DNA of 32,129 nucleotides from Roseofilum reptotaenium CS-1145 (GTDB lineage: Bacteria > Cyanobacteriota > Cyanobacteriia > Cyanobacteriales > Desertifilaceae): positions 1 through 32,129 of the forward strand of contig NZ_JAQMUE010000093.1 of assembly GCF_028330985.1 (NCBI RefSeq). Direction: 5' to 3'. Position 1 is the stretch's first letter. The number at the start of each line of letters is the position of its first letter. Shown piece after piece: positions 1 to 32,129 of the stretch. The notes under the pieces are model-generated. The model worked only from the letters and a program-made list of their open reading frames with translations. It was not told where the DNA came from and made no database searches. A program made the translations under genes and the position numbers.

Positions 1-31
1 GCGATCGCTCTGATATTAAATGAGCGATCGC
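1..31. repeat. Perfect inverted repeat built on two HIP1 sites
   Basis: Two HIP1 octamers (GCGATCGC) lie in a perfect 10-bp inverted repeat, arms 1-10 and 22-31, separated by 11 bases. It could form a hairpin at the end of a gene lying left of the window, but no T-run follows and the arms extend only two bases beyond the HIP1 palindromes, so it may be a chance pairing of two common HIP1 sites. Confidence 0.4.
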
Positions 32-325
32 ACGGCTGGGAATCAGTTATTGCAAGAGTTCTGCAATAAACTCGAAGGTATTTCCAAGCTACTTATTGAT
101 AATTCTTCTGGATTAGTTGAGATTATCTAGTCCCAGAGATTAAGATAAGATTCTGATTAAATCTAAGTTGACAAAAAAACTCAGATCGTGTATTAGGTTC
201 TCTGTCTAGGTTGGCACTGAATCTTTACAAAAGTTAAAATAAAAATTAATTAGGAATTCCTCTCATTAGTTGTACAATGTCTTATAAATTAATTTTTAGT
301 AACTTTTCCTAAAGGAAACGACAGG
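32..325. other. Upstream region of the futA-like gene, no gene seen
   Basis: This AT-rich stretch carries no convincing coding sequence. It must hold the promoter of the iron-binding protein gene that follows, with -10-like hexamers TACAAT and TATAAA around 272-288, but no clean -35 partner and no clear Fur box (GATAATGATAATCATTATC-like) could be made out. An AAAGGA ribosome-binding site lies at 311-316. Confidence 0.4.
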
Positions 326-1393
326 ATGACCATGAGATTGAATCGACGACACTTTATTCTCGCAGCAGGAACAGGGATCGTAGCGGTTGCCGGTAAAAAG
401 TTAATCAGCACAGGGCCGGCGATCGCCCAACGAACCAGCTTAAACCTCTATTCCTCTCGTCACTACGACACCGATGATGAACTTTACGAGAGCTTTTCGC
501 GCGCGACGGGAGTTAAAGTGAACCTGATTGAAGGTAAGGCAGAACAACTCATCGAACGGGTTAAAAGTGAAGGGGCTAATACCAGAGCCGATGTTTTATT
601 AACCGTTGATGGGGGTAACCTGTGGCGAGCCAAACAAGATGGTATCCTACAGTCAGTGAACTCTTCGACCCTGAATCAGAAAATCCCCAATAATCTCAGA
701 GATCCCCAAGGCTATTGGTTTGCCTTCTCGAAGCGGGCCAGGGTGATTATGTATAATAAGAATAAGGTGAGTAAATCCCAACTCTCTACTTATGAGGATT
801 TAGCTGATTCAAAATGGAAAGGGAAAATTTTAATTAGAAGTTCGAGCAATATTTACAACCAATCCCTGGTCGGTTCCTTATTAGCAGCTCATAATGAAAA
901 TCAGATCCTCGCTTGGTCCAGAGGTATGGTTTCTAACTTTGCCCGATCGCCAGAAGGCAACGATACCGCCCAAATTAAAGCTTGTGCTGCGGGAGTTGGT
1001 GATATTGCGATCGCCAATAGTTACTATCTGGCTCGTTTAGGTAAATCGAGGGCACGGGAAGATCAACAAGTCTTTAATACGATAGGCCTCTTCTTCCCCA
1101 ACCAAACTGGGCCTAATGGTCGGGGTACTCATGTCAATATCAGTGGTGGTGGTGTTGTAAAACACGCCAAAAATCAACAAGCCGCGATCGAATTTTTAGA
1201 ACATCTCGCAGAGCGTCAAGCTCAACAGTTTTTCGCAGAAGGAAATAACGAGTATCCTGTGGTTGCTGGTGTTCCCCTTGATTCCGTACTGCAAGGGTTT
1301 GGTAGCTTTAAAGCCGATCCTCTCAACCCCGATGTCTTCGGTAAGAATAATGCAGAAGCCTTAAAATTAATGGATCGAGCTGGTTGGAAATAG
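326..1393 (+). CDS. futA: Fe(3+) ABC transporter substrate-binding protein, FutA-type, Tat-exported
   Basis: Periplasmic ferric-iron-binding protein of the FutA/FbpA family, which hands Fe(3+) to a FutB/FutC-type ABC importer. The N-terminus has a twin-arginine signal (NRRHFIL, residues 6-12, then a hydrophobic stretch and an AIA-Q cleavage-like site near 34). Mature sequence motifs match the family: NLYSSRHY (40-47) near the start and the paired tyrosines of NSYYLARLG (Y233, Y234), which with Y177 are good candidates for iron ligands, as in Synechocystis FutA proteins. The 355-aa length is normal. AAAGGA lies 10 bases before ATG 326; a second ATG at 332 is possible. No permease or ATPase gene is adjacent, which is usual for scattered fut genes in cyanobacteria. 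FutA1-like and FutA2-like roles cannot be told apart here. Confidence 0.88.
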   Translation: MTMRLNRRHFILAAGTGIVAVAGKKLISTGPAIAQRTSLNLYSSRHYDTDDELYESFSRATGVKVNLIEGKAEQLIERVKSEGANTRADVLLTVDGGNLWRAKQDGILQSVNSSTLNQKIPNNLRDPQGYWFAFSKRARVIMYNKNKVSKSQLSTYEDLADSKWKGKILIRSSSNIYNQSLVGSLLAAHNENQILAWSRGMVSNFARSPEGNDTAQIKACAAGVGDIAIANSYYLARLGKSRAREDQQVFNTIGLFFPNQTGPNGRGTHVNISGGGVVKHAKNQQAAIEFLEHLAERQAQQFFAEGNNEYPVVAGVPLDSVLQGFGSFKADPLNPDVFGKNNAEALKLMDRAGWK

Positions 1394-1462
1394 TGATATA
1401 GCTTGATCGCTTAGGTGCTAAGGCTTCAAGCTGTACTCGATAGAAAAGAGAATCGCGATAAG

Positions 1463-1501
1463 AATTAAGTAAGGTGCGTTCATAACGCACCTTACTTAAT
1501 T
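1463..1501. terminator. Perfect 18-bp hairpin between convergent genes, likely bidirectional terminator
   Basis: Arms 1463-1480 (AATTAAGTAAGGTGCGTT) and 1484-1501 are exact reverse complements around a 3-base loop (CAT). It lies between the stop of the futA-like gene and the stop of the convergent dikinase gene, which ends 6 bp to the right. A/T-rich stem ends give U-tract-like flanks on both strands. The GGTGCGTT/AACGCACC core resembles dispersed cyanobacterial palindromes, so it may be a repeat used as a terminator. Confidence 0.75.
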
Positions 1502-1506
1502 AATCT

Positions 1507-4089
1507 CTAAGAAGAAGGATGAATGCGCTCCACCCTTCCGGTACTGCCATCCATTTTCACCCAATCTCCATCCTTCAAAAAACGGGTAACTCCGGGAATC
1601 GAAACAATGGCAGGAATGCCCATTTCTCTGGCAACAATGGCAGAATGGGAGAGTAAACTACCCCGTTCGACTAACACTCCAGATGCAGCCGGGAATAACA
1701 TGATCCAACCGGGATCTGTACGTTCGGCAACCAGAATTCTACCGGGTTCTAGGATGGCATTTTCTGGATTCGTGATTACCGTGACTTGCGCTTCGACAAT
1801 GCCAGGACAACAGCCTAAGCCTTGTAGGGTAGAGTCGGAGTTATCGGAGGGTGGAACAGAAGCGCGGTTTTCCTGGAAACGGTTGCCTTGATAGACAATG
1901 CCACGAGTTTCAAAGCGATCGCCAATGTCAGAATTCTGCTGATATTCTGCAAACTCTGACTTCCTCAATTTTATCAAACCTGGCAAATTTGTACAAGTAT
2001 TCGTCCCTTCCACAAATCCTAAAATCTCGTTGACCTCCAGATAAAAGATATCGCGATAATCCTGGAGAAGATCGAGAGCAATGAACCGCTTACCCAGTTC
2101 GACAAAAATGCGGCGCACATGGCCAAATAAGCGAGTTCGTTCAAAGCGGAGATTTTCGCGATCGCGCACACGCTCCCTGGCATTATACAACACCCAATCA
2201 AACAGCCAGCGTTTTACGCCAAAGTGTCCCAAAGTTTGACTAACTTTCGCCTCTGCTGCTTGGCGTAAGTCCCCCGAAACCGAAGCCGAATCTTGGAATT
2301 GCCCGGATTTTGCCAGTTGACCCACCGAGCGCAAAAGGGGTAGAGGATTATCGAATAGGGTGGGACTTTCCAGTTTCAGCTCTCCCAAACAGCGATCGCC
2401 AAATTTGTGCAAATACGCTTCATAGTTTTGCTCTACCTCTGAGGTATTTTTCAAATGGGACAAGATCTCACCCAATTCCCCCTCACAGAAAACTTGAGTC
2501 AGTTCCTCATCTTTAGCCACTAAACGCGCTAATTCTTTCACCCGTATTGCTGGTTCTGCGCTAATCATGCCCCCTTCACCGCTAATTAAATCATTTTGCA
2601 ATGTCCCCGTACTCTCGTTGCACCAAGATTGAGCCAAATTTTGCAAAATGCCATAGAAAATCATTGCAAAAAAGTCATTAATCAAGGGTGCATCCCAACT
2701 GCGTAATAACTGCCGTTCTAAATCCCGGTAATGAGCCACTAATTCATCGGCACGTAAATCCTGGAGTTCCAATCCCTTAAATTTCTGCCCTAACCCTTGT
2801 GCCAATCGCTGATAGAATCGCTGGATCTTAGACTGTAATAAGATAAAGTTGAGCCCTAATCCGGCAACTGTTTGCAATAAGCGCAGGCTATCCATGATCT
2901 GTACCGAGAGCGCTGTTTTTTGACTCGCTTGAATGCCAATCGACTCTAAAATTTCATCTGAAATGGGTTCTTTTACCCCCATCATCTGCTCCATGAATCG
3001 GCGATTGACTTGAAACCCAGGCAACAGAGATAAAACCTTGTACCAACTCAGGAGATTATAGTAAACGCGCCCTTGCACCAATCCAATCATGCGATTAAAA
3101 GTTTGGGAATTATTTTCCACAACTGTTTTATCCACACTCATTAACAGACAAAATTGCCGGTACACTTCCTCATAAGCGCGACGAGCAAAGGAAAAGGTTA
3201 AGGGGGTGGTAACTCCGCTATAGCTTTCGGAGATATTGCTATTGTCCCAAAGATTCAATTGACCATCGGGATCGGGGAGTTTAGCTAATCCGGTAATGGG
3301 TCGCGCTTGCAGTAAATAGACTCGATTATTTTCCACCGCCCATTCTATATCCTGGGGACGACCAAAATGCGCTCCGACTTGATGGACTAAGTCAGTAATT
3401 TGCTCGATCATTTCTACATCTAACAAGGGATGCTCTTCAGGAGCCGAAATGACGGTTGTTTGGCGATTGATGCGATAGGTTTGCCCATCGACTTCCCCCG
3501 AAACCAAAGCATCCCCAACTCCTGAAACCGCGCTAATCACCGTAAGCCCTCGTTGACCCGTGACGGGATCGGCTCCAAAGGCGACTCCGGCAACCTCGGC
3601 ATTCACCATGCGCTGAACGAGGACGGCTGGGGGTTTGGGGTTACCCAGGTGATGTTGCTGGCGGTAGGCTAAGAGGCGATCGCTAAATCCAGAGCGCCAA
3701 ACCTCCACTACCCGGTCAGCTACCTCCTCCACAGGCACAAATAGGAAGCTCTCCAATTGTCCCGCAAAGGAATAGTCTGCTCCATCTTCATCGACAGCAG
3801 AAGAGCGCACAGCTACCAGTTCTCGATTGGGGGATAAGATTTTTAGGGCTTGTTCTAATTCTGCTTTTACCTTACAATTTAAATGCAATACTGCAATACT
3901 TTCAGAAATAGTACCTTTTGCCAAATCTTCCTGTTGTTCCTCAGTTAAACACTCGTAAAATACACTTGGTGACACTACAAACCACTCAGGAATCGGCAAA
4001 TTGAGAGCTTGCAATTGGGCTAGGGCAGCGCCTTTCCCCCCTAATTCTTGAGAATGGATCGTGTTTTGAGCAGTAAGAATATAAGTCAT
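1507..4089 (-). CDS. PEP-synthase-like / rifampicin-phosphotransferase-like dikinase
   Basis: Pyrophosphate-dikinase-type phosphotransferase of 860 aa. The N-terminal ATP-grasp domain (about 1-275) shows GGKGAALAQL near residue 18 and AVRSSAVDEDGADYSFAGQ near residue 93, both classic for PEP synthase/PPDK. The C-terminal swivelling phosphohistidine domain (about 770-855) carries SHSAIVAREMGIP with the catalytic His at 815. Between them is a long mostly helical segment (about 280-765), and no C-terminal PEP/pyruvate TIM barrel follows. This order and length fit rifampicin phosphotransferase-like proteins (ATP + substrate > phospho-substrate + AMP + Pi) rather than true PpsA, which ends in the PEP-binding barrel. 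The real substrate is unknown and drug inactivation is not shown. No strong ribosome-binding site precedes the ATG. The gene stands alone. Confidence 0.8.
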   Translation of the reverse strand: MTYILTAQNTIHSQELGGKGAALAQLQALNLPIPEWFVVSPSVFYECLTEEQQEDLAKGTISESIAVLHLNCKVKAELEQALKILSPNRELVAVRSSAVDEDGADYSFAGQLESFLFVPVEEVADRVVEVWRSGFSDRLLAYRQQHHLGNPKPPAVLVQRMVNAEVAGVAFGADPVTGQRGLTVISAVSGVGDALVSGEVDGQTYRINRQTTVISAPEEHPLLDVEMIEQITDLVHQVGAHFGRPQDIEWAVENNRVYLLQARPITGLAKLPDPDGQLNLWDNSNISESYSGVTTPLTFSFARRAYEEVYRQFCLLMSVDKTVVENNSQTFNRMIGLVQGRVYYNLLSWYKVLSLLPGFQVNRRFMEQMMGVKEPISDEILESIGIQASQKTALSVQIMDSLRLLQTVAGLGLNFILLQSKIQRFYQRLAQGLGQKFKGLELQDLRADELVAHYRDLERQLLRSWDAPLINDFFAMIFYGILQNLAQSWCNESTGTLQNDLISGEGGMISAEPAIRVKELARLVAKDEELTQVFCEGELGEILSHLKNTSEVEQNYEAYLHKFGDRCLGELKLESPTLFDNPLPLLRSVGQLAKSGQFQDSASVSGDLRQAAEAKVSQTLGHFGVKRWLFDWVLYNARERVRDRENLRFERTRLFGHVRRIFVELGKRFIALDLLQDYRDIFYLEVNEILGFVEGTNTCTNLPGLIKLRKSEFAEYQQNSDIGDRFETRGIVYQGNRFQENRASVPPSDNSDSTLQGLGCCPGIVEAQVTVITNPENAILEPGRILVAERTDPGWIMLFPAASGVLVERGSLLSHSAIVAREMGIPAIVSIPGVTRFLKDGDWVKMDGSTGRVERIHPSS

Positions 4090-4553
4090 AGGATTTGAGG
4101 AAATAGGGAATCAAAATTAACGATTACCAATGCAATCGCATGATTGAAAAGCTGGTATATAGCTGCAAATAATAGGAATTAATTGAGATGTCTATTGGTG
4201 AACAATTCATGAAAAATTCTAGTCCTCTCAATTCTCAAATCCATTCAATACATTTTCCCAAGCTTCTAACTCAAAAATAGTTTCAGTTTTCCTCTATCCT
4301 ATCTGGGAATTTCCGGTTCAGCAAGCCAGTAACTAAAGTGCGTGCTTGAGTAATCTGACCTTCTTCACTGCCTTCTTCTAGCACTTTTTCGGTGGTATTT
4401 TGTTGAAAAGATCAACTGAAAGCTGGCGATCGTATAACCATAACCCCAAGTTAGAGGGCTAATTGCCCAAAAATCGCTGAATTTTTTCGCCATCTTAAAT
4501 ACTCAAAGCCAACCGTAGTCTTAGATTCAAGCCTTTTGTCACCCCCTGAACTT
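4090..4553. other. Gene-free region containing a decayed DUF4351-type remnant
   Basis: There is no intact gene here. The left part (4090-4200) is the AT-rich upstream region of the dikinase gene. The central part carries the frameshifted remnant listed separately. The right part, next to the glycosyltransferase stop, shows only short broken reading frames. Confidence 0.5.
4228..4411 (-). pseudogene. Remnant of an Rpn/DUF4351-family protein C-terminus
   Basis: Reading the minus strand from 4411 gives a frame with TEKVLEEGSEEGQITQART followed by LVTGLLNRKFPDR and a stop. A shifted frame then gives TIFELEAWENVLNGFEN and a stop at 4228. These pieces resemble the end of cyanobacterial Rpn/PD-(D/E)XK transposase-like proteins with a DUF4351 tail, where a charged helix with repeated EG is followed by LLxRKF and an L-E-L-E-x-W helix. 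The upstream nuclease portion is missing and stops interrupt the frame, so this is read as a decayed fragment. The identification rests on short motifs only. Confidence 0.45.
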
Positions 4554-5627
4554 CTAAAGATAGGCTTTCAACACTTCACAAGTAGCCTGTCCAGTACGAG
4601 ACCAGCTAAATTGTGCTGCTCTTTTGAGACTCGCTTGACTCAGATCTTCTCGTGCTTGAGAATCGTGAATTAGGGTTTCCATGGCAGCAGTCATTTCTGG
4701 CACCTGATAGGGATCGACTAAAATTGCCGCATCTGCCGTAATTTCAGGAAGGGATGAGCAGTTAGAGGTAATGACTGGAATTCCACAAGCCATGGCTTCG
4801 AGGACGGGTAAACCAAAGCCTTCCCAGAGACTGGGAAAAATGAGGGCGATCGCCTGATTCATCAGTATAGGAAGTTGTTCTGATGACACATAGTCAAGGA
4901 ATTTCACGTGCTTCGTTACTCCGAGTTCGTTTATTTGAGCGATTAAACTGGGGGTGTAGCGGCGATCGCTTGGTCCCACTAACCACAACTCGTATTCTTG
5001 ATCGTGGGGTAGCTTTGCAAATGCCTCAATCACCCGATGCAGATTTTTATAATTCGCATGACGACCAACATAGAGAAAATAATTAGAAAGAGGTAAATTT
5101 AAGGGCTGAAACTGATCGCGATCGTAACCGAGTAAAATAGGAGTGATGCGAGCGGCTTTGATGGCAAAGTAATCCACAATATCATTGGCCGTTGCCTGGG
5201 AATTACAGATAATATGAGTCGCTTGATTGAGAACTTGTGGTAGATAATACTGGCAATATAGAGTAAGGGGCGATCGCCTTTCCGGAAACCGCAAGGGAAT
5301 CAGATCGTGAACCATGACCACAAAGCGACACCCCTGATATAACGGCGCTTCGGGTAGAGGAGAAAAGAGTAAATTCCCTTGCAACTGGCGATAAAGTTTA
5401 GGTAACCTAAATTGAGTCCAGAATAACCGTTTAAGATGACCTTTAGCTCCCTGTTCTGGCGTTTGTCCTCCTGGAATTGGATAATGGGAATAGCCCTCTA
5501 ACTTCCGGGCACTTAACAGGGTTGGATTCAACTCTCTCAGATAGGGTAAAATATTCAGAGTATAGGTGCTAATTCCCGTCGGTTTGTTCATTAGCACAGC
5601 TAAGTTAATTAAAAGACGATCGATCAT
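4554..5627 (-). CDS. GT4-family glycosyltransferase (group 1)
   Basis: Retaining GT-B glycosyltransferase of 357 aa that would transfer a sugar from a nucleotide-sugar donor to a lipid or polysaccharide acceptor at the cytoplasmic membrane face. The C-terminal donor-binding half shows FPSLWEGFGLPVLEAMACG with the family EX7E motif, followed by IPVITSNCSSLPEI. The N-terminal half has VMVHDLIPLRFPERRSPLT, typical of mannosyl- and rhamnosyl-transferase-like GT4 enzymes. YFLYVGRHANYKNL marks the start of the second Rossmann domain. Substrate and acceptor cannot be told. It is not part of an obvious polysaccharide cluster, though a GT2 enzyme lies 2 kb away on the same strand. Confidence 0.88.
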   Translation of the reverse strand: MIDRLLINLAVLMNKPTGISTYTLNILPYLRELNPTLLSARKLEGYSHYPIPGGQTPEQGAKGHLKRLFWTQFRLPKLYRQLQGNLLFSPLPEAPLYQGCRFVVMVHDLIPLRFPERRSPLTLYCQYYLPQVLNQATHIICNSQATANDIVDYFAIKAARITPILLGYDRDQFQPLNLPLSNYFLYVGRHANYKNLHRVIEAFAKLPHDQEYELWLVGPSDRRYTPSLIAQINELGVTKHVKFLDYVSSEQLPILMNQAIALIFPSLWEGFGLPVLEAMACGIPVITSNCSSLPEITADAAILVDPYQVPEMTAAMETLIHDSQAREDLSQASLKRAAQFSWSRTGQATCEVLKAYL

Positions 5628-5638
5628 TAGAAAAACTG

Positions 5639-5667
5639 ACTATAAATATAGTGAAATCATACAACAA
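5639..5667 (-). promoter_or_regulatory. Candidate promoter of the GT4 gene
   Basis: On the minus strand TTGTTG (5667-5662) and TATAGT (5644-5639) are separated by 17 bp, a good sigma-70-like pair. The -10 box lies only 11 bases before the ATG, which would give a very short leader, and no Shine-Dalgarno sequence is visible. It is plausible but unproven. Confidence 0.3.
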
Positions 5668-5732
5668 ATAATACAGGTAAATCAAAGTCAATCATTATGC
5701 CTGAATTTCAACACCAGCCAATACTTCATAGG

Positions 5733-5985
5733 ATGAATAATATAGTTCTGGTCGATGGAGATATGTTTTTTTCCAAAATGCAAACCCTTACCATTCCAAG
5801 AGGGAATTAAATCGCTAGCACTACCTGCATTGGGTTGTGGATTAGGAAAACTTCAATGGTCACAGGTTGGCCCTTTGATGTGCCGTTATTTATCCGATAT
5901 TGGCATTCAAGTGGTGATTTATTTACCTCGCGAACAGAAAATTGATCCGAAATTCTTAACTCCTGACTTTTTACTTAATCATTAA
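5733..5985 (+). pseudogene. Macro-domain (DarG-type) pseudogene with internal deletion and frameshift
   Basis: From ATG 5733 one frame reads MNNIVLVDGDMFFSKMQTL and stops at 5808. A second frame, open to 5985, reads FQEGIKSLALPALGCGLG, then LQWSQVGPLMCRYLSD and VVIYLPREQKIDPKFLTPDF. The first piece looks like the start and the second like the last third of a macro domain protein related to the DNA ADP-ribosyl glycohydrolase DarG, in which ALPALGCGLGGL precedes the final helix and strand. The middle, including the NTVNC-type ligand loop, is gone and the two ends are out of frame. The 76-aa open frame on its own is therefore not a working macro domain. No DarT-like toxin gene is nearby. Confidence 0.6.
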
Positions 5986-6069
5986 ATTATAATAAATATC
6001 AGATAAGGTAAAATGTTCTGGGAGGCTAAATTAAATTAAAAGACAATCATTTATATAGGACTATATCTC

Positions 6070-7044
6070 ATGGATATTCTCATTGTTCACGCTCATCATG
6101 AACCTCAAAGCTTTTCCTCTGCACTGTACCGACAGGCAGAAACCACTCTCAAGGCATTGGGCCATACGGTAGAAACTTCTGATTTGTATCAAATGGGATT
6201 CGATCCTGTCTCCGATCGCCGCAATTTTACCTCAGTCCACGACCCAGAGTATCTCAAGCAGCAGCTCGAAGAGCGACATGCGAGCGAAGTGAATGGCTTT
6301 GCCTCCGATATTGAGGCAGAAATGCAGAAACTAGAACGTTGCGATGCACTGATTTTTAACTTTCCCCTCTGGTGGTTTGGAATGCCTGCGATCCTTAAAG
6401 GTTGGTGCGATCGCGTTTTAGCTATGGGGCGAATTTATGGCGGGCCGAAACTATACGAAAATGGTGTAGGTCAATCTACTAAACGGGGTTTAGCGATCGT
6501 GACTACTGGGGGTGGCCAGACCGCTTATGATGGTTGGGGATTAAATCCAGGAATGGATATCGTTCTGGCTCCTATCCAGCATGGTATTTTCTGGTTTAAT
6601 GGCTTTTTGCCTCTCGAACCCTTCATCGTTTGGTCTCCAGTCCGCATCAGTCAAGAAGAGCGAGTGGCTTACTTGGAACAGCTTGATGAGAAACTCCAAT
6701 CCTTGTTTGACGAACAACCTCTACAGTTAGCGAAAATGGAAGATTTTCCCAACTGGGGACATGATACCCAAAAACGCTTTATGGTAGTCGGAAGTCGCAA
6801 ACGGGAAATAGATGAGAAATATATGACGTTGGTTTCTGCGGAACTGGAGATGGTTGCCCGGTGGCGCAAGGAAGGCAAGATACTTAATTTTACAATTGCT
6901 AACCCGAAATCTCCCAATTGGCGAGGGTTTGTGACCATGCGAGGGCGCGATCGCCAGGAAATCGAAACTCTTTTAAGCCAATTGCCTCTGATTGACTATC
7001 TGACCTTTGAAATTACTGAACTCATGTATTTACCTGGATTCTGA
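6070..7044 (+). CDS. NAD(P)H:quinone oxidoreductase-like flavoprotein fused to a muconolactone-isomerase-like domain
   Basis: Residues 1-215 form a flavodoxin-like NAD(P)H dehydrogenase (quinone) of the NQO1/MdaB type, expected to use FAD or FMN for two-electron quinone reduction. Visible motifs are MDILIVHAHHEPQSFSSAL at the start, NFPLWWFGMPAILKGWCDR (97-115) and GIFWFNGFLPLEPFIVW (172-188). Residues from about 235 to 324 (RFMVVGSRK ... ELEMVARWRKEGKI ... DYLTFEITELMYLP) resemble the small ferredoxin-like muconolactone delta-isomerase/YciI fold. Plain members of the quinone reductase family are about 190-270 aa, so the tail is an added domain. Its stop codon overlaps the next start (TGATG), so the two genes are translationally coupled. 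The substrate is unknown. Confidence 0.8.
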   Translation: MDILIVHAHHEPQSFSSALYRQAETTLKALGHTVETSDLYQMGFDPVSDRRNFTSVHDPEYLKQQLEERHASEVNGFASDIEAEMQKLERCDALIFNFPLWWFGMPAILKGWCDRVLAMGRIYGGPKLYENGVGQSTKRGLAIVTTGGGQTAYDGWGLNPGMDIVLAPIQHGIFWFNGFLPLEPFIVWSPVRISQEERVAYLEQLDEKLQSLFDEQPLQLAKMEDFPNWGHDTQKRFMVVGSRKREIDEKYMTLVSAELEMVARWRKEGKILNFTIANPKSPNWRGFVTMRGRDRQEIETLLSQLPLIDYLTFEITELMYLPGF

Positions 7045-7493
7045 TGTCTTTCTTATACAAGCATACTCAAATTGGGACAATTATTCTTGTTCTCTTGGCG
7101 GCTCTTTTGCCCCTGGTGTTTTTCTATCTCTCTAAAGGCTTTTTAGGGGTGGGAGCGAGTGTTTTGATCGGGATTTTAGTACTTACCATTTTGTTGAGTA
7201 CATTAACCGTGACCATTACCGCAGAACGGATCAAATGTTCGTTTGGAGTGGGTTTAATTCATAAAAGCTTCCCCTTGTCCAGTATCACGAATACAGTGAT
7301 TGTCAAAAACCCTTGGTATTATGGATGGGGAATTCGCCTGACTCCTAGGGGATGGATGTTTAATATATCGGGGTTAGATGCGGTGGAAATTGAGTTGAAT
7401 TCTCAGTCCTATTTTCGCATTGGCACGGATGAACCACAAGCTTTAAAATCAGCGATTGATGAAGCCATTGAAGTTCATCGTCAACTCGGATGA
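7044..7493 (+). CDS. Small membrane protein with PH-like C-terminal domain
   Basis: 149-aa protein with two adjacent membrane segments (about 10-31 and 35-56) followed by a soluble part rich in beta strands (VTITAERIKCSFGVGL, PLSSITNTVIVKN, WGIRLTPRGWMFNISG, VEIELNSQSYFRIGT) and a final helix (PQALKSAIDEAIEVH). This is the usual look of bacterial PH-like (bPH2/YdbS-type) proteins, whose exact role is unknown. The ATG overlaps the stop of the upstream quinone-reductase fusion (TGATG), so the pair is probably one operon. Its last 13 bp overlap the end of the convergent glycosyltransferase gene. Confidence 0.7.
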   Translation: MSFLYKHTQIGTIILVLLAALLPLVFFYLSKGFLGVGASVLIGILVLTILLSTLTVTITAERIKCSFGVGLIHKSFPLSSITNTVIVKNPWYYGWGIRLTPRGWMFNISGLDAVEIELNSQSYFRIGTDEPQALKSAIDEAIEVHRQLG

Positions 7494-8353
7494 GAAACTC
7501 TGGATTGCAAAAATTGCTGTAAGCCTTGCCAACGTCCTTGGTAGTTATCGGGATTTTGCTTAATCCAATTGAGGATAATTTTTAGGCTCAGATAACCCAA
7601 GTTTAAGAGCAAGGCTAGAGGGGTTCCATGTTGCTGTAAGAAATAGAGTTTGCTAAAGGTGGCGTGATGAAGTTTCGCTTTAAGGTTGCGATCGCTAGTT
7701 GCAGACACTTGATGGGTGACTAAGATCGTCTGAGTGACGGCAATAAAATATCCTTGTTTGAAATAGCGCTCGCATAGATCGTTGTCTTCATAGTAGAGAA
7801 AATAATGGGTATCGAATTGGGGACAAGATTCAAATTGGGCTAAATTGAGAATCAGGCTACATCCGGATACCCAGCGAGAGGGAATAATTTTAGCAGGCGG
7901 GTTTTCTAAGGAGGCAATGGGACGTTGATGGGGGAGCGATCCGAGCCATCGATTAAATTGTCCTTGGGTAAACCAGGAATTTCCTTGGCTGTCTTGAATT
8001 TGAGTCCCTAAAATGGCTAAGTGAGGATGTTCTGCAAAGCAGGTGTGAATGTAGGGAATGGCAGCATCAACTAAGGTAGTATCCGGATTGATTAACCAAA
8101 CAATGCTGTGAGGATCGCGCTCATAAATCCAGTTTAATCCTAAATTACAACCCCCTCCAAAGCCTAAGTTTTCAGGTGCACTCAGCAGGGTTAAGTTGGG
8201 ATAGATTGGGGTTAGGGGTTGAAGAGTTAGATCGTCTGGAGAATTATTGACGATCAGGATATGCAGGTTCGCTAAATCTGGTGCTGGAATGGACTTAAGG
8301 AGTAATTGAATTAAGTCTGTAGAGTAATAATTAATGATTAACAGGTATAGCAT
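7481..8353 (-). CDS. GT2-family glycosyltransferase (rhamnosyltransferase-like)
   Basis: Inverting GT-A glycosyltransferase of 290 aa, similar in layout to WbbL-like rhamnosyltransferases that extend cell-surface polysaccharides. Motifs include the start LLIINYYSTDLIQLLLKSI, then HILIVNNSPDD, ENLGFGGGCNLGLNWI and VWLINPDTTL, which holds the metal-binding DxD-like NPDT element. FLYYEDNDLCERYFKQGY follows, a typical catalytic ED motif. The C-terminus has a hydrophobic stretch that may touch the membrane. The start follows the panB stop by 107 bp on the same strand, so co-transcription is possible but not obvious. The stop end overlaps the convergent PH-like gene. Confidence 0.85.
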   Translation of the reverse strand: MLYLLIINYYSTDLIQLLLKSIPAPDLANLHILIVNNSPDDLTLQPLTPIYPNLTLLSAPENLGFGGGCNLGLNWIYERDPHSIVWLINPDTTLVDAAIPYIHTCFAEHPHLAILGTQIQDSQGNSWFTQGQFNRWLGSLPHQRPIASLENPPAKIIPSRWVSGCSLILNLAQFESCPQFDTHYFLYYEDNDLCERYFKQGYFIAVTQTILVTHQVSATSDRNLKAKLHHATFSKLYFLQQHGTPLALLLNLGYLSLKIILNWIKQNPDNYQGRWQGLQQFLQSRVSHPS

Positions 8354-8460
8354 TTTGAATTGATTGGTGCATCAACAAGATTTTGCCCTCTCCCTATATC
8401 CCTCTCTCCCCATCCCCCTATCCCCCTATCACAGCGCGAAGCGCTATATTGCATAGGGAA

Positions 8461-9234
8461 TTAGGGAAACTGGCGATCGCGCACCTCCTGACTAAAGGTT
8501 TTCACTGCATCGGTAATCGTCTCGTGGAGATTAGCATAGACTTTTGCAAAAGGGGGTTGCCAACTGGAGAGTCCCAAAACGTCGCTTGTGACTAACACTT
8601 GGCCATCACAATGGGGTCCTGCACCAATACCAATAGTGGGGATAGGAAGGGTTTTGGTGATTTTTTGGGCTAGATCGTGGGTGATATTTTCCAGGATAAT
8701 GGTAAAGGCTCCGGCTTCCGAAAGAGCGATCGCCTCGTGTAAAATGCGATCGCCTTCTACTTGTGCCTTCCCCTGTCTGCGATAACCCTGTCGATGCACG
8801 GACTGAGGCGTTACTCCCACATGACCGACGACCGGAATACCGCTTAAACTTAAACGATGGACAATCTCGATCATTTCCGGATAGCCCCCCTCTAGTTTCA
8901 CTGCCCCCGCTTGGGTTTCCTTCAATACTCGACCCGCCGATCTTAAAGCCTGAATGGGGCCTTCTTGATAACTCATAAAGGGGAGATCGCACACTACCAA
9001 CGCTTCTTTCACCCCTCGACAGACCGCTTGGGTATGATGAATCATCTGATCCAAGGTTACCGGTAGGGTTGTGGGATGACCTAACGCTACCATGGCCAAA
9101 GAATCTCCGACTAAAATCAGATCGACCCCAGCCTTATCCAGCAGTTGAGCAAACGGATAATCCCAGGCTGTGAGCATCACCAGAGGATGACCTTGACGCT
9201 TGCGTTTCACTAATTGGCTGGTTGCGATCCCCAT
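8461..9234 (-). CDS. panB: 3-methyl-2-oxobutanoate hydroxymethyltransferase (ketopantoate hydroxymethyltransferase)
   Basis: First step of pantothenate and coenzyme A synthesis: transfers a hydroxymethyl group from 5,10-methylene-tetrahydrofolate to alpha-ketoisovalerate to give ketopantoate. It is a cytoplasmic Mg(2+)-dependent TIM-barrel enzyme. The sequence shows [30 protein letters not shown] with D44, [11 protein letters not shown] with D83 and KLEGG with E115; these match the metal-binding Asp/Asp/Glu of Pan[21 protein letters not shown] and [15 protein letters not shown] are further family signatures. The length of 257 aa is normal. No panC is adjacent. Confidence 0.95.
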
Positions 9235-9543
9235 TTGCCATTACCCTTATGTCACAATTAAAGAAATGAATCCTGGGCTAGTTTATGGAGTTTCCCCAGA
9301 AGCCCTTCTTATTTTAGAAGTTTTTGTCCCTCCTGGGAAAAACGGTTGGCTTTATTGTCTTCCAATTCTAAAAAAATTCTTAATTTTCTGGGAAAGTCAT
9401 GTAACTCTCCGGGGAAGTGTGTAGTTACCTATAAAAGACCTTTCCGTACTGTCACGTAGCTGTCACGGGATACGTGATGGCATCAGGGTTAGTAGGGTCG
9501 ATACACTTCAGTGGTGTTTCTTTTGCTTGGTGGAAATCTACCT
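9235..9543. other. Intergenic region between panB and the DUF928 gene
   Basis: This region separates two divergent genes and should hold both promoters. Short open frames across it look like chance. The only clear structure is the repeat cluster at 9449-9477, listed separately. Confidence 0.5.
9449..9477. promoter_or_regulatory. Candidate operator: direct and inverted repeats upstream of the DUF928 gene
   Basis: CTGTCACG occurs twice (9449-9456 and 9460-9467) with an 11-bp period, about one helical turn. The inverted pair TCACGTA (9452-9458) and TACGTGA (9471-9477) overlaps it. The cluster lies some 70 bp before the preferred start of the DUF928 gene, a sensible place for a regulator site, but no known regulator matches it with certainty. 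Confidence 0.3.
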
Positions 9544-10350
9544 ATGTTTGACTTCCTTCCTTTATCCTTAAGTTTATGCCGACGGTGTATGGCGATCGCC
9601 ACGATTACCTCTCTAGTTGGTTTATCCTTAAATTGGGATCTATCTGTGGCGATCGCTCAAACCTCTTCAGAAAGCGAACAAATTGTCTATGTTCCCCAAT
9701 TGCAAGACTGGGAAGACCCACCCCCGGGTCTCCCTAGTCGCCGTGAAAGCGCCGGAAGTCGTACAGGCTGCACGATGAAAGCCGAGACCGGTGGAGAATA
9801 CCAAGCCTTAAGCTCAATTATGCCCAGACATAGCTTTGGGTTGACAACCCAAGCTTATCCTACCCTTTATTTCTATGTTCCTCCCAATCAATCAGAGGTT
9901 GTAGAGTTTGCTTTGGAGGACGAAACGGGTAATGAAGTTTATAAAGTAGGGTTGAGTCTGAAACAACAGTCTGGATTAGTCGCTGTTAATCTTGCTGACT
10001 TACCGAATGCACCAAGCTTAGAGGTCAACCAGGTTTATGTTGGCTATTTTCAATTGAACTGCAATGGACAATGGTTAGATCATGTGGCAACGGGAATCAA
10101 ACGCATTCCGTTAGAGCCAATGCACCAAGAACAATTAACACAAGGGGCGATCGCCGATCAAATTAGATTTTATATCCAAAATGGAATATGGTATGACCTC
10201 CTACAAACCCTGATCGAAGCTTATCCGCATCACCCAAATATTCCTCTGAATTTAAATACCCTATTTTCCACTCAGGCAATTGAACTTGAACATCTACTAC
10301 CCGTGATTAACCCTTCCCAGCCCATTATCCTCATATCCATTAAAAATTAA
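9544..10350 (+). CDS. DUF928 domain protein, exported
   Basis: Cyanobacterial DUF928 protein of unknown function, often next to CHASE2 or TPR proteins in other genomes. From ATG 9544 the protein has an N-terminal signal: MFDFLPLSLSLCRRCMAIA, a hydrophobic core (TITSLVGLSLNW), and a cleavage-like AIA-Q. The mature part shows PPGLPSRRESAGSRTGC, the usual DUF928 beginning, then TQAYPTLYFYVPPNQSEVVE, FALEDETGNEVYKVGLSL and a conserved FQLNCNGQW region. An in-frame GTG at 9511 would add 11 residues; ATG 9544 is preferred because GGTGGA lies about 9 bases upstream and it gives a cleaner signal peptide. It probably acts in the periplasm or at the outer membrane. Confidence 0.75.
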   Translation: MFDFLPLSLSLCRRCMAIATITSLVGLSLNWDLSVAIAQTSSESEQIVYVPQLQDWEDPPPGLPSRRESAGSRTGCTMKAETGGEYQALSSIMPRHSFGLTTQAYPTLYFYVPPNQSEVVEFALEDETGNEVYKVGLSLKQQSGLVAVNLADLPNAPSLEVNQVYVGYFQLNCNGQWLDHVATGIKRIPLEPMHQEQLTQGAIADQIRFYIQNGIWYDLLQTLIEAYPHHPNIPLNLNTLFSTQAIELEHLLPVINPSQPIILISIKN

Positions 10351-10368
10351 AAAGAAGTCAAGGAATAT

Positions 10369-10805
10369 AGTGCAAAGCGCTAGGGAATAGGGAGTGGGAT
10401 TATGCCTCGACACGAGAATAGCACGGGAGTAGGTCACGCCCTGTAACTTTAGTTCGGGGCGCAAAAGCGACACTATCCGCTTTAGCTGCCGTAAAACCGT
10501 GTTACAATTGACAGGTGAGTAAAGGTAAACGCCTACGTGATGAGGCACTTCTAGTAGTGGAGAAATCCCACCAACCGAAAGCACATATTGAACTGTGGCT
10601 CCGAGTTGGAAGTAATGGCAGAATGCTGAACGTACCGAACTGGCTGAGTGGTCGTACCTGAGAAAGCAATCAAAAGGTGAAAAGTAGCGGGAACCATCGA
10701 GATTAATCTGATGGAACTCAGTAGGGGCGCTTTGACAACGCCTTTAAGAATCGGATTTTGGGCTACTTAAGAATCTGTGCGTCTTTAGATCACAGAGTGT
10801 CAAAA
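10369..10805 (+). ncRNA. Candidate group II intron 5' fragment (ribozyme domains without reverse transcriptase)
   Basis: This gene-free stretch has the character of a structured RNA. It contains many short complementary arms, for example AAAGCG/CGCTTT near 10464-10484, GGCGC/GCGCC-like arms around 10727-10743 and TCTGTG/CACAGA at 10772-10796. The wording ...CCGAAAGCACATATTGAA, then GGTGAAAAGTAGCGGGAACC, GGCGCTTTGACAACGCC and TACTTAAGAATCTGTGCG closely resembles the part of cyanobacterial group II introns that precedes the intron reverse transcriptase. That judgement comes from recalled similarity, not a search. No reverse transcriptase, domain V or 3' intron end follows; instead a hydrolase gene starts about 11 bases after the fragment. 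It would be a 5' remnant, unable to splice. Confidence 0.5.
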
Positions 10806-10815
10806 TTGATCGACA

Positions 10816-11865
10816 ATGATTGAATATCAACCTCCCTTCTACTTCAACGATGGTTTAATCCAAACCGTGGTTGTAGACTACTGGTATGGAAAAACATGGA
10901 AAAAATGGGGCGATCGCGCTTCTTGGTTAAGCCATCTCCCCCAAGTTCCTTGGCAAGAACAGATTTTCACAGGTGCTGAAGGCGTTCCCTTTTGGGGAAT
11001 ATGGAGTTGTCCCACCGATGCTCAAGGGACAATCATCTTCAATACGGGAATCGATGGCATTGTTAAGAATGAGTGGTACGCTCATTTATTCGCTCGCAAA
11101 GCTTATCAGCGTAATTTTGCCATTCTTCTCTACGATTGGCGAGGTCACGGAAAAACTGCCCAACTTTCCCCCGTCCCCTCCTCCTACGGTTGGCGAGAAG
11201 GACAAGACCAAGTTCATCTGGCAGAACAACTGACAAAACTCGGTTGTCCTACTCCAGTAATTCTCACCGGTGCATCGATGGGGGGACAATTAGCGTTATG
11301 GGGATTAAATGCAGCCATCGAAACCCGTTGTTCTCTCATCTGCGGCGGAGCGACTCTCTCTACAAATCTCGAATCTAACCTTTCTCTAGCCCATTTACGA
11401 ACCACGTTCATGGGTCGAAAAATTGAGCAGCGTTTTGTGCGAAAATTTTGCGCCGAAGCCGAAAAACGGCGAGAACTCTTTCCCCAGATGTTAAAACCGG
11501 GTGCTGTGGAACGGATGACTTCAGTTGATCGGTGCGATCGCGAAATGGTCATCGACTACTACGGTTTTAACAGCATCGAAGACTATTATTACCAAACCAG
11601 CGCCCTGTACTTTTTGGATCGCTTAACCCTTCCCTACTTAATTATTTATGCCGAAGACGATCCCCTATTCGATCCGCAAATCATCCCGCAGATGAAAGAG
11701 CGCATGGCTCAAAATTCCCATGCTCATTTGATTCTGACAAAAAAAGGCGGTCATATCAGTCACATTAACAAACCCAACCATTCAGAAGATCGATTTTGGG
11801 GGATGAATCGATTACTAGAGTTTTGCGAAGTGCTACTTGAGAGCTATTCTTCGTCGATATTCTGA
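10816..11865 (+). CDS. Alpha/beta hydrolase (YheT-like)
   Basis: Serine hydrolase of 349 aa, likely an esterase or acyl hydrolase with unknown substrate. The core domain shows AILLYDWRGHGKT (oxyanion-side strand and loop), the nucleophile elbow TGASMGGQ with Ser154, an acid in IIYAEDDPLFDP and the histidine in LTKKGGHISHINKP. A cap-like insertion lies between the elbow and the acid. There is no signal peptide, so it is probably cytoplasmic. It starts just after the candidate group II intron fragment, so its leader region may derive from that element. A TPR gene follows 81 bp downstream in the same direction. Confidence 0.85.
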   Translation: MIEYQPPFYFNDGLIQTVVVDYWYGKTWKKWGDRASWLSHLPQVPWQEQIFTGAEGVPFWGIWSCPTDAQGTIIFNTGIDGIVKNEWYAHLFARKAYQRNFAILLYDWRGHGKTAQLSPVPSSYGWREGQDQVHLAEQLTKLGCPTPVILTGASMGGQLALWGLNAAIETRCSLICGGATLSTNLESNLSLAHLRTTFMGRKIEQRFVRKFCAEAEKRRELFPQMLKPGAVERMTSVDRCDREMVIDYYGFNSIEDYYYQTSALYFLDRLTLPYLIIYAEDDPLFDPQIIPQMKERMAQNSHAHLILTKKGGHISHINKPNHSEDRFWGMNRLLEFCEVLLESYSSSIF

Positions 11866-11946
11866 TTAACTATGAAAAGGCTCCCACCCTTTGGATGTTA
11901 GTCAAGTGGCGAGATTACCTCATATCCTTCATAACTGTTCATTCTA

Positions 11947-13608
11947 ATGTCTACCGAAGAATTACTAAAACAAGGCTTTACCTATCACCAACAGGGACAA
12001 TATGCCCAAGCAGAGGAGGTTTATGGGCATATTGTGCGGCAGGAACCAGAAAATACAAATGTGCTGTGTTTATTGGGAATGGTGGCGCGGGGACAGGGAA
12101 AGTTAGAGGAGGCGATCGCCCATTACGAAAGCGCGATCGCCCTTAAACCCGACTTTATTGAGGCGCGGTTTAACTTAGGTAACGCTCTGAGTGCAAGTGA
12201 ACGCACAGAAGAGGCGATCGCCTGTTATCAGCGCCTCTTAGAGCTACAACCGAATCATGCGGGGGCTTACAGTAATCTTGGTTTACTCTACCATCAGCAA
12301 AATCAGATTGCAGAAGCGAAACAGGCTTTGCAACAGGCGATCGCGATCGATCCCAATCAGGTAGAAAGTTTCTATAATCTGGGTAATCTGTACAAAGCTG
12401 AACAAGAGTGCGATCGCGCCATTGCCTATTACCAGCAAGCCTTAAATCTGAATCCTAACTTTCCTCAAGCGCTGCTGAACCTGGGAAATACGCTACAACA
12501 GCAAGAAAAGGGGACAGGAATTAACGTTAAGCGTTGTCAAGAGGCGATCGCCTCTTATCAGCGTGCCATCGAAGTTAATCCCAACTACACCGAAGCTTAT
12601 TATACCCTCGGCCATGCCCTCATCCAACAGGGTCATATCGCCGAAGCCATCCTTGCCTATCAGAAGGGCTTAAAAATCGACCCCGAAGAACCCAAAGCCC
12701 ATACCGGACTGGCGTTTGCCTTGCTCAGTCTCGGTTTTCTCGAACAAGGGTTTAGTGAATATGAATGGCGCTGGAAAACTGAAGAATTCACCGCAGGCAA
12801 CCTGACTCAACCCTCTTGGAATGGTGAACCTCTAGGTGGTAAAACCCTGATGCTCTATAGCGAACAAGGCTTAGGGGATATGATACAAATGATCCGTTAT
12901 CTCCCTTGGGTAAAAGAACAGGGAGCCAAGATTATCCTCGAATGTCGCCAACCTCTGAAGCGTCTGTTTGCCACCTTGCCCCACGTTGAGCAAATTGTTA
13001 CCAGGGAAGAGACATTACCCACCTTTAATGAACATGCTTCCTTAATGAGTTTACCTCACTTAAGCAAAACATCCTTAAACACCATTCCTGCCCCGCTGCC
13101 CTTTGCTTTACCCGATCTTCCCGAAAATTTGATCCTCCCGGAAAGCACAGCTAAATTGAAAGTGGGGTTAGCATGGCAAGGCAATATAGAACATCCTAAT
13201 AATTATCTGCGATCGTGTTCATTTTCTGACGTATTGCCCCTGTTTAATTGCGACAATGTATGCTTTTATAGCCTCCAAAAAGACCTCTCTGAAGGCGATC
13301 GCCAGCAACTACAGCAAACCCCTATCCAAGTCTTTAACCCAGACTGTGATGACTTTCTCGATACCGCCCATATTATCCGGCAACTGGATCTAGTGATTAC
13401 GGTAGATACGGCGATCGCTCACTTATCCGCAACATTAGGCAAGCCTACATGGATACTTTTACACTTTAGCTGTGATTGGCGGTGGATGTTCCTGCGGGTT
13501 GACAGTCCCTGGTATCCTACCGTTCGCTTATTCCGCCAGACTCAACCTGGAGATTGGTTCACTGTCATGGTTCAAGTACAACAAGCCCTAGTATCACTTC
13601 AAAATTAA
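11947..13608 (+). CDS. TPR protein with C-terminal GT9-like glycosyltransferase domain
   Basis: 553-aa protein. Residues 1 to about 270 hold about eight tetratricopeptide repeats, each with the G-x8-A-x5-P spacing, for example ARFNLGNALSASERTEEAI and AYSNLGLLYHQQNQIAEA; one repeat carries a 10-residue insertion (KGTGINVKRC). Residues about 290-553 look like the second half of a GT-B fold related to ADP-heptose transferase family GT9: SEQGLGDMIQMIRYLP, LKVGLAWQGNIEH, and DLVITVDTAIAHLSATLGK followed by WILL. Such TPR-plus-GT proteins are common in cyanobacteria and are thought to modify proteins or surface sugars, but no substrate can be named. No signal peptide or membrane segment is seen. 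It probably shares transcription with the hydrolase upstream. Confidence 0.8.
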   Translation: MSTEELLKQGFTYHQQGQYAQAEEVYGHIVRQEPENTNVLCLLGMVARGQGKLEEAIAHYESAIALKPDFIEARFNLGNALSASERTEEAIACYQRLLELQPNHAGAYSNLGLLYHQQNQIAEAKQALQQAIAIDPNQVESFYNLGNLYKAEQECDRAIAYYQQALNLNPNFPQALLNLGNTLQQQEKGTGINVKRCQEAIASYQRAIEVNPNYTEAYYTLGHALIQQGHIAEAILAYQKGLKIDPEEPKAHTGLAFALLSLGFLEQGFSEYEWRWKTEEFTAGNLTQPSWNGEPLGGKTLMLYSEQGLGDMIQMIRYLPWVKEQGAKIILECRQPLKRLFATLPHVEQIVTREETLPTFNEHASLMSLPHLSKTSLNTIPAPLPFALPDLPENLILPESTAKLKVGLAWQGNIEHPNNYLRSCSFSDVLPLFNCDNVCFYSLQKDLSEGDRQQLQQTPIQVFNPDCDDFLDTAHIIRQLDLVITVDTAIAHLSATLGKPTWILLHFSCDWRWMFLRVDSPWYPTVRLFRQTQPGDWFTVMVQVQQALVSLQN

Positions 13609-13677
13609 ACTTGTAGAGTACCTTTATTAATTGACCATAGAGTAAAAATAGATCTCACGCAAGCGGAAACTGCTGTA

Positions 13678-15132
13678 TCAAGCAGCAAAAGAAAGTGGCA
13701 AATTAATCTTAAAACAAGTACCCATCCCTGGATTTGATGTACACTCGAACTCTCCGTGATGTTCTTGAACAATAATTTGATAGGCAGTAGTCAAACCCAA
13801 TCCAGTTCCCTGACCAATGGGTTTAGTACTAAAAAAAGGATCGAAAATCTTACTCCTGATCTCATCAGGAATTCCCAAACCATTATCCTGAATCAGAATA
13901 ACCACTCTATCGTGAGAATCACTCTTTGTTTCTATCTGAATTTCTCCTATAAAATTCGGCTCAAATTTCTGCCGTTCAACCACGGCATCAATGGCATTTT
14001 CTAATATATTCACCAGAGCTTGATTGATCTGTCCTGGATAGCATTCCACTGGCGAAATTTCGTCGAACTTCTGAATCACTTGAATCATCCCTGTTCCAAA
14101 CAAGGGCAATAAAGAATTGGAAAGTAAACTCAGGGTATTCTTTATAGCTTTATTTAAGTCAATCAATTTACAACCCTGTTCATCTAAACGGGAAAAATCA
14201 CTCAAAGATAACACGATTCTTCTAATTCGATCTGCCCCTGTTTTCATCGAGTCGAGTAGCTGGACAAAATCTTCTTGGATAAACTCTAAATCGAGCGATT
14301 CGATTTGATTGGCAATTACAGGAACAGGTTCAGGATAATGTAACTGGTATAGTTTAATTAAATTGAGCAAATCATGAACGTATTGAAAGCTAGACTCAAT
14401 ATTACTATAGATAAACGTAATGGGATTATTAATTTCGTGGGCTATCCCCCCAACCATTTTACCTAAAGCGGCCATTTTTTCAGATTGCACCAGTTGAGAT
14501 TGGGTATTTTTCAATTGTCCTAACATTTGCTGTAAATTGTCTGCTTTTTCCCGTTCTTTTTTCTCGGAATCCCGCAAGGCAGATTCTATCCGGGTACGAG
14601 CTTCAATTTCTGCTGCTAGATTCTGATTAATCTGGTTCAGTTCTTGGATACGTTCTTGAACTCGCTGTTCTAAATTTCCGTTAGCAATTCTGAGTTCATG
14701 TTCAGCTTGTTGACGCAGCTCTATTTCTTCTTGCAATTGGTGATTTATAAGGGCTAGTTCTTCGGGCGTTCTGAGCGATAAAAACTGAGGAATTAAAGTC
14801 ACCATGGCAGCAGCCGTATAACAAGAAACTAAGGCAGTAGCCGCTTGCTCAATACCAGAGATCCAGTAATTGGGATACCACAGGGTCCAAACCTCAAGTA
14901 AATGACCGATTCCACAAAGAATCATAAAAGTACTAAATAGAATAAATATATTTAAGAATGGAACATCTTGACGTTTATATACTGAGTAAACAAGAATTAT
15001 GGCAATAGACAAGTAAGCTAAAGTAATTAGAGCATCACTGGTAACATGAAGACTCACTAGGGGAGTTTGCCACAGATAACAGTTACCATGAGGCATATAA
15101 GCTAAATTGGAAGAAAAAAGAGAGGCGATCAT
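13678..15132 (-). CDS. Histidine kinase with ethylene-receptor-type transmembrane sensor domain
   Basis: 484-aa membrane sensor kinase. Residues 30-118 form three membrane helices that match the ethylene-binding domain of plant ETR1 with a constant offset of eight: D33, Y40, C73 and H77 correspond to ETR1 D25, Y32, C65 and H69. FMILCGIGHLLEVW carries the Cys-x3-His pair that holds Cu(I) in ETR1, and VSCYTAAAMVTLIPQFLSL matches helix 3. A coiled coil follows (about 122-215), then the kinase: H-box MVGGIAHEINNP with His232, N-box ALVNILENAIDAV, G1 QDNGLGIP and G2 GTGLGLTTAY. Unlike Synechocystis SynEtr1/UirS, it lacks GAF/phytochrome domains. No response regulator lies next to it, so its partner is elsewhere. 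The signal may be ethylene or another copper-site ligand. Confidence 0.88.
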   Translation of the reverse strand: MIASLFSSNLAYMPHGNCYLWQTPLVSLHVTSDALITLAYLSIAIILVYSVYKRQDVPFLNIFILFSTFMILCGIGHLLEVWTLWYPNYWISGIEQAATALVSCYTAAAMVTLIPQFLSLRTPEELALINHQLQEEIELRQQAEHELRIANGNLEQRVQERIQELNQINQNLAAEIEARTRIESALRDSEKKEREKADNLQQMLGQLKNTQSQLVQSEKMAALGKMVGGIAHEINNPITFIYSNIESSFQYVHDLLNLIKLYQLHYPEPVPVIANQIESLDLEFIQEDFVQLLDSMKTGADRIRRIVLSLSDFSRLDEQGCKLIDLNKAIKNTLSLLSNSLLPLFGTGMIQVIQKFDEISPVECYPGQINQALVNILENAIDAVVERQKFEPNFIGEIQIETKSDSHDRVVILIQDNGLGIPDEIRSKIFDPFFSTKPIGQGTGLGLTTAYQIIVQEHHGEFECTSNPGMGTCFKINLPLSFAA

Positions 15133-15240
15133 AGTCTGTTGGTTCGTACAACTTCAAACCTCAAATAGACATCTTACAGGATTGCGATCGCCAGTAATGT
15201 ATCCCCAAAAACACATATACAGATATAAGTTTTACTCCTT

Positions 15241-15302
15241 TAGGGTGAGCAGGAGAATAAGTTGTATTCTGCAATTTCTACTGTTAGACTCTGCCCACCC
15301 TA
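15241..15302. repeat. Imperfect inverted repeat TAGGGTG(A/G)GCAG between chlG and the kinase gene
   Basis: Arms 15241-15252 (TAGGGTGAGCAG) and 15291-15302 (CTGCCCACCCTA) pair at 11 of 12 positions around a 38-base interior. The TAGGGTGGGCA wording is a common dispersed repeat in cyanobacterial genomes. It lies 17 bases beyond the chlG stop on the minus strand and might serve as its transcription end, or simply be a small repeat remnant. Confidence 0.45.
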
Positions 15303-15318
15303 CAATGTCGTTGTTGAC

Positions 15319-16347
15319 TTAAATACCGGCGTGACCTAAAGCCATGGCAGTAACTAGCATTCCTAGAACGAGGAAAGGTTGGGCGCTGGCTTGGTATTTG
15401 ACATCATTTTCCAGAGGATTTCGGAGGAAATACATATCTTGGAATGTGATTTGGGGAATCACAAATAGGAGCAGAATGGTGGCATAGAAATTTTCGTGAA
15501 TGCTGATGAGATATGCTGCAACTCCAGCTTGGAAGATATCAATCATCAGTACACAAATCCAGGCTGCTGTACCAATTCCGAACATGACGGGCAGGGATTT
15601 TAATCCCAGTTTTTTGTCCCCTTCTACGCTCTTAAAGTCGTTGACGATCGCAATCCCCAACCCCGAAAGGCTGTAAAATAGGGTCAAGATGGCGATCGTC
15701 CAATTCATTTGCCCAAATAGGGCATGACCTGCCCACCAGGGAAAGGCGATATAACTGGCACCGAGGGCATAATTACCGAGCCAACCATTTTGCTTGAGTT
15801 TCAGGGGGGGCGCAGAATAGATATAAGAAATATAGCTGCCAAAAACAGCGATCGCTGTAATCACCTTGACTTCATGACCCGCCCAAACATCCAAACCATA
15901 GGCCAAGAATATCCCGGCAAATAATAAGATCCAAATCTGAGCTTCTACCTGGTCTGTGGAAATGGCTCCAGAGGGAATGGGTCGATAGGGTTCATTAATG
16001 GCATCAATTTCCGCATCATAATAATCATTCATGGTTTGGGTATAGCCCACCATCAATGGCCCTGACAGCAGCATACAAGCCGCCGCCATCAACACATTCT
16101 CTACTGTCCAAGTAAAGCCTCCCGAAGAGACCGCCCCACAGAGAACCCCCCAAATCAGAGGAATCCAAGTAATCGGTTTCATCAACTGGAGGCGAATTTT
16201 CCAAATGTTCGTTTCTTTCGTTTCTGCGCCCTTCATCCCCAGCATTTGCCGAGTTTGGGCACTGGCGCTAGGGGGACTACTGCTGGTGCTACTGCGTCGC
16301 CGTCGTCGGGAAGATGTAGATTGAGATGCCGTTTCGTCGTTACTCAT
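15319..16347 (-). CDS. chlG: Chlorophyll synthase
   Basis: Esterifies chlorophyllide a with geranylgeranyl or phytyl diphosphate in the last part of chlorophyll synthesis, in the thylakoid or cytoplasmic membrane. It is a UbiA-superfamily prenyltransferase of 342 aa with about eight to nine membrane helices. The two Asp-rich motifs are present: MNDYYDAEIDAINEPYRPIP near residues 107-126 and NDFKSVEGDKKLGLKSLP later, and the surrounding wording is that of ChlG rather than of the quinone-synthesis UbiA enzymes. The N-terminus (about 1-45) is a Ser/Arg-rich tail with RRRRR, longer than the catalytic core needs. It starts 38 bp after the stop of the GET3-like ATPase gene on the same strand, which indicates co-transcription. 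Confidence 0.95.
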   Translation of the reverse strand: MSNDETASQSTSSRRRRRSSTSSSPPSASAQTRQMLGMKGAETKETNIWKIRLQLMKPITWIPLIWGVLCGAVSSGGFTWTVENVLMAAACMLLSGPLMVGYTQTMNDYYDAEIDAINEPYRPIPSGAISTDQVEAQIWILLFAGIFLAYGLDVWAGHEVKVITAIAVFGSYISYIYSAPPLKLKQNGWLGNYALGASYIAFPWWAGHALFGQMNWTIAILTLFYSLSGLGIAIVNDFKSVEGDKKLGLKSLPVMFGIGTAAWICVLMIDIFQAGVAAYLISIHENFYATILLLFVIPQITFQDMYFLRNPLENDVKYQASAQPFLVLGMLVTAMALGHAGI

Positions 16348-16385
16348 AGCCTGGTTCTCCTCAAATTGGGGGGTTACAATTCCTC

Positions 16386-17555
16386 TTAAAATGAAATGTT
16401 CAGATAGCGGTCTTGGAACTTTGCGCCTTTTACGGGTTTACCACTTAATGCCGGAGGGAGCAAAATATTGCGCCGTTGGTCGCCAGCTTCAATGGTAATT
16501 TCTGGCCCGTATTGGGTGAGTTTGACCTGTTTCTTATCAAATCCAGGCAAAAATAAACTGACACTCTTTTGAGCCACATCAAGCGTGATGGGTTTCGGGG
16601 CACGGGTTGCTTCAGTAAAGTCCGGTAGCGCCTTTTGCAGCACTTGCCAATTTCTACTTTTCTCAAAGGGTACAATGCTAATACTCAATGGCTCAAATTG
16701 AGCCGTAGCGGTGCTAACATCGATCGCCTCATGATCGAAGGTATCGTACAATTCTTGAAAGCTATTGGCGGCTTCGGCTGCCTGGGTATCGTGAATGACG
16801 GACTTATTCAAAATCACTCCTCCCACCGTGACTCCCACTTGCTGGGCACTCCCCCACAAATCCATGGCCTTCGCTAGTGCTGTTTTATCCCCTGTGGTCA
16901 CTAAATAGGCTGCCACTCGATTGGGATTTGTAATGGCTGCTTTGCCTGCATCCAGGGTTGAATTGGCTTCTTGAGTCGGAGCAGCAAAATTATCCTTAGA
17001 CAGGTCTACATTCAAAACGGCGCTACTAATGGGCCCCAGAAACGGCGATAGGGCTTGGCCCACGTCTGAGTTTACAATCACATCCCGGAACCGACGGATA
17101 TACCAACTCATGATTTCCGGTGTTCCCAACATTCTCAGGGTTTCGCGATCGCCATCTCCATCATATACAATCACATCATAGTTTCCGCTTTGGTCATAAT
17201 CCCGCAGAGCATACAAAGCCAACGCCCCATCCATTCCCGGTAATAACCCCAACTCTTGACCAAAAACTTCCTTAAAAAACGGCTTTTGTAAATACTGCGC
17301 TTCCAGTTGCTTCACATCTTCCCAACTGCGCTCTAATAAGGCAGCGCTTCGGAGATTAACCGCCTCCAGATTCGATTCAATGACCCCAGGAGTCCCTTCT
17401 TCCACCTGGCCCAACATCAATCCAATCACTGAAGGCGGTTCAGACAGGGCTAACAGCACCCGCTTCCCCGTACTAGCCATATGTTTAGCCGTGGCAATGG
17501 CCAAGGTTGTTTTACCCGTGCCACCCTTACCCAAAAATGTCAGAATCAGAGCCAT
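16386..17555 (-). CDS. GET3/ArsA-family ATPase with C-terminal alpha-crystallin domain (GET3d type)
   Basis: 389-aa SIMIBI-class ATPase. The deviant Walker A GKGGTGKTT with the signature lysine lies at residues 9-17. Further wording (RVLLALSEPPSVIGLMLGQ, YDVIVYDGDGDRETLRML) fits the ArsA/GET3 group. The last 75 residues or so (ITLDVAQKSVSLFLPGF, VKLTQYGPEITIEAGDQ, ALSGKPVKGAKFQDRYLNIS) form the ArsA_HSP20-type alpha-crystallin domain. That combination marks the GET3d group found in cyanobacteria and chloroplasts, which is distinct from the tail-anchor-inserting GET3 of eukaryotes; its client in cyanobacteria is unsettled. The gene sits directly upstream of chlG (38 bp), suggesting a link to membrane pigment proteins, though this is only context. 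Confidence 0.85.
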   Translation of the reverse strand: MALILTFLGKGGTGKTTLAIATAKHMASTGKRVLLALSEPPSVIGLMLGQVEEGTPGVIESNLEAVNLRSAALLERSWEDVKQLEAQYLQKPFFKEVFGQELGLLPGMDGALALYALRDYDQSGNYDVIVYDGDGDRETLRMLGTPEIMSWYIRRFRDVIVNSDVGQALSPFLGPISSAVLNVDLSKDNFAAPTQEANSTLDAGKAAITNPNRVAAYLVTTGDKTALAKAMDLWGSAQQVGVTVGGVILNKSVIHDTQAAEAANSFQELYDTFDHEAIDVSTATAQFEPLSISIVPFEKSRNWQVLQKALPDFTEATRAPKPITLDVAQKSVSLFLPGFDKKQVKLTQYGPEITIEAGDQRRNILLPPALSGKPVKGAKFQDRYLNISF

Positions 17556-17664
17556 GTCTGTTAATTATTCACAATCACGCTGTTGTCCCAGTTTAGCGCT
17601 TTCATGGGTTCTCAGTGACCAAGGGCCAAACCAATGGTCACTGTTGGTTATGAATTAAAGGGTC

Positions 17665-17862
17665 TTATTGTGCTACTAGCTCTTCTTCAAAGAACCAAGT
17701 TGAAAATTGACCGCTAAACTCAACCACAAAACCGACACCCGATCCATCGACCATTTTATAGCCGGTGATTGTCCCTACAGGGTTCTGCTTGATTTTGTCT
17801 ACCAGATTAGCAGGGATGCGATCGATTAAACCTTTTACTTTTACCTTCTGACCAATATCCAT
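17665..17862 (-). CDS. petP: PetP-like / DUF2862 small protein
   Basis: 65-aa protein of the cyanobacterial and red-algal-plastid DUF2862 family, which includes PetP (SH3-like fold), a peripheral subunit of the cytochrome b6f complex tied to linear electron flow. The start MDIGQKVKVKGLIDRIP and the later VGTITGYKMVDGSGVGFVVE and FSTWFFEEEL segments are family hallmarks. No signal or membrane segment is seen, which fits a cytoplasmic-face subunit. Some genomes have more than one DUF2862 protein, so the PetP name is likely but not certain. It lies 109 bp upstream of the GET3d gene on the same strand and may lead a petP-like > get3d > chlG transcript. Confidence 0.65.
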   Translation of the reverse strand: MDIGQKVKVKGLIDRIPANLVDKIKQNPVGTITGYKMVDGSGVGFVVEFSGQFSTWFFEEELVAQ

Positions 17863-18031
17863 TTATTCCATCTATACTATTCATGTTCTCCAATTCCACA
17901 GTGTATAGCAATGGGGGATCGTTAGCTGCATCTTTATTCGGACTTGGCTCTAGCTGGATTACCGAGAAATGGTATAAAATCAAAGCCATAGCTTCCGCCT
18001 CCAGTTCAGAATTCCCAGGTCTCTTTCCCCC

Positions 18032-18622
18032 ATGCCATTATCCGAAAAGCTCATCAGCTTAGATTTACGCTTGTTGACCGTTGCAGAGTACCACCAGATG
18101 GTTACAGCCGGTATTTTGCAACCGGATGAAAAATTAGAGCTGATTGCTGGACAAATTATCCGTCAAATGTCACCCCAAAGAAGGTCCCATGCTGCGGCCA
18201 TTCGCCGAGCCGATCGCCTGTTGAGTCAACGTTTGGGGGAACAGGTTATGATCCAAAAACAACTTCCTGTGATTCTGAATAACTGGTCTGAACCAGAACC
18301 GGATCTTGCGGTGGTCAAACTCGATCCCCTTGACTATGAGGAAGATCATCCGAAGGTGGAGGATGTGTACTGGATTATTGAGGTGGCCGATAGTACCCTG
18401 AGAAGGGATTTAGAGGTGAAGGCGTTTGAATATGGGCGATCGCAGATTCAAGAGTGTTGGGTGTTAAATCTCAATCATCGTCAGTTGTATGTCTATCGAG
18501 AACCCGGAAAGGCTGGATATCAGCAGCAGAGTATTCTTGGAGAAGAGAAAGATGTCTCTCCTGTCCAGTTTCCAGGCTGTCGGATTCAGGTGAAGGAATT
18601 GTTACGTTCACAAAACCCCTAG
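18032..18622 (+). CDS. Uma2 family protein (PD-(D/E)XK nuclease fold)
   Basis: 196-aa protein of the Uma2/DUF820 family, abundant in cyanobacteria and of unresolved role, with a restriction-endonuclease-like fold. The expected acidic and lysine residues are present: EPEPDLAVVK with D91, WIIEVADS with E117, and LEVKAFEYG with K130. LLTVAEYHQMV at the start and ECWVLN near 155 are typical family wording. The start ATG 18032 leaves 169 bp to the divergent PetP-like gene. It stands alone, with the SQR-like gene convergent 96 bp downstream. A second Uma2 gene lies 4 kb away and is clearly different in sequence, so this is not a recent duplication. Confidence 0.82.
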   Translation: MPLSEKLISLDLRLLTVAEYHQMVTAGILQPDEKLELIAGQIIRQMSPQRRSHAAAIRRADRLLSQRLGEQVMIQKQLPVILNNWSEPEPDLAVVKLDPLDYEEDHPKVEDVYWIIEVADSTLRRDLEVKAFEYGRSQIQECWVLNLNHRQLYVYREPGKAGYQQQSILGEEKDVSPVQFPGCRIQVKELLRSQNP

Positions 18623-18718
18623 ATTGAGTTTGACTATGCTCCACAGACTGTATATCAATCATTTCAGATGTCTAGAAAATTTTGAATTATTGAGTGGTTG
18701 ACGATTTATAATGACACC

Positions 18719-20017
18719 TCAGGATGTTGTTGTTAATGAAGTATAAGTATAGGGTTTAGCGATGTTCACTTGGAATAAGATCCGCAGTCCTAACCGTTCA
18801 AACCAGGGCATTCCTAAACCCCATCTCATTTTCACCATAAAGTAGTATTCCAGTAGTTCTTTACCCCAAACCACCCAACGACCTTTGAGAGCATAGGAAT
18901 TTTGAGGCTCTTCTAAACTGGGATCGGGCAGTACCGGAATCGCCACATAGACAATGCCGGTCTCTCCATATTCCGCTAAACAGACGGATTCTAGGGTCGG
19001 ACGCTGGAAGGGGGCAGAAACCGCTCCACTAGCTACGGCAATATTGTGAGCAACAGCAACAGCCATCGCTTCCGTCATGGCTCCACTTTTGGGTAAACCA
19101 ATGGGAATGGGCGTTTTATCGGGTTGGTCGAGAGCCACTGCCACTCCTAGGGCATAAATAGAGGGAAAATCCCGATGGCGATAGGTGGGATTTACGGGAA
19201 TAAAGCCTTTGGCGTTCGCAACGTCTGGCAGTTGTTGCAGGAATTTAGCTCCTCGGAAGGACGGTAAAATCATGGAGTAGCTAAAGGGGAGTTGTTGACC
19301 GGTTTTGAGGGTAATTTTGTCTGGGGTAATGGCTGTAATTTCGGCATTGGTAAAGGTTTCTATCCCTCGTTCTTTGAGGAGTTCGCTGGTGTATTCTTTG
19401 GCATTTTTGACATCACTTACGCCTAAGTGGCCGATGTAGGGTTCTGGGGTAACGTAGGTGAGGGTGACTCGATCTCGTAATCCTCGACGGCGTAATTCTG
19501 AATCTGCCATCAGTAGAAATTCGTAGGCAGGGCCAAAACAACCGGCTCCAGGGGCTGCTCCAACGACTAGGGGGCCAGGATTTTCCAGGTATTTTACCCA
19601 GGCTTCCCGCGCATGGATGGCGTGATCTGGGGTACAAACGGATTGGGTATAACCGCCATGGGGGCCGAGTCCAGGGATTGCGTCAAAAGCAAAGGAGGCT
19701 CCGGTGGCGATCGCTACATAGTCATAGTTGACAGTTTCTCCCTCTTCTACGGTAATGGTTTGGGTATGGGGGTTGAGAGCGGTGACTTTGTGGTTAATCC
19801 ATTCAATTCCCAAACGTTTGAGGTGGGGTTCGAGATCGATTTGAATCGATTCTAACGAGGCCATACCTAGGGTGACTCGAATTAATCCAGGGATAAAGGT
19901 GAAATGGGAGTGATCGCTAATGAGGATGAGGCGATCGCTCTTAGGCAGTAAGCTGCGTAATTCATGTACTGCTGGAAGTCCACCTAAACCTGCCCCAATT
20001 ACTACAACGTTTGTCAT
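18719..20017 (-). CDS. Sulfide:quinone oxidoreductase-like FAD flavoprotein
   Basis: 432-aa FAD-dependent oxidoreductase of the SQR/NDH-2 family that would oxidise sulfide and reduce membrane quinone. The N-terminal FAD site is VVVIGAGLGGLPA, and the second dinucleotide region is YDYVAIATGASF. Three cysteines sit where SQRs have their catalytic ones: C128 in QSVCTPDHA, C160 in GAAPGAGCFGPAYEF, and C346 in ESVCLAEYGETG. GAPGA-x-CFGPAYEF wording is much more SQR-like than NDH-2-like. The C-terminus has amphipathic stretches fit for monotopic membrane binding. It is divergent from a DUF302 gene, with a BASS transporter beyond, a grouping that fits sulfur handling. Sulfide activity itself is inferred. 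Confidence 0.72.
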   Translation of the reverse strand: MTNVVVIGAGLGGLPAVHELRSLLPKSDRLILISDHSHFTFIPGLIRVTLGMASLESIQIDLEPHLKRLGIEWINHKVTALNPHTQTITVEEGETVNYDYVAIATGASFAFDAIPGLGPHGGYTQSVCTPDHAIHAREAWVKYLENPGPLVVGAAPGAGCFGPAYEFLLMADSELRRRGLRDRVTLTYVTPEPYIGHLGVSDVKNAKEYTSELLKERGIETFTNAEITAITPDKITLKTGQQLPFSYSMILPSFRGAKFLQQLPDVANAKGFIPVNPTYRHRDFPSIYALGVAVALDQPDKTPIPIGLPKSGAMTEAMAVAVAHNIAVASGAVSAPFQRPTLESVCLAEYGETGIVYVAIPVLPDPSLEEPQNSYALKGRWVVWGKELLEYYFMVKMRWGLGMPWFERLGLRILFQVNIAKPYTYTSLTTTS

Positions 20018-20335
20018 CGTTTTTTCTCCAAAGCTTGCCTATCTACTGAACTGTGCCCCCCCAACAAGAGGCGAGTTAATAAAAATCTGATATTAATATA
20101 ACTATATGGTGATCTTATGAAAAATGCAAGGTTTCCTAATCATTACCCTGTAGTTTCAGTCTGTAGGAGTGGAAGGGTTAACCCAAAAAGCCTAAAAAAA
20201 AAGATTGTATTTTGCACGTATGAGTACATATAGCTAACATAAACGCTTGACAACCAAATAGCGATGTTATAGCCTTAAGAAAGGAGGGACAACGGAGACA
20301 ACCACCCTGACCACTGAAACAGAAGACAGAGGATT
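20018..20335. other. Divergent promoter region of the SQR-like and DUF302 genes
   Basis: 318 bp between divergent genes with no coding frame. It contains AT-rich palindromic pieces such as ATATTAATAT (20090-20099) and a TTGACA box, listed separately. Such a region would be a natural place for an ArsR/BigR-type sulfur-responsive repressor to bind, but no regulator gene is next to it. Confidence 0.5.
20247..20273 (+). promoter_or_regulatory. Candidate promoter of the DUF302 gene
   Basis: A perfect -35 box TTGACA at 20247-20252 is followed 15 bp later by TATAGC at 20268-20273. The spacing is short for sigma-70, and the -10 box is imperfect. A ribosome-binding site AGAGG at 20328-20332 lies 3 bases before ATG 20336. 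Confidence 0.35.
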
Positions 20336-20740
20336 ATGAATTACCACTTTAGTATTGTTTTAAATACAACCCTGGAAGAGGCGATCGCCCAAGTCACCGA
20401 TGCCCTAAAACAAGAAGGATTTGGGATTTTAACCGAAATCAATGTCCAAAACGCCTTCGCCAAACATGGTATAGATTTTCATGACTATCGGATTCTCGGT
20501 GCGTGTCATCCCCAACTTGCCCATCGTGCCCTACAAGCCGATGACAAAGCGGGAACCCTCTTTCCTTGCAATGTTGTGGTGCAAGAGAGGGGAGAAGGAG
20601 CGGTTGAAGTCTCTGCGGTTAACCCCTTGGGAATGCTCAAAGCAGTTGAACATCCTGATGTCCAAGCTATGGCTGAAGAAGCCAGTCAGAAAATGGAAGC
20701 CGTTATTCGCTCTCTGAAAACGCCAGTGTTAACTGCATAG
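20336..20740 (+). CDS. DUF302 domain protein
   Basis: 134-aa cytoplasmic protein of the DUF302 family. Typical wording is TLEEAIAQVTDALKQEGFGI near the start, then YRILGACHPQLAHRAL with the conserved Cys-His region, GTLFPCNVVVQE, and the C-terminal helix AMAEEASQKMEAVIRSL. The function is not established; DUF302 genes often sit beside sulfur-oxidation and SQR-like genes in other bacteria, and here one is divergent from the SQR-like gene. The cysteines C in GACHP and FPCNV could bind a ligand or metal, which is only a suggestion. The BASS transporter gene follows 193 bp later on the same strand. Confidence 0.8.
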   Translation: MNYHFSIVLNTTLEEAIAQVTDALKQEGFGILTEINVQNAFAKHGIDFHDYRILGACHPQLAHRALQADDKAGTLFPCNVVVQERGEGAVEVSAVNPLGMLKAVEHPDVQAMAEEASQKMEAVIRSLKTPVLTA

Positions 20741-20933
20741 CAGTGAAAAGGGGCACTTTTAAGGGGAAAAATACCCATTACTAACATGAAGCGCTATAAC
20801 TTGCACAGTCAAAACCACCCAGTTCTGGAAGATTAAATCTTTCCTCCAATTTAGGTCACCGTCTCCCCAATGGAATGATATGGAAATTGGGGAGAATTCT
20901 TGATCCACTGCCCTAATTTTAATTGAATCAATT

Positions 20934-21914
20934 ATGTGGAAAATACTATCATTCTTACAAAAAAACTTAACTTGGTCAATTCCTATTTTTATGCTCTTAG
21001 GAGTTGTCTTTGGCATCGTTGCTAATCCATCGGGGCTTAAATCGCTCATCATTCCCCTGACCTTCTTAATGGTCTATCCGATGATGATCAACTTGCAAAT
21101 GAAGAAAGTGATCTCCGGGGGAGACTATAAAGTTCAAGTTATTACCCAACTGATTAACTTTGGGATCATTCCCTTTTTTGCTTTTGGCGTGGGGAAACTA
21201 TTTTTTAATGAGCAACCCCTAATCTTGTTGGGCTTACTGCTCACCTCCCTATTACCCACCAGTGGTATGACCATTTCCTGGACCGGTTTTGCTAAGGGTA
21301 ATATCAACGCGGCGATTAAGATGACAGTGATTGGCTTAATCGTTGGCTCTATTGCGACTCCCTTTTATGCCAAATACCTGATGGGAACTGTGATTGAGAT
21401 TCCCCTGGTTAGTATTTTTAAACAAATTATCATTATTGTCTTTTTACCGATGATTTTAGGCCAGGTGACTCAATTTCTGCTGATTCGGCAAGTGGGAATG
21501 GACAAATATCAGAAAAACCTGAAGAAAAAATTTCCTGTATTCTCCACATTGGGAGTATTAGGGATTGTGTTTGTCGCTATGGCGCTCAAAGCTAAATCGA
21601 TTTTAGCTAATCCCGTAATGCTGCTCTCCTTGTTAGCGCCTTTGGTCACAATTTATGGATTTAATTTTCTGTTGAGTACCTTAATTGGTAAAGCTTTATT
21701 CGATCGCGACAATGCGATCGCCCTGGTTTATGGTACAGTGATGCGTAACCTGTCCATTGCTCTGGCGATCGCCATGACGGTGTTTGGTCAAGAAGGCTCA
21801 GAAATTGCCCTGATCATTACCATGGCTTACATTATTCAAGTACAAGCAGGTGCATGGTACGTCAAGTTTACTGACCGCATTTTTGGTAAACTCCCCACCT
21901 CAGAACCAGTTTAG
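20934..21914 (+). CDS. Bile acid:sodium symporter (BASS/ACR3 superfamily) permease, cysteine-free
   Basis: 326-aa integral membrane protein with about ten membrane helices, from the superfamily that includes ASBT/BASS sodium symporters and ACR3 arsenite exporters. Typical segments are IPIFMLLGVVFGIVANP, LTFLMVYPMMINLQMKKV, and LLLTSLLPTSGMTISWTGF, where the PTSGM motif at 108-112 occupies the position of the ACR3 PCTAM motif. The protein contains no cysteine at all, so the thiol-based arsenite route of ACR3 is unlikely. A later helix shows VYGTVMRNLSIALAIAMT, as in other members. The substrate is unknown; the SQR and DUF302 neighbours suggest a sulfur oxyanion or a related organic anion, an inference from context. 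Confidence 0.75.
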   Translation: MWKILSFLQKNLTWSIPIFMLLGVVFGIVANPSGLKSLIIPLTFLMVYPMMINLQMKKVISGGDYKVQVITQLINFGIIPFFAFGVGKLFFNEQPLILLGLLLTSLLPTSGMTISWTGFAKGNINAAIKMTVIGLIVGSIATPFYAKYLMGTVIEIPLVSIFKQIIIIVFLPMILGQVTQFLLIRQVGMDKYQKNLKKKFPVFSTLGVLGIVFVAMALKAKSILANPVMLLSLLAPLVTIYGFNFLLSTLIGKALFDRDNAIALVYGTVMRNLSIALAIAMTVFGQEGSEIALIITMAYIIQVQAGAWYVKFTDRIFGKLPTSEPV

Positions 21915-22219
21915 ACCCTTACAAACAACCATTTGATTAGGACTTACCATTACTGCGCCAAGCGTAGTGATGGTAACAGCATTTTTGATGCCATAGCACC
22001 CATGTTGAAGGAATAAAACTAGGATACCAATTTCTCCACTGGTTGGGGCGATAATAATCCGTTCTCCCTGGGGACTTCGTTCGGTCTAAGGTCGAGGGTT
22101 AGAGTAACTATAGTTTACGAACTAGGGTAAAAATCAGCAATAGCGTGAGTTTAGGATAACATTGACCGCAGGAAAACGTTATAGTTGAATCAACTTCAGT
22201 AAGATAGCACCTCACGACC
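21915..22219. other. Gene-free region between the BASS and Uma2 genes
   Basis: Apart from the hairpin at 21944-21976, only short broken frames are present. The segment at 22021-22090 has a short open reading on either strand, too brief to identify. The promoter of the Uma2 gene should lie in the last 100 bp, but no convincing -35/-10 pair was chosen. Confidence 0.4.
21944..21986 (+). terminator. Hairpin plus T-run downstream of the BASS permease gene
   Basis: Arms 21944-21958 (TTACCATTACTGCGC) and 21962-21976 (GCGTAGTGATGGTAA) form a 15-bp stem in RNA with two G-U pairs and a CAA loop, 30 bases after the permease stop. A short T-run follows at about 21981-21986, so it is a good intrinsic terminator candidate. 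Confidence 0.6.
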
Positions 22220-22777
22220 ATGACAAACGTTCAAATTCCCTGGACATCAGCCGATTTAGAACTGTTGCCCAATAACAATAACCGCTATGAAATTATCAAT
22301 GGAGAATTGTACATGACTCACGCCCCCCATTGGAAACATCAGAAGACCATTGGTGAAATTTGCCGAATTTTAGGAAACTGGTCAAGCGAAACTCGATTGG
22401 GTGAAGTAATCTTCAATCCAGGGCTAATCTTTACTGACACCGATAATGTAATCCCCGATCTAGTTTGGATGGTGAATGAGAGGTTAAATAACTCTGTTGA
22501 TGAATCGGGTCATTTTATTGCAGCTCCAGAGTTAGTGGTTGAAGTGTTATCGGAAAGTAAAACTGATGTTCGTCGGGATAAGGAAAGCAAGTTAAAATTA
22601 TATTCTAATCAAGGCGTGCGGGAATATTGGATTGTAGACTGGCGATTAAAGACCGTAGAGGTTTATCGACGGGAACAAGCGAAGTTAGAGTTAGTGATGA
22701 CCTTATTAGAGGAAGATGAGATAACGTCTCCTTTGCTTCCTGGTTTTTCTTGCAAAGTCAATAACTTTTTTACATAA
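22220..22777 (+). CDS. Uma2 family protein (PD-(D/E)XK nuclease fold)
   Basis: 185-aa Uma2/DUF820 protein. The fold residues are visible: EIINGELYMTHAPHWKHQ near the start with the conserved glutamate, VIPDLVWMVNE with D80, ELVVEVLSES with E108 and KLKLYSNQGVREYWIVD with the lysine near 124. It is a full-length member. These genes occur in many copies in cyanobacteria, and their cell role is unknown; a nuclease or transposon-derived activity has been suggested for the family. It stands at the left end of a cluster of accessory genes, with an interspersed-repeat-like stretch just downstream. Confidence 0.82.
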   Translation: MTNVQIPWTSADLELLPNNNNRYEIINGELYMTHAPHWKHQKTIGEICRILGNWSSETRLGEVIFNPGLIFTDTDNVIPDLVWMVNERLNNSVDESGHFIAAPELVVEVLSESKTDVRRDKESKLKLYSNQGVREYWIVDWRLKTVEVYRREQAKLELVMTLLEEDEITSPLLPGFSCKVNNFFT

Positions 22778-22800
22778 GCTAACAAGACAAACCAATAATC

Positions 22801-22946
22801 TCTGTAAACCCGCCCTAACCCCACCAACAAATCAACAACAACATTAGTTTTTATATCCCAGTTCATTAATTGCAATTCAATCGCCAGTGCGGGTCTACAA
22901 AATTGATGGGTTAGTTGCATAAATATTGGTGAATCCGCCCCTACAG
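22801..22946. repeat. Interspersed repeat-like element with GTAGGGGCGG / CCGCCC ends
   Basis: The 202-bp gap between the Uma2 and nuclease-like genes is largely filled by a segment bounded by CTGTAAACCCGCCC on the left and AATCCGCCCCTACAG on the right. An internal GCGGGTCTAC (22889-22898) is the reverse complement of GTAAACCCGC (22804-22813) at 9 of 10 positions. Similar sequence with these ends is, as far as recalled, a common non-coding dispersed repeat of filamentous cyanobacteria. An 85-codon minus-strand frame across it is not considered a gene. Confidence 0.45.
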
Positions 22947-22979
22947 TAAAAAATATTCGTTCATTTTGAATTCAACTCT

Positions 22980-23600
22980 ATGCCTAAATCTCCAGTTATT
23001 AAGTCCGACGAATCTTATACATTTGCGGATTACTTTAAGCTTAACTTTGCCCCGCAAGATATTCTGGCATATTTTGATGTTTCGCTACAACGAAAATCGC
23101 TAAAACTTCCAGAATATACGGGCGAATTGGATCGCCTGGAGGACTTGAAAAATCGGATTGAAGAAAGTCTCCCGCGTCTGAGTTTAACTAGCGAAATGGC
23201 GAGACGAGAGTTTCTCATTGCTCCTGTTTTAACTGACGTGATGCACTATACTGAAGCCACGCTCAATGTGGAGTATCCCGTTGCCGTGAACAATCAATTG
23301 AAAGGCTCCTTAGACTATCTGCTCCAGAATAAGCAAACCTTGTTAGTCATTGAAGCAAAAAATGAGGATCTAGAGCGCGGTTTTCTGCAATTAGCTATTG
23401 AATTAATTGCCCTAGAACAGTGGTTTGAATCCGAGCAAACAATTTTACAAGGTGCTGTTTTAACGGGTAATATCTGGCAATTTGGTCAATTTAATCGTCA
23501 ATCTCGGACAGTCACTCAGGATCTCGATCTCTACCGCGTCCCTGCTGACTTAAATCATCTACTGAGAGTCTTGGTTGAGGCAATTAATTATGGATCGTAA
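22980..23600 (+). CDS. PD-(D/E)XK nuclease-superfamily-like protein
   Basis: 206-aa cyanobacterial protein without a named function. The middle shows a restriction-endonuclease-like active-site pattern: REFLIAPVL with E77, GSLDYLL with D112, then LLVIEAKNEDLERGF with E125 and K127, followed by a helix with Q137 (LQLAIELIALEQW). This E...D-x12-E-x-K-x9-Q layout is typical of the superfamily; whether it cuts nucleic acid is not known. No DNA-binding or methylase partner is adjacent. The DUF6883/DUF4926 pair begins 57 bp downstream on the same strand, so the three may be transcribed together. Confidence 0.65.
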   Translation: MPKSPVIKSDESYTFADYFKLNFAPQDILAYFDVSLQRKSLKLPEYTGELDRLEDLKNRIEESLPRLSLTSEMARREFLIAPVLTDVMHYTEATLNVEYPVAVNNQLKGSLDYLLQNKQTLLVIEAKNEDLERGFLQLAIELIALEQWFESEQTILQGAVLTGNIWQFGQFNRQSRTVTQDLDLYRVPADLNHLLRVLVEAINYGS

Positions 23601-23657
23601 AGCCAAACCGAGTAGTGCTAACTTTATCGATGAGATGCTACAATTCAAGTAAACTAG

Positions 23658-23999
23658 ATGACAGCCAATCGACTGCCCAACCCTGAAAATGCCATTATTG
23701 AAGATGCAAAGCTGGCTGGCTATTGTCTTAATCCGAATCATGTAGATGGTAAGCATAAAGCTCGCGTCTTTGCATCTGCTTTGGACTTAACTCTTGAAAA
23801 TTCTGACGAACTCAAACAAGCTCTGCTATTCGCTGTTAAAAGTTATGATGCTATTCCTGACAAAGCTAATGCTTATGGACAAAAATATATTATTGATTTT
23901 TATTATACGCGAGGTGATAAAACCGCTACAATTCACAGTGTGTGGATGGTACGCAACAACGAAAACATTCCTCGTTTAGTGACTTGCTATATTCTTTAA
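23658..23999 (+). CDS. DUF6883 domain protein, candidate toxin of a toxin/antitoxin-like pair
   Basis: 113-aa protein matching the DUF6883 family: LPNPENAIIEDAKLAGYCLN, then GKHKARVFASALDLTLEN, AVKSYDAIPDKANAYGQKY and a strand-rich C-terminus with TATIHSVWMVRNNENIPRL and VTCYIL. In other bacteria this domain occurs as a single small gene or at the end of polymorphic toxins, so a toxic activity is plausible; no catalytic residue can be assigned with certainty. The next gene begins 13 bp later, the usual spacing of a two-gene module. Confidence 0.65.
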   Translation: MTANRLPNPENAIIEDAKLAGYCLNPNHVDGKHKARVFASALDLTLENSDELKQALLFAVKSYDAIPDKANAYGQKYIIDFYYTRGDKTATIHSVWMVRNNENIPRLVTCYIL

Positions 24000-24012
24000 T
24001 GGAGCATAGACT

Positions 24013-24231
24013 ATGAAACTTCTAGATGTGGTTGCCTTACTCGAAAATTTACCAGAACTGGGACTCTATCGAGGGCAAGTTGGAACCATTGTCGAACAAT
24101 ATGAACCTCAAGTGTTTGAAGTGGAATTTAGCGATAATGACGGGAAAGCCTATGCTATCGAGACCCTCAGTAAACATCAACTCATGGTACTGTATCACCA
24201 TCCGATAAATCCTGAAAAAATAGCTATTTGA
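24013..24231 (+). CDS. DUF4926 domain protein, candidate immunity/antitoxin partner
   Basis: 72-aa protein of the DUF4926 family: MKLLDVVALLENLPELGLYR, then GQVGTIVEQYEPQVFEVEF and SDNDGKAYAIETLSKHQLM. The all-beta, SH3-like wording is typical. DUF4926 genes commonly follow DUF6883 genes in cyanobacteria, as here with 13 bp between them, and the pair behaves in its layout like a toxin and its partner. Which member is toxic, if either, is not established. The gene is followed by about 190 bp of non-coding AT-rich DNA before the stop of the convergent CHAT gene. Confidence 0.65.
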   Translation: MKLLDVVALLENLPELGLYRGQVGTIVEQYEPQVFEVEFSDNDGKAYAIETLSKHQLMVLYHHPINPEKIAI

Positions 24232-24420
24232 ATCACCAACAAGAAGCAACTTATTTTCTACCAAGGCAACAGGTAATAAAATACTGAAAGCCTAGGAATA
24301 CTCGACTAAATGGATTAATAATAAATTTTAATTTTCTTGTGAGTTCCATATTTTTTAAAATCTAAGAAAGAGATAAAAAAAGGAGTGAGTATCCCAACTC
24401 GCCGCCTTCCCCACCTAACA

Positions 24421-27252
24421 TTATCCCCCCCATAATCGCGGCAGATGACCTCGTTGTGAGTTTTTATTAAAAGTGAATTGATGGGGATAGGAGCAATAAG
24501 AGCCATGCTTGCGCCAACCAACATACTCTGCCAACTTTTGAAAATTCCCGTGATCATACCCTGCGAATTTACCTCCTTTGTTAAGCCAGATTTCTTTTTG
24601 AATGCTAAAACCAAACTGCTCACCGCTATACTTGACCCATAATCGATCAATTTTCTCTAGGTCTTTAGAAGGAAAGTCTATGTAGAGATCGCGGACACTA
24701 TCTTTATTTTCTAACACCATAATTTGATAAAAAATAAATGTTGTTTCTTCATTTGCCTCATACCAATTCTCTTCTTGTAATAAGGTTTCTAGTCTCTCAC
24801 AAAATGTCTCTTCAGAGCATTTATCTTTAGACTTTCTCAGTTCCCACTGAAATCCGCTATCTGCTTCACAGTTTGACAGAAAATGACGCATTTTCTCGAA
24901 CCCTTCCCGAAATCGTTCGGGATTACCTTTCTCGGCAAACTTTAAGCGAAATATCTCTTGCCATTGCCCTTGATTTTTATTTTCTATATTTGCCCACAAC
25001 TCAGTTAATGCAGCCCAAGCTTTTTGGTATAGACGATAAAGCTTGTCTGTATCTTCTGGTAGCCGGACTGCTGGAAAAATCTGGGATAAATTCTGTGAAA
25101 CTCGATACTCTCGCTTGCCTTCTTTCAAGTGATGGCTCACCTCAATTAATCCAAAATTAATCGCTCGTTTAATCTGTTTTTGTTCGTCCTCTCTACTCGA
25201 TAATTGTCCTTTACAGACTGCTGTTAACGCTGCCATCGGCACGTTAATTTCATAAATAGAACAAGCGCTGATAATTTTGGCTAAGGCATTGTCAACGGGT
25301 GGGTAGAGATCCCCCTCCCAAATAATGCTCCATTTCCATTTCTCTGGATGATTTTCCCATTCTGTTAATATCTCTTCGGCATTTGCTTGAGACAATACAT
25401 CCTTGTTTAACATTTCCAACAAGCGAGGATTGCCAGCCGAAAGAGTGAGAGTGCGTTGCAGCAACTCTTCGTCTAGTTCTGCCGAACTAAAGTGTTCTAA
25501 ACGTCGCAACTTCTTCTGAAGGTCGGCATGATGGAAACTATCCAACGGTTGAATAAAAAACTTATCTAATCCCTGCCAATCAAACTGATAGCGACAGGTG
25601 ATAATAATTCGGTGTTCGGTTCCAGCACTCTCAATGGCCCAAACCAAGGCCTCCAAAACTCTCGCAGCACTCGGTTGTAGCCTGTACTGTTCTCCTTTTA
25701 GCTCTAAACTCCACTCAAAGTCATCCAGTACCAGTAAAAACGGCTGCTGACGGGTGGTCAGAAATACATTCCGCAGGCGATATTTTAGCTCCTCAGTTCC
25801 CTCTCGAAGTTCTTGACGCTCTTCGGCACTTCCCAACTGGTCGCAGAGTTTACGAACTAGGCTCGGTTCAGCGATGGGTTGGCTCTTACGTCCCCAAATA
25901 ATGGCTTGAGGGAAGTATGATGAAAGACGATCGCATAATCGAGCGGCGATCGCACTTTTTCCCCATCCTCCCATACCCGCGAGCATCACCCCAACTTTCC
26001 TATTATCTGGAGATTTAAGCACCCGCAAGCAATTTTGCAACTGACGACGACGACCCACAAACTCCTTGCGGGGTATCAGGGGAAGTTCTTGGGTTTGTTC
26101 ATCAATAAATTTGGGCTGCACAGAAGATGGTGGAGCAGGTTCCCGTCGTCCCTCTCTGCTGTTGCGCTTGGTGACCAAAGCACCAGGAAGCGTGGAGGTA
26201 TACAACCGCAATAAATGCCATTGCTTCCCGCAAAGTTTATCCGATCTCGTTTCACCTTGGGTTAAACTTGCCTGTTTCAAGAGAAGTTGATAGGTTCGAC
26301 CCAAAGCTTCTACTAATGTTTGACCGGCTGAAAGTTCCCCATAGAGAGTCGCTGCTGCGGCTGAAGCTTCCGCATCGTTAACCCGGTTTCCCCATCCCAA
26401 AACCGCCATCACTCCATCTTGAACCAACGCTTCAGCCATGGAAAATACAGTCTGCTCATTAGAATATCCGGTTTGGCAACCCGACAAAAATACCAACGGA
26501 GAATGGTTATAGGGCAAAACATCAGCAATATCCCGACTATCACAATCTCGGCGGTCTCCATACTCATCTTCCGTGAGAAAATAAGGCGTTTCATCGGTAA
26601 TCGTTGCATGACCGGTTAAATGAACAATATCAAAGGGGTCGCTTTCGGCATCAATCAACTCTTGCAACTCGTCGAGACAACCACTTTCTTCCACTACCAA
26701 GCGCAGGTCTTTAGCCATCCCTTTCGTTGCCGTTAAAATTTGTCCTTCTTCTGCCTCAAAATCCAGCACCCGATCAAAATTCCGTGGTGACGAAGCCATA
26801 AACAGCAGATTCAAAAAGCGAGGTTTGGGGTCTTCTTCGACTCGGAGCTGGTCGTGTTCTTGTACCCAACGCACTGGCACAATGGGAGGTCGGCATTCTA
26901 CCAAGAATCGTTTCCCGTTATGCAAAACTTCCCAAGGCAAATTCGCTAACCTCCCCGATGTGGAAATGGCCAGAACAATTTGCCTTCCGCGACTGTTCCG
27001 AGGCGGTTTATCGAGAGCTGATTGTAAAAACCGCTCTCCTCCATCCAACCAGTTAAACAGTCGTTGCCCTATTTTCTGATAGGGTGTGGGCAGTGAGGTG
27101 TAATATTCTTTCTCTACTTGTTCAAGCAATTCTTCAATCTCAGCCAAAGGCCGTATCCGTTCCTGTGCCTGATTGGGGTTATCCCAGAAGAACCGAAACC
27201 GAGCCTGATTTTCTCCCACAGGAGTCAATTCAATATGGAGAATTTGAGCCAT
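24421..27252 (-). CDS. CHAT protease - STAND NTPase - GUN4 fusion protein
   Basis: Large multi-domain switch protein (943 aa from ATG 27252). An N-terminal CHAT caspase-like domain (about 90-360) has the dyad His215 in VHLTGHATITDE and Cys259 in VFLSGCQTGYSN. A linker with EFVGRRRQL leads to a STAND/NB-ARC-like NTPase: Walker A AGMGGWGKSA (425-434), Walker B FLLVLDDFEW (D510, D511), sensor IIITCRYQF, GxP-like SAGNPRLLEML. A winged-helix-like part follows (about 650-730). The tail (about 818-940) matches GUN4: LLQEENWYEANEETTFIF, DLEKIDRLWVKYSGEQFGFS, VGWRKHG, GHLPRLW. GUN4 binds Mg-porphyrins or bilins in chlorophyll control. An upstream TTG at 27354 would overlap the preceding gene, so ATG 27252 is preferred. 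It lies 28 bp after an EACC1-like gene. No TPR or WD sensor repeats are present, so GUN4 occupies the sensor or effector end. Confidence 0.85.
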   Translation of the reverse strand: MAQILHIELTPVGENQARFRFFWDNPNQAQERIRPLAEIEELLEQVEKEYYTSLPTPYQKIGQRLFNWLDGGERFLQSALDKPPRNSRGRQIVLAISTSGRLANLPWEVLHNGKRFLVECRPPIVPVRWVQEHDQLRVEEDPKPRFLNLLFMASSPRNFDRVLDFEAEEGQILTATKGMAKDLRLVVEESGCLDELQELIDAESDPFDIVHLTGHATITDETPYFLTEDEYGDRRDCDSRDIADVLPYNHSPLVFLSGCQTGYSNEQTVFSMAEALVQDGVMAVLGWGNRVNDAEASAAAATLYGELSAGQTLVEALGRTYQLLLKQASLTQGETRSDKLCGKQWHLLRLYTSTLPGALVTKRNSREGRREPAPPSSVQPKFIDEQTQELPLIPRKEFVGRRRQLQNCLRVLKSPDNRKVGVMLAGMGGWGKSAIAARLCDRLSSYFPQAIIWGRKSQPIAEPSLVRKLCDQLGSAEERQELREGTEELKYRLRNVFLTTRQQPFLLVLDDFEWSLELKGEQYRLQPSAARVLEALVWAIESAGTEHRIIITCRYQFDWQGLDKFFIQPLDSFHHADLQKKLRRLEHFSSAELDEELLQRTLTLSAGNPRLLEMLNKDVLSQANAEEILTEWENHPEKWKWSIIWEGDLYPPVDNALAKIISACSIYEINVPMAALTAVCKGQLSSREDEQKQIKRAINFGLIEVSHHLKEGKREYRVSQNLSQIFPAVRLPEDTDKLYRLYQKAWAALTELWANIENKNQGQWQEIFRLKFAEKGNPERFREGFEKMRHFLSNCEADSGFQWELRKSKDKCSEETFCERLETLLQEENWYEANEETTFIFYQIMVLENKDSVRDLYIDFPSKDLEKIDRLWVKYSGEQFGFSIQKEIWLNKGGKFAGYDHGNFQKLAEYVGWRKHGSYCSYPHQFTFNKNSQRGHLPRLWGG

Positions 27253-27280
27253 TTGAGAATTAACAATGAATACTTTTAGT

Positions 27281-27592
27281 TTACTCCAAGAGTTCTTTAA
27301 TCTGCTCGATTGTGGCATCTTTGAGCAGCAAGCGGCGACCGTCATCGGTGACAATCATGACTTTCTCCAGCTTGCGTCCTGAGTCTTTCTTCTGGGACTT
27401 CTGATACCACTCGTAGAGTTGCTTGGCGATCGCCATTGTTCCCCCGACAATACCCACAATAGTGGCGATTGTGGTTAATACCTCCGCTCTCTGGGGTTCA
27501 TCGAGGGTTTCATAACTCCCCTCAATCCCAGCAATATTGAGTAACTCCTCAGTTGCTATCTCTGCATCTTGACCAACAATTTCAATCTTCAT
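27281..27592 (-). CDS. EACC1-like small protein (effector-associated constant component)
   Basis: 103-aa protein. The N-terminal strand and helix (MKIEIVGQDAEIATEELLNI) are followed by a glycine-rich hydrophobic segment (about 40-58, TIATIVGIVGGTMAIAKQL), a short charged linker and a C-terminal strand-helix unit (KVMIVTDDGRRLLLKDATIE). This order fits EACC1, the constant component found beside diverse NTP-dependent conflict-system effectors with CHAT, trypsin-like or STAND domains. It is thought to link or hold the effector, perhaps at a membrane. It is the first gene of a two-gene unit, 28 bp before the CHAT-STAND-GUN4 gene. A GGGAGA ribosome-binding site (27605-27600) precedes ATG 27592. 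Confidence 0.72.
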   Translation of the reverse strand: MKIEIVGQDAEIATEELLNIAGIEGSYETLDEPQRAEVLTTIATIVGIVGGTMAIAKQLYEWYQKSQKKDSGRKLEKVMIVTDDGRRLLLKDATIEQIKELLE

Positions 27593-27739
27593 GGGTTAAT
27601 CTCCCAGTAATCTCTCTAGTTGAGTGTTTTCTCTCCATTTTAGAAGCTATAGAAGACACCACGAACATTCACCAGTGAAGAGTTCAATTCTATTGCTACA
27701 CTCATTAAGTACGATTTCATCTACCCTACCCCGAACTCT

Positions 27740-29524
27740 GTGACTTCTAGTTCTTCTCCTCTTCAGCGTTTAATTCAGTATAGCGGCCCCTATCAGAATC
27801 AAGTCCGGTTGGCGATCGCAACTTCGATCCTCAACAAAATCTTCGATCTTGCCCCTCCCATCCTGATTGGGATCGCCGTGGATGTGGTGGTTAAACAGGA
27901 AAATTCGGCGATCGCCGCTTTGGGAATTACTAGCGTTTTTACCCAACTCTTACTCCTCACCCTTCTGTCTGCCCTGATTTGGGGATTGGAATCTGCGTTT
28001 CAATATGCCTATGAACGGTTGTGGCGCAATTTAGCCCAAACGATTCAACATCATCTACGTTTAGATGCCTATAGTCATTTACAAAATCTGGAAATTGCCT
28101 ATTTTGAAGACCGCAGCACCGGCGAGTTAATGGCGATTCTCAATGATGATATTAACCAATTGGAGCGCTTTTTGGATGTGGGAGCCAATGAAGTAATCCA
28201 AGTGGCGACGACTGTTTTAATTATTGGCTCGATGTTTCTGATCCTAGCACCGGAAGTTGCTTGGATGACCCTTGTCCCCATGCCGTTTATTATTTGGGGT
28301 TCGATCGCCTATCAAAAGTTTCTCGCTCCCCGCTATACGAAAGTGCGCCAAAATGCGGGTTTTCTCAATCATCGTTTAGCGAATAATCTCAGTGGCATTA
28401 CCACGATTAAAAGTTTTACCGCCGAAGAATACGAAGTCAAGCGGGTCGGCCAAGATTCAACTGCCTATCGACGCTCGAATGAGGAGGCGATCGCCTATTC
28501 TGCGGCGTTTATTCCTCTGGTGCGGATGTTAATTTTACTTGGTTTTAGCTGTATCCTACTCTATGGAGGTTTGGAGGTCACGAACGGGAATTTAGCCGTG
28601 GGAACCTACAGCACCCTAGTGTTTATGACTCAACGGTTACTTTGGCCCCTTACTCGCCTCGGAAGTACCCTGGATTTATGTCAGCGTGCCATGGCTTCAA
28701 CTCGCCGGGTAATGGCATTATTAGATACGCCGATCGCCATTCATACGGGAGATATTCCCCTTGCCTTGGAGACGGTGCGCGGTGAAGTGGTGCTGAAAGA
28801 GGTCAGTTTTTCCTATCGCGATCGCCTGCCGATATTAAACCAGGTCTCTTTGACCATTCCTGCGGGCAAAACAATTGCTATTGTTGGCTCAACGGGTTCG
28901 GGAAAAAGTACCTTAGTTAAGCTCCTGTTGCGGCTCTATGAAGTTCAAAATGGTTCAATTACGTTAGATGGTCTAGAGTTGCAAACACTACAGCTAGAAG
29001 ATTTGCGGCGCTGTATTGGGTTAGTCAGCCAAGATGTGTTTTTATTCCATGGAACGGTGGCAGAAAATATTGCCTATGGGACGTTTGATGCCTCTGAACC
29101 CGATATTATTGCGGCGGCAACGTTGGCAGAAGCCCACGACTTTATCATGGAGCTACCGCAAAAATATGATACCATAGTTGGGGAACGAGGTCAGAAATTA
29201 TCCGGAGGACAGCAGCAAAGATTGGCGATCGCTCGTGCCATTGTTAAAAATCCCCCGATTCTGATTCTGGATGAAGCCACATCTGCGGTAGATAATGAGA
29301 CAGAAGCAGCCATTCAGCGATCGTTAGAGAGAATAACTCAAAATCGGACGACGATCGCGATCGCTCACCGACTTTCCACCATCCGCAACGCCCATTGTAT
29401 CTACGTCATGGAGCGCGGTCAAGTTATTGAATCCGGTCGTCATGAAGCATTATTAGAACACAATGGGGTCTATGCTAGTTTATGGCACATTCAAATGGGA
29501 GAATCTATTTTAGCCCAATCCTAA
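27740..29524 (+). CDS. ABC exporter, fused permease and ATPase (type IV, MsbA-like)
   Basis: 594-aa half-transporter that works as a dimer in the membrane and exports lipids, peptides or drugs; the substrate is unknown. Residues about 15-320 hold six membrane helices with family wording such as LEIAYFEDRSTGELMAILND. The ATPase (about 345-590) has Walker A GSTGSGKST, Q-loop LVSQDVFLFHGTVAENI, signature LSGGQQQRLAIARA, Walker B ILILDEATSAVD and the H-loop AIAHRLST. The start is GTG 27740 with no clear ribosome-binding site; no better in-frame ATG lies upstream. It is divergent from the EACC1/CHAT unit, 147 bp away, and shows no sign of being part of it. Confidence 0.9.
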   Translation: MTSSSSPLQRLIQYSGPYQNQVRLAIATSILNKIFDLAPPILIGIAVDVVVKQENSAIAALGITSVFTQLLLLTLLSALIWGLESAFQYAYERLWRNLAQTIQHHLRLDAYSHLQNLEIAYFEDRSTGELMAILNDDINQLERFLDVGANEVIQVATTVLIIGSMFLILAPEVAWMTLVPMPFIIWGSIAYQKFLAPRYTKVRQNAGFLNHRLANNLSGITTIKSFTAEEYEVKRVGQDSTAYRRSNEEAIAYSAAFIPLVRMLILLGFSCILLYGGLEVTNGNLAVGTYSTLVFMTQRLLWPLTRLGSTLDLCQRAMASTRRVMALLDTPIAIHTGDIPLALETVRGEVVLKEVSFSYRDRLPILNQVSLTIPAGKTIAIVGSTGSGKSTLVKLLLRLYEVQNGSITLDGLELQTLQLEDLRRCIGLVSQDVFLFHGTVAENIAYGTFDASEPDIIAAATLAEAHDFIMELPQKYDTIVGERGQKLSGGQQQRLAIARAIVKNPPILILDEATSAVDNETEAAIQRSLERITQNRTTIAIAHRLSTIRNAHCIYVMERGQVIESGRHEALLEHNGVYASLWHIQMGESILAQS

Positions 29525-29591
29525 TTAGGTCAAACCTGGACTGCGATCGTTTATAGTCTATTAGGAGCTGGTAGCGATGGTTATTAATGGA

Positions 29592-30896
29592 TTAAGAGTC
29601 TAATGATATGTATGGGGAATCTTGTAGAATTTCAGATAACTCAGCAATCATTTCAGGAGTACTCCAAGTCTTACTGCTAAGTTGTTGTATCCACAACAAT
29701 TTTCTCTCATCTGAGGAGAGAGTTTCAAAATCTATATAATATTCGTCACCACTATCTAGTGTGTAAATACATCTTGTTGTATAATCTATTGACCAATGGA
29801 TGTATTGATCATTGAACATTGTTTGCAACCTAACTAAATCGACAATAAAGCGATTTCCTTGTGTAGTAACAAACCAATCTTCAAAGTTTTGTAGTAAATA
29901 TTCTTGAATCTCAGGGACACTTACATCTAGATAATTATTACACATCTCAGCAATCTTTTTGTAATCCTGAGTTTGAGCATAGGAATTACAAATTTGAATT
30001 AATTGGTTCATTTCTTCTCTATTTTCTTCCTCTTCACTCTCTTGGTTGTGTTGCTTTGAATCATATAACTCATCTTCATTAATTTCTATAAAGCAATCAG
30101 ATTGAGTATCTCTTGAACATTGAATAAAATATTCAATTTCTTGTCGCCATTTTGTCCAAGTACGGACTTTACAAGCATGGTCTTGTAACTGATCAAGATT
30201 AGCACCACACTGATATGCTTCCTCCAAGAGCTTAAGGCACAGCCATTCATTGAGATAATTCAATCTTTTCCGCAGAATGCCTCGTATATAAAATAGTTTC
30301 TGGATGTAAGGCTTAGTCTTCTCTAATTTCTTTGTTTTACAAATTCCTCCAATTTTAGACCAAGCATAACTAATGCTCTTTTGAGTCACTTGGCCATTGT
30401 CATATTCTAAGTATTGTGTAGTCGCAATACGCATTGCTTCCATAATTTCATCAGCATTATGCTGTCTCAACAATTTCTTTAAACTTTTTAGTCCTTGCTC
30501 AGAAAGTTTATATGGCTCAACCAACTCTGCCCAAAACTCAGCAACTTGCTCAATCAAATAGTGATCCAGTTCAAGTAATCCCCTTTGCCAATCCATCATC
30601 ATCTCAATTTGCTCACGCCGTTCTTGAAGTTCTTCCATTTGTGTGCGCTGGCGGTCGATGATGGTGGTATCTGCTAAAGTTCGATCACTTTTGCCTAAAT
30701 TGCAGTCTACACAGGATGTAATAAGATTTAATAAGTCGTTAGTTCCACCTTGAGAGACTGGATTAATGTGATCTACATGAAGGGTAACATCAGGTGCTTT
30801 CTTTCCACAGTACTGGCAAGTAAATTTATCTCGTTTGAAAATCTCAAACCGAATCGACTTAGGAATAGGTTGTCGCTTAGATCCTTGATGACTCAT
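29592..30896 (-). CDS. HNH endonuclease with a long uncharacterised C-terminal region
   Basis: 434-aa protein from ATG 30896 (a TTG at 30920 would add eight residues). The N-terminus carries a zinc-type HNH domain: IRFEIFKRDKFTCQYCGKK, LHVDHINPVSQGGTNDLLNL with the HVDH metal/catalytic motif, and SCVDCNLGKSDR, giving two CxxC pairs. After a coiled-coil-like segment (RQRTQMEELQERREQIEMMM), a helical part resembles replication- or plasmid-linked helicase-accessory proteins (EGLKSLKKLLRQ-type), and the last 200 residues, with an acidic EESEEEENREEMN stretch, match nothing recognised. The HNH part should bind and cut DNA. It lies alone on its strand, with an orphan antitoxin gene upstream. Confidence 0.8.
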   Translation of the reverse strand: MSHQGSKRQPIPKSIRFEIFKRDKFTCQYCGKKAPDVTLHVDHINPVSQGGTNDLLNLITSCVDCNLGKSDRTLADTTIIDRQRTQMEELQERREQIEMMMDWQRGLLELDHYLIEQVAEFWAELVEPYKLSEQGLKSLKKLLRQHNADEIMEAMRIATTQYLEYDNGQVTQKSISYAWSKIGGICKTKKLEKTKPYIQKLFYIRGILRKRLNYLNEWLCLKLLEEAYQCGANLDQLQDHACKVRTWTKWRQEIEYFIQCSRDTQSDCFIEINEDELYDSKQHNQESEEEENREEMNQLIQICNSYAQTQDYKKIAEMCNNYLDVSVPEIQEYLLQNFEDWFVTTQGNRFIVDLVRLQTMFNDQYIHWSIDYTTRCIYTLDSGDEYYIDFETLSSDERKLLWIQQLSSKTWSTPEMIAELSEILQDSPYISLDS

Positions 30897-30986
30897 ATAG
30901 CTCTGTGCGATAAGACTCAATTTATCAAAAACTCCTGCTAGTGAGAATATTCTATTAGAGCTTTGATTTCATGATTATAACAGTTG

Positions 30987-31166
30987 TCAGACTTGAGCAA
31001 GTACTTCTTCTCCTGGAATCGGTTTTACTGTACCGCTTCTGATTTCATCAATGTGTTTTTGTGCTTCTTCAATCCAAAGTTCTTGAATTCTTTTCTCTAC
31101 TAAAAGCACTCGGTCAGAATTCGGTAAGCTCATTGCTTCATTGAAAATTTCATCTACAGTCCGCAT
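30987..31166 (-). CDS. Addiction-module antitoxin-like protein (PF09720 type), orphan and shortened
   Basis: A 59-codon gene from ATG 31166 to TGA 30987. The protein begins MRTVDEIFNEAMSLPNSDRV, continues LLVEKRIQELWIEEAQKHID and ends EIRSGTVKPIPGEEVLAQV. This matches the putative addiction module component family: an N-terminal LPxxDR helix, then W-x-x-E-A-x-x-x-I-D-E-I/R, and a C-terminal G-x-V-x-x-I/V-P-x-E-E-V tail. It lacks the stretch of about 15 residues that usually joins the two parts (SLD...), so it is probably a deletion form. The expected ParE/RelE-type toxin gene does not follow; HNH lies 90 bp beyond instead. Confidence 0.72.
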   Translation of the reverse strand: MRTVDEIFNEAMSLPNSDRVLLVEKRIQELWIEEAQKHIDEIRSGTVKPIPGEEVLAQV

Positions 31167-31209
31167 AACTCTATCTCTCCAAAAGTACGCTACTGCAATT
31201 TTAATCTAT

Positions 31210-32129
31210 TTAAATTAAAGCTTGTACAATTAATTGATACATTGAGTTAACTAGGGAAAGATTCCTTAGTTTGAATAAGTTTGGGTATAGACCAGGAAAA
31301 GTATTTTCATCCACGATGATAGGATGATCTTCATGCCAAATCATATCAAAACCAATGACTTCATAAGACATCGCATGATAAGCTAAACTTGCTAACTGTT
31401 GATGTTGCTGTTTCAAATTACCTAGATCGACCTCTCCACCTATTTCATCGGAATCATAGACTTTCTGAAAAGAGCGACTTTCAAAAGAGTTACTAAAGTT
31501 AGAAAATCGACTTGATTTTTTTCTATACCCATACATGACTTCTCCATTGATAAGGGTTGTACTCAGCCAATCTTGAGGATTGTTTTCATAGTATTTTTCT
31601 AGAAGTATACCCTCATTTAAATTAATGCCTCTTTCCTGTTCCATGAATTCAATAATATCACGCAGTCTCGAAAAATCATCGATCAGCGTCACTCCTTTAC
31701 CAAATGAACCTTTCCTTGGTTTAAGTAACGCATAGCCCCACTTATCTAAAATTGGCTTTGCCAAGTACAAGTTTCTATTATTTATTAATATAAAATCTGA
31801 GACTTTTACACCCTTTTGTTTTAAGGTAAGATGAGCAGTATATTTATCTAGAGCAACTTCAAAAATATAAGGATTAGGAATAACTTTTACAGTGCAGGCC
31901 AATGTTTTGAGGAGTTCTAAAACATATAAGTTACTTTTGCAAGAGATACTGTTTGGCTTTCTAACTTCACCATACCAGAAGAAGAGATCTAATATCAAGT
32001 CCGATGAATAAGTTACGATATAAATGAAGAGTGTCCAAGCAAAGCAATGCCCCGACTCCTTAAGATAGTCCCCCACCAGAGTAGAGAGTCCCTGGGCGTA
32101 GCCTACCATCAAGCAAAAGAGGGCCCAGA
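31210..32129 (-). CDS. ATP-grasp enzyme (YheC/RimK-like), possibly partial at the window edge
   Basis: ATP-grasp carboxylate-amine ligase of unknown product. The frame is open to the window edge (32129): before the ATG at 32109 there is TTG and then WALFC-type codons, so the true start may lie outside. The nucleotide-binding part shows DKYTAHLTLKQKGVKVSDF, then WGYALLKPRKGSFGKGVTL (glycine loop with lysine), ILLEKYYENNPQDW, and the metal-binding end VIGFDMIWHEDHPIIVDENT with D and E/N ligands. About 300 aa are visible. The first 40 or so residues (MVGYAQGLSTLVGDYLKESG, then a hydrophobic run) do not look like a usual ATP-grasp N-terminus and might be a fused or misjoined piece. Confidence 0.7.
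   Translation of the reverse strand, partial: WALFCLMVGYAQGLSTLVGDYLKESGHCFAWTLFIYIVTYSSDLILDLFFWYGEVRKPNSISCKSNLYVLELLKTLACTVKVIPNPYIFEVALDKYTAHLTLKQKGVKVSDFILINNRNLYLAKPILDKWGYALLKPRKGSFGKGVTLIDDFSRLRDIIEFMEQERGINLNEGILLEKYYENNPQDWLSTTLINGEVMYGYRKKSSRFSNFSNSFESRSFQKVYDSDEIGGEVDLGNLKQQHQQLASLAYHAMSYEVIGFDMIWHEDHPIIVDENTFPGLYPNLFKLRNLSLVNSMYQLIVQALI

What the first reader, a model, noticed from the sequence alone, without database searches (positions are those of the whole stretch)
24421..27592. EACC1 + CHAT-STAND-GUN4: a possible tetrapyrrole-gated caspase-like conflict system
Seen: an EACC1-like gene, 28 bp, then one protein with a CHAT dyad (H215, C259), a STAND-type NTPase (Walker A 425-434, D510/D511), a winged-helix-like part and a GUN4 tail with the DxxIDxLWxxYS...FGFS, VGWR and GHLP motifs. 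Known: EACC1 marks NTP-dependent conflict systems; CHAT domains are caspase-like proteases; GUN4 binds Mg-porphyrins and bilins in chlorophyll control. Inference: the GUN4 end could sense porphyrin or bilin (damage, phage attack or light stress changing pigment pools) and switch the protease through NTP-driven oligomerisation. I do not know of a functional account of this combination.
Basis: partly seen in the sequence, partly recalled or inferred. Interest (0 to 1): 0.88.

Follow-up and report, generated by a model that had tools for sequence, protein, structure and literature searches.

The report
Hypervariable GUN4 tail on caspase-like sensor
A cyanobacterial immune-like protein joins a caspase-like protease and a molecular switch to a GUN4 tail that seems to have lost its pigment-binding residues; in many related genes that spot carries a hypervariable, frame-independent DNA tract, in some genomes next to a transposase-like gene, which hints at an unrecorded way of diversifying bacterial sensors.

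Summary
The architecture is real: EACC1-like gene, 28 bp, then CHAT protease, STAND NTPase, GUN4. The pair is conserved in cyanobacteria; of 48 relatives typed, 39 end in TPR repeats and 9 in GUN4, so GUN4 sits in the sensor position. Tetrapyrrole gating is not supported: the window GUN4 stops five residues after GHLP, so the LxNxLR/R214 ligand residues are missing, as published for GUN4 paralogs. What occupies that place is unexpected. In many GUN4 paralogs, including near relatives of this gene, the codons after GHLP are a localized hypervariable tract: genes up to 98% identical on the GUN4 side have unalignable tracts of different length. It is followed by a conserved ~125-nt DNA element whose start is read in all three frames equally often. 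Tracts are G/T-rich, lack codon-position structure, yet are kept open. A HUH (Y1/TnpA-REP-like) gene family faces such tracts: 24 of 30 loci have a convergent GUN4 neighbour. Window copy: 57-nt tract, degenerate element; no HUH gene of this family in its genome. Best reading: an NLR-like conflict protein whose GUN4 sensor is diversified rather than pigment-gated; the role of the HUH gene is inferred.

The parts
27281..27592 (-). EACC1-like small gene, 103 aa, first gene of the pair
   Evidence: ORF; family A1 of 22 aligned homologues; sub-threshold collinear match of 2 of 22 relatives to PF19953; model pLDDT 87, alpha+beta fold without a TM helix
24421..27252 (-). CHAT-STAND-GUN4 gene, 943 aa
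26272..27075 (-). CHAT protease domain, catalytic pair H215/C259
   Evidence: Pfam CHAT 60-327, genome hit 26272-27075, residues invariant in 11 homologues
25702..26064 (-). core of the STAND/NB-ARC NTPase (Walker A 426-433, D510/D511)
   Evidence: Pfam AAA_16 397-517 and NB-ARC 412-512
24436..24798 (-). GUN4 domain, paralog type
   Evidence: Pfam GUN4 819-939 E 5e-28; genome hit; PDB GUN4 matches 1z3x, 1y6i and others
24439..24450 (-). GHLP codons, upstream border of the hypervariable tract
24382..24438 (-). hypervariable tract (HVT), 57 nt, G24 T13 A12 C8, with a run of seven G (24431-24425) just before the stop codon 24423-24421
   Evidence: class defined on relatives
24268..24381 (-). conserved 3' DNA element, degenerate copy: motif-like CTCTTTCTTAGATTTTAA (24372-24355) to ATTACCTGTT (24277-24268)
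   Evidence: alignment with elements of HUH-linked GUN4 loci L316, L331, L333, L338 (z 3.7 to 5.1 against mononucleotide shuffles) and of the close relative L076 (z 8.9); coordinates

Best explanation
The pair is a two-gene conflict (defence) module built like an NLR: the small EACC1-like protein is a constant partner, the CHAT domain is the protease effector, the STAND NTPase is the switch, and the C-terminal GUN4 domain replaces the TPR sensor found in most typed relatives. The GUN4 domain is used as a recognition scaffold, not as a pigment gauge: the segment that carries the ligand residues in chlorophyll-pathway GUN4 is replaced by a hypervariable tract. Shown from sequence: domains, conserved pairing, TPR/GUN4 exchange, loss of LxNxLR/R214, the localized hypervariable tract, its three-frame use, the conserved 3' element, and the linkage of that element to a convergent HUH (Y1) gene in other genomes. 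Inferred: that the tract contacts a variable foreign ligand; that binding drives oligomerisation and CHAT cleavage (of itself, its partner or other proteins); and that the HUH protein nicks the 3' element as single strand and so starts turnover of the tract. In the window the tract has run into an early stop and no HUH gene of this family was found in the genome, so this copy is probably a non-autonomous or resting allele.
For: Pairing: 29 of 386 cyanobacterial genomes have a match to the small protein at E<=0.01, a few of them fragments; of 80 GTDB loci kept, 76 also match the large protein. C-termini: 39 of 48 typed have TPR, the other 9 have GUN4. NLR/CHAT structure matches. Ligand residues missing (with PMC10156173 and PMC8967248). 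Hypervariability: paralogues 89-98% identical in the GUN4 body with unalignable tracts; 75 motif-bearing genes, frames 23/26/24 for the 73 whose frame reaches the motif; 57 clusters, 18/16/17 single-frame and 6 mixed; 65 tracts of 21-153 nt, G .38 T .32 A .18 C .12 with no codon-position structure; 65 of 66 open against 27.7 +/- 3.4 expected. HUH linkage: 24 of 30 loci (21 of 27 without the three seeds), convergent, plus an annotated plasmid with MoxR, GUN4 and convergent transposase. Near relatives of the window gene carry tract and element.
Against: No experiment. The own genome has no match to the HUH family at E<=1e-30 (9 other Y1_Tnp matches), and genome G393 has a strongly diverged pair but no Y1_Tnp match, so the HUH gene need not be present for the variation seen now. 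One orthologous pair from two species has an identical tract (L179/L201), so turnover is at most episodic. Only 19 of 52 GUN4 genes of a sample not chosen by the motif carry it at <=7 mismatches, only 7 of 49 the element end; many paralogs have ordinary conserved tails. In HUH loci at least 4 of 24 GUN4 frames (L314, L327, L336, L341) stop before the motif, and L342 has 1.5 kb on the expected side and no GUN4 seen. No tract donor was found, but only one tract was searched. Defence function is inherited from published inference.
Confidence: 0.5

Rival explanations
1. Tetrapyrrole gate (first reader, and Kaur et al. in general form): the GUN4 end senses porphyrin or bilin and sets the STAND-CHAT part according to pigment stress.
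For: GUN4 match E 5e-28 with F196 equivalent kept; published suggestion for cyanobacterial conflict systems (PMC7159879, passage).
Against: N211, L213, R214 and R217 positions missing; LxNxLR reported lost in paralogs (PMC10156173, passages); the place is hypervariable in relatives, which a fixed pigment pocket would hardly tolerate.
Confidence: 0.15
2. The tract is a by-product of a TnpA-REP/IS200-like element that lives at the 3' ends of GUN4 genes: repeated imprecise cutting and joining leaves random filler that is merely tolerated, with no sensor role.
For: HUH gene and a conserved ~125-nt element lie exactly there; G/T-rich tracts without codon structure; the element start closes all three frames; some copies, the window one included, stop early.
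Against: Frames are kept open far above chance (65 of 66 against 27.7); the motif read in frame 0 (LFSRVETCK) resembles the tails of element-free GUN4 genes (R-[LVIFT]-x-x-C in 16 of 33 motif-free genes), so it looks like native GUN4 code and not a foreign end; GUN4 of this type is attached to several effectors.
Confidence: 0.25
3. A developmental or housekeeping regulator: a HetF-like CHAT protease of cyanobacterial differentiation, not a defence protein.
For: Weak NCBIfam match of the CHAT part to HetF (E 4.9e-6, 25.1 bits against a cut-off of 1200); 32 CHAT match segments in this genome.
Against: Patchy distribution, C-terminal exchange, hypervariable tail, GUN4 relatives on 29 plasmid records.
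Confidence: 0.1

Closest known systems
EACC1 two-gene conflict systems (System 4, Kaur et al. 2020, PMC7159879)
   Same: small constant 5' gene, caspase-superfamily protease first in the 3' gene, exchangeable C-terminus, STAND included among partners (section 33 read)
   Different: described there as actinobacterial and sporadically proteobacterial; small protein here scores below the EACC1 cut-off and its model has no TM helix; a GUN4 C-terminus in the EACC1 setting was not seen in the passages and section read
Antiviral STAND NTPases / plant NLRs / Craspase TPR-CHAT
   Same: N-terminal effector, NTPase switch, C-terminal sensor (as described in PMC10907252, passages); structure matches
   Different: GUN4 with a hypervariable tract instead of TPR or LRR
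DGR-diversified antigen sensors (PMC10907252, passages; PMC7517822, passages)
   Same: C-terminal sensor of STAND and ternary conflict proteins varies while the rest is constant
   Different: no reverse transcriptase on the window contig, tract length varies 21-153 nt and in all three frames, G/T-rich without fixed positions, no second copy found for the one tract searched
TnpA-REP (RAYT) HUH proteins and REPtrons (PMC6006769, passages)
   Same: NHxH, W-E and YIxxNP motifs in the three aligned proteins, gene beside a conserved DNA element
   Different: here the usual convergent neighbour of GUN4 genes; the element is a gene 3' end, with two near-matches of its core in the own genome, not a high-copy intergenic repeat
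GUN4 paralogs (PMC10156173)
   Same: paralog type, LxNxLR lost
   Different: the hypervariable tract and 3' element were not mentioned in the passages read

Membership tests
EACC1 two-gene system | small gene directly 5' of a caspase-superfamily gene, conserved as a pair | tested here: met
   28-bp gap; 76 of 80 GTDB loci with the small gene also match the large protein, in L126 on the other side
EACC1 two-gene system | small protein matches Pfam EACC1 (PF19953) above cut-off | tested here: not met
   no match of P0002; 2 of 22 relatives sub-threshold; hhalign to cyanobacterial EACC1-like proteins E 0.18
EACC1 two-gene system | single TM helix with a small-residue patch | tested here: inconclusive
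   TATIVGIVGGT-like patch present, but the model shows strand 39-48 and helix 52-68 in a soluble alpha+beta fold
EACC1 two-gene system | variable C-terminus on the protease protein | tested here: met
   39 TPR and 9 GUN4 among 48 typed of 80 loci
CHAT protease | CHAT fold with His and Cys | tested here: met
   activity not tested
STAND/NB-ARC | Walker A and B with the NTPase fold | tested here: met
Tetrapyrrole-binding GUN4 | GUN4 domain | tested here: met
Tetrapyrrole-binding GUN4 | LxNxLR / R214 (bilin and porphyrin residues) | tested here: not met
   residue roles from PMC10156173 and PMC8967248 (passages)
Tetrapyrrole-binding GUN4 | measured ligand binding | not testable with these tools
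   -
Diversity-generating retroelement | reverse transcriptase near the variable gene | tested here: not met
   three RVT_1 matches in the own genome, none on the window contig; the flanks of the other GUN4 loci were not searched for RT, and L308 does hold a group II intron RT
Diversity-generating retroelement | template repeat with fixed length and adenine-specific changes | tested here: not met
   lengths 21-153 nt, no fixed positions; no second copy of one tract in 4 genomes (one of 65 tracts searched)
TnpA-REP/RAYT (neighbour gene, not in the window) | Y1_Tnp domain with NHxH and YIxxNP | tested here: met
   motifs from PMC6006769 (passages)
TnpA-REP/RAYT (neighbour gene, not in the window) | flanking REP hairpins with GTAG/GTGG foot | not tested
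   alignment of 37 elements gave no consensus fold; no REP scan was run

The most novel reading that the evidence does not exclude
Cyanobacteria diversify the ligand end of GUN4-type sensors in conflict systems (CHAT-STAND, kinase, TIR, MoxR-linked) without a reverse transcriptase: a TnpA-REP-like HUH endonuclease acts on a conserved 3' element and provokes replacement of the adjacent coding tract by untemplated, G/T-biased sequence of random length, comparable to N-regions of V(D)J joining; a 3' cap that can be read in all three frames (LxSR, then a stop in every frame) lets any product be translated.
Probability: 0.4. Interest if true: 0.96.

Novelty: categorically new. Interest (0 to 1): 0.86.

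Why it matters
The two-gene module itself is a new variant of a known kind. The GUN4 hypervariable tract is of no kind I could match: targeted diversification of bacterial sensors is known from retroelements that keep length and frame, whereas here length, frame and sequence are free and, in some genomes, a single-strand-DNA endonuclease gene is the neighbour. If the HUH gene drives it, it would be a retroelement-free diversity generator in bacterial immunity, would offer a host role for some RAYT proteins, would explain why cyanobacteria carry many GUN4 paralogs that lost bilin residues, and would make these systems directly testable in culturable strains.

Tried and rejected
Considered and rejected: (1) tails that differ by ordinary drift: rejected because bodies up to 98% identical, and in two of three intact pairs long 3' flanks too, bracket unalignable tracts. 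(2) Sequencing frameshifts: rejected because each of the three frames has its own distance to its stop, 30, 23 or 37 nt from the motif start, in 65 of 75 genes (22 of 24, 25 of 27, 18 of 24; my count). (3) DGR: see membership test. The genome does have a DGR of FGE type on contig C88 (L164). (4) Structured RNA: no Rfam match at gathering level in six loci, only a sub-threshold hit elsewhere in the window, no RNAalifold structure in 37 aligned elements, so the shuffle control there is void. (5) Donor template: one 153-nt tract found only at its own place, next best E 0.03, in four genomes; among 65 tracts only L179/L201 are homologous, five other pairs share 14-22 nt. (6) Clonal test: three Fremyella/Tolypothrix plasmid records are identical, but that GUN4 lacks the tract and motif, so it says little. 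(7) Profile comparison of the small protein with cyanobacterial EACC1-like proteins was inconclusive; fold search of its model gave no match at E<=0.001.

Rows dropped before counts: A1 leaves out L019 (a stop), L031 (near copy), and weak or cut matches L039-L044. The C-terminal census used 48 of 80 loci; the rest were cut by contig ends or had broken, short or missing frames (L082, L085, L086 and L133 with GUN4 similarity, and L101 with masked bases, among them). The profile was built partly from the same genes; the home-made TPR pattern in that call failed and is not used, the TPR count is Pfam's. The 60-gene GUN4 sample is the top of the E-value list without canonical gun4 and own-genome copies, not a random draw; the scripts recognised 54, 52 and 49 of them. 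The 75 motif genes include at least one chance match (L230, a canonical gun4, 7 mismatches) and were largely collected through the motif; tract statistics use 65 or 66 of them. GUN4 beside HUH genes was recognised by a sequence pattern, not Pfam; the same pattern gave one false match in a 30-kb plasmid stretch. Of the pairs shown, L169/L206 has one broken copy and is not used as a clean case.
Full report
1. The observation. Window 24424-27252 (-) encodes 943 aa and 27284-27592 (-) encodes 103 aa, 28 bp apart. Pfam finds CHAT, AAA_16/NB-ARC and GUN4 above their cut-offs. The catalytic pair H215/C259, Walker A and D510/D511 are invariant in 11 homologues. The full-length model (mean pLDDT 69.8; residues 920-943 under 50) matches SAVED-CHAT, TPR-CHAT and NLR resistosomes, domain by domain and with low TM-scores. 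PADLOC matches only the GUN4 part, to the GUN4 end of the PD-T4-6 model. The genome holds 15 GUN4 matches (one with an internal stop) and 32 CHAT match segments, and a second copy of the pair on contig C80.

2. The small protein. It has no EACC1 match of its own; two of 22 relatives match PF19953 below cut-off but collinearly. The AlphaFold2 model (pLDDT 87) is an alpha+beta domain in which the glycine-rich stretch is a strand and a soluble helix, not a TM helix; PDB matches are weak, none at E<=0.001, and of ferredoxin/ACT/PII type. I therefore call it EACC1-like by position and layout, not a tested member.

3. The system in relatives. The small protein matches in 29 of 386 cyanobacterial genomes at E<=0.01, a few of them fragments. 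A GTDB scan found 104 relatives and kept 80 named loci, all cyanobacterial by their titles as I read them; 76 of the 80 also match the large protein (all but L104, L113, L118, L149), in L126 on the other side of the small gene. Of 48 C-termini that could be typed, 39 have TPR and the other 9 (L077-L081, L084, L090, L100, L136) have GUN4. Broken or partial frames with GUN4 similarity are L082, L085, L086 and L133. GUN4 thus takes the place that TPR sensors take in STAND proteins.

4. GUN4 without its ligand residues. Canonical GUN4 of this genome keeps GHLPLTNQLRGVR, like 1y6i and 1z3x. PMC10156173 (passages) reports that one substitution in the LxNxLR motif abolishes bilin binding in Chlamydomonas GUN4 and that no member of its paralog clade keeps the Asn; PMC8967248 (passages) reports that Syn F196 and R214 contribute to porphyrin binding and places binding residues in helix alpha2 and the alpha6/alpha7 loop. 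The window protein ends GHLPRLWGG*, so that segment is gone; F196 is kept, W192 is Y (my reading of the alignments).

5. A hypervariable tract at that place. Homologues of the window protein align up to the LP codons and then hardly at all; 7 of the 11 rows end in an LLSR-like piece. At DNA level that end is a motif, CTCTTCTCTCGCG(TC/CA)GAGACTTGTAA, present in the same form whichever frame is read. In this genome the 20-base core has two matches with up to 3 mismatches, both at GUN4 ends. In 146 cyanobacterial genomes 37 have matches, 69 places by my count against 8 for the reversed control; 25 of 31 loci read are GUN4 ends (24, L189), and 23 of 27 hits in 20 further stretches lie in a frame with GUN4 motifs. 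Of 152 GUN4 frames collected, 75 have the motif at <=7 mismatches; the 73 whose frame reaches it use the three frames 23/26/24. In 57 clusters at 85% identity the single-frame clusters are 18/16/17 and six are mixed. The frames read L-F-S-R-V-E-T-C, L-L-S-R-R-D-L and S-L-A-S-R-L-V-N-C and close 30, 23 and 37 nt from the motif start in 22 of 24, 25 of 27 and 18 of 24 genes (my count).

6. What the tract is like. Paralogues L243/L270 (97.9% over 329 nt), the L205 pair (93.7%) and L245/L261 (89.1%) have tracts that do not align. The 3' flank is nearly identical over some 180-300 nt in the last two; in L243/L270 only over about the first 40. Against this, L179/L201 of two species are identical in the tract. 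Sixty-five tracts (4149 nt) have G .379, T .319, A .183, C .119, nearly equal at the three codon positions, while bodies have A .322 and 3' flanks A .310. Sixty-five of 66 are open in the used frame against 27.7 +/- 3.4 for shuffles, and the other frames are open 33 and 32 times. So the tract is, as a rule, translated and filtered, yet looks like random DNA. In a sample not chosen by the motif 19 of 52 GUN4 genes carry it; others have conserved, unremarkable tails.

7. A HUH gene faces the tract. In three of nine GUN4 neighbourhoods first inspected, most of them chosen as tandem arrays, a ~265-aa Y1_Tnp gene lies beside GUN4. A model of these three (A2) finds relatives in 64 of 291 genomes of the order at E<=1e-30, none in the window's genome, which has 9 other Y1_Tnp matches. 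Of the 30 loci fetched, 24 have GUN4 within 1.5 kb, the nearest one always with its 3' end facing that of the HUH gene; without the three seeds 21 of 27. In at least four of the 24 the GUN4 frame stops before the motif. Five of the six others are cut on the expected side; L342 is a real miss. With about seven GUN4 matches per genome (219 in 30 genomes, my sum) chance would give well under one (estimate). Between tract and HUH gene lies a conserved element of about 125 nt ending in GATACCTGGCAC or ATTACCTGTT. A Cylindrospermopsis plasmid, annotated independently, shows MoxR, GUN4 protein and convergent transposase in a row. In the 60-gene sample 7 of 49 GUN4 genes with enough sequence have the element end, 0 of 27 canonical gun4 genes do, background 3.7% per 420 nt. 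Genome G393 has the L245/L261 pair but no Y1_Tnp match.

8. The window copy. After GHLP (24450-24439) come 57 nt, G-rich with a run of seven G, then a degenerate element whose ATTACCTGTT end is intact; it aligns with HUH-linked elements at z 3.7-5.1 and with the close relative L076 at z 8.9. L076 itself has apparently lost the STAND and most of GUN4 by an internal deletion. The window reading frame stops five residues into the tract.

9. Interpretation. Shown: an NLR-like CHAT-STAND protein with a GUN4 sensor that lacks the canonical ligand residues, in a GUN4 class whose ligand end is often hypervariable. Inferred: recognition of variable foreign ligands, protease activation, and diversification through the HUH gene. 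GUN4 with such tails also sits on kinase-like and TIR-like frames (recognised by eye) and beside MoxR, which fits a shared sensor. In phage-resistant Nostoc 7120 substrain RE2 a GUN4/kinase gene is among several mutated genes (PMC10811720, table passage); this is suggestive only.

10. Known or not. The GUN4 sensor idea and EACC1 systems are published, and DGR-diversified STAND sensors too. For the tract, element and HUH linkage I found nothing: searches GUN4+DGR+hypervariable (15 of 49 papers listed), GUN4+transposase/RAYT (20 of 147 listed, all 14 papers with both words listed) and GUN4 domain+defence (15 of 2,423 listed) show no such report by title and start of abstract; subscription papers and preprints were not searchable.

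Noticed in passing
L164 (G000:C88:19677-20318 and flanks): The genome carries an ordinary-looking DGR: FGE-type variable protein, small accessory-like frame and reverse transcriptase with the IGNLTSQ motif (DGR motif recalled).
   Followed up: partly
L076:7001-8800: Close relative (Cyanobacteria bacterium UBA2566) has the small gene 97% identical but an apparent internal deletion that joins the CHAT part to the GUN4 tail region.
   Followed up: partly
window 23658-24231 (+): Two small + strand genes face the 3' end of the GUN4 gene; recalled as DUF6883/DUF4926-like, a toxin-antitoxin-like arrangement, not tested.
   Followed up: no
L156:1489-1866 and L349:1426-2339: Other cyanobacterial EACC1-like small genes directly upstream of caspase-like genes, a second cyanobacterial version of the two-gene layout.
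   Followed up: partly
L086 about 9955-10070: A 53-bp direct duplication inside the GUN4-coding part upstream of the tract.
   Followed up: no
L205 (G066:C1:1655200-1662800) and L308: A group II intron reverse transcriptase and a duplicated 3' half of the element lie among GUN4 paralogues.
   Followed up: no
L351:3991-5714: Nostoc plasmid with CHAT and GUN4 as two adjacent frames, GUN4 tail ending LLSRKDL with the motif.
   Followed up: no
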